Shown here: one piece after another, positions 1 to 44,115 of the stretch
How positions within the stretch are numbered: the first letter of the stretch is position 1
Layout of the letters: each line of letters begins with the position of its first letter
Source of the DNA: Pedobacter sp.
Lineage (GTDB): Bacteria > Bacteroidota > Bacteroidia > Sphingobacteriales > Sphingobacteriaceae
DNA: 44,115 bases
NCBI GenBank assembly: GCA_014378705.1
Contig: JACMND010000039.1
Coordinates: 1 to 44,115, forward strand
Direction of reading: 5' to 3'
Translations under genes and position numbers: made by a program
Notes under the pieces: generated by a model
Told to the model about the DNA's origin: nothing
Database searches by the model: none
The model's input: the letters and a program-made list of their open reading frames with translations, nothing else

Positions 1-1057
1 TGAATTTATTTTTGGCGGCATTGCGTTAAATAACGCTAACATGATACTGGCAGGTGCAATTCCTGCGGCATTACTTGCTATTTTGTTTGACTTTCTGCTT
101 TCGCGATTGCAAAAGCTCAATTTTAAAATCTTAAAAACAGCGATTTTAATTTCGGGTTTTACTCTGATCTTATTCTCTGTTATTTATTTTATCCCGGTTA
201 TTAAACCCGGAAAACTGCTTGCCGGTTTTACACCAGAATTTATGGGCAGGCAGGATGGTTATCTTGGATTAAAAGAAAAATACAAACTAAACATCCGCAC
301 GGTAGTGATCAGCGATGCGGTAATGTATAAAGCCGCCTTTGAAAAAGAGTTGGATGTGATCAGCGGCTATTCCACTGATGGCCGTCTAAAAGCTTTTGAT
401 CTGGTGGTTCTTGAAGATGATAAGGGGATTTTTCCGCCTTACTATGCGGCTCCCATCATCAACACAAGCACTCTTAGAAAATTTCCTGAACTGGAGCCGG
501 TGCTGAACCTTCTGGCTGAAAAAATTAATGATTCAATAATGACCGATCTTAATTACCGGGTTGATTATCTGCACCAGCAACCAGAAAAAGTAGCTAAAGA
601 ATTTCTTTCAGGGATCGGTTTATTGAAGCCTTCTAAAGCCGGCAAAAAAGGAAAGATCAGAATAGGTTCGAAAATATTCGGTGAGCAGTACATCCTGGCC
701 AATATGTATAAAATGCTTATAGAAGGAAATACAGAATTATCTGTGGAAACTAAAACCGGTTTGGGTGGGACAAAAATCTGTTTCGATGCCTTAACCAACA
801 ACCAAATAGATCTTTACCCTGAATATTCGGGAACCGGATTATTGGTTATTTTAAACTCACCTCAAAAAATTGTAAACTCATTAAAAACCAAAGAAAAGGT
901 TTTTAAATATGTAAAAGATGAATTCGCGAAACGATACGCAATCACCTGGCTTAAACCCATTGGTTTCAATAACGCCTATGCATTAATGATGCGCAGCAAA
1001 CAATCGGAGGAATTAAAGGTTAAAAACATTTCTGACCTAAGTAATTACCTTAAATAA
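1..1057 (+). CDS. ABC transporter permease/substrate-binding fusion, EgtU/OpuC type, 5' partial
   Basis: The frame is already open at base 2, so the permease part lies mostly outside the window. What remains is the permease end (NMILAGAIPAALLAILFDFLL), a further membrane segment (about residues 31-54, counting from the Met at 41) and an extracytoplasmic binding domain of the glycine betaine/choline/ergothioneine family. The domain halves are in reversed order. The usual C-terminal half comes first (residues 58-197: AGFTPEF, VISGYSTDGR, LEDDKG, PPYYAAP), then a Lys/Gly linker, then the usual N-terminal half (204-338: IRIGSKIFGEQYILA, GLGGT, IDLYPEYSGTG, LKPIGFNNAYAL). The gene ends just where the second half normally continues. 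It lies 6 bp before egtB, so ergothioneine is the likely substrate, by analogy with EgtU. Betaine or choline remains possible. Confidence 0.85.
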   Translation, partial: EFIFGGIALNNANMILAGAIPAALLAILFDFLLSRLQKLNFKILKTAILISGFTLILFSVIYFIPVIKPGKLLAGFTPEFMGRQDGYLGLKEKYKLNIRTVVISDAVMYKAAFEKELDVISGYSTDGRLKAFDLVVLEDDKGIFPPYYAAPIINTSTLRKFPELEPVLNLLAEKINDSIMTDLNYRVDYLHQQPEKVAKEFLSGIGLLKPSKAGKKGKIRIGSKIFGEQYILANMYKMLIEGNTELSVETKTGLGGTKICFDALTNNQIDLYPEYSGTGLLVILNSPQKIVNSLKTKEKVFKYVKDEFAKRYAITWLKPIGFNNAYALMMRSKQSEELKVKNISDLSNYLK

Positions 1058-1063
1058 TTATAA

Positions 1064-2251
1064 ATGATACTTCAAAAGTACAAGGATATCAGGCAGCATT
1101 CAGTCATGATTTGTAGCTCTTTGAAAACAGAAGATTATGTTGTGCAGCCGGTTGTTGATGTTAGTCCGCCTAAATGGCATCTTGGCCACACCACCTGGTT
1201 TTTTGAAACATTCATACTCAAGCCTTTTGCAAACGGATACCGCGAATTCGACCCGAACTACAATTATGTTTTTAATAGTTATTACGAAACCATCGGAGCC
1301 CGTGTAATTCGTACAGACCGTGGAAATTTGAGCCGTCCGGGTGTGGAAGATGTTTACCGATACCGGTACTATGTGGACGAAGCGATGGCCGATTTTTTGC
1401 GATCTGAGTCTTTAACAATGCAGCAAAAAGAGTTATTGGAACTCGGATTAAACCATGAGCAACAGCATCAGGAACTGCTTTGCACAGATATAAAATATAT
1501 TCTGGGCCACAATCCCTTATTTCCGGCTTATTCAGCTTTGCCAATTGTGAAGTTTGAGCTTGCAGGCGAAGAAGATGATGAAGGGATCATTTTCGATCAA
1601 AATTTTAACAATAGTTTGATTGATATTCCGGAAGGGGTCTATGAAATTGGATATGAGGGTTCCGGTTTTTGTTTTGATAATGAATTGGGAAGGCATAAAG
1701 TTTATCTCCAAAATTTTTCGATCAGTACTACCTTAGTTTCCAACCAAGAGTTTCTTGAATTTATTAATGATGGGGGCTACCGCGATTTTAAACACTGGCA
1801 TGCAGATGGCTGGGAATGGGTTAAAACAAAAGCAGCATCTGCTCCATTGTATTGGCATTTAATTGACGCTGAATGGTTTAATTATACCTCTCAAGGATTA
1901 AAACCATTAGCGGTGGCTGACCCTTTATGTCATATTTCTTATTATGAAGCTTCTGCTTATGCTTCCTGGAAAGGGATGCGCTTGCCAACTGAGTTTGAAT
2001 GGGAAATTGCCGCTAGGAAGTTTGAATGGGGCAAACGCTGGGAATGGACAGAAAGTGCTTATCTGCCTTATCCCGGCTTTAAAAAAGTTCCCGGCGCTAT
2101 CGGAGAATACAATGGAAAATTTATGATTAACCAGATGGTTTTGAGAGGTGCTTCAGAAGTGACTTCACCTGATCATAGCCGAATTACTTACCGTAATTTC
2201 TTTCAACCTGAATTACGCTGGCAGTATACGGGCATCAGACTGGCAAAATAG
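1064..2251 (+). CDS. egtB: Ergothioneine biosynthesis protein EgtB (iron-dependent sulfoxide synthase)
   Basis: EgtB is a non-heme iron enzyme that uses O2 to join a cysteine-type thiol to the imidazole C2 of trimethylhistidine (hercynine), giving a sulfoxide. The N-terminal DinB-like helical domain carries the three likely iron-binding histidines, H42 (in HLGHTTWF), H131 and H135 (in NHEQQHQE). From about residue 186 to the end is a formylglycine-generating-enzyme/sulfatase-modifying fold (LPTEFEWEIAAR, GASEVTS, RITYRNFF, YTGIRLAK). At 395 residues it is slightly shorter than the mycobacterial enzymes. No EgtA or EgtC glutamyl-pathway gene is visible, so the enzyme may use free cysteine; that is inference. 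It starts 6 bp after the transporter and ends 3 bp before egtD. SenA and OvoA share this fold, but the neighbouring EgtD favours EgtB. Confidence 0.93.
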   Translation: MILQKYKDIRQHSVMICSSLKTEDYVVQPVVDVSPPKWHLGHTTWFFETFILKPFANGYREFDPNYNYVFNSYYETIGARVIRTDRGNLSRPGVEDVYRYRYYVDEAMADFLRSESLTMQQKELLELGLNHEQQHQELLCTDIKYILGHNPLFPAYSALPIVKFELAGEEDDEGIIFDQNFNNSLIDIPEGVYEIGYEGSGFCFDNELGRHKVYLQNFSISTTLVSNQEFLEFINDGGYRDFKHWHADGWEWVKTKAASAPLYWHLIDAEWFNYTSQGLKPLAVADPLCHISYYEASAYASWKGMRLPTEFEWEIAARKFEWGKRWEWTESAYLPYPGFKKVPGAIGEYNGKFMINQMVLRGASEVTSPDHSRITYRNFFQPELRWQYTGIRLAK

Positions 2252-2254
2252 ACG

Positions 2255-3253
2255 ATGGAAAACCGAACGGAATTACTTGCAAATGAAGCTGAAATGATGG
2301 TCAGCAAAACGGAAACCTTTTTACAGGATGTACTAAAAGGGCTGAACGCTGAGCCGAAATATCTGGAATCGAAATATTTTTACGACTCAATTGGCGACGG
2401 TCTTTTTCAGCAAATAATGCGAAGCCCTGAATATTATCCTACCAACTGCGAACTGGAGATTTTTTCTTTACAAACCGATGAAATTACAAAAGTTTTTACA
2501 AAAGACAGCCAAGCGTTTGACCTTGTTGAGTTGGGTGCAGGAGATGCTTTAAAATCTGCATATCTACTTCAAAACCTGGTGAAAAAAAAATCAGACTTCA
2601 CTTACTATCCTATAGACATTTCTGAAAATGTAATTGCCGGCCTCCATAAAAACCTGCCTGATCGGATAAAAGGTCTGAAGATCCATGGTTTAAATGGTGA
2701 GTATTTTAATATGCTCCAAAAGGTCAATAACATTTCTAGAAGAAAAAAAATAGTTCTCTTCCTGGGATCAAATATCGGAAACATGCATCCTGAAGATGCT
2801 TTAAGGTTTTGCGGAAAGCTTAGGGATCATTTATCATCAGGAGACCTGTTATTAATTGGTTTTGATTTGAAAAAAGACCCTCAAACCATATTGAACGCTT
2901 ATAACGACAAACAGGGTTATACCAGGGATTTTAACCTGAACCTGCTTAACAGAATTAATAAAGAGTTAGGCGGGAACTTTAACACAGACAATTTTAAACA
3001 TTATCCGACCTACGATCCCGAAACGGGTGCCTGTAAAAGTTACCTGGTTAGTACCCGTGACCAGAAAGTACGAATAGAAGCCGCGGACGTGGAGATCGGG
3101 TTTGAAAAGAACGAATGTATCCATACAGAAATCTCCCAAAAATACGACAAGGAAGAGATTGACCGGCTGGCTGGTGTTACCGGATTTACCATTGTTGATT
3201 CTTTTTATGATTCCAGGAAATGGTTTTTAGATGCAGTTTGGTTGGTAGGTTAA
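2255..3253 (+). CDS. egtD: L-histidine N-alpha-methyltransferase EgtD
   Basis: EgtD transfers three methyl groups from S-adenosylmethionine to the alpha-amino group of histidine, making hercynine, the substrate of EgtB. At 332 residues it has the normal family length. Visible family features are the N-terminal YFYDSIGDGLFQQI and SPEYYPTNCE segments, the SAM-binding VELGAGDALKSAYLL near residues 90-105, YYPIDISENVI, and LFLGSNIGNM. The C-terminal part contains the beta-rich substrate lid ending with SFYDSRKWFLDAVW. It follows egtB after 3 bp and is the last gene of the operon. I see no clear terminator after it. EgtE, the PLP lyase for the last step, is not in the window and may be elsewhere or replaced by another beta-lyase. 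Confidence 0.93.
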   Translation: MENRTELLANEAEMMVSKTETFLQDVLKGLNAEPKYLESKYFYDSIGDGLFQQIMRSPEYYPTNCELEIFSLQTDEITKVFTKDSQAFDLVELGAGDALKSAYLLQNLVKKKSDFTYYPIDISENVIAGLHKNLPDRIKGLKIHGLNGEYFNMLQKVNNISRRKKIVLFLGSNIGNMHPEDALRFCGKLRDHLSSGDLLLIGFDLKKDPQTILNAYNDKQGYTRDFNLNLLNRINKELGGNFNTDNFKHYPTYDPETGACKSYLVSTRDQKVRIEAADVEIGFEKNECIHTEISQKYDKEEIDRLAGVTGFTIVDSFYDSRKWFLDAVWLVG

Positions 3254-3903
3254 GTAAGGAAGTCTTTTTGTGATGGAGTGCCCTATATCTTACTTCAATA
3301 AATTTCTTAGCTTAATTGGTCCGATAATTTCATCAGTTCGCCGTAAGAAAGTATTCCATGATTAGATTGTACTATTATTTGGCATTTGATTTTAAAAATG
3401 TGAGTATTTAAGATTTTTGAAGGTTATTTTCCTTGTAATGTTATTTCCCCCGGTCAGCAATAAAAAGATTTTATCCACCGTCTATAGCAATACCAGTAAG
3501 TTCCTAAATGTAGCCTCATTTGCCGCCCCCGCCATCTTATCCAAATGCTCCATTCCCTACAATAGTAATCACAGTTCCGTTAATTAGTATTTCTCTGATT
3601 TTGTTATTGCCTCTATCTGCAACGTAAATGTTGCCTGATTTATCTATCGCTTTTCCTTGCTGTCTATTAAAGGTTTCCTCATGATTTATCCCATCGAGAT
3701 TATCTGGCTCTCCTGTACCAGCGATAACAGTCATTAAACCCTCCTAATTGATTTTTAAATTTGATTTTTTCCGTAATCTGCGGCAAATAATTCCCAAATT
3801 AAACTTAAAGCTAGTCCAGGAGGACGTTTAACTTTAGCACCTACATGGTTCACGGTAATTCCACCTGCCAGGGTTTGATTTGATAATACGCCCTAAGTAT
3901 TCT
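3254..3903. other. Gene-poor stretch with decayed coding remnants
   Basis: There is no intact gene in these 650 bases. The middle holds the NHL-repeat remnant listed separately. Between 3755 and 3892 on the minus strand there is a 45-codon open frame without a start codon (GGITVNHVGAKVKRPPGLAL near its middle). It looks protein-like but I cannot identify it. Bases 3254-3424 show nothing I can support. The region seems to be a graveyard between the egt operon and the GH130-like gene. Confidence 0.5.
3425..3734 (-). pseudogene. NHL-repeat protein remnant
   Basis: On the minus strand, 65 codons from 3734 encode a clear NHL beta-propeller repeat (VIAGTGEPDNLDG, KAIDKSGNIYVADRGNNKIREI, TVITIVGNGAFG). 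The frame then stops at 3537. A second repeat continues in shifted frames: GAANEATFRNL in one frame, TGIAIDGG-stop-NLFIADRG in the next, then NNITRKIT after another shift. So there are at least two stops and about three frameshifts within 110 bases. NHL proteins normally have four to six repeats after a signal peptide, and only about two are left here. It is a decayed fragment of a secreted propeller protein. The first 65 codons could still be translated, but function is unlikely. Confidence 0.75.
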
Positions 3904-5058
3904 TTATTTCATCCCTGCCTCACTAACCGCAACCGCAATCTTGGAATCAGCCGTTCCATAATACAGGAACCATTGATTTTTAAAACGTACCAATCCCTCC
4001 AAAAAGCAAACCTGATTCACTTGTCCCTGGGTTTCGTAGGGGCGGTCGGGTTTCATGAAATAATTGTCCATTCGTTTAATTAGTTTACCGGGATCTTTAA
4101 GATCAAACAATGCCTGGGCGGCGGTATAGGTGTGTTCTTTTAATGTGGAATCACCGGTAGCAAGATTATTGCGGCTGTTATAAATCAGGAGAATACCTTT
4201 ATCTGTAATCATGGCCGGAGGCCCGGGCTCTACCAGATCGCTGTCAAACTTTCCAATCCGGGGACTTAAAGCAATTTTTAATTCCGGATACATATTTTTA
4301 AAATGCATCGCAGGCGATGATTGTTCCTTGTCCGATTTTACAGGCATCCAGTTGATCAGATCATCTGAAGTTGCCAGCCATAAATACGTATCGCCATAAT
4401 ACATCCAATACTTTCCGTTCACTTTCTCAGCTACGATCCTGCCATCCGGATGGTACCTGGAAACAATGGATCCTGATTTAGACCAGCCCTGAACATATTT
4501 TTGATCTTTGGAATTAGCGAACGCATGCCCTTTTTTTGACCAGTTTACAAGATCCTTAGATGTGGCAATCATCAATCTGGCTTTATCCCCATCATAAGCG
4601 GTGTAGGTCATTACATAAGTACCAGATTGGTCTTCTACCACACGCGGATCTTCTATGCCGCCTTCCCACTCAAATATTTTGTACGTGTCATTCTGAGGGA
4701 ACAAAACAGGTACTTTTTGTTTTACGAATTTAATTCCATCAATACTTTCAGCCAAACCGATCCTTGAAGTCCCGGCATACTTTCCGATTTTATCTTCGGC
4801 CCGAAACAGCATCCACACTTTTCCGTCTCTGACAACTACTGCCGGATTAAAAACGTCTTTTTCGTCCCATAAAACTTCTTTCTTTAAAATAGGATCTAAG
4901 AATTTACTATCTCCCGCAGCCATGATCGGATTATACTGATCAGCTTTTCTAAATCCTAAGAGCGTCCAGTCTGAATCAACCTTAGATTTTGATTCAGGAT
5001 TATTACAACTACAAGCTACTAGAACGGTTAGAAAGAATAAATAGCCGTATTTCTCCAT
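3904..5058 (-). CDS. GH130-like five-bladed beta-propeller glycosidase, lipoprotein
   Basis: The protein resembles glycoside hydrolase family 130 (beta-mannoside phosphorylases and hydrolases). It shows GGIEDPRV, repeated blade motifs (LMIATSKDLVNW, LWLATSDDLINW), LVEPGPPAMI and the late FLYYGTADS. An N-terminal hydrophobic stretch ending in LVAC-S indicates a lipoprotein signal, so the enzyme is probably anchored outside the inner membrane. An upstream Met at 5082 is in frame, but the Met at 5058 gives a compact signal peptide and was chosen. Length is about 384 residues, normal for the family. The gene is monocistronic and no polysaccharide-utilisation genes lie next to it. Whether it is a phosphorylase or a hydrolase, and for which mannoside, cannot be read from the sequence. 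Confidence 0.78.
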   Translation of the reverse strand: MEKYGYLFFLTVLVACSCNNPESKSKVDSDWTLLGFRKADQYNPIMAAGDSKFLDPILKKEVLWDEKDVFNPAVVVRDGKVWMLFRAEDKIGKYAGTSRIGLAESIDGIKFVKQKVPVLFPQNDTYKIFEWEGGIEDPRVVEDQSGTYVMTYTAYDGDKARLMIATSKDLVNWSKKGHAFANSKDQKYVQGWSKSGSIVSRYHPDGRIVAEKVNGKYWMYYGDTYLWLATSDDLINWMPVKSDKEQSSPAMHFKNMYPELKIALSPRIGKFDSDLVEPGPPAMITDKGILLIYNSRNNLATGDSTLKEHTYTAAQALFDLKDPGKLIKRMDNYFMKPDRPYETQGQVNQVCFLEGLVRFKNQWFLYYGTADSKIAVAVSEAGMK

Positions 5059-5149
5059 TTTTTTTGAATTAAGTATAATCACTAGTTTGAAGGTAATATT
5101 ATTTCAATAATTTGAAGAAATAGATTGATTTCAATATTGTGCACACAAA

Positions 5150-5175
5150 AAACCCGGAACTGATGCTCCGGGCTT
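5150..5175 (-). terminator. Intrinsic terminator of proS
   Basis: Bases 5153-5158 (cccgga) pair with 5167-5172 (tccggg) around an 8-base loop. Read on the minus strand, the hairpin is followed by a run of six T. It lies about 185 bases after the proS stop in the right orientation. Confidence 0.65.
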
Positions 5176-5358
5176 TACTATTTTGCTTAATTTGAATTAC
5201 TGAGTTTAGAGTTATACAGTTTGTTTCGTACTGTTAATAAGTGCGTTAACGATGGGAACGACATCCATTTTGGCTTTTTTTAGCCAAAAAGATATAGCGG
5301 ACAGCGTGTTAAAACGCCCAGGCTATTATCATTTTACCCGTAACTAATTAAATTTAAG

Positions 5359-6831
5359 TTAATACGCCCTTGCAAATAAAACACGTTGCACAGAGGGCTT
5401 TCCCGTAACCATACAAGCACCATCTTCCAATGGGTTATCCAAAGGAATACACCTGATAGTGGCCTTTGTTTCTTCCTTAATTCTTTTTTCAGTTTCTGCT
5501 GTTCCGTCCCAATGAGCCAGAATAAAACCGCCCTTTTCATCAAGTACACTTTTAAATTCTTCGTAAGAATTTACCTGCCGGATATTGCTATCCCTAAAAT
5601 TTAATGCCCTGTTATAAATGGAAATCTGGATCTCCTCCAAAAGCTTTTCAATATACTCAGCCAGATTTTCACGGCTTATATTTTGCTTTTCTTTGGTATC
5701 CCGCCGGGCGATCTCTATCGTTCCATTTTCAAGATCGCGGCCACCGATTGCCAATCTTACAGGAACTCCTTTCAACTCGTATTCGGCAAATTTAAATCCC
5801 GGACGCTGGGTATCCCTGTTATCAAATTTTACACTGATATTTCTTGCCTTCAGGCTCAAAACGATTTCATTGGCCACAGAGGATATCTTTTCCAGTTCTT
5901 CATCAGAACGATAGATTGGAACAATTACAACCTGGATTGGAGCCAGTTTTGGAGGCAATATCAAACCAGAATCATCTGAATGTGCCATGATTAACATTCC
6001 AATCAACCTGGTTGAAACGCCCCAGCTTGTAGCCCAAACATAATCCAGTTTACCCTCTCTATTTGTAAACTTTACATCAAATGCTTTTGCGAAGTTTTGG
6101 CCCAAAAAATGGGAGGTTCCGGCCTGAAGGGCTTTCCCATCCTGCATTAAAGCTTCAATGCATAAGGTATCTAAAGCACCAGCAAAACGTTCAGTTTCTG
6201 TTTTTTTTCCGCGGATAACGGGAACAGCCATCACGTTTTCGGCGAAATCAGCATACACTTCAAGCATACGCTCCGTTTCTTCCATAGCTTCCTGCGAAGT
6301 GGCGTGTGCAGTGTGCCCTTCCTGCCACAAAAATTCTGCGGTACGTAAAAATAACCGGGTCCGCATTTCCCACCTTACAACGTTGGCCCATTGATTCACA
6401 AGGATTGGAAGATCACGGTATGATTGTATCCAACCCCGGTAGGTGTTCCAAATAATGGTTTCTGAAGTGGGCCGGACTATTAATTCTTCCTCAAGCTTGG
6501 CGTCTTCATCAACGATGATGTTTCCATTCCCATCGTTTTTTAACCTGTAGTGAGTTACAACGGCGCATTCAGTCGCAAATCCTTCAACGTGGGAGGCTTC
6601 CTTAGAAAAAAATGACTTGGGAATGAACAAGGGAAAATAAGCATTACTGTGCCCGGTTTCTTTAAACCTTTTATCTAAAAAAGATTGCATATTCTCCCAA
6701 ATGGAATATCCGTAAGGCTTAATCACCATGCAACCTCTTACCGCAGAATGCTCGGCAAGATCGGCTTTGGTAACAAGTTCGTTATACCATTGCGAATAAT
6801 CTTCGTTTCTGCTGGTTAGCCCTTTACTCAT
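5359..6831 (-). CDS. proS: Prolyl-tRNA synthetase, archaeal/eukaryal type
   Basis: This class II aminoacyl-tRNA synthetase charges tRNA-Pro. The 490-residue length, the [14 protein letters not shown] segment near residue 33, the motif 2 region ([20 protein letters not shown]), the [15 protein letters not shown] segment and a C-terminal end in tyrosine identify the short type 3 form, without the editing insertion of the long bacterial enzyme. This type is usual in Bacteroidota. The anticodon-binding domain starts near residue 300 (IQVVIVPIY). The gene stands alone and is divergent from the lipoprotein gene at 6997. It is followed by a hairpin terminator. Confidence 0.97.
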
Positions 6832-6996
6832 AAGTTTATCTGGAATGAAATTTGTATTTTTAACTTCTAAATGTAGCGGACAAAGTTATAAATCTAAGGC
6901 ACGTAATATAATTTTTAATGCATGCAACCATTTGGCTTTTACTTCGTCTAAACATTTAATTGTCCCAATACCAATTATCGATTTAAATAAATCGCC

Positions 6997-7998
6997 ATGA
7001 TACAAAAATTACTTCCAGCCCTTGCACTAATCGTTTTGGCATTGGCTTCGTGTTCAACAAACAGGATTGCTCAGCAAAAACAAGAAGGTGACGATGCTTA
7101 TTATACCGAAGCTCAAGCCAGGGAACAAAGCAGATATTACGCCGAAACTGAGGAATCTGAACCTAAATCAGATTACGTAACTGACGACGAACTTTACGGG
7201 GATAATAACAGCAACCGCAATAACGATGATTATGAACAAGGTTATTATGATGGCAGTTATTCTGACCGGATAAATCGTTTTAGAAATTATTCTCCATGGA
7301 GAAATTATTATGATAATTATTACGGTTACGGCTTTGATCCATATTTTAACAACTTTAATTCTTTCAACTATTATAACTCTCCCGGAATTTATATTGGAAT
7401 AGGTCGGCCATTTGGATATAATTTTGGGTATAGTGCTTACAATCCATGGAACTTTTATGGTTCCCAATACTATGACAATTACTGGGGTCCCTATTCTTTT
7501 TACAACACTTATAATCCTTACGGAAATGGGTTTTACGGAAATAATTACGGTGGTGGATACTATGGCAATGTTGGCAGGCCTATAATTACAAATCCAAATT
7601 ACAGGACAAGGCCGAACCGGGAAACAGAAAATGTACGCACTAATGCGTATCCTACACCCAATGGGCGTATAGGTACAGCTCCAAACCGACCTGAAAGAGT
7701 TTCTAATAATCCTTCCAATCAGGGAACATTAGAAAGACCTGACCGTGCAGATCAACCGGCAGCCAGACCAACCAGAAGCAATGACGGACGCCCAAGAGAG
7801 GTTTCGCCTGAAAGATCAGGATCCAGCCGCCCTGCGGCAAGACCAACCGAGGCCAGACCATCAAGACCTCAGAGAGAAAGTTCTCCGCCTCCTCGTATTG
7901 AAAACCGGCCAGCAGAAAGACAATCATCACCTCCGCCATCTTCTGCTCCTTCCCGATCATCCAACGAGAACAACGGCAGACCATCAAGAGGAAACTAA
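6997..7998 (+). CDS. Tyr/Asn/Gly-rich lipoprotein of unknown function
   Basis: I do not recognise a named domain. The start is a lipoprotein signal with lipobox LASC (Cys19). Residues 20-85 are acidic. Residues 85-205 are extremely rich in Tyr, Asn, Gly, Phe and Pro (for example YYDNYYGYGFDPYF). The last 130 residues are rich in Arg, Pro and Ser and are probably disordered. Such composition suggests a surface-exposed or periplasmic low-complexity protein, perhaps binding peptidoglycan, polysaccharide or itself. The gene is 33 bp before a FadL-like porin gene on the same strand, so the two may form a transcription unit. The low complexity explains several long antisense open frames here, which are not genes. 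Confidence 0.85.
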   Translation: MIQKLLPALALIVLALASCSTNRIAQQKQEGDDAYYTEAQAREQSRYYAETEESEPKSDYVTDDELYGDNNSNRNNDDYEQGYYDGSYSDRINRFRNYSPWRNYYDNYYGYGFDPYFNNFNSFNYYNSPGIYIGIGRPFGYNFGYSAYNPWNFYGSQYYDNYWGPYSFYNTYNPYGNGFYGNNYGGGYYGNVGRPIITNPNYRTRPNRETENVRTNAYPTPNGRIGTAPNRPERVSNNPSNQGTLERPDRADQPAARPTRSNDGRPREVSPERSGSSRPAARPTEARPSRPQRESSPPPRIENRPAERQSSPPPSSAPSRSSNENNGRPSRGN

Positions 7999-8031
7999 AG
8001 CGTTTACTAATTTCAGGTAAAAGAAATCAAA

Positions 8032-9570
8032 ATGAAATTCAGAATATTGATTATGCTGACTGCAATTCTTGCAGCAGAAAGTCCGGCCTTTGCCCAATAT
8101 GCGACGGATGCTTTGAGGTTTTCGCAATTCCAACAAGGCTCATCTGCCCGCTTTAAAGCGATGGGTGGTGCTCAAATCGCGGTAGGTGCAGATATCGGAT
8201 CGCTCTCTTCTAATCCCGCGGGGTTGGGTTTGTTTACTAAATCTGAAGCCAATTTTAGTGCTGATTTTTCCAATCGCAAATCGCAGTCAAATTATTTGGG
8301 CCAGTTTACTGATGCGCAAAAAGATCGTTTAGGAATTGATCAGGCTGGTGCTGTTTTTTATAATCCTACTTTGAGATCTAAAGGTTCAGATCTAAAGACA
8401 GGTTGGTTAAGTTTTAACTATGGTTTATCATACAATAAAACAAATAATTTTAATTCCACTGTTGATTACTCAGGCACAAATCAACAAAGCTCTATAGCAG
8501 ATTATTTCTCTGATCTTGCAGGAGCTTATTTGTCAAATGGCAATCCGGCAACCAATAATGCCGCTTTGCCCGCCGGGTCCTTAGAAAGAATGGCTTACAA
8601 TAATTATTTAATCGAATACGATCCAGCGGGATATTTTCCGGCGACTTCTTTAAATAATAACCAGCAAAATTTGATTTATCAAACGGGTTCACAATCTGAA
8701 GTTAATTTCGGAGGGGGAGCCAATTATAGTAACAAATTATATTTGGGAGCCTCTGTGGCTTTTTCATCTCTTAATTACAACTCCGACCGCGAATTTATCG
8801 AGACCGGTAACAACAGGGCTTTTCCCGGTCAGGACGCTGAATTTGCAGGCGGGTTATACAATCTATCCTATAAAAACAATCAGATTACAAGGGGCTCCGG
8901 CTTTAACGCAAAGCTGGGAATGATCTATCGGGCTACCAACTCCGTACGTGTTGGTTTAAGCTTTATATCGCCAACCTGGTTGCAAATTAATGATAGTTTT
9001 TCTGAAGCGTTAGATACCCGTTATACGCGTGCAAACGGATCAGCTATACAACCTTACACAAATACGCCGGAAATTTACGATCTGTCTTACACACTAAGAA
9101 CGCCATACAAGATCAACGGCGGCATTTCTGCTATCATCAATAAACAGGGTTTAATTAGTGCTGATGTCGAGTATGTAGATTACTCGTCGATTAATTTTAA
9201 ATCCGACAATCGCAATACAGATTTGGCAACAAATAACCGGATACGTGATAGTTATAAAGCAGGACTTAACTTGCGTGTTGGTGCTGAATATAAAATTGAA
9301 AATGTGATGTTAAGAGGAGGCTACAACCGTTCAGGATCACCGTTTAAAGATTTGGATTTTGCTACGGATATTCTTTCTGCAGGTATTGGTTTACGAAGTA
9401 ATTTACTTTATTTAGATCTAACCTACCAAAACGCAATTTTTAATTCCCGCAGCACTCCTTATTCCATTTCCTCATCTTACCCTGATTTTCAGTTCACCGG
9501 AGGTGGTGAAACCGCAAATATTAAAAATAACAGTCACAATGTTTTCTTAACTGTTGGTGCCAGGTTTTAA
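8032..9570 (+). CDS. FadL/OMPP1-like outer-membrane beta-barrel protein
   Basis: The 512-residue protein has a Sec signal peptide (residues 1-21, cleavage after AFA) and a mature N-terminus typical of the OMPP1/FadL/TodX family. Its DALRFSQFQQGSSARFKAMGGAQIA, then GSLSSNPAGLGLFTKSE, resembles the N-terminal plug segment. The rest alternates polar and aromatic residues as beta-barrel strands do, and ends with a barrel-type FLTVGARF. Family members move hydrophobic compounds such as fatty acids across the outer membrane; the substrate here is unknown. It follows the low-complexity lipoprotein by 33 bp and is closed by a strong terminator. Confidence 0.88.
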   Translation: MKFRILIMLTAILAAESPAFAQYATDALRFSQFQQGSSARFKAMGGAQIAVGADIGSLSSNPAGLGLFTKSEANFSADFSNRKSQSNYLGQFTDAQKDRLGIDQAGAVFYNPTLRSKGSDLKTGWLSFNYGLSYNKTNNFNSTVDYSGTNQQSSIADYFSDLAGAYLSNGNPATNNAALPAGSLERMAYNNYLIEYDPAGYFPATSLNNNQQNLIYQTGSQSEVNFGGGANYSNKLYLGASVAFSSLNYNSDREFIETGNNRAFPGQDAEFAGGLYNLSYKNNQITRGSGFNAKLGMIYRATNSVRVGLSFISPTWLQINDSFSEALDTRYTRANGSAIQPYTNTPEIYDLSYTLRTPYKINGGISAIINKQGLISADVEYVDYSSINFKSDNRNTDLATNNRIRDSYKAGLNLRVGAEYKIENVMLRGGYNRSGSPFKDLDFATDILSAGIGLRSNLLYLDLTYQNAIFNSRSTPYSISSSYPDFQFTGGGETANIKNNSHNVFLTVGARF

Positions 9571-9608
9571 TACGAAAAGTGAAATAGGCGATTAGGATAA
9601 CATGATTG

Positions 9609-9643
9609 AAAAAATCCCAATAAGTTTTCAATTGGGATTTTTT
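9609..9643. terminator. Strong bidirectional terminator
   Basis: Bases 9609-9621 and 9631-9643 form a perfect 13-bp stem (A-run plus tcccaat against attggga plus T-run) with a 9-base loop. It can end the FadL-like gene from the left and dps from the right. Confidence 0.85.
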
Positions 9644-9649
9644 AAACCT

Positions 9650-10129
9650 TTAACTTTTACCGCAAAAAGATCGCAACATCCAATTGTTTTTCTCTTTAAA
9701 CTGCGTAAAGGAGTTTACAAGGTCGTTTGTTCCATCATCTCCGGCATTTGCGGTTGTTGTCATAATCTCCCGTTCAATATCTATCAGGTCTGAAAAATCC
9801 TCCATAATAGCCATTACCATATCGGTATCAACCATATTTTTTGTATTTATTTCCTGTATTTTTGAAATTTTGACATAATCTGAGAAAGTGCTGTATGGCG
9901 ATTTTCCTAATGTAAGAATACGTTCAGCCAGATCATCAATAGTTTGTTGAGCATTATTGTAAAGCTCTTCAAACTTAACGTGAAGCGTAAAAAAATTACT
10001 TCCTTTAACGTTCCAATGGCATCCTCTCAGCTTCTGATAATGAACATGATAATTTGCAAGCAGGTCATTCAACTGATCTACAATTGGCTTTACTTCTTTT
10101 TCTTCCAATCCTATTTCTTTAGCGTTCAT
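9650..10129 (-). CDS. dps: Dps-family ferritin-like DNA-protecting protein
   Basis: Dps forms a 12-subunit shell that oxidises Fe(II), often with H2O2, stores iron and protects DNA. The 159 residues fit the family. Visible are the ferroxidase-site residues across the subunit interface: H38 in the GCHWNVKG segment, H50 and E54 in TLHVKFEELY, and D65/D66 and E69 in TIDDLAERI. The N-terminal tail has a few lysines but is short, so direct DNA binding is uncertain. The gene is divergent from the LysM gene at 10303, and an 18-bp palindrome sits in the shared promoter region. Peroxide or starvation control is likely from family knowledge only. Confidence 0.93.
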   Translation of the reverse strand: MNAKEIGLEEKEVKPIVDQLNDLLANYHVHYQKLRGCHWNVKGSNFFTLHVKFEELYNNAQQTIDDLAERILTLGKSPYSTFSDYVKISKIQEINTKNMVDTDMVMAIMEDFSDLIDIEREIMTTTANAGDDGTNDLVNSFTQFKEKNNWMLRSFCGKS

Positions 10130-10204
10130 GGGGTTTTTTTAAGATAAAATTTTGATTTGATTTTACAGTTATCACTTATTAATTGCATAAGATTTTGTGG
10201 CGAG

Positions 10205-10222
10205 TTGTTGCAAATGCAACAA
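10205..10222. promoter_or_regulatory. 18-bp palindrome, candidate operator
   Basis: The sequence TTGTTGCA-AA-TGCAACAA is a perfect dyad. It lies 75 bases before dps and 80 bases before the LysM gene, in the only intergenic space between them. Its TTGT...ACAA outline resembles CRP/FNR-family sites, but the regulator is not known. Confidence 0.5.
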
Positions 10223-10302
10223 GTTACCTTGCCTTTGAAAAAGGAAAAAACGGCTTGTTTGTTTCATTTTTAGTAATATTGCGCACATATTAAAATCTAT
10301 TC

Positions 10303-11184
10303 ATGCAGAGACAACTATTATTATCTATTGGCTCTCTCTTAATTTCTTTCAGTTCTTTGATAGCTGCACCGATTGATTCTGTTGGAGTTGAAAATTTAAA
10401 TGGTAAAAAACTGATCGTGCACAAAGTTGAACCCAAAGAAAATTATTACTCCATCTCCAGAAAATACTTGGTTTCACCACAAACAACAATCAATTATAAC
10501 AACAACAAAGGTTTACAAATTGGTGTTTTAATTAAAGTTCCCACTGAAAGAGCCTTTGCAAATCGGGTTATAACTGTTCCGGTTACATCAACAACCATAT
10601 CGGGAGCTAAAATGGAAATTGTAAAATATAAGGTTGGGGCCAAAGAAACTTTTTATTCTATCGCTAAAAAGTTTAATACTTCCGTGGATGCTTTAAAACA
10701 ATTGAACAACATATCCTCAAATTCATTAACGGCAGGTAGAATCATTAAGATTCGTTATGGTACCCTAACCGCGGAAGTAACACCGCCTACACCGATAATT
10801 TTACCAAAAATATTTACGGAAGGTACCGCCGGTTCAAGTCAAATTGATAGTAGCCTGAATGCAGGTGACCGGTTGAAATTACCGCCCTCCCGCTATGGTT
10901 TAAGAGAGATTGATGACCATGGTGTAGCTATTTGGATTGCGGATGAAAGCCTTGACGGAACTAAAATGTTAGCCCTTCACCGTACGGCTCCAATCGGGAC
11001 AGTTGTAAAAGTAACAAACCCCATGACGAGTAAAAGTACATTTGCGAAAGTTGTGGGTAAGTTTACCGAGAATGAATCAACCAGGGATGTAATGATTGTG
11101 GTTACTAAAGCTACCGCCGATCTCATTGGTGCTTTAGACAGACGATTTCAGGTGAATATTGTGTACGGCGTTCAAAATGAGTAA
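10303..11184 (+). CDS. Secreted LysM protein with C-terminal RlpA-like double-psi barrel
   Basis: The protein has a signal peptide (residues 1-22) and two LysM peptidoglycan-binding motifs. The first is near residues 40-85 (HKVEPKENYYSISRKYLVSP) and the second near 107-152 (YKVGAKETFYSIAKKFNTSVDALKQLN). The last 100 residues resemble the double-psi beta-barrel of RlpA (GVAIWIADESLDGTKMLALHRTAPIGTVVKVTNP, KVVGKFTE). RlpA-type domains bind or cleave peptidoglycan. Here the usual catalytic Asp/His pair cannot be assigned with confidence, so binding alone is possible. It acts in the periplasm. Its last 8 bases overlap the start of uridine kinase, which implies co-translation of two unrelated functions. 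Confidence 0.82.
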   Translation: MQRQLLLSIGSLLISFSSLIAAPIDSVGVENLNGKKLIVHKVEPKENYYSISRKYLVSPQTTINYNNNKGLQIGVLIKVPTERAFANRVITVPVTSTTISGAKMEIVKYKVGAKETFYSIAKKFNTSVDALKQLNNISSNSLTAGRIIKIRYGTLTAEVTPPTPIILPKIFTEGTAGSSQIDSSLNAGDRLKLPPSRYGLREIDDHGVAIWIADESLDGTKMLALHRTAPIGTVVKVTNPMTSKSTFAKVVGKFTENESTRDVMIVVTKATADLIGALDRRFQVNIVYGVQNE

Positions 11185-11815
11185 AAAGCCTTATGTAATT
11201 GGTATTACCGGAGGAAGCGGAGCTGGAAAGACCTTTTTTTTAAGGTGTTTTTTAAATCATTTTCGCACTGAAGATGTTTGTCTGATTTCGCAGGACGATT
11301 ATTATATTCCGGTTGCTCATAACATGACGGCCGAAGAAAATAAACTATACAATTTTGATCTGCCTCTGACTATCGATCAATCTCACTTTTTAAATGACAT
11401 ACAGTGTTTACTGAATTTTAAAAAGGTTGTAAAAAAAGAATATACATTTAACAACCCGAACGCAATACCAAAACTTCTGGAATTAAATCCTGCACCCATA
11501 ATCCTGATTGAAGGGCTATTTATTCTTCATTTTAAGGAGATTGCTTACCTGATGGATCGAAAAATATTTATTGATAGTACCAACGAAGTAGCCCTAAAAA
11601 GACGTTTAGACCGGGACATGGTGGAAAGGGGATATTCGAAGGAAGATATATTGTATAAATGGCTCAATCATGTTGTACCATCTTACCAACAGTATTTATT
11701 GCCTTACCGGGATGAATGCAGCCAGATTATCCTGAATAACAGTCATGCTGAAGAAGATATAATGGTAATTACAAAACAAATTGCAAATGAACTTAAAGAA
11801 CTGCAAATAGTCTGA
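11177..11815 (+). CDS. udk: Uridine kinase family protein
   Basis: The protein is a P-loop kinase of the uridine/cytidine kinase and phosphoribulokinase family, which phosphorylates uridine to UMP in pyrimidine salvage. Visible are the Walker A GGSGAGKT (residues 10-17), SQDDYY with the substrate-binding Asp, NFDLPLTID, the ILIEGLFIL segment, and the lid-like RRLDRDMVERGYS. An upstream in-frame ATG at 11159 lies inside the preceding gene. The ATG at 11177 starts directly before the P-loop strand and was chosen. It overlaps the preceding stop by 8 bases. It ends 3 bases before the convergent CoA-transferase gene, with no terminator between. Confidence 0.9.
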   Translation: MSKKPYVIGITGGSGAGKTFFLRCFLNHFRTEDVCLISQDDYYIPVAHNMTAEENKLYNFDLPLTIDQSHFLNDIQCLLNFKKVVKKEYTFNNPNAIPKLLELNPAPIILIEGLFILHFKEIAYLMDRKIFIDSTNEVALKRRLDRDMVERGYSKEDILYKWLNHVVPSYQQYLLPYRDECSQIILNNSHAEEDIMVITKQIANELKELQIV

Positions 11816-11818
11816 ATC

Positions 11819-12478
11819 TTATTCAAGTTCCATCTCCGGCACCTCTCCAACAATAAACAGTTTGCCGGCAGTTACAGATCGGATGTATTCTGTACTAACG
11901 CCAGGGGCACGTTCTAAAAGATAAAATCCTCCCTCAGGAAGCACATCCAAAACCGCAAGCTCGGTTACGATCTTTTTGATGCACCTTACCCCTGTTAATG
12001 GTAACGTACATTCAGCCAGCAGCTTACTTTCACCCGCCTTATTTACATGTTGCATGGCTACAATAATGTTTTTTGCGGACGCAACCAGATCCATTGCACC
12101 ACCCATACCTTTAACCATTTTACCGGGAATTTTCCAGTTGGCGATATCCCCATTTTCAGAAACTTCCATCGCACCCAAAATGGTAAGATCAACCTTTTGG
12201 GAACGGATCATACCAAAACTTAGAGCGGAATCAAAAATGGATGAGCCAGGTAAAGTGGTTATAGTTTGCTTGCCTGCATTGATCAAATCCGGATCTTCTT
12301 CCCCTTCAAACGGAAAAGGCCCCATACCCAGCAATCCGTTTTCTGATTGCAAAACCACTTCCAGTCCATCGGGAATATAGTTTGCCACCAACGTTGGTAT
12401 ACCGATACCAAGGTTAACATAATAACCACTTCTAATCTCTTTGGCGATACGTTTTGCGATTCCGTTTTTATCTAACAT
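11819..12478 (-). CDS. scoB: 3-oxoacid CoA-transferase subunit B
   Basis: This beta subunit of a family I CoA-transferase moves CoA from succinyl-CoA to a 3-oxoacid such as acetoacetate. The catalytic glutamate is E46 in QSENGLLG; GIGIPTLVANYIP and the glycine-rich KGMGGAMDLV are also family features. The length of 219 residues is normal. Subunit A lies 409 bases upstream on the same strand instead of directly next to it, because a pseudogene sits between them. The stop of that remnant frame overlaps the start of this gene by 7 bases. The gene is likely still functional, since no damage is visible. Confidence 0.93.
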   Translation of the reverse strand: MLDKNGIAKRIAKEIRSGYYVNLGIGIPTLVANYIPDGLEVVLQSENGLLGMGPFPFEGEEDPDLINAGKQTITTLPGSSIFDSALSFGMIRSQKVDLTILGAMEVSENGDIANWKIPGKMVKGMGGAMDLVASAKNIIVAMQHVNKAGESKLLAECTLPLTGVRCIKKIVTELAVLDVLPEGGFYLLERAPGVSTEYIRSVTAGKLFIVGEVPEMELE

Positions 12479-12873
12479 GTTGGGGATTTAAGAATTTGAT
12501 GATTTGATGAGATTGTTAAATAGCTTATGATGTTTTTTAAGATGAGATATTCTTGGGAAGAATTTTGATAATGGATATAACTGTTAATGTGCAGTTTACA
12601 GGCCGAAAAATAATTAAAATGTAAGAACAGCTGAAGATAGTATTCAACTTGATAAGCTCCTTTTGCAGCAATTTTCATTTTATGAATTTAAGCTCCTTTG
12701 TTTTCAGCATTCTCAGTTTTTCTTACGTTTGTTCCAACTGAAATTTCTGATCTGTGTAATTGACTTCATAATAAATAATGATGAAGTTGTTCTAGGTTGG
12801 ATGAAGAATCAATTATTTATAAAGCAAAACCAAAGGTCTATTTTACAATTAGGTTCTCACGATCGTACCTCAT
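12472..12873 (-). pseudogene. Four-helix-bundle (23S rRNA intervening-sequence type) protein pseudogene
   Basis: One continuous minus-strand frame from the ATG at 12873 matches the four-helix-bundle/S23 family common in Bacteroidota. It reads MRYDRENLIVK, then stop, TFGFAL, stop, II, a helix-like stretch, stop, SQLHRSEISVGTNVRKTENAENKGA, stop, IHKMKIAAKGAYQVEYYLQL. The family form is roughly KTFDFAL..QLLRSGTSIGANVREAENAESKADFIHKMKIAAKEA..TEYWL. The four in-frame stops are codons 12, 19, 36 and 62; no frameshift is needed. It sits exactly between the two CoA-transferase subunits. The frame ends on a TAG inside the scoB start region. Intact relatives are about 115-130 residues long; their function is poorly known. 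Confidence 0.88.
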
Positions 12874-12886
12874 AATCTTTGAATTA

Positions 12887-13588
12887 TCAAATCCTTTCTC
12901 TTAATGTTCGTTGTTCTATCCTTTTTTCATAGTTTTTACCCTGAAAAATGCGATGGACAAAAATCCCCGGGGTGTGAATGTGATCCGGGTCAAGCTCCCC
13001 CAATTCCACTATTTCTTCTACTTCAGCAATTGTAATTTTTCCTGCCATCGCCATTACAGGGTTAAAGTTTCTCGCCGTTAAACGGTAAACCAGGTTACCG
13101 GCCGAATCGCCTTTCCAGGCTTTTACAATAGCAAAGTCAGCTTCAAATGCCATTTCCATGAGATAATCCTTTCCATTGAAGTTTCTTGTCTCTTTTCCAT
13201 CAGCGACTTCTGTGCCTACACCTGCCGGAGTAAATATGGCCGGCATACCATAACCGGATGCCATGCACCGGGAAGCGAGTGTTCCCTGAGGAATAAGCTC
13301 TACCTCCAGCTCGCCGCTTAAAAGCTGCCTTTCAAATTCCGCGTTCTCTCCCACATAAGATGAGATCATCTTTTTAACCTGCCTTTTTTCAAGCATTAGC
13401 CCAATCCCAAAACCATCAACCCCGGCGTTATTGGAAATACAGGTTAGATTTTTAACTCCTTTATCAACAAGTGCCCGAATGGTATTTTCAGGAATTCCAC
13501 ATAAACCGAATCCACCAAGCATTAGGGTCATTCCATCCTTAATATCTTTGGTTGCCTCAATGGCATCTTTAACAACTTTGTTAATCAT
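12887..13588 (-). CDS. scoA: 3-oxoacid CoA-transferase subunit A
   Basis: This is the alpha subunit of the succinyl-CoA:3-oxoacid CoA-transferase. Family signs are the glycine-rich LMLGGFGLCGIPENTIRAL near the start, the CISNNAGVDGFGIG segment, GTLASRCMASGYGMPAIFTPAGVGT, and the late EVEEIVELGELDPDHIHTPGIFV. An upstream ATG at 13618 is in frame, but homologous proteins begin close to the MINKVVKDA start at 13588, which was chosen. It pairs with scoB beyond a pseudogene. Together they allow use of acetoacetate or related acids, linked through succinyl-CoA to the TCA cycle; sucC is also in this window. Confidence 0.92.
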   Translation of the reverse strand: MINKVVKDAIEATKDIKDGMTLMLGGFGLCGIPENTIRALVDKGVKNLTCISNNAGVDGFGIGLMLEKRQVKKMISSYVGENAEFERQLLSGELEVELIPQGTLASRCMASGYGMPAIFTPAGVGTEVADGKETRNFNGKDYLMEMAFEADFAIVKAWKGDSAGNLVYRLTARNFNPVMAMAGKITIAEVEEIVELGELDPDHIHTPGIFVHRIFQGKNYEKRIEQRTLRERI

Positions 13589-13689
13589 TTCAAGGTAATT
13601 TGAATACGAAATTAGCAATAACCTAAATATTAAAAATCATATACCGTAAAAATTACCGTTAAATAAGAAGCAGAGAATTAACATAAATA

Positions 13690-13839
13690 ATGACAGAGGA
13701 GATTACATCCGGACAACCGGAAGATATTTTTGTTTTTAAAGGCACAGCACCCTTTTATATGGAATGCGTATTTAAAAAATGTTGTAAGAAGTACAAAAAA
13801 AACAAGCGTTGCAAAAACTGTCCTTTAAAAACTAAATAG
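13690..13839 (+). CDS. 49-residue Cys/Lys-rich small protein
   Basis: The short frame encodes an acidic N-terminal part (MTEEITSGQPEDIFVFKG) followed by a Cys/Lys-rich tail with cysteines at 26, 31, 32, 41 and 44 (C-x4-CC-x8-C-x2-C; CKKYKKNKRCKNCP at the end). The pattern suggests a small metal-binding, perhaps zinc or iron, or nucleic-acid-binding protein. I recall similar small Cys/Lys-rich proteins from Bacteroidota genomes, but cannot check this here. It is divergent from scoA, about 100 bases away, and its stop touches the stop of the convergent sugar dehydrogenase gene. Such compact packing supports a real gene. Confidence 0.6.
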   Translation: MTEEITSGQPEDIFVFKGTAPFYMECVFKKCCKKYKKNKRCKNCPLKTK

Positions 13840-14943
13840 TTAAAGTTTTTTGCTAATCACAATAACTTTATCATTTGACCCGTTTCCCGTGACCAGGTAA
13901 ACCTTACCATCCGGAGCAATGCAAACATCCCGTAAACGGCCGAAATCACCACTTATAATTTTTGTTACATCAGCAACAGCGTCACCAGCAGGGTTCAGTT
14001 TTAACTGATAAAGTGATTCATCCTTTAAAGTAGCCATTATTACAGAATTTTTCCATTGAGGGATAAAATCACTATTGTAAAAATCTATACCGGAAACAGC
14101 GATGGTAGGGGTCCAGGCTTTTAAAGGTTCGGCTACGTTATTTTTTGAACAAAAATCCTTTTCACTATTTTCATCACAAAAACCATGAACATCCGGCCAA
14201 CCGTAATTAATGCCTTTACGGATAACATTAAATTCATCATCTGTATTCGGGCCATGCTCTGAACTATATAGCAAACCATTTCCGAAAACAAGACCCTGGG
14301 CATTTCTGTGTCCAAAACTCCAGATTGGGTTGCCTGAAACAGGGTTATCAGAAGGAATAGTACCATCCAGATTAATTCTCAAAATTTTACCGCTTGTAGA
14401 ATTTATATTTTGAGATAAAGGCTGGTTCCCGGCATCACCGGTACTTATAAATAATTTTTTTTCTGATGAAATGAGTAATCTGCAACCATTATGGAAAGTA
14501 TTCGCGGCAATATTATCAAGTAAAACAATTGGATTGGATAATGTAGTTCCGTTGTAAGTATATTTTACAATTTTTTCTGTATAGCTGCTCTCTTTTAGAT
14601 AGTTATAGGCCACATATACTTCTGGAACGGTAGAAAAATCAGGATGAAGAGCCATTCCAAGTAAACCTCCCTCACCTCTTGACACCACGTCGTTAATATT
14701 AGCAACAAGTGTTAGATTTCCAGTTTTTGGATCAATACGGCTAACTTTTCCGTCACGTTCAGTCACCCAAAGGAAATTATCCGGCCCCCAAAGCAATTCC
14801 CAGGGATGCGATAAACCGCTTGTTAAAACGCCAACCTGTATTTGGGCATCAGAAATCGGAATCTGCTGAGTTGGCTTAGATTTTTTGCAGTTAAAAGAGA
14901 ATAGAGCTATAGTAGTAATTGCTAAAAATATAATAAGTAGCTT
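13840..14943 (-). CDS. PQQ-dependent sugar dehydrogenase (GSDH family)
   Basis: This is a beta-propeller of the glucose/sorbosone dehydrogenase family, which oxidises aldose sugars in the periplasm with PQQ. Visible are LSHPWELLWGPDNFLWVTERDGKVSRID, RGEGGLLGMALHPDF, the FHNGCRLLIS segment (equivalent to the catalytic His region), LFISTGDAG, SFGHRNAQGLVF, SSEHGPNTDDEFNVI and GINYGWPDVHG. A Met at 14976 is in frame, but MKLLIIFLAITTIALFSFNC from 14943 gives a clean signal peptide and was chosen. No PQQ biosynthesis genes are in the window, so the cofactor may be imported or not used. It is the last gene after mutS2 on the same strand. Confidence 0.87.
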   Translation of the reverse strand, partial: KLLIIFLAITTIALFSFNCKKSKPTQQIPISDAQIQVGVLTSGLSHPWELLWGPDNFLWVTERDGKVSRIDPKTGNLTLVANINDVVSRGEGGLLGMALHPDFSTVPEVYVAYNYLKESSYTEKIVKYTYNGTTLSNPIVLLDNIAANTFHNGCRLLISSEKKLFISTGDAGNQPLSQNINSTSGKILRINLDGTIPSDNPVSGNPIWSFGHRNAQGLVFGNGLLYSSEHGPNTDDEFNVIRKGINYGWPDVHGFCDENSEKDFCSKNNVAEPLKAWTPTIAVSGIDFYNSDFIPQWKNSVIMATLKDESLYQLKLNPAGDAVADVTKIISGDFGRLRDVCIAPDGKVYLVTGNGSNDKVIVISKKL

Positions 14944-15035
14944 CATTGCGACCTGTGTAAATATTTTCCTTAACAAACAGATAAGTTCTAAATAAGTTCT
15001 TGATTGGGGAAAGGGAAGGCTTACAAACGTATTTC

Positions 15036-17402
15036 TTAAACAAGATAAACGTAGGTAATTCCATCACCACCGCGATCCGCATGCTCATCTTCCATCCTAT
15101 TAACGTGAGGAAATTTGCGTAAATATTCACGAATCATCTTACGAAGAATGCCGTCACCCTTTCCATGAATAATTTTTAAGCTTGACAATCCCATCATAAT
15201 TGCTTTATCAAGATATCTTTCAATTTCATAAATAGCCTCATCACCACGTTTACCGCGGAGATCAAGTTCCGGGCTAAACTGTGATATACTTTCGGTTAGA
15301 TTGGAGCTATATGAAGATTTTCGGATTTCCTTCGGAACCGATTTATCAGAAATTTTCTGAACACGTTTCAATTTAACAACTGACCGCAAATCGCCTATAG
15401 CCAAAATGACATTGTCTTTAGCAACGTTAATAACCTGTCCTATTGTTTGAGAATCAATTAATTTTACCCAATCACCAACTTTTATCAGCTCTTCTTCAGT
15501 TAAATTTTTTACAGGCTTTGGCAATACATCATTTTTTTGAAGCTCCACCTGGAGTTTTTGTCTTAAAACCTGGGTTTTCTGCTTATCGGCAGATGACTCA
15601 CGGATTTCTGAAATGGTATTTTCGATTAGCTTATTGGCGTTTTTAATAATGTTTTGTGCCTCAATTTTAGCGTCTTTTAAAATTATCTTCTTGTTCTCCT
15701 CCAAGTAAGATCTAAGTTTTTCATTGTCTTCAAGTAACAATTTAACCTGCCGTTCTCTTTTTTCCACGGAGACACGCACATCCATCAGTTCTTTTTTATC
15801 TCTTTCTAAATCAATAAGAAGTGTATCTACTTTCTTCTGATGCTCACCGATTTTACTTTTAGCAGCTAACAGTACAGAGGTTGGCAACCCTATTTTCTGT
15901 GCGATCTCAAAAGCATACGAGCTGCCGGGTTTTCCCAATTCCAAAATGTAGAGCGGCTGCATTTCAAGATTGTTAAATAACATAGATGCGTTTTCTAAAC
16001 CAGGTGTAGCATTGGCAAAAACCTTCAAATTTGAATAATGCGTGGTAACTACACCTTTAACTTGTTTTTGATTTAACGTTTCTAACACTGCTTCCGCGAT
16101 AGGACCTCCAAACTGCGGATCTGTTCCGGTCCCAAACTCGTCAATAACCACCAATGTTTTGGAATTTGCATTCTCAATAAAATATTTCATCTTGGTAAGA
16201 TGTGCGCTATATGTGCTTAAATCACTTTCTATAGACTGGTCGTCTCCAATATCGGCAAAGACCTGTTTAAAGATCCCCACTGTAGACCGTTCATCAACCG
16301 TAATTAATAATCCGGCCTGGAGCATAATCTGTAGTAGACCCACTGTTTTCATGCAAACAGATTTTCCACCCGCATTTGGACCGGAAACAACAACTATCCG
16401 CTGTTTATCATCTATCCGTATGTTTAAGGGAACAACACTCAGCTTTTCTTTTTTAAAGTTTAACAAAAGCAACGGATGGCGGGCATTGATGAGGTTAATT
16501 TCCGGGTTTCGGCTTAATAACGGCATTTCAGCTTCTATATCAATTGCGAATAAAGCCTTCGCCCTTACAAAATCAAGTTTGGTTAGCAAACCATGATAAG
16601 ATAATAACAAAGGAACAAAAGGCCGCAACTCGTTAGAGAGATGGATTAATATTCTAATTATTTCACGACGTTTGTCAAACTCAAGATCCCTGATTGTATT
16701 ATTTAATTGAAAAACTTCTTCCGGTTCCAGGTAAACCGTTTGACCGGAAGCTGATTCATCATGCACAAATCCTTTTAATTTACGTTTATTTTCGGCCAGT
16801 ATCGGGATACATAACCTGCCGTCTCGAATAGTAAGGTTTCCATCTGCCGTCCAATTGCTGTTTTGTGCGCTTTTAAAAATCTGTTCAATTTTTTTTCTTG
16901 CTTCCTGCTCAGCCTTGGAAAGACTTGATGTAAGTTCCAGAAGTTCTTTGGATGCGTTTGGTTTAATTTTACCTTTTATGTCAATAATCGCTTCTATTTT
17001 TTTTAGGATAGATTTTTCGATTGGTAAATGTTCAAAAAGTGCTTCCAGATTTGGATACAAGTCTTCGCGTTCAGAAAAATATTGAATAACAGAAAACACA
17101 GTATTTAAAGAAAGATTAATTTGGAAAAGCTCTTCTTCAATCAAATAAGTTCCTTCAAGTTTCAGCTTGGAAGCCAAAAATTTTAAATCAAAGAAATTAT
17201 TAATTACTAATGGCGAGTCGTTTAATAAAATATTTTTAAACTCTTTAGTTTGACTTAGGAATTTATGTATGTGATCAAAATTATTAAGCAGTTGTATTTT
17301 ATCTACCATCTGCTGTCCCATCGGGCTGAGGCAATAACTTTTTATAAGCTGTTTGATATCAATAAAACCTAACTTTTCTGTCGCGTTATGTGGGTAAATC
17401 AT
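15036..17402 (-). CDS. mutS2: Endonuclease MutS2
   Basis: MutS2 is a MutS-like ATPase with a C-terminal Smr nuclease domain. It acts on branched DNA or, in some species, on collided ribosomes. The 788 residues show the clamp/lever part, the Walker A GPNAGGKS (about 341-348), the Walker B region with VVIDEFGTGTDP, and TTHYSNLKVFA. A long charged coiled coil follows at about 510-620. Next comes a KOW-like stretch (KVGDWVKLID), then the Smr domain (about 710-788) with LDLRGKRGDEA and the KIIHGKGDGILR motif. It starts 18 bases after the DUF4296 gene on the same strand and is probably co-transcribed with it. Confidence 0.96.
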   Translation of the reverse strand: MIYPHNATEKLGFIDIKQLIKSYCLSPMGQQMVDKIQLLNNFDHIHKFLSQTKEFKNILLNDSPLVINNFFDLKFLASKLKLEGTYLIEEELFQINLSLNTVFSVIQYFSEREDLYPNLEALFEHLPIEKSILKKIEAIIDIKGKIKPNASKELLELTSSLSKAEQEARKKIEQIFKSAQNSNWTADGNLTIRDGRLCIPILAENKRKLKGFVHDESASGQTVYLEPEEVFQLNNTIRDLEFDKRREIIRILIHLSNELRPFVPLLLSYHGLLTKLDFVRAKALFAIDIEAEMPLLSRNPEINLINARHPLLLLNFKKEKLSVVPLNIRIDDKQRIVVVSGPNAGGKSVCMKTVGLLQIMLQAGLLITVDERSTVGIFKQVFADIGDDQSIESDLSTYSAHLTKMKYFIENANSKTLVVIDEFGTGTDPQFGGPIAEAVLETLNQKQVKGVVTTHYSNLKVFANATPGLENASMLFNNLEMQPLYILELGKPGSSYAFEIAQKIGLPTSVLLAAKSKIGEHQKKVDTLLIDLERDKKELMDVRVSVEKRERQVKLLLEDNEKLRSYLEENKKIILKDAKIEAQNIIKNANKLIENTISEIRESSADKQKTQVLRQKLQVELQKNDVLPKPVKNLTEEELIKVGDWVKLIDSQTIGQVINVAKDNVILAIGDLRSVVKLKRVQKISDKSVPKEIRKSSYSSNLTESISQFSPELDLRGKRGDEAIYEIERYLDKAIMMGLSSLKIIHGKGDGILRKMIREYLRKFPHVNRMEDEHADRGGDGITYVYLV

Positions 17403-17420
17403 TAGATGTGTTAAGAGAAA

Positions 17421-17912
17421 CTAATAAACCAGTGGTACAGGTCTGCCAGATTTCGAACGGGTGTATAAATCAAAAGCATCAACCCTAAAAAACCAATTTG
17501 GTTCTGGTTTTAAAAATATTTCGGCATTGCTCTTTTGTAATCTCAATAATTTCTGGGCACTACTTTTTTTTAGCTCTTTCACTATTTCCATCTTTTCGTA
17601 TTGGTTTAATCTTTGAAGTACCTGGTGATATATTGTATCTAAAACCTGAGGATTGCTGGAGTAGTAACGTAAACTTTTTTGAAACTGAGCAGAATCTGTC
17701 AGATACCTTTTATATATCGCTTTATAATAGTTTTTAACAGGCTGCTTTGCAGAATTATAATCGCCGGATGTGCTGACGTAAGAATCAATTAAGTGAATAT
17801 CAGTTAAAACAAAAACCATTTCCCTATTTTGAAGTATGCCTTTGGGCACTTTCTTGTTATTACAGGAAGCAGTAAATATCGATAGAATAATACATAAGAT
17901 TAAACGCCACAT
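17421..17912 (-). CDS. DUF4296 lipoprotein
   Basis: The protein is 163 residues long with a lipoprotein signal (lipobox TASC, Cys17) and the conserved DUF4296 start region (KGILQNREMVFVLTDIHLIDSYV). The rest is helical, with repeated Tyr/Lys/Gln-rich segments (YYKAIYKRYLTDSAQFQKSLRYYS). The family is known from Bacteroidota and has no assigned role. The gene is 18 bp upstream of mutS2 on the same strand and 44 bp from the divergent PLP-binding protein gene, so both promoters must sit in that short space. Confidence 0.88.
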   Translation of the reverse strand: MWRLILCIILSIFTASCNNKKVPKGILQNREMVFVLTDIHLIDSYVSTSGDYNSAKQPVKNYYKAIYKRYLTDSAQFQKSLRYYSSNPQVLDTIYHQVLQRLNQYEKMEIVKELKKSSAQKLLRLQKSNAEIFLKPEPNWFFRVDAFDLYTRSKSGRPVPLVY

Positions 17913-17956
17913 TTGTTAATTTTGCAATTTAGAACATTTCAAAAATACAGATTTTA

Positions 17957-18622
17957 ATGAGCATTGCCACCAATATTACATCCATCAAAGCGGAGCTTGA
18001 AAGTATAAAGGTTAAACTAATAGCTGTCTCAAAAACAAAATCAGCGGAAGCGATTACAGAAGCCTACCAGGCAGGGCAGCGGGATTTTGGCGAAAACCAG
18101 GTTCAGGAGCTGGTAGAAAAACATAATTTATTACCCAAAGATATCACCTGGCATTTAGTGGGGCATCTGCAAACAAACAAGGTTAAGTACATCGCTTCTT
18201 TTATAAATTTGATTCACTCCGTTGACAGTTTAAAACTATTACAGGAAATAAATAAACAGGCCTTAAAAAATAACCGGGTTATAGATTGTTTCTTGCAAAT
18301 TTATATTGCGGATGAAGATACCAAGTTTGGTTTGGAGTTTGATGAAGCCATAGAAATATTAAGGTCTGAGGAATATTTGCAAATGCGTAATATCCGGATA
18401 ACGGGATTAATGGGCATCGCATCAAACACCGAAAGCATTAAACGGATACAGGAGGAATTTTATGAGCTGAGCATGTTTATGAAAGGCTTAAAAAAATCTT
18501 ATTTTGAAGGCAAAGAATATTTTAATGAAATTTCTATGGGCATGTCTTCTGACTATAAAATTGCCATTGAATACGGAAGCACAATGGTTAGGTTAGGAAG
18601 TACTATTTTTGGAAAAAGATAA
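17957..18622 (+). CDS. YggS/PROSC-family PLP homeostasis protein
   Basis: Members bind pyridoxal 5'-phosphate as a TIM barrel without known catalysis and keep PLP and amino-acid pools in balance. The PLP lysine is K26 in LIAVSKTKS. Other family features are QAGQRDFGENQVQEL, the WHLVGHLQTNKVKYI segment, IHSVDSLKLL, ITGLMGIAS, SMGMSSDYKIAIEYGSTMVRLGS and the terminal IFGKR. Length is 221 residues, normal. It is the first gene of a tight plus-strand group with GNAT, aspartate kinase and a methyltransferase; the next gene starts 24 bases later. Confidence 0.94.
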   Translation: MSIATNITSIKAELESIKVKLIAVSKTKSAEAITEAYQAGQRDFGENQVQELVEKHNLLPKDITWHLVGHLQTNKVKYIASFINLIHSVDSLKLLQEINKQALKNNRVIDCFLQIYIADEDTKFGLEFDEAIEILRSEEYLQMRNIRITGLMGIASNTESIKRIQEEFYELSMFMKGLKKSYFEGKEYFNEISMGMSSDYKIAIEYGSTMVRLGSTIFGKR

Positions 18623-18646
18623 ATTAAACATTATAATTCTGCATAA

Positions 18647-19123
18647 ATGAATATCCGTGTTGCGATTAAAGAAGATTGTCAGAGGTTGCTTGAATTGATT
18701 AATGAACTAGCCTTGTATGAAAAAGCACCGGAAGAAGTTACGGTAACTTTAGTGGAATTTGAACAGGCCGGATTTGGGGCCGGGCAGGTTTGGAAAGCAT
18801 TTGTAGCTGAAGAGAACGGCGTAATTTATGGCTTTGGATTATATTACGTAAGATATTCTACATGGAAAGGTTGCCGTTTATATTTGGAAGACTTGATTGT
18901 AACAGAGGAAAAGCGTAACCGCGGAATTGGTAAAATGTTATTTGATACGTTGGTAAAAGAAGCTGTAATTAAGGGTTACAACGGGATGACCTGGCAGGTA
19001 CTTGACTGGAATGAACCTGCAATTAATTTTTACAAAAAATACAGTTCGTTTATTGAATCCGGCTGGCTAAATGCATCACTATCTAAAGAACAAATTAATT
19101 TAATGCAGGTTGCAAGTATATAA
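18647..19123 (+). CDS. GNAT family N-acetyltransferase (SSAT-like)
   Basis: The 158-residue protein has the GNAT fold. The N-terminal helix region is IRVAIKEDCQRLLELINELALYEKAPEE; then come the central strand with YFVR-like YYVRYSTWKG and LEDLIVTEEKRNRGIGKML, containing the acetyl-CoA pyrophosphate loop (RNRGIG). The final WQVLDWNEPAINFYKKY is a common end motif. The whole pattern is close to spermidine/spermine and thialysine acetyltransferases, so a polyamine or lysine analogue is a plausible substrate. That is inference from resemblance. The last 14 bases overlap the start of aspartate kinase. Confidence 0.88.
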   Translation: MNIRVAIKEDCQRLLELINELALYEKAPEEVTVTLVEFEQAGFGAGQVWKAFVAEENGVIYGFGLYYVRYSTWKGCRLYLEDLIVTEEKRNRGIGKMLFDTLVKEAVIKGYNGMTWQVLDWNEPAINFYKKYSSFIESGWLNASLSKEQINLMQVASI

Positions 19124-20378
19124 ATTTGGTGGTGCCTCTGTTAAAGACGCGGACGGTGTTCGTAATCTTTCACATATCGTATCCATAAACCGGGGGCAGG
19201 ATTTGTTAATCGTTGTTTCGGCGATGGGTAAAACTACCAATGCGCTTGAGTTGTTAACCAAGGCTTATTTTAATGGTTCTGCAAACCTTAATACCTTGTT
19301 TCATGAGGTTCGTGATTTTCACTATGAAATTATTAAAAATCTTTTTCCAACTGAAAATGATCCGATATATGATGATGTAGGAAACACGCTAATTGAAATT
19401 GAATGGATGCTTGAAGACGAACCTCATCCAGATTATAATTTCAATTACGATCAAATTGTATCTATCGGCGAACTTCTTTCGAGCAGAATTGTAAACGCTT
19501 ATTTAAATTCACAAAGTATTAATAGTAAATGGCTGGATGCCAGAAGTTTTATCCAAACAGATAATACTTACCGGGAAGGTGAAGTAAACTGGGAAAAAAC
19601 CTGTTTATCAATTCAAAGCACTATACCCAAATTGATTTCTGGGAAAGTTCTGGTCACACAAGGCTTTATAGGTGGAACTTCTGAAAATTACACCACTACA
19701 TTGGGTCGTGAAGGTTCAGATTATAGTGCTGCTATTTTCGCTTCTTGCTTAAATGTGGAGAGTTTAACAATATGGAAAGATGTTCCGGGGGTTTTAAACG
19801 CTGATCCGAAATTGTTTACAGATACCATTAAATACACCGAACTTCCCTATTCTGAAGCCCTTGAAATGAGTTTTTACGGTGCGAGTATTATTCATCCTAA
19901 AACAATAAAACCGCTTAAAAACCTGAACATTGCGCTTTTTGTTAAACCCTTTTTACACCCCCTAGAATCTGGTACAGTAATCAATCAATCTGCTAAAATT
20001 ATTAAAGATCAACCGGCTGTAATTTTAAAATTAAACCAGGTACTTATTTCATTTTCTAAAAAAGATTTCTCTTTTATTTCTGAAAACCACTTAAGTGATA
20101 TATTTAAAGTTTTCTCATCAGGCAATGTTAAAATTAACATGATGCAAAACTCTGCTTTAAGTTTTTCAGTTTGTTTTGACTGGGATGAAGAGAAATTTAA
20201 TTACTTAAAAAATTTCCTCTCAGCCGAATTTAAAATAAAGTACAATCAAGACCTTCAACTTTTAACTGTTAGACACCCCAATAAAAAAATATTAGCCAGT
20301 TTAAGTTCTGGTAAAACAATCTTGTTAGAACAAATAAGCCGCAATACGGCCCAACTGGTTATTAAAAAAGTTGAATAA
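19110..20378 (+). CDS. lysC: Aspartate kinase, monofunctional
   Basis: Aspartate kinase makes aspartyl phosphate, the first step to lysine, threonine and methionine. The 422-residue protein has the amino-acid kinase domain at 1-265, with KFGGASVKDADGVRNL, VVSAMGKTTNALEL, TTLGREGSDYSAAIFA, IWKDVPGVLNADP and the ASIIHPKTIKPL segment. A C-terminal ACT-like regulatory part runs from about 290 to 422. It is not fused to homoserine dehydrogenase as one Bacteroidota form is. It overlaps the upstream acetyltransferase gene by 14 bases and the downstream methyltransferase start by 8, so expression is likely coupled. Confidence 0.93.
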   Translation: MQVYKFGGASVKDADGVRNLSHIVSINRGQDLLIVVSAMGKTTNALELLTKAYFNGSANLNTLFHEVRDFHYEIIKNLFPTENDPIYDDVGNTLIEIEWMLEDEPHPDYNFNYDQIVSIGELLSSRIVNAYLNSQSINSKWLDARSFIQTDNTYREGEVNWEKTCLSIQSTIPKLISGKVLVTQGFIGGTSENYTTTLGREGSDYSAAIFASCLNVESLTIWKDVPGVLNADPKLFTDTIKYTELPYSEALEMSFYGASIIHPKTIKPLKNLNIALFVKPFLHPLESGTVINQSAKIIKDQPAVILKLNQVLISFSKKDFSFISENHLSDIFKVFSSGNVKINMMQNSALSFSVCFDWDEEKFNYLKNFLSAEFKIKYNQDLQLLTVRHPNKKILASLSSGKTILLEQISRNTAQLVIKKVE

Positions 20379-21558
20379 AAATATACTGAATCCCGACATT
20401 CAAAACTTCATCAGGCAAAATACGGATACAGACATTAACCGTATGCTGCTTGGTAAGCAAATGTTTGAGGGCATAAACACAAAAGAGCTTACCGAACAAA
20501 TTGACAGCCGCAAACGCTGTGAAAAAAAACTTCCACTCTGGTTTGATACACCATTAATTTATTATCCACCAAAAATCTCCGTAGAGCAATCTTCTTCAGA
20601 AATTACCGCTCAGTTTAAAGCAACCTTAGCCAAGGGCAAAACATTGATAGACCTTACCGGTGGTTTAGGAGTAGACAGTTATTACTTTGAGAAGCATGGA
20701 CTTGAAGTTACTCATTGTGAAACAGACCGCGAACTTTCAAACATCAGCAAGCATAACTCCAAAATATTAAGTGCTCCAAATATCCAGTTTTATGCAGGCG
20801 ACGGATTAAATCGAATGGTTAAAGATTCGTTCTACGATACCATTTATGCTGATCCATCAAGAAGGGTGAACAGCCAAAAAGTTTTTAAATTGCGGGATTG
20901 CAGACCCGATATTATGGAGAACCTGCATTTGTTTAAAAGCCGATCCTTAAGAATTATTATAAAAACTTCCCCATTGCTGGATATCCAAGCCGGGTTAAGC
21001 GAACTCGGGCAGGTAAATCAGATTTATATTTTAAGCGTCAAAAACGATTGCAAAGAACTTTTATGGGTTATAGACACCCAAGAGAAATCTGCAGATACGG
21101 AAATCGTATGCATAACATTTAGCAATAATACCGAGTTTAAAAAGTATAAGTTTATTCTGGCTGAAGAACGCAGTTTTACGTTTACCCAATTCTCAAAACC
21201 CTTAAATTATTTATATGAACCGGATGCAGCTTTAATGAAATCCGGAGCTTTTAAACTAATAACCAGAGACTATCAGGTTTTTAAGTTGCATCCAAATTCT
21301 CATCTCTATACTTCAAATGAATTTCGAAATGACTTTATGGGCAGAAAATTTTTGGTCTTTAAAATCATACCCTACAAAAATTTTAGTAAGGAAAATAAAG
21401 TAAAAAACGCAAATATTATTTCAAGAAATTTTCCGTTAAATACCGCTAAAATAAAGGATAAACATAAGCTCAAAGATGGAGGTGATGACTTTCTAATTTT
21501 TACGACAGATTATTTAGGTGTAATGATTGTAATACATTGTAAAAAAATTGCTCTATAA
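20371..21558 (+). CDS. Class I SAM-dependent methyltransferase with PG_1098/THUMP-like domains
   Basis: Residues about 60-210 form a Rossmann methyltransferase with motif I LIDLTGGLGVDSYYF, an acidic residue after strand 2 (HCETDREL), and IYADPSRRV, which resembles the DPPY-type motif of RNA or DNA methyltransferases. The C-terminal part (about 225-395) corresponds to the ferredoxin-like and THUMP-like segments of the Porphyromonas PG_1098 family. An RNA target is likely but unproven. The start codon is TTG at 20371, inside the aspartate kinase stop region (TTGAATAA). No other in-frame start is close by; the next Met is residue 25. The reading frame ends directly at a strong terminator. Confidence 0.87.
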   Translation: MNKNILNPDIQNFIRQNTDTDINRMLLGKQMFEGINTKELTEQIDSRKRCEKKLPLWFDTPLIYYPPKISVEQSSSEITAQFKATLAKGKTLIDLTGGLGVDSYYFEKHGLEVTHCETDRELSNISKHNSKILSAPNIQFYAGDGLNRMVKDSFYDTIYADPSRRVNSQKVFKLRDCRPDIMENLHLFKSRSLRIIIKTSPLLDIQAGLSELGQVNQIYILSVKNDCKELLWVIDTQEKSADTEIVCITFSNNTEFKKYKFILAEERSFTFTQFSKPLNYLYEPDAALMKSGAFKLITRDYQVFKLHPNSHLYTSNEFRNDFMGRKFLVFKIIPYKNFSKENKVKNANIISRNFPLNTAKIKDKHKLKDGGDDFLIFTTDYLGVMIVIHCKKIAL

Positions 21559-21584
21559 AAAAGAGCTCAAAAGAGCTCTTTTTT
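21557..21584. terminator. Bidirectional terminator
   Basis: Bases 21557-21568 and 21573-21584 form a perfect 12-bp stem (A6-gagctc / gagctc-T6) with a 4-base loop. It overlaps the methyltransferase stop codon and lies one base from the cold-shock gene stop, so it serves both convergent genes. Confidence 0.9.
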
Positions 21585-21585
21585 A

Positions 21586-21798
21586 TTATATAGTTGTTAC
21601 TAAGGTCTTCTTTACATTTACCGCTTGCATTCCTTTTCGCCCTTCAGCTACTTCAAAATTCACGTCATCATTGTCGCGTAAGGAATTAACCCCACCATCA
21701 ACATCCTTGAAGTGTACAAAAATGTCTTTTCCATCATCCTGTACAATAAAACCATAACCTTTTTGAGTGTTAAACCATTTAACCTTTCCAGTTTTCAT
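21586..21798 (-). CDS. Cold-shock domain protein
   Basis: A single cold-shock domain of 70 residues is present. RNA-binding motifs are clear: KGYGFI (RNP1) and DIFVHF (RNP2), after the typical MKTGKVKWFN start. Such proteins act as RNA chaperones. The 138 bases between this start and the upstream peroxiredoxin gene could hold a long leader as in other csp genes, but I see no defined thermosensor structure. It shares a terminator with the convergent methyltransferase gene. Confidence 0.95.
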   Translation of the reverse strand: MKTGKVKWFNTQKGYGFIVQDDGKDIFVHFKDVDGGVNSLRDNDDVNFEVAEGRKGMQAVNVKKTLVTTI

Positions 21799-21936
21799 AA
21801 AATAATAGGCATTTGAGAGTGGTGTATAATTTAGAAAAATAATCTATTAAGTAATTTACGTTAATTAAAGTAAATCAAATATAATTATTAATTGCATAAA
21901 TCAAATATCTCACAAATAACCTCCTATTTAAATACA

Positions 21937-22572
21937 TTAATGGTTTGGCTGTGGCGTCATTCTTAAATATGATTTTATTTCTTTATGCCCTTTAGGGAAT
22001 CTGGAGGGAATATCTTCATTTTTAATTGCCGGGGAGATTACAACATCCTCTCCTTCTTTCCAATCTGCCGGTGTAGATACGCTATACTTTGCGGTTAATT
22101 GCAATGAGTCAATCACTCTTAAAATCTCCTCAAAGTTTCTGCCGGTTGATGCCGGATAAGTGATCATCAACTTAACTTTTTTATCAGGTCCAATGATAAA
22201 TAAGGATCTCACGGTGGAAGTTTCAGAGGCTTCCGGATGAATCATTCCATAGGCTTCTGAAATATCCTTATTTTCATCAGCGATAAGCGGAAAATTTACT
22301 TCAACATTTTGAGTTTCATTGATGTCTTTTATCCATCCCTGATGCGACTCTACATCATCAACACTAAGTGCGATAACCTTTACATCTCTTTTTTTAAACT
22401 CCTCTGAAAGGGAAGCGGTTTTACCCAGTTCGGTGGTGCAAACAGGTGTATAATCTCCGGGGTGTGAAAAAAGTACTCCCCAACTATTTCCCAGATATTC
22501 ATGAAAGCTAATTTCGCCCATGGAAGTTTTTGCTTTGAAATCGGGTGCGATTTCGCCAAGTCTTAAGCTCAT
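21937..22572 (-). CDS. 1-Cys peroxiredoxin, Prx6 type
   Basis: The enzyme reduces hydrogen peroxide and alkyl hydroperoxides. The peroxidatic cysteine is C45 in HPGDYTPVCTTE, with the conserved Thr42 in the same motif. It is the only cysteine in 211 residues, so no resolving cysteine exists and an outside thiol must regenerate it. The long C-terminal arm (TPADWKEGEDVVISPAI, RFPKGHKEIKSYLRMTPQP) is typical of the Prx6 subfamily. A small inverted repeat lies about 80 bases upstream. Together with Dps and the ergothioneine genes it adds to the oxidant defence encoded in this window. Confidence 0.95.
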   Translation of the reverse strand: MSLRLGEIAPDFKAKTSMGEISFHEYLGNSWGVLFSHPGDYTPVCTTELGKTASLSEEFKKRDVKVIALSVDDVESHQGWIKDINETQNVEVNFPLIADENKDISEAYGMIHPEASETSTVRSLFIIGPDKKVKLMITYPASTGRNFEEILRVIDSLQLTAKYSVSTPADWKEGEDVVISPAIKNEDIPSRFPKGHKEIKSYLRMTPQPNH

Positions 22573-22703
22573 AAGTATAATTTTAAATTAGAAACACAAA
22601 TTTAAGAAAAAGGGATTTACTAACCATGTGATGTAAAAAATTTTGTGTTGACACACTAAAATTGTGTGTTTAGCAAATTTTAACCTCTGATAAATTTGTT
22701 GTT

Positions 22704-23327
22704 TTACTTTGTTGAAAAGAAATCAGTTACGTTTATAAAATCAACACCTCCTGCACTAGCGAATTCTTTATCAATTAAATTTTTTCCAATTATTGTAATG
22801 TCTTTTCGGAGTAACTGGTGTTTACCGATTACATATTCCAATACATCCGTTTCTGGTTTTGGTTTAATCTCATTTGCAAAGTAAACTACCAGATATTTTT
22901 CAAGGCCTTTCCATTCCAGTTGCTTAATTTTATTTAGTTGTTGTCTGGGATCACCATTGGTTACTAAAAAGATTTCTTTTCTGTCAACTATCATTTCCTG
23001 TAATAGTGTAAGCATTTGATCATAAAGAATAAGTTTTAATGGCAACCGTGCTGTGTAATGAAGTTTTAAAAAGTTTTCTTCATACTGTTTAGCAATACCG
23101 AAAACTTTACTTCCTGTTTCATACAAATTTTTAGTTCCATGTTCTTGGTAGTATGTTTTTAAAAATTCTGTAAGTTCCCTTGAGGATGGAGTTGTTTCTG
23201 TAAATTCTAAAAAATTAGCAAACAGGTAATAGACTTGTAACAAGTAATCCCTCTCGGAATAAAGAACGTTATCCAATTCGAAAATATATGCTTTTTTAGA
23301 TGGATCCAGATCTTCAAATTTTAGCAT
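22704..23327 (-). CDS. Degenerate HAD-superfamily protein
   Basis: The overall layout is that of a HAD hydrolase of the pyrimidine 5'-nucleotidase/phosphoglycolate phosphatase type: motif I at 16-23, a helical cap, motif II LVTNG (T123), motif III with Lys in IKPKPE (155-157), and motif IV IIGKNLID (179-186). The nucleophile Asp of the DxDxT signature is Glu17 and the Thr is Val21 (FELDNVLY). In motif IV the first Asp after Gly is Lys182. These changes suggest loss of phosphatase activity, or a binding role. It starts 1 base after a lone pre-ATP-grasp protein and is the last gene of the lolD operon. Confidence 0.8.
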   Translation of the reverse strand: MLKFEDLDPSKKAYIFELDNVLYSERDYLLQVYYLFANFLEFTETTPSSRELTEFLKTYYQEHGTKNLYETGSKVFGIAKQYEENFLKLHYTARLPLKLILYDQMLTLLQEMIVDRKEIFLVTNGDPRQQLNKIKQLEWKGLEKYLVVYFANEIKPKPETDVLEYVIGKHQLLRKDITIIGKNLIDKEFASAGGVDFINVTDFFSTK

Positions 23328-23328
23328 T

Positions 23329-23808
23329 TCAGACCGTAAAAATATTTATGATTGTATTTTTATTTTCCATTCTAATCTTAAAAATTCCTGTTAATCGCTG
23401 ATCATTTAATAGTAAACCTTCAGGAAGTTTTGTTGTCAGTTGTTTTCCGCTTTCATAGGCAACTAAAAAACCATCCGGGCTGAGGGGTAATTTTCTAATT
23501 TCTTTAAGCCGGTTTACGTCCGGTACGATCACAGAAATTCCATACTCTAAAAATAGTTGTCTGGCTTCTGCAAGTGCTGTAATTTCTTCAGGATATAAAG
23601 GAAAAATTTTCTCAATTCCTTCATTCAAAGCCAGATTCAACATTTCATGAGCAAAACTTGCTGAGTTTCCTTTTGGGATTTTAAAATATTTTTTACCTGA
23701 TAATTTTGGGAGATCCATAAAATCAGCAAAGAATACGTCAACCTGATTTAGTAATTTTTCAAGTTTATAGGCCGCAGAATGTGAGGCAGCCGTAATTAAA
23801 ACAGACAT
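23329..23808 (-). CDS. Lone pre-ATP-grasp-like domain protein
   Basis: The 159-residue protein resembles the N-terminal Rossmann-like domain that precedes the catalytic ATP-grasp domain in carbamoyl-phosphate-synthase-like ligases. It has VLITAASHSAAYKLEKLL, a strand with FFADFMDLP, YFKIPKG, a helix then GIEKIFPLYPEEITALAEARQLFLEYGISVIVP. In such enzymes a catalytic domain of about 200 residues would follow. Here the chain ends after 45 more residues, with no ATP-binding motifs. No frameshifted continuation is seen, because the HAD gene starts 1 base later. It may form a complex with that HAD protein. The role is unknown. Confidence 0.7.
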   Translation of the reverse strand: MSVLITAASHSAAYKLEKLLNQVDVFFADFMDLPKLSGKKYFKIPKGNSASFAHEMLNLALNEGIEKIFPLYPEEITALAEARQLFLEYGISVIVPDVNRLKEIRKLPLSPDGFLVAYESGKQLTTKLPEGLLLNDQRLTGIFKIRMENKNTIINIFTV

Positions 23809-23810
23809 AA

Positions 23811-24464
23811 TTAATCAATAATTAACCCATCTTTCATCATCACGGTACGGTTAGCCATGTTAGCCAGGTTTTCATTATGCGTAACGATGATCAGCGTTTG
23901 ATTTAGACGGTCACGTAAATCCACAAACAAACGGTGCAGGCTTTCGGCATTGTTAGAATCCAAATTACCGGAAGGTTCATCAGCCAGAATTACAGACGGA
24001 TTATTTATCAATGCCCGGGCTACGGCAACACGCTGTTGTTCGCCACCGGAAAGTTCATTTGGCTTGTGGTTGCCCCGATTAGTTAAACCTAATAGCTCAA
24101 GTAATCCCGCGGCTTTGATTCCCGCTTCTTTTTTACTCGTACCTGCTATAAATGCCGGGATACATATATTTTCAATCGCTGAAAATTCAGGAAGCAGGTG
24201 ATGAAACTGAAATATAAAACCAATGTGTTTATTGCGGAAAGCACTTAACTTTTGTAAAGACAAAGAATTTACGGCAATGCCATTAATTTCAACAGACCCG
24301 GATCCGGGTTTATCCAGGGTTCCGATAATGTGTAGCAGTGTACTTTTACCAGCACCGGAGGGCCCGACAATGGTAATAATTTCGCCTTTGATAACTTCCA
24401 GATCAACCCCCTTTAATATTTGGAGTTTTCCGTAAGATTTTTTTATTCCTTTTGCTTTCAGCAT
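23811..24464 (-). CDS. lolD: ABC transporter ATP-binding protein, LolD/MacB type
   Basis: This is an ATPase of the lipoprotein-release/MacB subfamily, which drives transfer of lipoproteins out of the inner membrane. It shows Walker [10 protein letters not shown], the Q-loop [12 protein letters not shown], the signature [15 protein letters not shown], Walker [13 protein letters not shown] and the switch His in IVTHNENLA. An in-frame ATG at 24509 exists, but [12 protein letters not shown] from 24464 matches the usual family start. Its membrane partner (LolC/E-like) is not beside it, as is common in Bacteroidota. Two unrelated-looking genes follow with gaps of 2 and 1 bases. Confidence 0.88.
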
Positions 24465-24741
24465 GGTTGCGAAGATACAAAGTATAGGCCATTTGATGTT
24501 TTCTTTCAATCATCAGTCGCAGTTTTACACGGGCAGTTTTCAATTGAGCTTTTAAAACGAATAAGCTGAACTAAATAAACCCGATAATGGTAAAAAACTC
24601 TTGTTTGTTTAAGGGGTTTAAAACGTATAGCGGGGCTAGCATAAATAGTATAAGAAAAGCCGCATTCCCAAAAACCGGTAGCATTATAGTTTAAATGACT
24701 CTTATACCTTACTGCCTGGCAGTGAATACCTAAAATATAAG

Positions 24742-24772
24742 TTTTGGAAATTAAAGCAAAATGGTAGTTTTA
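24742..24772 (+). promoter_or_regulatory. Candidate promoter of sucC
   Basis: TTTTG at 24742-24746, 18 bases, then TAGTTTTA at 24765-24772 fits the Bacteroidota -33/-7 pattern (TTTG and TAnnTTTG) with one mismatch. The start codon lies 16 bases after the -7 element, so the leader would be short. Confidence 0.35.
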
Positions 24773-24788
24773 CGCCAAATTCAAACAA

Positions 24789-25982
24789 ATGAACATTCAC
24801 GAGTATCAGGGTAAAGCTATTTTAAAGAGTTTTGGTGTACGCATTCAGGAAGGCATTGTTGCCGAAACACCGGCACAGGCTGTTGAAGCAGCTAAAAAGT
24901 TAAAGCAGGAATATAATTCTGATTGGGTCGTTGTTAAAGCACAAATTCATGCAGGTGGACGTGGAAAAGGCGGTGGAGTAAAATTAGCTAAAAACCTGGA
25001 AGAAGTTAAAGAAATAGCCGGGCAGATTATCGGAATGCAGTTGATAACCCCTCAAACCGGTCCTGAAGGTAAACTGGTTAGCAAAGTTTTAATTGCTCAG
25101 GATGTATATTATCCCGGTGAATCTGAAACTAAAGAATTTTATGTAAGTGTATTGCTTGATCGTGCAAAAGGCAAAAATATTGTAATGTATTCTACCGAAG
25201 GCGGAATGGATATTGAACACGTAGCTGAACATACTCCACATTTAATATTTAAGGAAGAAGTTGATCCGAAGGTTGGATTGCAGGGTTTCCAGGCCCGGAA
25301 GATCGCATTTAATTTAGGCCTTAGCGGCGAAGCTTTTAAAGAAATGGTCAAGTTTATTACTGCTCTTTATAAAGCTTATGAAGCTACGGACTCCTCTATG
25401 TTTGAAATTAATCCAGTTTTAAAAACATCCGATAATAAGATCATGGCCGTGGATGCCAAGGTAAATCTGGATGACAACGGTTTATTTCGTCACCCGGATT
25501 TTGCGGCGATGCGGGATTTTAATGAAGAAGACCCAACGGAAGTTGAAGCAAGCAAATCAAATTTAAATTACGTTAAACTGGACGGGAACGTAGGATGCAT
25601 GGTGAACGGGGCCGGGTTGGCAATGGCTACCATGGACATTATTAAAATCGCTGGTGGCGAGCCTGCAAACTTTTTGGACGTTGGTGGTACCGCAAATGCC
25701 GAAACCGTAAAAGCTGGTTTCAACATTATACTTAAAGATCCAAATGTTAGAGCCATACTAATTAATATTTTCGGTGGTATTGTTAGGTGTGACCGGGTTG
25801 CGCAGGGAGTTATTGATGCTTACAGAGAAATTGGAAATATACCGGTGCCGATTATTGTGCGTTTACAGGGAACCAATGCGGAAGAAGCTAAAAAATTGAT
25901 TGACGAATCGGGCTTAAAGGTTTTTTCTGCAATACAACTTAAAGAAGCAGCGGCTTTGGTAACTCAGGTTTTAGCTGATTAA
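24789..25982 (+). CDS. sucC: Succinyl-CoA synthetase beta subunit, ADP-forming
   Basis: SucC forms, with SucD, the TCA-cycle enzyme that turns succinyl-CoA into succinate and makes ATP. The 397 residues show the N-terminal ATP-grasp domain (MNIHEYQGKAIL, VVKAQIHAGGRGKGGGVKLA, FEINPVLKT, AVDAKVNLDDNGLFRHPD) and the CoA-ligase domain (GCMVNGAGLAMATMDII, FLDVGGTANAETV, NIFGGIVRCD, RLQGTNAEEA). The alpha subunit gene is not adjacent. A strong terminator follows. The succinyl-CoA it uses is also the CoA donor for the ScoAB transferase. Confidence 0.97.
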   Translation: MNIHEYQGKAILKSFGVRIQEGIVAETPAQAVEAAKKLKQEYNSDWVVVKAQIHAGGRGKGGGVKLAKNLEEVKEIAGQIIGMQLITPQTGPEGKLVSKVLIAQDVYYPGESETKEFYVSVLLDRAKGKNIVMYSTEGGMDIEHVAEHTPHLIFKEEVDPKVGLQGFQARKIAFNLGLSGEAFKEMVKFITALYKAYEATDSSMFEINPVLKTSDNKIMAVDAKVNLDDNGLFRHPDFAAMRDFNEEDPTEVEASKSNLNYVKLDGNVGCMVNGAGLAMATMDIIKIAGGEPANFLDVGGTANAETVKAGFNIILKDPNVRAILINIFGGIVRCDRVAQGVIDAYREIGNIPVPIIVRLQGTNAEEAKKLIDESGLKVFSAIQLKEAAALVTQVLAD

Positions 25983-26012
25983 GAATTTTAACCATATTTT
26001 ATTTAATAAAAG

Positions 26013-26036
26013 AGGCGCCGGAAAGCGCCTTTTTTT
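26013..26036 (+). terminator. Terminator of sucC
   Basis: Bases 26013-26018 (aggcgc) pair with 26025-26030 (gcgcct) around a 6-base loop, followed by a run of T. It lies 30 bases after the sucC stop. Confidence 0.88.
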
Positions 26037-26103
26037 ATTTCTTTTTATAAATCAAACCCGCATTGCCAATAGTAGTTTTATGATGCTACTTATAAAATGT
26101 TTT

Positions 26104-26301
26104 TTAACAGTTATACGTTAATCTTACCCTCACGTTTAATGCTTCAAAAACTATCAATGTCGTTTCCAAGATAGCTTTTATCATATTGTTCTTCAATTTT
26201 TGAATATGTGCCCGTTGCGCACCAATTGATTTTCCAAATGCTTCTTAGGTCAAATTTCTATCAATTCGTATTTTGCGTATCAAATCGCCCAATACTTTAA
26301 G
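26104..26301 (-). pseudogene. XRE/HipB-like helix-turn-helix gene remnant
   Basis: One minus-strand frame of 65 codons reads LKVLGDLIRKIRIDRNLT, stop, EAFGKSIGAQRAHIQKLKNN, then TTLIVFEALNVRV. This follows the HTH_3 antitoxin pattern (LG..IRK.R..KNLTQEELG..IGVQRAQISKIENG...T..KVF.ALN.KV). The stop at 26245-26247 stands where the family has Gln, so a single CAA-to-TAA change explains it. No start codon precedes the frame: a stop codon lies directly before it. The usual toxin partner is not visible. It is a broken antitoxin-like regulator. Confidence 0.75.
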
Positions 26302-26335
26302 TTAAATAAATATGATGGTAAAATTTGGAGACCGA

Positions 26336-26455
26336 TTATAAGTTTTTTTTTTTATTTTCTCCAGGGTTATTTGACGCTTTTAACAGAGTTATGGCGAAAC
26401 CTATATAAAGAAAAGAAACAATGACGGTAAGAATAATTATGTCTAAATATTCCAT
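26336..26455 (-). CDS. 39-residue single-span membrane protein
   Basis: The frame starts with ATG one base after the stop of the 59-residue gene upstream. It encodes MEYLDIIILTVIVSFLYIGF, which continues as one membrane helix (about residues 4-26), then a short charged tail rich in Asn and Lys. I do not recognise a family. The tight spacing with its upstream neighbour, the same strand and the matching membrane character support translation of both. A regulatory or assembly subunit of a membrane complex is possible, but nothing in the sequence shows which one. Confidence 0.45.
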   Translation of the reverse strand: MEYLDIIILTVIVSFLYIGFAITLLKASNNPGENKKKNL

Positions 26456-26456
26456 A

Positions 26457-26636
26457 TTACTGGTGTTTTTTTTGATTTAAATAAATCAATAATCCAATCA
26501 TTGTTGGCGGCCATAAGCCAATAAATATAGCTCTGTCATGGTCTTTTAAAATCACATAATAATACTCTGATATAAATATTATCGAAATAATAGCTGTTAA
26601 AATGGCAAACTCTAAGAAGGAAATTTTTTTTATCAT
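26457..26636 (-). CDS. 59-residue two-span membrane protein
   Basis: The frame begins MIKKISFLEFAILTAIISII. It has a first membrane helix (about 8-26, ending ISEYYYVI), a short polar loop (LKDHDRA) and a second helix (about 36-52, GLWPPTMIGLLIYL) before a basic tail NQKKHQ. The basic residues at both ends suggest both termini face the cytoplasm. It is not a recognised family. It stands alone in a 1.2-kb gap and is followed after one base by a second small membrane gene. Confidence 0.55.
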   Translation of the reverse strand: MIKKISFLEFAILTAIISIIFISEYYYVILKDHDRAIFIGLWPPTMIGLLIYLNQKKHQ

Positions 26637-27148
26637 GGTATGGTGGTTAGCTTAGGTATAATTCTATTATTTGTTAATATTTCTTTAACCTATAATTTTG
26701 TAAATTGAAAAGAAATAAATAATAGGTTGAAAGGACTGGCACAATTCTTATAACATAAAAATTTTTAATTAGTTTGTGATAAGCAATCATTATTCCTTAA
26801 TGATTCTCATGGTCATAATGTTAAAATTGATGTTTCTTCTATTTGCCAAAAACAGTCCTTTTTATTTGGGAAGAAGCTTAGGTAATTGTGCGCTGCGCTA
26901 GTGTCGTTAAAGCGGCGAAATTCTTTTTAAATCTCCCGTAATTCTTCCCAAAGAGCTTTGGAGTTTTCTAAGCAATCTTTTAAATGCAATGTACTGTAAA
27001 ACCAAGTTTAGTTAACGTCACCTGTTCAATTTTTACAATTCTATTGTAACCTTGCGATTAAGATACATGTTTGTCTGCTAGCCTTTTGGGATAACCCTTA
27101 TTTACTTGCAACTTACAATTGATAAGTGCAACCTCCTAAAAATAGCAA
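26637..27148. other. Gene-poor stretch
   Basis: About 510 bases without a gene that I can support. On the minus strand two short open pieces separated by one stop (27 and about 40 codons, roughly 26810-27010; LKDCLENSKALWEELREI in the first) look protein-like but match nothing I know. They may be another decayed gene. Confidence 0.4.
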
Positions 27149-27184
27149 AAAAAATGTCCCTCATTTTCATGAACGACATTTTTT
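27149..27184. terminator. Terminator after rplT
   Basis: Bases 27149-27158 (A-run plus tgtc) pair with 27175-27184 (gaca plus T-run) around a 16-base loop. It lies 18 bases after the rplT stop. On the minus strand the T-run follows directly. Confidence 0.7.
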
Positions 27185-27202
27185 AATATGATTGATGTGA
27201 AA

Positions 27203-27547
27203 TTATTTTACCGTATCGATAATTGCTTTAAAAGCTTCAGGATGATTCATAGCCAGATCGGCTAACACTTTACGGTTTAATAGATTTCCGTTTGCAGTTA
27301 ATTTACCCATTAAAACGGAGTAAGATATTCCTTGCTGGCGTGCACCTGCGTTGATTCGCTGTATCCATAAAGCCCTAAACTCTCTTTTCTTTACTTTACG
27401 ATCACGGTAGGCATACTGCAAACCTTTTTCAACGGTATTTTTTGCAACGGTATAAACCTTGCTTCTTGATCCCCAATAGCCTTTGGCCATATTAAGGATC
27501 TTTTTTCTTCTTCTTCTTGACGCTACTGCGTTAACCGAACGTGGCAT
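27203..27547 (-). CDS. rplT: 50S ribosomal protein L20
   Basis: L20 binds 23S rRNA and is needed early in large-subunit assembly. The 114 residues show the very basic N-terminal arm ([18 protein letters not shown]), [30 protein letters not shown] and the globular end ([17 protein letters not shown]). It is the last gene of the thrS-infC-rpmI-rplT group. In other bacteria L20 represses this operon by binding its mRNA; no such structure was identified here. Confidence 0.98.
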
Positions 27548-27622
27548 GTTTTTTTAGATTTTGATAAGCGGTGTTCCTTTTCGGAAACTTATAACCGGAT
27601 ACCTGGGTTAAAAATTATTTAA

Positions 27623-27823
27623 TTATTTTCCGATACAAAGCATACGCTTAACATTGCCTAAATCCGCATCAGATACTAAGCTCGTATGACCCAAAGCACG
27701 TTTCCGTTTGGTGCTCATTTTGGTTAATATGTGGCTTTTATATGCGTTTTTTCTAGCAATTTTACCGGTTCCAGTAAGCGAAAAACGCTTTTTTGCACTG
27801 GAATTGGTTTTCATTTTTGGCAT
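27623..27823 (-). CDS. rpmI: 50S ribosomal protein L35
   Basis: The 66-residue basic protein has the typical [22 protein letters not shown] start, KAYKSHIL-like [17 protein letters not shown] and the end VKRMLCIGK. It lies between infC and rplT with gaps of 104 and 75 bases, larger than elsewhere in the operon, leaving room for leader structures or processing sites. Confidence 0.97.
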
Positions 27824-27927
27824 AAATATTTATTGTTTTTTTGTTTTTTTAATTTATTGATGACCAAATTTTATAACAGGTCATCTCATTTGCACATTTG
27901 CTCACGGTAAATTGGCACCCTTTAATA

Positions 27928-28497
27928 TTACTTCTTAGCCCCTTTGGACGCAACTGTTAAAAACATCCGTTTGCCTTCCAGTTTTGGAAGTTGTTCTACT
28001 TTACCAACATCCTCTAAAGCCTGAGCAAACTTTAAAAGTAAAATCTCACCTTGCTCTTTGTATACAATCGCACGGCCTTTAAAGTGAACATAAGCCCTTA
28101 CTTTTTCGCCTGATTCAAGAAATCCAATCGCGTGTTTTAATTTGAACTGGAAATCATGCTCGTTGGTATTAGGTCCAAACCGTATCTCTTTAATAACCGT
28201 TTGTTTGGCATTGGACTTAATTTCTTTCATCTTCTTCTTCTGCTCATATATAAACTTGTTGTAATCAACAACTTTACATACAGGCGGATTCGCGTTTGGA
28301 GAAATTTCAACCAGATCAAGATCTTGCTCAACTGCTATAGCAAGTGCTTCACGGATAGGATAAATCCCTGTTTCTACATTGTCGCCGGTAATGCGCACTT
28401 CCGGCACCCTGATCAACTCATTAATCCTGTGTTCTGCTTCTTTCTTTTTAAACGGAGGGCGGGGTCCTCTGTTAAATCCTGGTCTTCCTAATGCCAA
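27928..28497 (-). CDS. infC: Translation initiation factor IF-3
   Basis: IF-3 binds the 30S subunit and proofreads the start codon. The 189 residues contain the N-domain ([54 protein letters not shown]), a Lys-rich linker and the C-domain ([35 protein letters not shown]). The start codon is TTG, at 28497, with no in-frame ATG upstream. The N-terminal extension [13 protein letters not shown] matches the form seen in Bacteroidota. In E. coli infC starts with AUU and is self-controlled because IF-3 rejects rare starts; the TTG may act likewise. It starts 10 bases after thrS. Confidence 0.97.
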
Positions 28498-28507
28498 ATT
28501 ATAATTA

Positions 28508-30433
28508 TTAAATTTTTATTTCGTTTATTAATTGATCTTGAAATGCTTTTATTACCATACTTCCCAGATCACCTTGTCCATGCTTCCGTACAGAAACCTC
28601 CCCATCTTTCATTTCCTTTTCACCGACAATTAACATGTAAGGGATTTTCTTTACTTCGGCATCACGGATTTTACGTCCAATTTTTTCGTCTCGGGCGTCA
28701 ATCAAGCCGCGAATATCGGAATTATTAAGGGATTCTAAAACTTTTTTAGCATAATCCTCATATTTTTCAGAGATGGGGAGTACGATAAATTGTTCCGGTG
28801 TTAACCATAAAGGAAATTCACCGGCACAATGTTCTATCAAAACTGCAACAAATCTTTCAAGCGATCCGAAAGGTGCCCGATGGATCATTACCGGACGGTG
28901 TTTTAGATTATCGCTTCCGGTATATTCAAGTTCAAAACGCTCGGGTAAATTGTAATCAACCTGTATGGTGCCCAGTTGCCATTTACGTCCTAAAGCATCT
29001 TTAACCATAAAATCTAACTTAGGCCCGTAAAAAGCAGCTTCTCCGTAAACTATATTTGTTGGAAGAGATTTTTCTGTCGCTGCTTCAATTATTGAAGATT
29101 CTGCTAAAGCCCAGTTTGCCTCAGAACCTATGTATTTTGCTTTATTGGCCGTATCCCGCAATGAAATTTGCGCCGTATAATCGTCAAATCCCAACGCTTT
29201 AAACACATATAAAACCAAGTCGATCACCTTTTTAAATTCATCCTTAACCTGGTCGGGGCGGCAGAATAAATGCGCATCATCCTGGGTAAATCCCCGTACA
29301 CGGGTTAAGCCATGTAGCTCTCCGCTTTGCTCATACCGGTAAACAGTACCAAATTCGGCATACCTTACGGGAAGATCTTTGTAGGAACGTGGTTTAAATT
29401 TATAAAGTTCGCAATGATGCGGGCAGTTCATGGGTTTTAGGAAAAACTCTTCCCCTTCCTGTGGGGTTTTTATGGGCTGAAAAGAATCAGCTCCATATTT
29501 TTCATAATGGCCAGAAGTAACATACAAATTTTTGTGCCCAATATGCGGTGTAATAACTTGTTCGTAGCCAGATTTAACTTGCGCATTTTGAAGAAAGTTA
29601 ACCAGCTTTTCACGTAAGGCAGCACCTTTAGGTAACCACATAGGTAAACCCATTCCTACTTTTTCTGAAAACATAAAAAGCTCCAACTCTCTTCCCAGTT
29701 TCCTGTGATCACGTTTTTTGGCTTCTTCAATCATGTGAAGATAATCCGTCAATTCGCTGGCTTTTGGAAATGTAACGCCATAAATCCGCGTAAGCTGCTT
29801 TTTGGTTTCATCCCCACGCCAGTATGCCCCGGCTACGTTCATTAATTTTATGGCCTTAATAAACCCGGTATTGGGAATGTGAGGGCCGCGACAAAGATCA
29901 GTGAAGTTGCCCTGGTTGTAAAAAGTGATCGAACCATCTTCCAGATCTTTAATCAGGTCCAGTTTATACTCGTCCCCTTTTTCGGTAAAATATTTTATAG
30001 CATCTGCTTTTGAAACTGCAGTTTTTATAAACTCTGATTTAGTTCTTGCCAGCTCAAGCATTTTAGTCTCGATCTGCTTAAAATCATCAGAAGAAAACTC
30101 ACGGTCGCCAAAATCTACATCGTAATAAAAACCTGTTTCTATGGCCGGGCCAATTCCAAATTTAGTCCCCGGATATAAGGCTTCCAAAGCTTCGGCCATT
30201 AAATGCGCAGATGAATGCCAGAAGGTGACTTTCGCTTCCTGATCATTCCAGGTTAAAAGTTTGACCTTTGAATCCGTATGAATCGGACGGGTCGAATCCC
30301 AAATTTGGCCGTTTACTTCGGCGGCTAAAACATTTCTGGCTAAGCCTTCAGAAATAGATAAGGCAATTAGATACGGAGAAATTCCGCTTTCATATTCACG
30401 GACAGAGCCGTCAGGCAGTGTAATGTTGATCAT
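28508..30433 (-). CDS. thrS: Threonyl-tRNA synthetase
   Basis: The enzyme charges tRNA-Thr and edits Ser-tRNA-Thr. Its 641 residues show the TGS domain ([11 protein letters not shown]), the editing domain with [11 protein letters not shown] and [12 protein letters not shown], the class II core with [12 protein letters not shown], motif 2 ([28 protein letters not shown]), motif 3 ([20 protein letters not shown]), and the anticodon-binding domain ([15 protein letters not shown]). It is the first gene of the operon with infC, rpmI and rplT. I saw no tRNA-like leader in the 140 bases upstream. Confidence 0.98.
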
Positions 30434-30574
30434 CTACAAAATGATTTGGAAGTTGTGAGAATTAAATAAACCGATCACTTACTACGTGATTTTTAATTAA
30501 AGTGCAAAACTAACAGAATTAAACTGAGAACCTGATATTGTATTTGACCAACTCAATGTCATTTTCAATAATCT

Positions 30575-31303
30575 CTATACATTTCCCCAGCCATTGCAAA
30601 GCACGTCTGCAAGGTGCATGGTTTTAATCGGGAGATTATGTTTATCAATATATCCCTGCAAATTTATGATACAAGAGGCATCGGTAGAAATGATGTATTC
30701 GGCCTGCATTTCCAATGCGTTATCAATTTTTTGTTGCGCCATTGCACTGGATATTCCTTCGTATTTTACGGCGAAAGTTCCTCCAAAACCACAGCACGTA
30801 TCCGTGTCACGCATTTCAACAAGTTCTAATCCATGAACCTTGGCAAGCAAGGCACGTGGCTCGGCCTTGATTTTACATTCCCGCAAGGCAGCACATGAAT
30901 CGTGGTAAACGGCACGTCCATCGAGTTCGGCACCAAAATAATCGCGTTTTAAAACATTTACCAGGAAATCCGAAAGCTCGTAGATGTTGCTTTGAACCGT
31001 GCGGCATTTATTATGAAAGGTTGTATTGGTAAAAAGATCGTTGTAATAATTTTTAACCATTCCTGTACAGGACGCTGATGGCGATACGATGTATTTGTCA
31101 TCCGGAAAATCGTCCAGAAATTTACTTCCCACCGTTTTTGCTTCATCCCAAAATCCGGCGTTAAAAGCAGGCTGGCCACAACAGGTTTGCTGTGGATTGT
31201 AATGAACCTTACAACCCGCTTTCTCCAATAATTTTAATGTATTAAAAGCAGTTTGGGGATATAATTGATCTATAAAACAAGGAATAAAAAGTTCAACATT
31301 CAT
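30575..31303 (-). CDS. LutA-like (Fe-S)-binding protein with two CCG domains
   Basis: The protein has two Cys-rich CCG domains, as in LutA/YkgE of the L-lactate oxidation complex and in heterodisulfide-reductase-like subunits. The first is around CCGQPAFN, with an upstream PCFIDQL and a later PSASCTGMV. The second is around CCGFGG, with YHDSCAALRECK before it and STDASCIINLQGY after it. The 242-residue length fits LutA. LutB and LutC are not beside it, so the partner subunits may be elsewhere or the protein may serve another oxidoreductase. It is 39 bases after the MFS gene on the same strand, and an uptake-and-oxidation pair for an organic acid is conceivable. Confidence 0.85.
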   Translation of the reverse strand: MNVELFIPCFIDQLYPQTAFNTLKLLEKAGCKVHYNPQQTCCGQPAFNAGFWDEAKTVGSKFLDDFPDDKYIVSPSASCTGMVKNYYNDLFTNTTFHNKCRTVQSNIYELSDFLVNVLKRDYFGAELDGRAVYHDSCAALRECKIKAEPRALLAKVHGLELVEMRDTDTCCGFGGTFAVKYEGISSAMAQQKIDNALEMQAEYIISTDASCIINLQGYIDKHNLPIKTMHLADVLCNGWGNV

Positions 31304-31342
31304 GAAATATTCGGTTTACTTAACATCAAACTGCTTAAAATA

Positions 31343-32653
31343 TTATGCAGGTTCAAGATTAATTGCTGGTTGATTTTTAATAAATAAAATAGAAATTAAG
31401 ACTACAAGTCCGATAAGAAAATAGCCTGCCAAAGTTATCGCAGAATTCCGCATACTTCCGGTAAATTCTTCAATATATCCAAAACTAAATAACCCGATTA
31501 CGATTGCCATTTTTTCAGTAACGTCATAAAAACTAAAAAAAGAGGCTGTATCCGGTGTATTTAAAGGGATAAGTTTTGAAAAAGTTGATCTGGAGATTGA
31601 TTGTATCCCACCCATAACCAATCCCACGATTATTGCCAAAGCATAAAACTGATATTCTGTTGATACGAAATAAGAACAGATGCAAACTCCTATCCATATA
31701 ACAACAACAAATATTAATACCTGAACATTTCCGTATTTCTTCGCGAATCGTGACATGATTAAGGCGCCGAAAATAGCAACCAATTGGATAATTAACAGCA
31801 CAGCTATTAATTTACCGGTTCCAAGGTTTAGAATTTTTTCTCCAAAAGAGGAGGATACCAGCATGATTGTTTGAACACCCATCGAATAAAAGAAAAAAGC
31901 CAGGAGAAAACGCTTCATCAATTTCATCCCGTTTAGTTGTTTCCATACTTTTTGTAATTCCTCAAAACCGCCATGTATCACTTTTTTATTAATCCGGTTT
32001 TGATTTTGGCTTCCTTCAGGTAAAGTCCTGAATGGAATCTGGGCAAAGCTGATCCACCATACCCCAACTAACAAAAATGATAGCCGTGGTGCGAATGAAT
32101 CATCCGTAATTCCAAAAAGATCAGGCTTAAGTACAAAAACTAAACAAATTACCTGAAGAATAACACTGCCAACATATCCGTATGCAAACCCCTGGGCACT
32201 AACTTTATCCTGGTTTTCGGGGGTAGCAATTTCCGGGAGATAGGAATTATTAAAAGTTACACCTCCAATATACCCCATCGCTGCAAGCGCAAAGCAAATG
32301 ATTCCAAATTCAAGGGTGTCAATTTTAAAAAAGTATAAACCTGCGCAGGCAAAAGCTCCGACGTAAGTGAACATTTTCATAAAAAACATTTTGTTTCCGC
32401 GGTAATCTGCAATAGAAGTTAGAACAGGCAGTAAAAGAGCCATGACTAGATATGAAACCGAAAGTGCGTAACTGGAAAGGGCCGTATTGGTAAATTGCTT
32501 TCCGAAAAACAAAACCTTATCATTAACTCCATGCGTTATCGCAACATAGTAAACCGGGAAAATAGTAGTGGTTATAACCAGGTTGTATGCTGAGTTAGAC
32601 CAATCGAACATAGCCCATGCCCTGATGGTCTTTTTGTTATTTTTGTTTTCCAT
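31343..32653 (-). CDS. MFS transporter, UMF1/Atg22-like family
   Basis: The 436-residue protein has about 12 membrane helices. Its start (IRAWAMFDWSNSAYNLVITTTIFPVYY) is the hallmark of the UMF1 family, related to the vacuolar effluxer Atg22. Later features are YGGVTF-like IGGVTFNNSYLPEIATPE, GFAYGYVGSV and LVMGGIQSISRSTFSKLIP. Substrates of bacterial members are mostly unknown; amino-acid or organic-solute movement is suggested by the eukaryotic relative. It lies upstream of the LutA-like gene on the same strand and divergent from the zinc-ribbon gene at 32692, with only 38 bases between the starts. Confidence 0.88.
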   Translation of the reverse strand: MENKNNKKTIRAWAMFDWSNSAYNLVITTTIFPVYYVAITHGVNDKVLFFGKQFTNTALSSYALSVSYLVMALLLPVLTSIADYRGNKMFFMKMFTYVGAFACAGLYFFKIDTLEFGIICFALAAMGYIGGVTFNNSYLPEIATPENQDKVSAQGFAYGYVGSVILQVICLVFVLKPDLFGITDDSFAPRLSFLLVGVWWISFAQIPFRTLPEGSQNQNRINKKVIHGGFEELQKVWKQLNGMKLMKRFLLAFFFYSMGVQTIMLVSSSFGEKILNLGTGKLIAVLLIIQLVAIFGALIMSRFAKKYGNVQVLIFVVVIWIGVCICSYFVSTEYQFYALAIIVGLVMGGIQSISRSTFSKLIPLNTPDTASFFSFYDVTEKMAIVIGLFSFGYIEEFTGSMRNSAITLAGYFLIGLVVLISILFIKNQPAINLEPA

Positions 32654-32691
32654 GCTTGCCTAAAAGTAGAGAAATTTAGCAAATCAAAAAA

Positions 32692-33006
32692 TTGAGCGGT
32701 AAACGAGAAATAAAATGCAGCGTATGTAAAAAATGGTCGGTTTGGGATGGCGGCATAAATGATCGCTGTACACATTGCGGTAGTTTTTTAGATAAAGAAG
32801 CATTTACAAATAAAATAGAAAAAAATATACGTGAGCAATTCCGAACTGATAGCGACTGGACGATTATAAAACCAGAAGATGGCAGGGTTTTAAAAGGAGT
32901 TAAGCGTACAGCACTATTTTTAAGAAAAATGCTCTATTATTTTCAGATCGCATTTTTGGCATTTATTAGTTTTTTACTATGGTTGATAAGCCTTTTGACT
33001 GCCTGA
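32692..33006 (+). CDS. Zinc-ribbon protein with C-terminal membrane helix
   Basis: The 104-residue protein starts with a zinc ribbon (CSVCKKWSVWDGG, then CTHCGSFLDKEAF; two CxxC pairs spaced about 20 residues apart). A charged middle follows, with WTIIKPEDGRVLKGVKRT, and then a hydrophobic helix (about 80-103). It is probably anchored in the inner membrane with the ribbon in the cytoplasm. The start is TTG: an in-frame TAG lies just upstream and there is no near ATG. The stop is followed after one base by the ATG of the next membrane protein, so the two probably work together. I do not recognise a named family. Confidence 0.75.
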   Translation: MSGKREIKCSVCKKWSVWDGGINDRCTHCGSFLDKEAFTNKIEKNIREQFRTDSDWTIIKPEDGRVLKGVKRTALFLRKMLYYFQIAFLAFISFLLWLISLLTA

Positions 33007-33007
33007 A

Positions 33008-33379
33008 ATGAGAACCTTAGCAAATAGTTGGTTTGTACTATTTTGCCTTATTTGGCTAATAATCTTTACGGGTCGCAGGCTGGAAATTTCTTTTATTGGA
33101 TTTAACAGTTATCTGACAGACTTAATTTCGGTTCCGATAATTGCCAACCTTGGCCTAACTTTTCAACGTGTTTTTGTTACTAAATCAAATACCTACCGCT
33201 TAAAGGCAGGCCATGTGCTATTTATTGTGGCTTACACATCTTTAATTTTTGAAATTTTGCTACCACGGTTCTCCGCAAAATATACAGCAGATATGGTTGA
33301 TATTTTAATGTATGTATTCGGCGGACTATTTTTCTGGCAGTTTATGAACCGGCCTTTAATTCCACCCGTAATTCATTAA
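33008..33379 (+). CDS. Small integral membrane protein of unknown function
   Basis: The 123-residue protein has about four membrane segments (near 8-21, 35-52, 68-86 and 98-112), with a positively charged stretch between the second and third (FVTKSNTYRLKAGH). Similar proteins in Bacteroidota are sometimes labelled magnesium-citrate transporter-like, a label I cannot support from the sequence. Its start lies one base after the zinc-ribbon gene. It is convergent with the receiver gene, with only 5 bases between the stops. Confidence 0.7.
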   Translation: MRTLANSWFVLFCLIWLIIFTGRRLEISFIGFNSYLTDLISVPIIANLGLTFQRVFVTKSNTYRLKAGHVLFIVAYTSLIFEILLPRFSAKYTADMVDILMYVFGGLFFWQFMNRPLIPPVIH

Positions 33380-33384
33380 TGCTA

Positions 33385-33744
33385 TCAAGCACATATCTGT
33401 TCATTAACTACATCAATTAACAGTTGTATATCGAACGGTTTCTTTACAATATCATCAGCACAAATCTTTTTAACATCATCAATTTGTGAGTGTGTTGACA
33501 AAACAATGATGGGAATATGCTTTGTGGTTTCAGCTGCTTTAATGGTTCTGCACAATTCTGTTCCCTGTTGCGTAGGCCTGATTACATCCAGTAAAATAAC
33601 ATCGGGATTATTCAAAAGAATAACTTCAAATATGTTCTTCTCATTTTTGCATAAGATGGTTTCAAAACCTTCATCAATTAAAACATTGGAAATAACTTGC
33701 CGGATATCAGCATCATCTTCAATTACAAGTATCTTTCTTTTCAT
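33385..33744 (-). CDS. Single-domain response regulator receiver
   Basis: A 119-residue CheY-like receiver without output domain. The acidic pocket is E9, D10 and D11 (VIEDDAD), the phospho-acceptor D53 (VILLDVIRP), the switch Thr/Ser position S83 (IVLSTHS) and the conserved K102 (VKKPF). No histidine kinase or other partner is in the window, so it is an orphan that may feed a phosphorelay or bind a target protein directly. It stands alone, with a 122-base gap to recQ upstream. Confidence 0.93.
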   Translation of the reverse strand: MKRKILVIEDDADIRQVISNVLIDEGFETILCKNEKNIFEVILLNNPDVILLDVIRPTQQGTELCRTIKAAETTKHIPIIVLSTHSQIDDVKKICADDIVKKPFDIQLLIDVVNEQICA

Positions 33745-33866
33745 AGGTTAATTATACATTAGAGATGTATGTAATCAGATAATTATTATTTGAATGTCTT
33801 ATAGCAATTCGTAACAGCAGTGTGCTCAAAAATATAAATATTCAGTGTAATATAATTTATTGGTAA

Positions 33867-35759
33867 TCAAATAAAATATAAGCTACCATCTAATTTTAAT
33901 TTTCCTGCATCAATCAGGTTTCGAATCACTATCAGCTTTTGCTTTTCATCACCGCATTTAATAATTTTTACCAAATCATCCAAAATCATTTTCTTAGATC
34001 CTAAGCGTAAAAGCAATTCAACGGTAATCTGTTGAACAAGCTGATCACTTTTAACTTCCTTTTTATCTTGTAAACAAACATCGCACACGCCACACTTTTG
34101 AGCGTTTATTTCCTCGAAATAAAGTAGTATCTGCTTGCTTCTGCATACCTGTTTTTCGGCGTAACCTGTAACCGATTTAATTTGAGTTTTTGCAATTTCA
34201 AAGCGCTCTTTAATGTGTTTGCCATTTATAAAAAGATGATTTGAGTCGACCCGTGATTTTACCCATTGGATGTGAGGTTTATCCGTTTGCGGATGATAAT
34301 GCAGCAATTGCAAATGTTCCAATTTTTTGATCAATGAAATAACCTCGTCCCTGGATAACCCTGTCCGTTTTGCAAGGTCGCTTTCCTTAATGGTAACAAA
34401 ATGATCAAATATTCCGCCGTATGACCTTAATAATGTTTTTATAAACTGATCATAAGCCGGTTGCTCAACCTGAAAATGGTAGAGTTCTTCCTGTCCGGAG
34501 ATGATCTGAACCCTGGATGGTAAAAATACATTTTCGCTTAACGCGATGTATTCGTCACGTTCTAAAAATTTTAAAGCATGAATTGTTTTTATAGGTTGTA
34601 GTTTAAACCTTGAGCAAAATTCTGCAATGTCAAACTCAAGGGATAAAGCCTCTCCGGCACCAAAAGCAATCTGAAAATAATTGCCCAGAGCATGGTACGT
34701 TTGTTTAATTTCATCAACTGTGGGATAACTTTGTTCTAACCTTTTAAGAAGCTGATTTTTGTCGGACGCGTTATAAAGCAATACTGCAAAAGCTCTTTTC
34801 TCATCCCTTCCAGCCCTTCCGGCCTCCTGGTAGTACGCTTCGAGGGTTTCCGGGAGATCCAGATGGACTACAAAACGTACGTCAGGTTTATCAATCCCCA
34901 TTCCGAAAGCGTTTGTTGCTACCATAACCCGTACTGAACCGTCTTTCCATAAACTTTGCTTTTTCATCCGCAAAGGCGTGTTCAAACCAGCGTGATAAAA
35001 ATCAGCGGAAACTCCATTTATGGTAAGCAAACGCGACACTTCTTGAGTTTCTCGGCGGTTGCGAACATAAACAATTCCGCTGCCTGCTATATTATTGGCA
35101 ACTGCAAGCAATTTTTTAAACTTATTTTCCTCATCAAAAACGACATATCTCAGGTTCTTTCGTTCAAAAGATTTTCGGAAAACGTTTGTATTTTTAAAAA
35201 GTAGCTTTCGCTGGATATCTTCTGCCACAGGTGCCGTAGCTGTGGCTGTTAAAGCTAAAACCGGTATTAGCGGATGGATTTCACGTAAATCGGCAATGTG
35301 CAGATAAGGAGGTCTGAAATCATAACCCCACTGCGAAATACAATGTGCTTCATCAACCGCGATCAGGTTTACTTTCATGTGCTTTATCCGCTCTCGTACA
35401 AGTTCAGAAAGCAACCTTTCCGGAGATAGATAAAGGAATTTAATATCGCCGTAGATGCAGTTATCTAAAGCGATATCCACCTCACGCTTTCCCATTCCGG
35501 AGATAATTGCAATCGCTTTTATCCCCTTAGCTTTCAGGTTTTCAACCTGGTCTTTCATGAGTGCGATGAGCGGAGAAATAACGATACAAATTCCTGGGTT
35601 TAATAAAGCAGGCACCTGGAAACAGACCGATTTCCCGCCACCGGTAGGCATTAGTGCCAGCGTATCTTTCCCATTTAAAACTGAATTTATAACTTCTTCC
35701 TGCAATAGACGAAATGCATCAAAACCCCAATACTGTTTAAGAATTTGATGAATGGTCAT
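33867..35759 (-). CDS. recQ: RecQ-family ATP-dependent DNA helicase, inserted middle domain
   Basis: A 3'-5' superfamily 2 DNA helicase used in recombination and repair. It shows Walker A MPTGGGKS, ISPLIALMKDQV, DEAH in LIAVDEAHCISQWGYDFRPPY, LALTATAT, SGIVYVRNRRETQEV, ATNAFGMGIDKPDVRFVVH and YYQEAGRAGRDE. The zinc-binding cysteines (VCRSKQ, then CGVCDVC) are at about residues 537-562. In E. coli RecQ the zinc part follows the helicase domain directly; here about 170 residues with a winged-helix-like part (ESDLAKRTGLSRDEVISLIKKL) come first. No HRDC domain follows. This looks like the second, shorter RecQ type of Bacteroidota. Confidence 0.92.
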   Translation of the reverse strand: MTIHQILKQYWGFDAFRLLQEEVINSVLNGKDTLALMPTGGGKSVCFQVPALLNPGICIVISPLIALMKDQVENLKAKGIKAIAIISGMGKREVDIALDNCIYGDIKFLYLSPERLLSELVRERIKHMKVNLIAVDEAHCISQWGYDFRPPYLHIADLREIHPLIPVLALTATATAPVAEDIQRKLLFKNTNVFRKSFERKNLRYVVFDEENKFKKLLAVANNIAGSGIVYVRNRRETQEVSRLLTINGVSADFYHAGLNTPLRMKKQSLWKDGSVRVMVATNAFGMGIDKPDVRFVVHLDLPETLEAYYQEAGRAGRDEKRAFAVLLYNASDKNQLLKRLEQSYPTVDEIKQTYHALGNYFQIAFGAGEALSLEFDIAEFCSRFKLQPIKTIHALKFLERDEYIALSENVFLPSRVQIISGQEELYHFQVEQPAYDQFIKTLLRSYGGIFDHFVTIKESDLAKRTGLSRDEVISLIKKLEHLQLLHYHPQTDKPHIQWVKSRVDSNHLFINGKHIKERFEIAKTQIKSVTGYAEKQVCRSKQILLYFEEINAQKCGVCDVCLQDKKEVKSDQLVQQITVELLLRLGSKKMILDDLVKIIKCGDEKQKLIVIRNLIDAGKLKLDGSLYFI

Positions 35760-35806
35760 ATTAAACGCAAAATAAACCCTTTAATCTTGTGACAGACTTG
35801 ATGAAG

Positions 35807-36472
35807 CTATTTTTTTATAAGGTAAGGTTTTACTGCTTTACGCCATATACTATACCCTTTATCATTCATGTGAAGCATATCTTCCAGAAACAATTCCGGC
35901 CTTGGATTACCTTGTTTGGTGAGCATCAGGGAATATACATCTATAAAGTTTGCATTCTTCTCGTTTTTTAAATAGCTGCTTATTAAATAATTGGTTTGTT
36001 TGGCAGTAGCAAAATATTGCGCTCTAACCGGGCTTGGTTTTATGGAAATATAAACAATGGAGATACCGGGCAGTTTAGCTCTTAAGAGCTCATAAAGGCT
36101 TTTAAACCTGCTAAAAATAATATCCGCGGTTATATTATTTTCGGGTAAATCATTTTCACCTATATATAAAAAAACCTGCCTTGGTTTGTATTGAAAAATT
36201 ACATCATCCGCATAAAAGATCACATCGTTAATAACCGATCCACCAAAACCACGGTTGAGTACACTGTGTTCTTCGAATATTTTTTCCAGATCGACCCACA
36301 TTCTTATGGACGAACTTCCTACAAAAAGAATTGGGTTAGATACCGGAGGAGAGATGCTATCTTGCTTTTTAAATGTTTCAATCTCATCCCAAAAGGGAGG
36401 TTTAGTTTGTGAATATAGATTGCATGTGAGACCTGAGATAATAAAAAGAATAATGCAAAAAGATCTTGTCAT
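35807..36472 (-). CDS. Secreted SGNH/GDSL hydrolase
   Basis: The protein has a signal peptide (residues 1-21) and an SGNH hydrolase fold, as in esterases, lipases and carbohydrate deacetylases. Block I is LFVGSSSIRMW with the nucleophile at S54, block II includes NRGFGGSVINDV, block III is FLYIGENDLP with the Asn, and block V is DMLHMNDKGY with the catalytic Asp/His. The length of 221 residues is normal. It acts outside the cytoplasm. The substrate cannot be assigned; acetylated sugars are a common target in this group. It lies 35 bases downstream of the dicarboxylate symporter gene on the same strand. Confidence 0.9.
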   Translation of the reverse strand: MTRSFCIILFIISGLTCNLYSQTKPPFWDEIETFKKQDSISPPVSNPILFVGSSSIRMWVDLEKIFEEHSVLNRGFGGSVINDVIFYADDVIFQYKPRQVFLYIGENDLPENNITADIIFSRFKSLYELLRAKLPGISIVYISIKPSPVRAQYFATAKQTNYLISSYLKNEKNANFIDVYSLMLTKQGNPRPELFLEDMLHMNDKGYSIWRKAVKPYLIKK

Positions 36473-36507
36473 ATTATTAGTTTTTATATGAAATTATTTG
36501 ATAAGCT

Positions 36508-37761
36508 TTATTTATCATGAACTTTATTTTCTACAATCATTCTGTATTTTTTAAGGTCTATCGCGTTTTCACTTCGGGCAATAACCACGGTAGCTACGGT
36601 ATTGCCAATAATATTGGTGATGGCCCTTCCTTCGCTCATAAAACGGTCTACTCCGATAAGTAGCGCCAGACCTTCCAGAGGTATAATTTTTAATGCTGTT
36701 AATGTAGAAGTGAGCACTAGGAACCCACTTCCGGTAACCCCAGCAGCTCCTTTACTACTAATAAGAAGTATCGCTATAATACTAAGTTGCTGTACTAAAC
36801 TTAATGGTATGCTATAAACCTGGGCTAAAAAAATAACGCTCATACTTAAATAAATACTCGTTCCATCCAGATTAAAACTGTAACCGGCCGGAATAATTAG
36901 CCCTACCACACTTTTATCACAACCTGCCCTTTCTAGCTTTTCCATTATGTTGGGTAGAACTGTTTCGCTGCTGCTTGATCCAAAAACGATTAATAATTCT
37001 GCTTTTATGTAGCCTAACAATTTCCATAAACTAAATCCGTAGTAATAAGTAATTAGGTTTAACACCACAAAAATGAATAAAAACCCGGTGATGTAAAAGG
37101 TAAGCAGCAGATTGCCTAACAGAGCGAGGCTGGCAAAGCCGAACTTCCCGATGGTATATGCCATTCCTCCAAAGGCCCCAAGCGGGCTTACCCGAATAAC
37201 AATGTGCAGCACGTTAAACAGTACCTTATTTATTTTATCAAAAAAAGAGATAACAGATTGTCCGTTAGCTCCCATTTTGTTTAGGGCTATACTAAACAAT
37301 ATTCCGAAGAACAAAATTTGTATAATGTCGCCTCTGGCAAAAGAATCAACAATATTTGAAGGTACAAGGTGAGAAATAAATTGTCCCCAATCGACTCCGG
37401 CACTAACTTCCGGAACAGGATTTTTAGAATTTGTTTCTATTTGTTGTGTTGATACACCCGAACCGGGCTTAATAACATTCGCTGTAATTAATCCAATGAT
37501 GATTGCTGCTGTGGTTACTATTTCAAAATAAAGCAATCCTTTGCCGCCAATCCTGCCTAATTTTTTTAAGTTTCCGGCACTTGAGATTCCTAAAACGATA
37601 CTAAAAAAAATTACCGGCGCAATAACCATTTTAATGAGATTAATAAACATCTCACTTATTATTTTTGCTGTTGGAGCAAACGAGGGTAATAACCAACCTA
37701 CCAAAATGCCTGATATGATGCCTATCAGAACCTGGACATATAAAGTTTTAAGATATTTCAC
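36508..37761 (-). CDS. Dicarboxylate/amino acid:cation symporter (DctA/GltP family)
   Basis: A 417-residue symporter of the DAACS family that imports C4-dicarboxylates, glutamate or aspartate with Na+ or H+. Eight helices and two re-entrant loops are expected. Visible motifs are FINLIKMVIAPVIFFSIVLGI, the serine-rich hairpin FGSSSSETVLP, the GYSFNLDGTSIYLSMSVIFLAQ segment, SSKGAAGVTGSGFLVLTSTL and VDRFMSEGRAITNIIGNTVATVV. The Arg in GRAITN-like position favours neither substrate class clearly. The start is GTG at 37761; no in-frame ATG is near. Confidence 0.92.
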   Translation of the reverse strand: MKYLKTLYVQVLIGIISGILVGWLLPSFAPTAKIISEMFINLIKMVIAPVIFFSIVLGISSAGNLKKLGRIGGKGLLYFEIVTTAAIIIGLITANVIKPGSGVSTQQIETNSKNPVPEVSAGVDWGQFISHLVPSNIVDSFARGDIIQILFFGILFSIALNKMGANGQSVISFFDKINKVLFNVLHIVIRVSPLGAFGGMAYTIGKFGFASLALLGNLLLTFYITGFLFIFVVLNLITYYYGFSLWKLLGYIKAELLIVFGSSSSETVLPNIMEKLERAGCDKSVVGLIIPAGYSFNLDGTSIYLSMSVIFLAQVYSIPLSLVQQLSIIAILLISSKGAAGVTGSGFLVLTSTLTALKIIPLEGLALLIGVDRFMSEGRAITNIIGNTVATVVIARSENAIDLKKYRMIVENKVHDK

Positions 37762-37852
37762 ATCAGCAATTTGCTGTAAATGTATGATGTTGAAAGGGAA
37801 CTATTGAACAGAATAAATTAGTAAACGAAAATCTAGTTGTGGTAATTTCTGA

Positions 37853-38254
37853 TTATTTTAAGGCATCAGCTCCGGCTTGTGCAACAATGTGGTCGTTTTC
37901 AACAGAATCGCCTGATACACCTATTGCACCAATTATTTTTCCTTCGGTATCCTTAATTAATAATCCGCCCGGAAATGTAATCAGGCCGCCATTAGAATGT
38001 TCTATATTATAAAGTGGGGCACCGGGTTGAGAAAGCTTTCCAACCTCGCCGGAGGGCATATTAAAATAACGGGTTGTACGTGCCTTTTTTTGCGAAATAT
38101 CAATGGATCCCAGCCATGCTTCGTCCATGTGCGCAAACGCGATAAGATTTGTTCCCGAATCAACTACAGCAATGTTCATCAACGTGTTGATCTCCTTCGC
38201 TTTTGCTTTTGCGGCCGCTATTACTTTTTCTGCCTCTTCTAATGTAATGTTCAT
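37853..38254 (-). CDS. GlcG/HbpS-like (DUF336) protein
   Basis: The 133-residue protein belongs to the GlcG/HbpS family, which includes small heme- or cobalamin-related binding proteins and proteins in propanediol or glycolate operons. Features are [66 protein letters not shown] and the end [24 protein letters not shown]. No signal peptide is present, so it is cytoplasmic. It is 91 bases upstream of the symporter on the same strand, but a shared role is not evident. Confidence 0.88.
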
Positions 38255-38404
38255 TTTTTTGACTATAAAAAGGGGTTAATAATCAATCTAAAATTAGACT
38301 GTATGATTTAATTTTAGGATTACATATAGTTTAATGATTTGTTTTTTAAAACAAAAGGATTAAATAGAAACCTTTCATCTTAATAGATTTTACAATGTCA
38401 GTTC

Positions 38405-39061
38405 TTAATTTTGTAAAATGCTCAGCCTTCTTGATCTCAGCAAAATTAAATATATAATTACACACATTGCCGTAGCAACAAAGCACCAGACAGAAATTGA
38501 ATATGAGCGGTAAAATAAATAGGTAAAAAGATAAGAAACAAAGATAAATACTCCCATCCACCACATCCGCGGAACTGTTGAAATAAAAGCAGGTATAATA
38601 GTCGCAACTCCGTAAATAATACTTCCGGGTATAAGCAATAAATCAGGATGGCCAATGGTATACCTAATGTGATGCTGATTCACACTTGCTGAAACTGAAA
38701 ACATCAATAAACTGTAAATATGATAAGCTGATAATATTAAACCTAAGGCCAGCAGAATTTTTAAAGCAGGCTTCCGTTTTAAATTCTTTTCAAGAAAGTA
38801 AATGCTAAACGGAATATAAATTGGCCAGATAATATGCGAGAATATTAAAAAACTACTAACCAGAAAAGGTTGCCATCCGGCATGGGAAGAATTGTTGAAA
38901 TTAAGCCATACAAAACCTTCTAAAACTTGCTGTAAAGCAAAACCAAACGGGATAACGGCTAAGAAAATCTGCTTGTTCGAAAACGTTAGCTTTACACACG
39001 CTACACCTATGCCGGTAAGAATAACTGCAGAAGTGAAGCTGGCGTTAGCAGAAAAACACAT
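38405..39061 (-). CDS. DUF6629-like integral membrane protein
   Basis: The protein starts with MCFSANASFTSAVILTGIG, a conserved opening of the DUF6629 family, followed by FGFALQQVLEGFVWLNF and six or seven membrane helices across 218 residues. The second residue Cys and the FSA segment are characteristic. The family has no known role. The gene is alone, with 150 bases to the GlcG-like gene and about 130 bases to cysM. Nothing around it suggests a function. Confidence 0.8.
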   Translation of the reverse strand: MCFSANASFTSAVILTGIGVACVKLTFSNKQIFLAVIPFGFALQQVLEGFVWLNFNNSSHAGWQPFLVSSFLIFSHIIWPIYIPFSIYFLEKNLKRKPALKILLALGLILSAYHIYSLLMFSVSASVNQHHIRYTIGHPDLLLIPGSIIYGVATIIPAFISTVPRMWWMGVFIFVSYLFTYLFYRSYSISVWCFVATAMCVIIYLILLRSRRLSILQN

Positions 39062-39195
39062 GGACTGATTTTAGACTAAACTTAAAGATTCAAACCAGGC
39101 TTGAATTATAAGTAAAACATTTATTAAATGGATGTTTTTTAAATCAACAAATTAATCATTCATAAAGTTCGTAACTCGTTAAACTAATCGGTAAA

Positions 39196-40068
39196 TCATC
39201 CAAAAAGATTAGAACTTAAATACCGGTCGCCCCTGTCACAACAGATAAAAACAATAACCCCCTCTGATAATTCTTCGCTAAGGCGAAGTGCCGCTGAGGC
39301 CGCACCTCCGCTGCTCATCCCGGCAAAAATTCCTTCTTTTCTGGCTAAAAGCCGGGTAGTTTCAACTGCCTCATTTTGGGTTATATCCATAATGCGGTCT
39401 ACCTTATCGGGATTAAAAATTTTGGGGATATATTCTTTTGTCCAGCGGCGTATACCCGGAATGGAAGCCTCTTCCGTAGGCTGACAGCCGATTATTTGAA
39501 TATTTGAATTAACTTCCTTCAGATAGGAAGAGCAACCCATAATACTTCCGGTTGTACCCATAGAACTTACAAAATGGGTGATCTCCTGATTGGTATCCCG
39601 CCACATTTCCGGGCCGGTAGTTTTATAATGTGCTAACGGATTATCAGGGTTCGCAAACTGGTTAAGCATGTAAAATTCTCCGCTTTGCGATTTTTCATCC
39701 GCATAATCCCTGCAAATTTCGATGCTGTCCAGCAACGTTACTTTAGCACCAAAAGCTTCCATTGTAAGCACCCGTTCCCTTGTAGAAGTTACCGGCATTA
39801 CCAGTTCTATATTCAGGTTAAACAGGTTTGCCATCAGCGCAAGGGCAATCCCGGTGTTCCCGCTGGTTGCTTCAATAAGCCGGCTTTCTGTGTTGATATC
39901 CCCACGCTCTAAAGCACTACGCATCATGTTTAAGGCCGGACGGTCTTTTACACTTCCGCCGGGATTATTCCCTTCCAGTTTTGCAAAAATCCTGACAGCC
40001 GGATTTTTATTAAGTTTTTTAAGTTCAACAAGCGGGGTATTTCCCACGGTATCTAATATAGTTCCCAT
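39196..40068 (-). CDS. cysM: Cysteine synthase, CysM type
   Basis: This PLP enzyme makes cysteine from O-acetylserine and sulfide (CysM-type enzymes can also use thiosulfate). The PLP lysine is in GGSVKDRPA, the substrate loop is TSGNTG, and the phosphate-binding loop is SMGTTGSI. Later motifs include GIFAGMSSGGAA and IVFICCDRGDRYLS. At 290 residues it is the short type. The gene may start at 40080, overlapping the acetyltransferase stop by 11 bases; the ATG at 40068 (MGTILDTVGNTPLVEL) is just after that stop and fits homologues better. The pair makes cysteine, which ergothioneine synthesis also needs. Confidence 0.95.
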   Translation of the reverse strand: MGTILDTVGNTPLVELKKLNKNPAVRIFAKLEGNNPGGSVKDRPALNMMRSALERGDINTESRLIEATSGNTGIALALMANLFNLNIELVMPVTSTRERVLTMEAFGAKVTLLDSIEICRDYADEKSQSGEFYMLNQFANPDNPLAHYKTTGPEMWRDTNQEITHFVSSMGTTGSIMGCSSYLKEVNSNIQIIGCQPTEEASIPGIRRWTKEYIPKIFNPDKVDRIMDITQNEAVETTRLLARKEGIFAGMSSGGAASAALRLSEELSEGVIVFICCDRGDRYLSSNLFG

Positions 40069-40069
40069 T

Positions 40070-40888
40070 TTAAAGATCATTGATAAACTTTCTTTCCACT
40101 ACCGTAATCTCGGGGTTATGATAAACCAATGAACCTGCGGGAACGGATTTGGTAAGCCAAACATTACCACCGATTACAGAATCTTCACCAATAACTGTAT
40201 CGCCACCCAAAATGGTAGCTCCGGAATAAATAACCACATTGTCTTTAATTGTGGGATGACGTTTCATCATGGCCATTTTCTTGGTTACACTTAGGGCGCC
40301 CAAAGTAACGCCCTGGTATATTTTTACATATCGCCCTATTTCGGCCGTTTCACCAATAACGATTCCTGTTCCGTGGTCTATCATAAAATGTTCGGCAATT
40401 TTTGCAGCCGGATGAATGTCAATTCCGGTTTTACTGTGTGCGTATTCAGTTAATATTCGGGGCAATAAAGGTACTTCCAGCAAATGCAGAGCATGGGATA
40501 TACGATAAAAGCAAAGAGCCAGAAAACCAGGATAGGCTCTTATTACTTCAAATGTAGAGGTAGAAGCTGGGTCGCCCTGATTAATGGCGTTTATATCTGT
40601 GTTTAAAACCCTAAAAATCTCAGGCAACTGTGAAAAAAAATTTGCACTTACCGCTTCATGATTGCACTCTGAACATGCTTTTGTAGCATCCATTATGCGA
40701 ACAAGCTCTTGCTGAGACTCCAATAGATTCCTTTCAATTGCAGCTATATCTAGTTGTGTACCCTGGGATATTTCGGGATACATTGTTGAAATAAGTTTGG
40801 AAGCCCAACCTGCAATAACCTTATTTGTAGGAATCTGTTGCCTTTGTTGTTGCTTGGATTCCAACTGCTGTAAAAAATTTTTTTCCAT
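40070..40888 (-). CDS. cysE: Serine O-acetyltransferase
   Basis: The enzyme makes O-acetylserine, the substrate of the adjacent cysteine synthase. The N-terminal half is helical (residues 1-160). The C-terminal left-handed beta-helix starts near TGIDIHPAAKIAEHFMIDHGTGIVIGETAEIG and goes on with KIYQGVTLGALSV, HPTIKDNVVIYSGATILGGDTVIGEDSVIGGNVWL and SVPAGSLVYHNPEI. The 272-residue length and the long N-terminal part match the EpsC/SrpH-like form. The C-terminal end ...FINDL could dock into cysteine synthase, as the Ile end of CysE does; here the last residue is Leu. Tandem with cysM, with a 1-base gap or an overlap. Confidence 0.94.
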   Translation of the reverse strand: MEKNFLQQLESKQQQRQQIPTNKVIAGWASKLISTMYPEISQGTQLDIAAIERNLLESQQELVRIMDATKACSECNHEAVSANFFSQLPEIFRVLNTDINAINQGDPASTSTFEVIRAYPGFLALCFYRISHALHLLEVPLLPRILTEYAHSKTGIDIHPAAKIAEHFMIDHGTGIVIGETAEIGRYVKIYQGVTLGALSVTKKMAMMKRHPTIKDNVVIYSGATILGGDTVIGEDSVIGGNVWLTKSVPAGSLVYHNPEITVVERKFINDL

Positions 40889-41186
40889 TTAATGCGCTCA
40901 CGATCATAAAATCCATATTTGAATCGATAATTGGATTAAACGAAGATAAATCAGATTTTGGTTATTGGTATTACGTTTTGTAGACGAATTATTAAATATT
41001 CAATTCGATTACAATTGTTTTACCGGTAGGCTTTCTGGCTTAAACCTTTTAACAATAAACCCGGACGAAGTGGATACCGGCCCGTGATTAAGGCCCGGGT
41101 AGTATAAACGAAGTACGGGGCTTGAGATGAAATGAAAAAGAAACGCTCATTTACAACACCTTAACCGAAACCTAAAATTTTCGCTG
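40889..41186. other. Intergenic region, nothing supported
   Basis: These 298 bases lie between the serine acetyltransferase start and the MaoC-like gene stop. I see no open frame with protein character, terminator or clear promoter. A GC-richer patch occurs near 41060-41125. Confidence 0.4.
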
Positions 41187-41645
41187 TTAAATAAAATGAT
41201 ACAAAAACAACACATCACCGGTAAAAGCTGGTTTTAGCTGGTCTTTAATTTCGAGCTTAATAGCTAATGTTGCCTTTGTTATACCTCTCAGATTTGATAT
41301 GCAAGCCAGTTTTACGCGGCATCTAACTTCGCTGTTTACAATTACGGCCTGACCAAATTTTAGCTTTTCGATGCCGTAATTTACTTCCATTTTCAGGTTC
41401 TGGACATCCACAATTTGCTTCCATAAAAACGGAATTAAAGATAAAGTAAGGTATCCATGAGCGATGGTAGCATTAAAAGGACTTTCGGTTTTTGCCCTTT
41501 CAGAATCTGTATGTATCCATTGATGATCCAGCGTGGCGTCTGCAAAGTTGCTGATCTGTTGCTGCGTAATTTTATGCCAGGAAGAAACACCAATTTCATG
41601 ATCCAAATATGACTCGAATTCTGAATGACTTTTTATAATGACCAT
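41187..41645 (-). CDS. MaoC-family (R)-specific enoyl-CoA hydratase-like protein
   Basis: A 152-residue hot-dog-fold protein. The catalytic dyad is D40 and H45 in FADATLDHQWIHTD; the following KTESPFNATIAHGYLTLSLIPFLW is the rest of the family signature. Members hydrate trans-2-enoyl-CoA to (R)-3-hydroxyacyl-CoA. Substrate length cannot be inferred. The gene is alone between cysE and the BaiN-type flavoprotein gene. Confidence 0.92.
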   Translation of the reverse strand: MVIIKSHSEFESYLDHEIGVSSWHKITQQQISNFADATLDHQWIHTDSERAKTESPFNATIAHGYLTLSLIPFLWKQIVDVQNLKMEVNYGIEKLKFGQAVIVNSEVRCRVKLACISNLRGITKATLAIKLEIKDQLKPAFTGDVLFLYHFI

Positions 41646-41783
41646 ACCGCTAAAGTAAAAAATTAATCAAACATTGAAAAAGCTACAAAATATTTCTTGC
41701 TTTCTTTTTTTAATAATTGCATTGCAGGATAGCGGTTTATAAAAACAAATCTGGCTAAATGGTATATTTACATTAAAACATTC

Positions 41784-42980
41784 CTACAACTCCTGAGCTA
41801 TTACAAAGCCACTTGCCCAGGCCCATTGAAAGTTATAACCGCCCAGCCATCCGGTAACATCTACACATTCACCGCCAAAATATAAACCCTTTATTTTTTT
41901 TGTTTCCAATGTTTTGGATGATAATTCTTCTGTTGCCACTCCCCCACGCATTACTTCGGCTTTATCATATCCCTTATCACCGGCAGGCTTAACTGAAAAT
42001 TGGTGTATTCGTAAATTAATTTCCGCAAGATCTTCTTTTGTTAATGAAGCTAGATTTTTATTTACCGGCAGGTACCCGGCCAAGGCCTCCGCAAACTTTT
42101 TGGTATAAAGATCCGAGAGTAGGTTAAGCAACAATCTTTTGCCGTTTTCTGTACGTTGATTTTGGATGTATTCCAAAATGTTTTGATTTGGTAGCAGATC
42201 AATAAAAATACTTTCACCAGGTTTCCAATAGGAAGAGATCTGCAAAATTGCTGGCCCACTCAATCCCCAATGTGTAAAAAGTATGTTTTCTTCAAAGCTG
42301 ATACGGCTATTATAAACCCTGCAATAAATAGAATTGCCTGATAATTTCGCATACCAGTCGGCATTTTTACCTGTTATGGTCAACGGTACAAGAGCTGGGA
42401 AGGTTGGCATAACCCGCAAACCAAACTGAAGTGCAACCTGAATACCAAAATCTGTTGCACCCATTTTTTGTATCGGTAACCCGCCGGAAGCGACCACTAC
42501 TTTGGGTGCTTTAATTTCTACAAGCTTACCGCGATAAAAATATGTTACCAAAAAACTTTGATCTGATAATTGCTGTACACTTTTGACTTCGGCACCGCAA
42601 AGTATTTGTTGATCCATTTCTGTGCAAAGGTTTTCAAACATCTTAACCACATCCCGGGCATTATTAGAGATCGGGAACAATTGCCCCAGTGTTTTTTCTT
42701 TTCCAGAAATTCCGTTGATTTGAAAAAAATTAATGGTATCGTCAACTGTCCAACGGGAAAAGGCGGACTTGGAAAAATGTTCGTTACTGGAAATAAAGTT
42801 TGCTGGTGCGGAGTAAAGATTGGTGTAATTACATCTGCCTCCGCCCGAAATAAGAATTTTAGCTCCCACTTTATCATTTTTCTCGAGTATTAAAGTTTGT
42901 TTACCCAGAAACCCGGCCTGCACAGCACACATCAAACCACAAGCACCACCACCAATAATTACAGCATCTACACTCTTCAT
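41784..42980 (-). CDS. HI0933/BaiN-family FAD-dependent oxidoreductase
   Basis: The protein is a flavoprotein of the HI0933/YhiN/BaiN family. The N-terminal Rossmann motif is IIGGGACGLMCAVQAG, with LILEKNDKVGAKILISGGGRCNYTN after it. The middle contains VVVASGGLPIQKMGATDFGIQVA, and the end has VMRGGVATEELSSKTLETKKIKGLYFGGECVDVTGWLGGYNFQWAWASGF. The length of 398 residues is normal. The physiological substrate is not settled for most members; BaiN acts on bile acids in gut bacteria, which need not apply here. Confidence 0.94.
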   Translation of the reverse strand: MKSVDAVIIGGGACGLMCAVQAGFLGKQTLILEKNDKVGAKILISGGGRCNYTNLYSAPANFISSNEHFSKSAFSRWTVDDTINFFQINGISGKEKTLGQLFPISNNARDVVKMFENLCTEMDQQILCGAEVKSVQQLSDQSFLVTYFYRGKLVEIKAPKVVVASGGLPIQKMGATDFGIQVALQFGLRVMPTFPALVPLTITGKNADWYAKLSGNSIYCRVYNSRISFEENILFTHWGLSGPAILQISSYWKPGESIFIDLLPNQNILEYIQNQRTENGKRLLLNLLSDLYTKKFAEALAGYLPVNKNLASLTKEDLAEINLRIHQFSVKPAGDKGYDKAEVMRGGVATEELSSKTLETKKIKGLYFGGECVDVTGWLGGYNFQWAWASGFVIAQEL

Positions 42981-43089
42981 ACTATATAAATTTATTACAT
43001 TTTTTAACTAAGACTTACATTCCAGGTACTCTAAATTAATGTTTTAAGAGCTTGAAACTTAGATTTAAACTTCTGCGTAGTACCCACTT

Positions 43090-43323
43090 ATGAAATCAAT
43101 AGAAGCAGCCACACAGCGGTTAAACCTTGCTGTAAACCAGTTTACCATCGCGGTTAAAACATTAATGGATACACAAACAAAAGAAAAGGTTATTGCTCAT
43201 TTCGTTAAAAGTCCTTCTAAAGAATTACTACAAATACTGGATGTCTGCGAGCAACTTGAAGAGTATGAAATTTGCCATATAGTATCCTCCGCAATTAAAT
43301 ATAAAGAACAGGTTGCTGCATAA
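43090..43323 (+). CDS. Small helical protein of unknown function
   Basis: The frame encodes 77 residues starting MKSIEAATQRLNLAVNQF, then TIAVKTLMDTQTKEKVIAHFVKS and the C-terminal ELLQILDVCEQLEEYEICHIVSSAIKYKEQ. It is predicted to be mostly helical and has two cysteines. There is no signal peptide or membrane helix. It is divergent from the flavoprotein gene with 109 bases between, and a long gene-free region follows. I do not recognise the family; codon use looks protein-like. Confidence 0.6.
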   Translation: MKSIEAATQRLNLAVNQFTIAVKTLMDTQTKEKVIAHFVKSPSKELLQILDVCEQLEEYEICHIVSSAIKYKEQVAA

Positions 43324-43990
43324 AGCAAAATTTAAAATTGACTTCTAAAAAAAATAAAATTTCTTTTATTTTTTCTTATTTTGAGATGTAGTAATCCCCG
43401 TATTCCATATTTTTTTGAAATAGAAGCTGAGGCATTTACTTCATCATTCCCTTTTCTAACTTCATTCAATCCCGATACTGCTTTTATGCATCATTGGGGG
43501 AAAAATTCTCCTCCAATCAAATAATAAGTTCTCAAAATTCCCCATAAGTTTCTGGAATTCCCTCTTAAAAATTTTCTGAATAAAATAACAATGCCTTGTT
43601 TATTCATCTCATAACAATTAAAAGATGTTTATCACAGACGCCAAAAGTAAGGCATCATTATTAACAGTTAGAATGTTCTGCAAGAATTATTTTTACTTAT
43701 AGAGTAATTTTTGCAAATAATTAAAATGCAATACATTCACTATTAGGAAACAAGGTTATTTGAGAAAACTTTACAATCTACTATACATTTTGACAAGATT
43801 TTAAACCACCCGTTTAGGATAAGGTTAAAAACCAATTTATCTCTTAACTCCCTGCTTTACTGATAGTAACTATTTAATATATGAAAATAGCTACTAATTC
43901 TTTCTGTCTGTATCCATCAGGTGCTTCTCTAATACAGAAGAGCGAATTAAATTACTCCAAACATTTTTTACAACATACATCCGCGAATCA
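43324..43990. other. Gene-free region
   Basis: No gene can be supported here. An A/T-only inverted repeat at about 43349-43376 could act as a weak terminator for the 77-residue gene. The rest is AT-rich without obvious structure until the promoter-like sequence at 43991. Confidence 0.45.
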
Positions 43991-44024
43991 TTTTGACACC
44001 GCGAATCCTTCCACTCTATCTTTT
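43991..44024 (+). promoter_or_regulatory. Candidate promoter of the last gene
   Basis: TTTTG at 43991-43995, 21 bases, then TATCTTTT at 44017-44024 fits the Bacteroidota -33/-7 pattern with one mismatch. The start codon is 16 bases further on. A 9-base direct repeat (ccgcgaatc, at 43981 and 43999) brackets the -33 element. Confidence 0.4.
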
Positions 44025-44039
44025 ATTAAAAGCATCCTT

Positions 44040-44115
44040 ATGAAAGTAAAATTCACCACTCTGCTGATTGGGTTTATGGCTCTGTTGTTTACTGGTTTGA
44101 GTGTGCAGGCACAAA
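44040..44115 (+). CDS. Secreted protein, 3' partial (signal peptide only)
   Basis: Only 25 residues are inside the window: MKVKFTTLLIGFMALLFTGL followed by SVQAQ. This is a Sec signal peptide with probable cleavage after VQA. Such starts are common in TonB-dependent SusC-type receptors and other outer-membrane proteins of Bacteroidota, but the mature part is missing, so the function cannot be told. Confidence 0.75.
   Translation, partial: MKVKFTTLLIGFMALLFTGLSVQAQ

Follow-up and report, generated by a model that had tools for sequence, protein, structure and literature searches.

A reversed, permease-fused substrate-binding domain encoded beside ergothioneine genes in Bacteroidota

Type I ABC importers follow a cycle in which the binding domain closes on its ligand and docks onto the dimeric permease, and release to the inside is powered by ATP. 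Within the betaine importers, docking has been described for OpuA of Lactococcus lactis, where both lobes of a single docked domain make contact with the two permease copies and the tether consists of an anchor helix and a further 11 residues (PMC11065425). OpuAC of Bacillus subtilis is a known circular permutant relative to ProX (PMC2395249). In the ergothioneine importer EgtU, G244 and F293 (with Y337) mark the ergothioneine-specific group, and the exchange G244F in pneumococcal EgtUC lowers the affinity for ergothioneine about 100-fold (PMC9732360). Firmicutes EgtU-type proteins are built in the order permease, N-terminal half, C-terminal half of the binding domain (permease-N-C). Here we describe a protein of Pedobacter sp. 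with the order permease-C-N, encoded at the beginning of a 44,115-nucleotide stretch of DNA (assembly GCA_014378705.1, contig JACMND010000039.1; hereafter the window). We consider it probable that this protein is a permuted, permease-fused type I importer, most likely for ergothioneine or a close histidine betaine.

The permuted domain starts with GKLLAGFT, and the protein ends with ISDLSNYLK, where the chain of EgtUC would go on (Table 1). The Pfam model PF04069 (OpuAC) matches two stretches of a single frame, model positions 115-256 (residues 72-203) preceding positions 2-113, with E-values of 6.8e-29 and 1.1e-24 that rule out chance. Together the stretches cover positions 2-256 in reversed order, scoring about 188-189.3 bits for the sequence as written versus a cut-off of 21.2. 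As a control, both halves were rotated back, which resulted in a single continuous OpuAC match of 202.9 bits compared with 189.3 bits unrotated, and in a continuous full-length alignment with pneumococcal EgtUC. Since rotation yields one continuous match at a higher score, the permutation is real: the binding domain is a circular permutant, arranged as permease, anchor helix, C-terminal half and N-terminal half. In a search of PDB sequences, pneumococcal EgtUC was the top match, its residues 137-276 aligning with query residues 70-209 and residues 6-133 with 217-347. The sequence-only reading had proposed such a reversal of the order seen in EgtU, OpuC and OsmF, together with a fusion to an EgtU/OpuC-type permease. 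Both proposals hold, as those proteins are in normal order and the permease HMM of the relatives matches residues 1-241 of the complete protein, joined as described below.

Table 1. Features at the start of the window (positions of the window; residue numbers of the 3' gene part, EgtU equivalents in brackets).
Feature	Position	Strand	Evidence
3' gene part, fused permease/permuted substrate-binding protein	2..1057	+	351 codons plus stop, no internal stop
Permease end, BPD_transp_1-type domain	2..136	+	Permease HMM of relatives; Pfam BPD_transp_1 in L058
Extra membrane helix, anchors binding domain	about 137..202	+	Hydrophobic segment; model of relative L058
C-terminal half of OpuAC/EgtUC domain, first in chain	209..628	+	Pfam 115-256; EgtUC 137-276
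Lys/Gly-rich linker, 7 residues, joins original C and N termini	629..649	+	
N-terminal half of OpuAC/EgtUC domain, last in chain	650..1054	+	Pfam 2-113; EgtUC 6-133
F226 (EgtU G244), AfProX-like	677..679	+	Site mapping, 83 homologues; PMC9732360
Y275 (EgtU F293), AfProX-like	824..826	+	Site mapping, 83 homologues
F322 (EgtU Y337), AfProX-like	965..967	+	Site mapping, 83 homologues
egtB, ergothioneine biosynthesis	1064..2251	+	TIGR03440, 536.6 bits (cut-off 360); 6 bases past transporter stop
egtD, histidine N-alpha-methyltransferase	2255..3253	+	TIGR03438, 294.5 bits (cut-off 290.9); Methyltransf_33

Within its genome, the window corresponds to contig C150, whose edge cuts the transporter gene. 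The 5' part (first ~168 codons) was found on another contig of the genome, C93, with its Met at C93:644 on the minus strand. The end of C93 and the window start (1-141) are identical over 141 bases, a typical k-mer break, which places the operon on two contigs of this assembly. Joining them in frame leads to a protein of 519 residues, similar in size to its relatives. A window that begins at a contig edge within the gene invites the suspicion, voiced already in the sequence-only reading, that an assembly error fused two fragments. The probability of such an artefact is practically nil: the reversed junction is in frame and well inside the window contig, independent of the C93 join, and the same full-length arrangement recurs in 12 of 100 sampled relatives (65-78% identity). 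It was likewise found in 80/80 named Bacteroidota loci among the matches listed, originating from separate assemblies that include type strains, and beyond these loci in further families and in a second class within the phylum. These relatives rule out an assembly join as the source of the reversed order.

The 80 loci belong to a scan of GTDB genomes that confirmed at least 423 candidates, at least 80 of them in named loci, and include Mucilaginibacter, Pedobacter, Daejeonella, Hufsiella, Segetibacter and Parafilimonas. The search for relatives suggested by the earlier reading thereby turned up many, across several families. The reversed form was present in 22 of 395 Bacteroidota genomes, several of them in the second class. 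A normal-order domain in a similar fusion occurred in 31 of the 395, located at the permease N terminus in each one opened, and the two forms were found together in none. The N-C-permease form apparently represents a parallel solution, and in these genomes the two forms exclude each other. In the examined set, 95 proteins were permease-C-N, 27 N-C-permease and four permease-N-C. On the permease tree, the reversed group forms one side of a branch with support 86/88, suggesting one origin within the phylum; the tree of the binding domain alone is compatible with a single origin and does not resolve it. A tandem intermediate with more than two half-domains per frame was not found among 127 proteins. 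A plasmid origin was rejected, since the plasmid search gave no close relatives and a best match of only 43% identity, to the normal-order EgtU type of Firmicutes. A phage origin was discarded as well, the matching phage records (Listeria, Staphylococcus, Enterococcus) appearing to be host DNA.

The AlphaFold2 model of the window's domain, calculated with 34 relatives, reached a pLDDT of 85. Computation showed that the predicted fold closes into a binding domain of two lobes whose topology is that of B. subtilis OpuAC. High-scoring end-to-end structural matches were obtained only to this protein (2B4M: Z 20.1, rmsd 3.1, 242 residues, 14% identity); those next in rank had Z of about 9, and the sequential structural alignment with EgtUC, at 48% identity, covered 141 columns, about half. 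Comparison with L. lactis OpuA, for which an OpuAC sequence identical to 2B4L was used, places the OpuAC cut after SIEDL and before the strand KTIIGI. The chain of the present protein is opened at the same place (ISDLSNYLK / GKLLAGFT). As the sequence-only reading remarked, rearranged order has been noted among betaine-binding proteins; OpuAC (2B4L) is such a case and has the same cut.

This identical cut is what speaks for the reversed order having been inherited from a permuted OpuAC, or being ancestral altogether, with EgtU, OpuC and AfProX as the rearranged proteins. We regard this explanation as very improbable, since every F-III relative with a solved structure, like the N-C-permease proteins of Bacteroidota, has the normal order, and since 2B4L was absent from the PDB sequence hits up to an E-value of 0.01, among which AfProX, OpuBC and OsmF were present. 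Origin from OpuAC was thus rejected on sequence, consistent with the low identity of the structural alignment. Relative to the F-III proteins of solved structure, computation showed the reversed order to be derived. The reversed order can be called standard for the Bacteroidota clade that carries it, though not for the family at large, which answers the objection raised beforehand that it might be the family norm. With a sequence in the EgtU/AfProX branch and the same cut as OpuAC, we infer that the same permutation happened twice, separately in the two lineages. The permuted topology as such is not new; what is new is that it recurred independently in the EgtU branch and that the domain is covalently fused to a permease.

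As the C-terminal half is placed first after the anchor helix, the membrane tether enters lobe D2 rather than D1 (lobe limits from PMC9732360). That the permutation changes how the domain is held over the permease is plausible, and the change of the tethered lobe itself follows from the sequence. The tether from the anchor helix to the domain comprises only about 5 residues; in the model of the full-length relative L058, the helix 209-236 directly precedes the first strand at 241. Between the halves, the linker is seven residues long in 81 of 95 homologues. A full-length model (pLDDT 75.6, pTM 0.57) was too uncertain to position the domain over the permease. To us, the chances are evenly balanced that the rearrangement is a neutral relic of tandem duplication and deletion, with a domain that docks and works as normal, an account that fits either ligand discussed below. 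OpuA-type docking spreads the lobes over both permease copies, so either may serve for tethering (PMC11065425), and OpuAC is a permutant with normal ligand binding. Against this, the short tether and linker hold the lobe close, and the identity of the lobe could matter. The long conservation of the reversed order fits the neutral and the functional view alike.

In the joined stretch, an ABC ATPase and a pyridine nucleotide-disulfide oxidoreductase are encoded upstream of the transporter. For the ATPase, a ProV family model matches best, below its cut-off. The link to ergothioneine genes, already proposed from the window, was substantiated by its recurrence: EgtB adjoins the transporter in 77 of 80 listed loci, mostly a few bases downstream, EgtD is present in 76/77, and the ATPase precedes in 75/79. 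Distant reversed forms (L192, L193, L142, L199) have egtB/egtD nearby in other gene orders, and some members of the reversed family are without adjacent egt genes (L138, L140, L141, L194-L196). EgtB was detected in 19 of the 22 genomes with the reversed form versus 93 of 373 others (Fisher p 8e-9, kinship ignored). Within the genus of the window, the transporter occurred in 3/5 genomes with EgtB and 0/15 others. A similar co-occurrence was observed for the N-C-permease form, with EgtB in 25 of its 31 genomes; these proteins (L143-L157, L200-L211, other Bacteroidota) have F244, Y293, F337 and N339.

Several side observations concern neighboring genes. The oxidoreductase (L016:1604-2986, minus strand; contig C93) comes first in the operon in 62 of the 75 listed loci. 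It is MerA/RclA/lipoamide-dehydrogenase-like, scores below the equivalog cut-offs of the NCBIfam models it matches best, and possibly acts as an ergothioneine-disulfide or related reductase. A 25% identical flavoprotein lies alongside a plasmid EgtU-type locus of Ligilactobacillus (L188). No egtE was seen in the window's operon; in one relative, an enzyme of the class I/II aminotransferase fold is encoded next after the egt/transporter genes (L193:3558-4730, minus strand) and is a candidate for the C-S lyase step. On a Rhizobium plasmid (L190:1137-3789), an F-III binding protein adjoins a gene named histidine ammonia-lyase-like from sequence reading only, a pair that may possibly serve the breakdown of ergothioneine or hercynine.

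For evaluation of the ligand pocket, sites in EgtU numbering were mapped onto EgtUC over 83 close homologues. K242, T275, T296, N339, Y341, E375, R379, Y419 and Y443 are invariant (83/83), and all 83 carry the hallmarks of cluster F-III, i.e., a cage of Y341, Y419 and Y443, a fourth aromatic residue at 293 and N/D at 339. The cage base is N339 as in EgtU, versus D109 in AfProX. The EgtU-specific G244, F293 and Y337 are replaced by F, Y and F in 83, 83 and 82 of the 83 homologues, respectively, and the domain order departs from the permease-N-C order of EgtU. "EgtU" as an ergothioneine-specific name is not earned by a pocket without these three residues. The residues predict a carboxylated betaine as ligand; they do not predict ergothioneine. 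Five reversed forms of one family in the second class (L139, L197, L198, L199, L212) have Q at the position of G244 and A at 273, by which the pocket varies within the reversed clade.

From these data, we propose that the protein serves a type I ABC importer as its membrane subunit, with its permuted binding domain fused to the permease, its ATPase encoded just upstream and a probably ordinary type I transport cycle. Its substrate would be a quaternary amine with a carboxylate group, ergothioneine or a closely related histidine betaine, e.g., hercynine, being most likely, and its role would be the recovery or scavenging of ergothioneine by ergothioneine-producing Bacteroidota. Based on the egtB/egtD linkage and the co-occurrence with EgtB, a histidine betaine is the favored ligand, a preference we hold with modest assurance; ergothioneine itself is a putative ligand. 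The pocket raises the competing explanation that the permuted importer serves for uptake of glycine betaine or a different osmolyte and owes its place in the egt operon to shared stress regulation. AfProX-like residues at all three EgtU-specific positions, the loss of affinity caused by G244F in pneumococcal EgtUC and the ProV-like ATPase agree with this explanation. We consider it unlikely, though a serious contender, as the egtB/egtD linkage survives changes in gene order and recurs in separate families, the cage bottom is that of EgtU rather than AfProX, and the N-C-permease form, sharing the same pocket residues, also occurs with EgtB.

The histidine betaine reading points to an importer in organisms carrying their own ergothioneine-making genes. 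Its pocket would need to accommodate a histidine betaine while lacking the residues regarded as determining specificity for ergothioneine. In the open-access literature, absence from which is weak evidence, no permuted permease-fused binding domain was found described, and the protein apparently represents a large, undescribed architectural variant of EgtU/OpuF-type importers. One transporter family thereby comprises three tethering layouts (permease-N-C, N-C-permease, permease-C-N), making the effect of which lobe is tied to the ABC permease directly testable. To the combined reading, i.e., a second independent permutation at the OpuAC site, a permease tether at the opposite lobe and an importer retrieving ergothioneine or hercynine with a non-EgtU pocket, we would give an even chance.

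Among known systems, OpuA (OpuABC) of L. lactis (7AHD) shares the C-terminal binding domain following an anchor helix and a short linker, but is a Trp-cage glycine betaine binder in normal order. OpuAC (2B4L/2B4M) is permuted with its chain opened at the same place and is the best end-to-end structural match; it differs by a lipid membrane tether instead of a permease fusion, by belonging to the Trp-cage subfamily and by the lack of any significant sequence similarity found. AfProX of Archaeoglobus fulgidus (1SW1/1SW2) belongs to the same subcluster F-III and has the same residues at the three positions differing from EgtU, whereas it is a stand-alone protein in normal order with D109 where the present protein has N. 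The N-C-permease fusions of other Bacteroidota (e.g., L146, L155, L200) share the pocket residues and the co-occurrence with EgtB, yet carry a normal-order domain at the permease N terminus. EgtU (EgtUBC) of Streptococcus pneumoniae and other Firmicutes (PMC9732360; 7TXK/7TXL) is likewise a single chain of permease, anchor helix and binding domain, has a separate ATPase gene, a complete betaine cage and carboxylate ligands, and is the top sequence match of both halves. It differs in its N-C order, as opposed to C-N here, and in G244/F293/Y337 in place of F/Y/F; the EgtU bacteria studied are importers not making ergothioneine, whereas here egtB and egtD are part of the operon.
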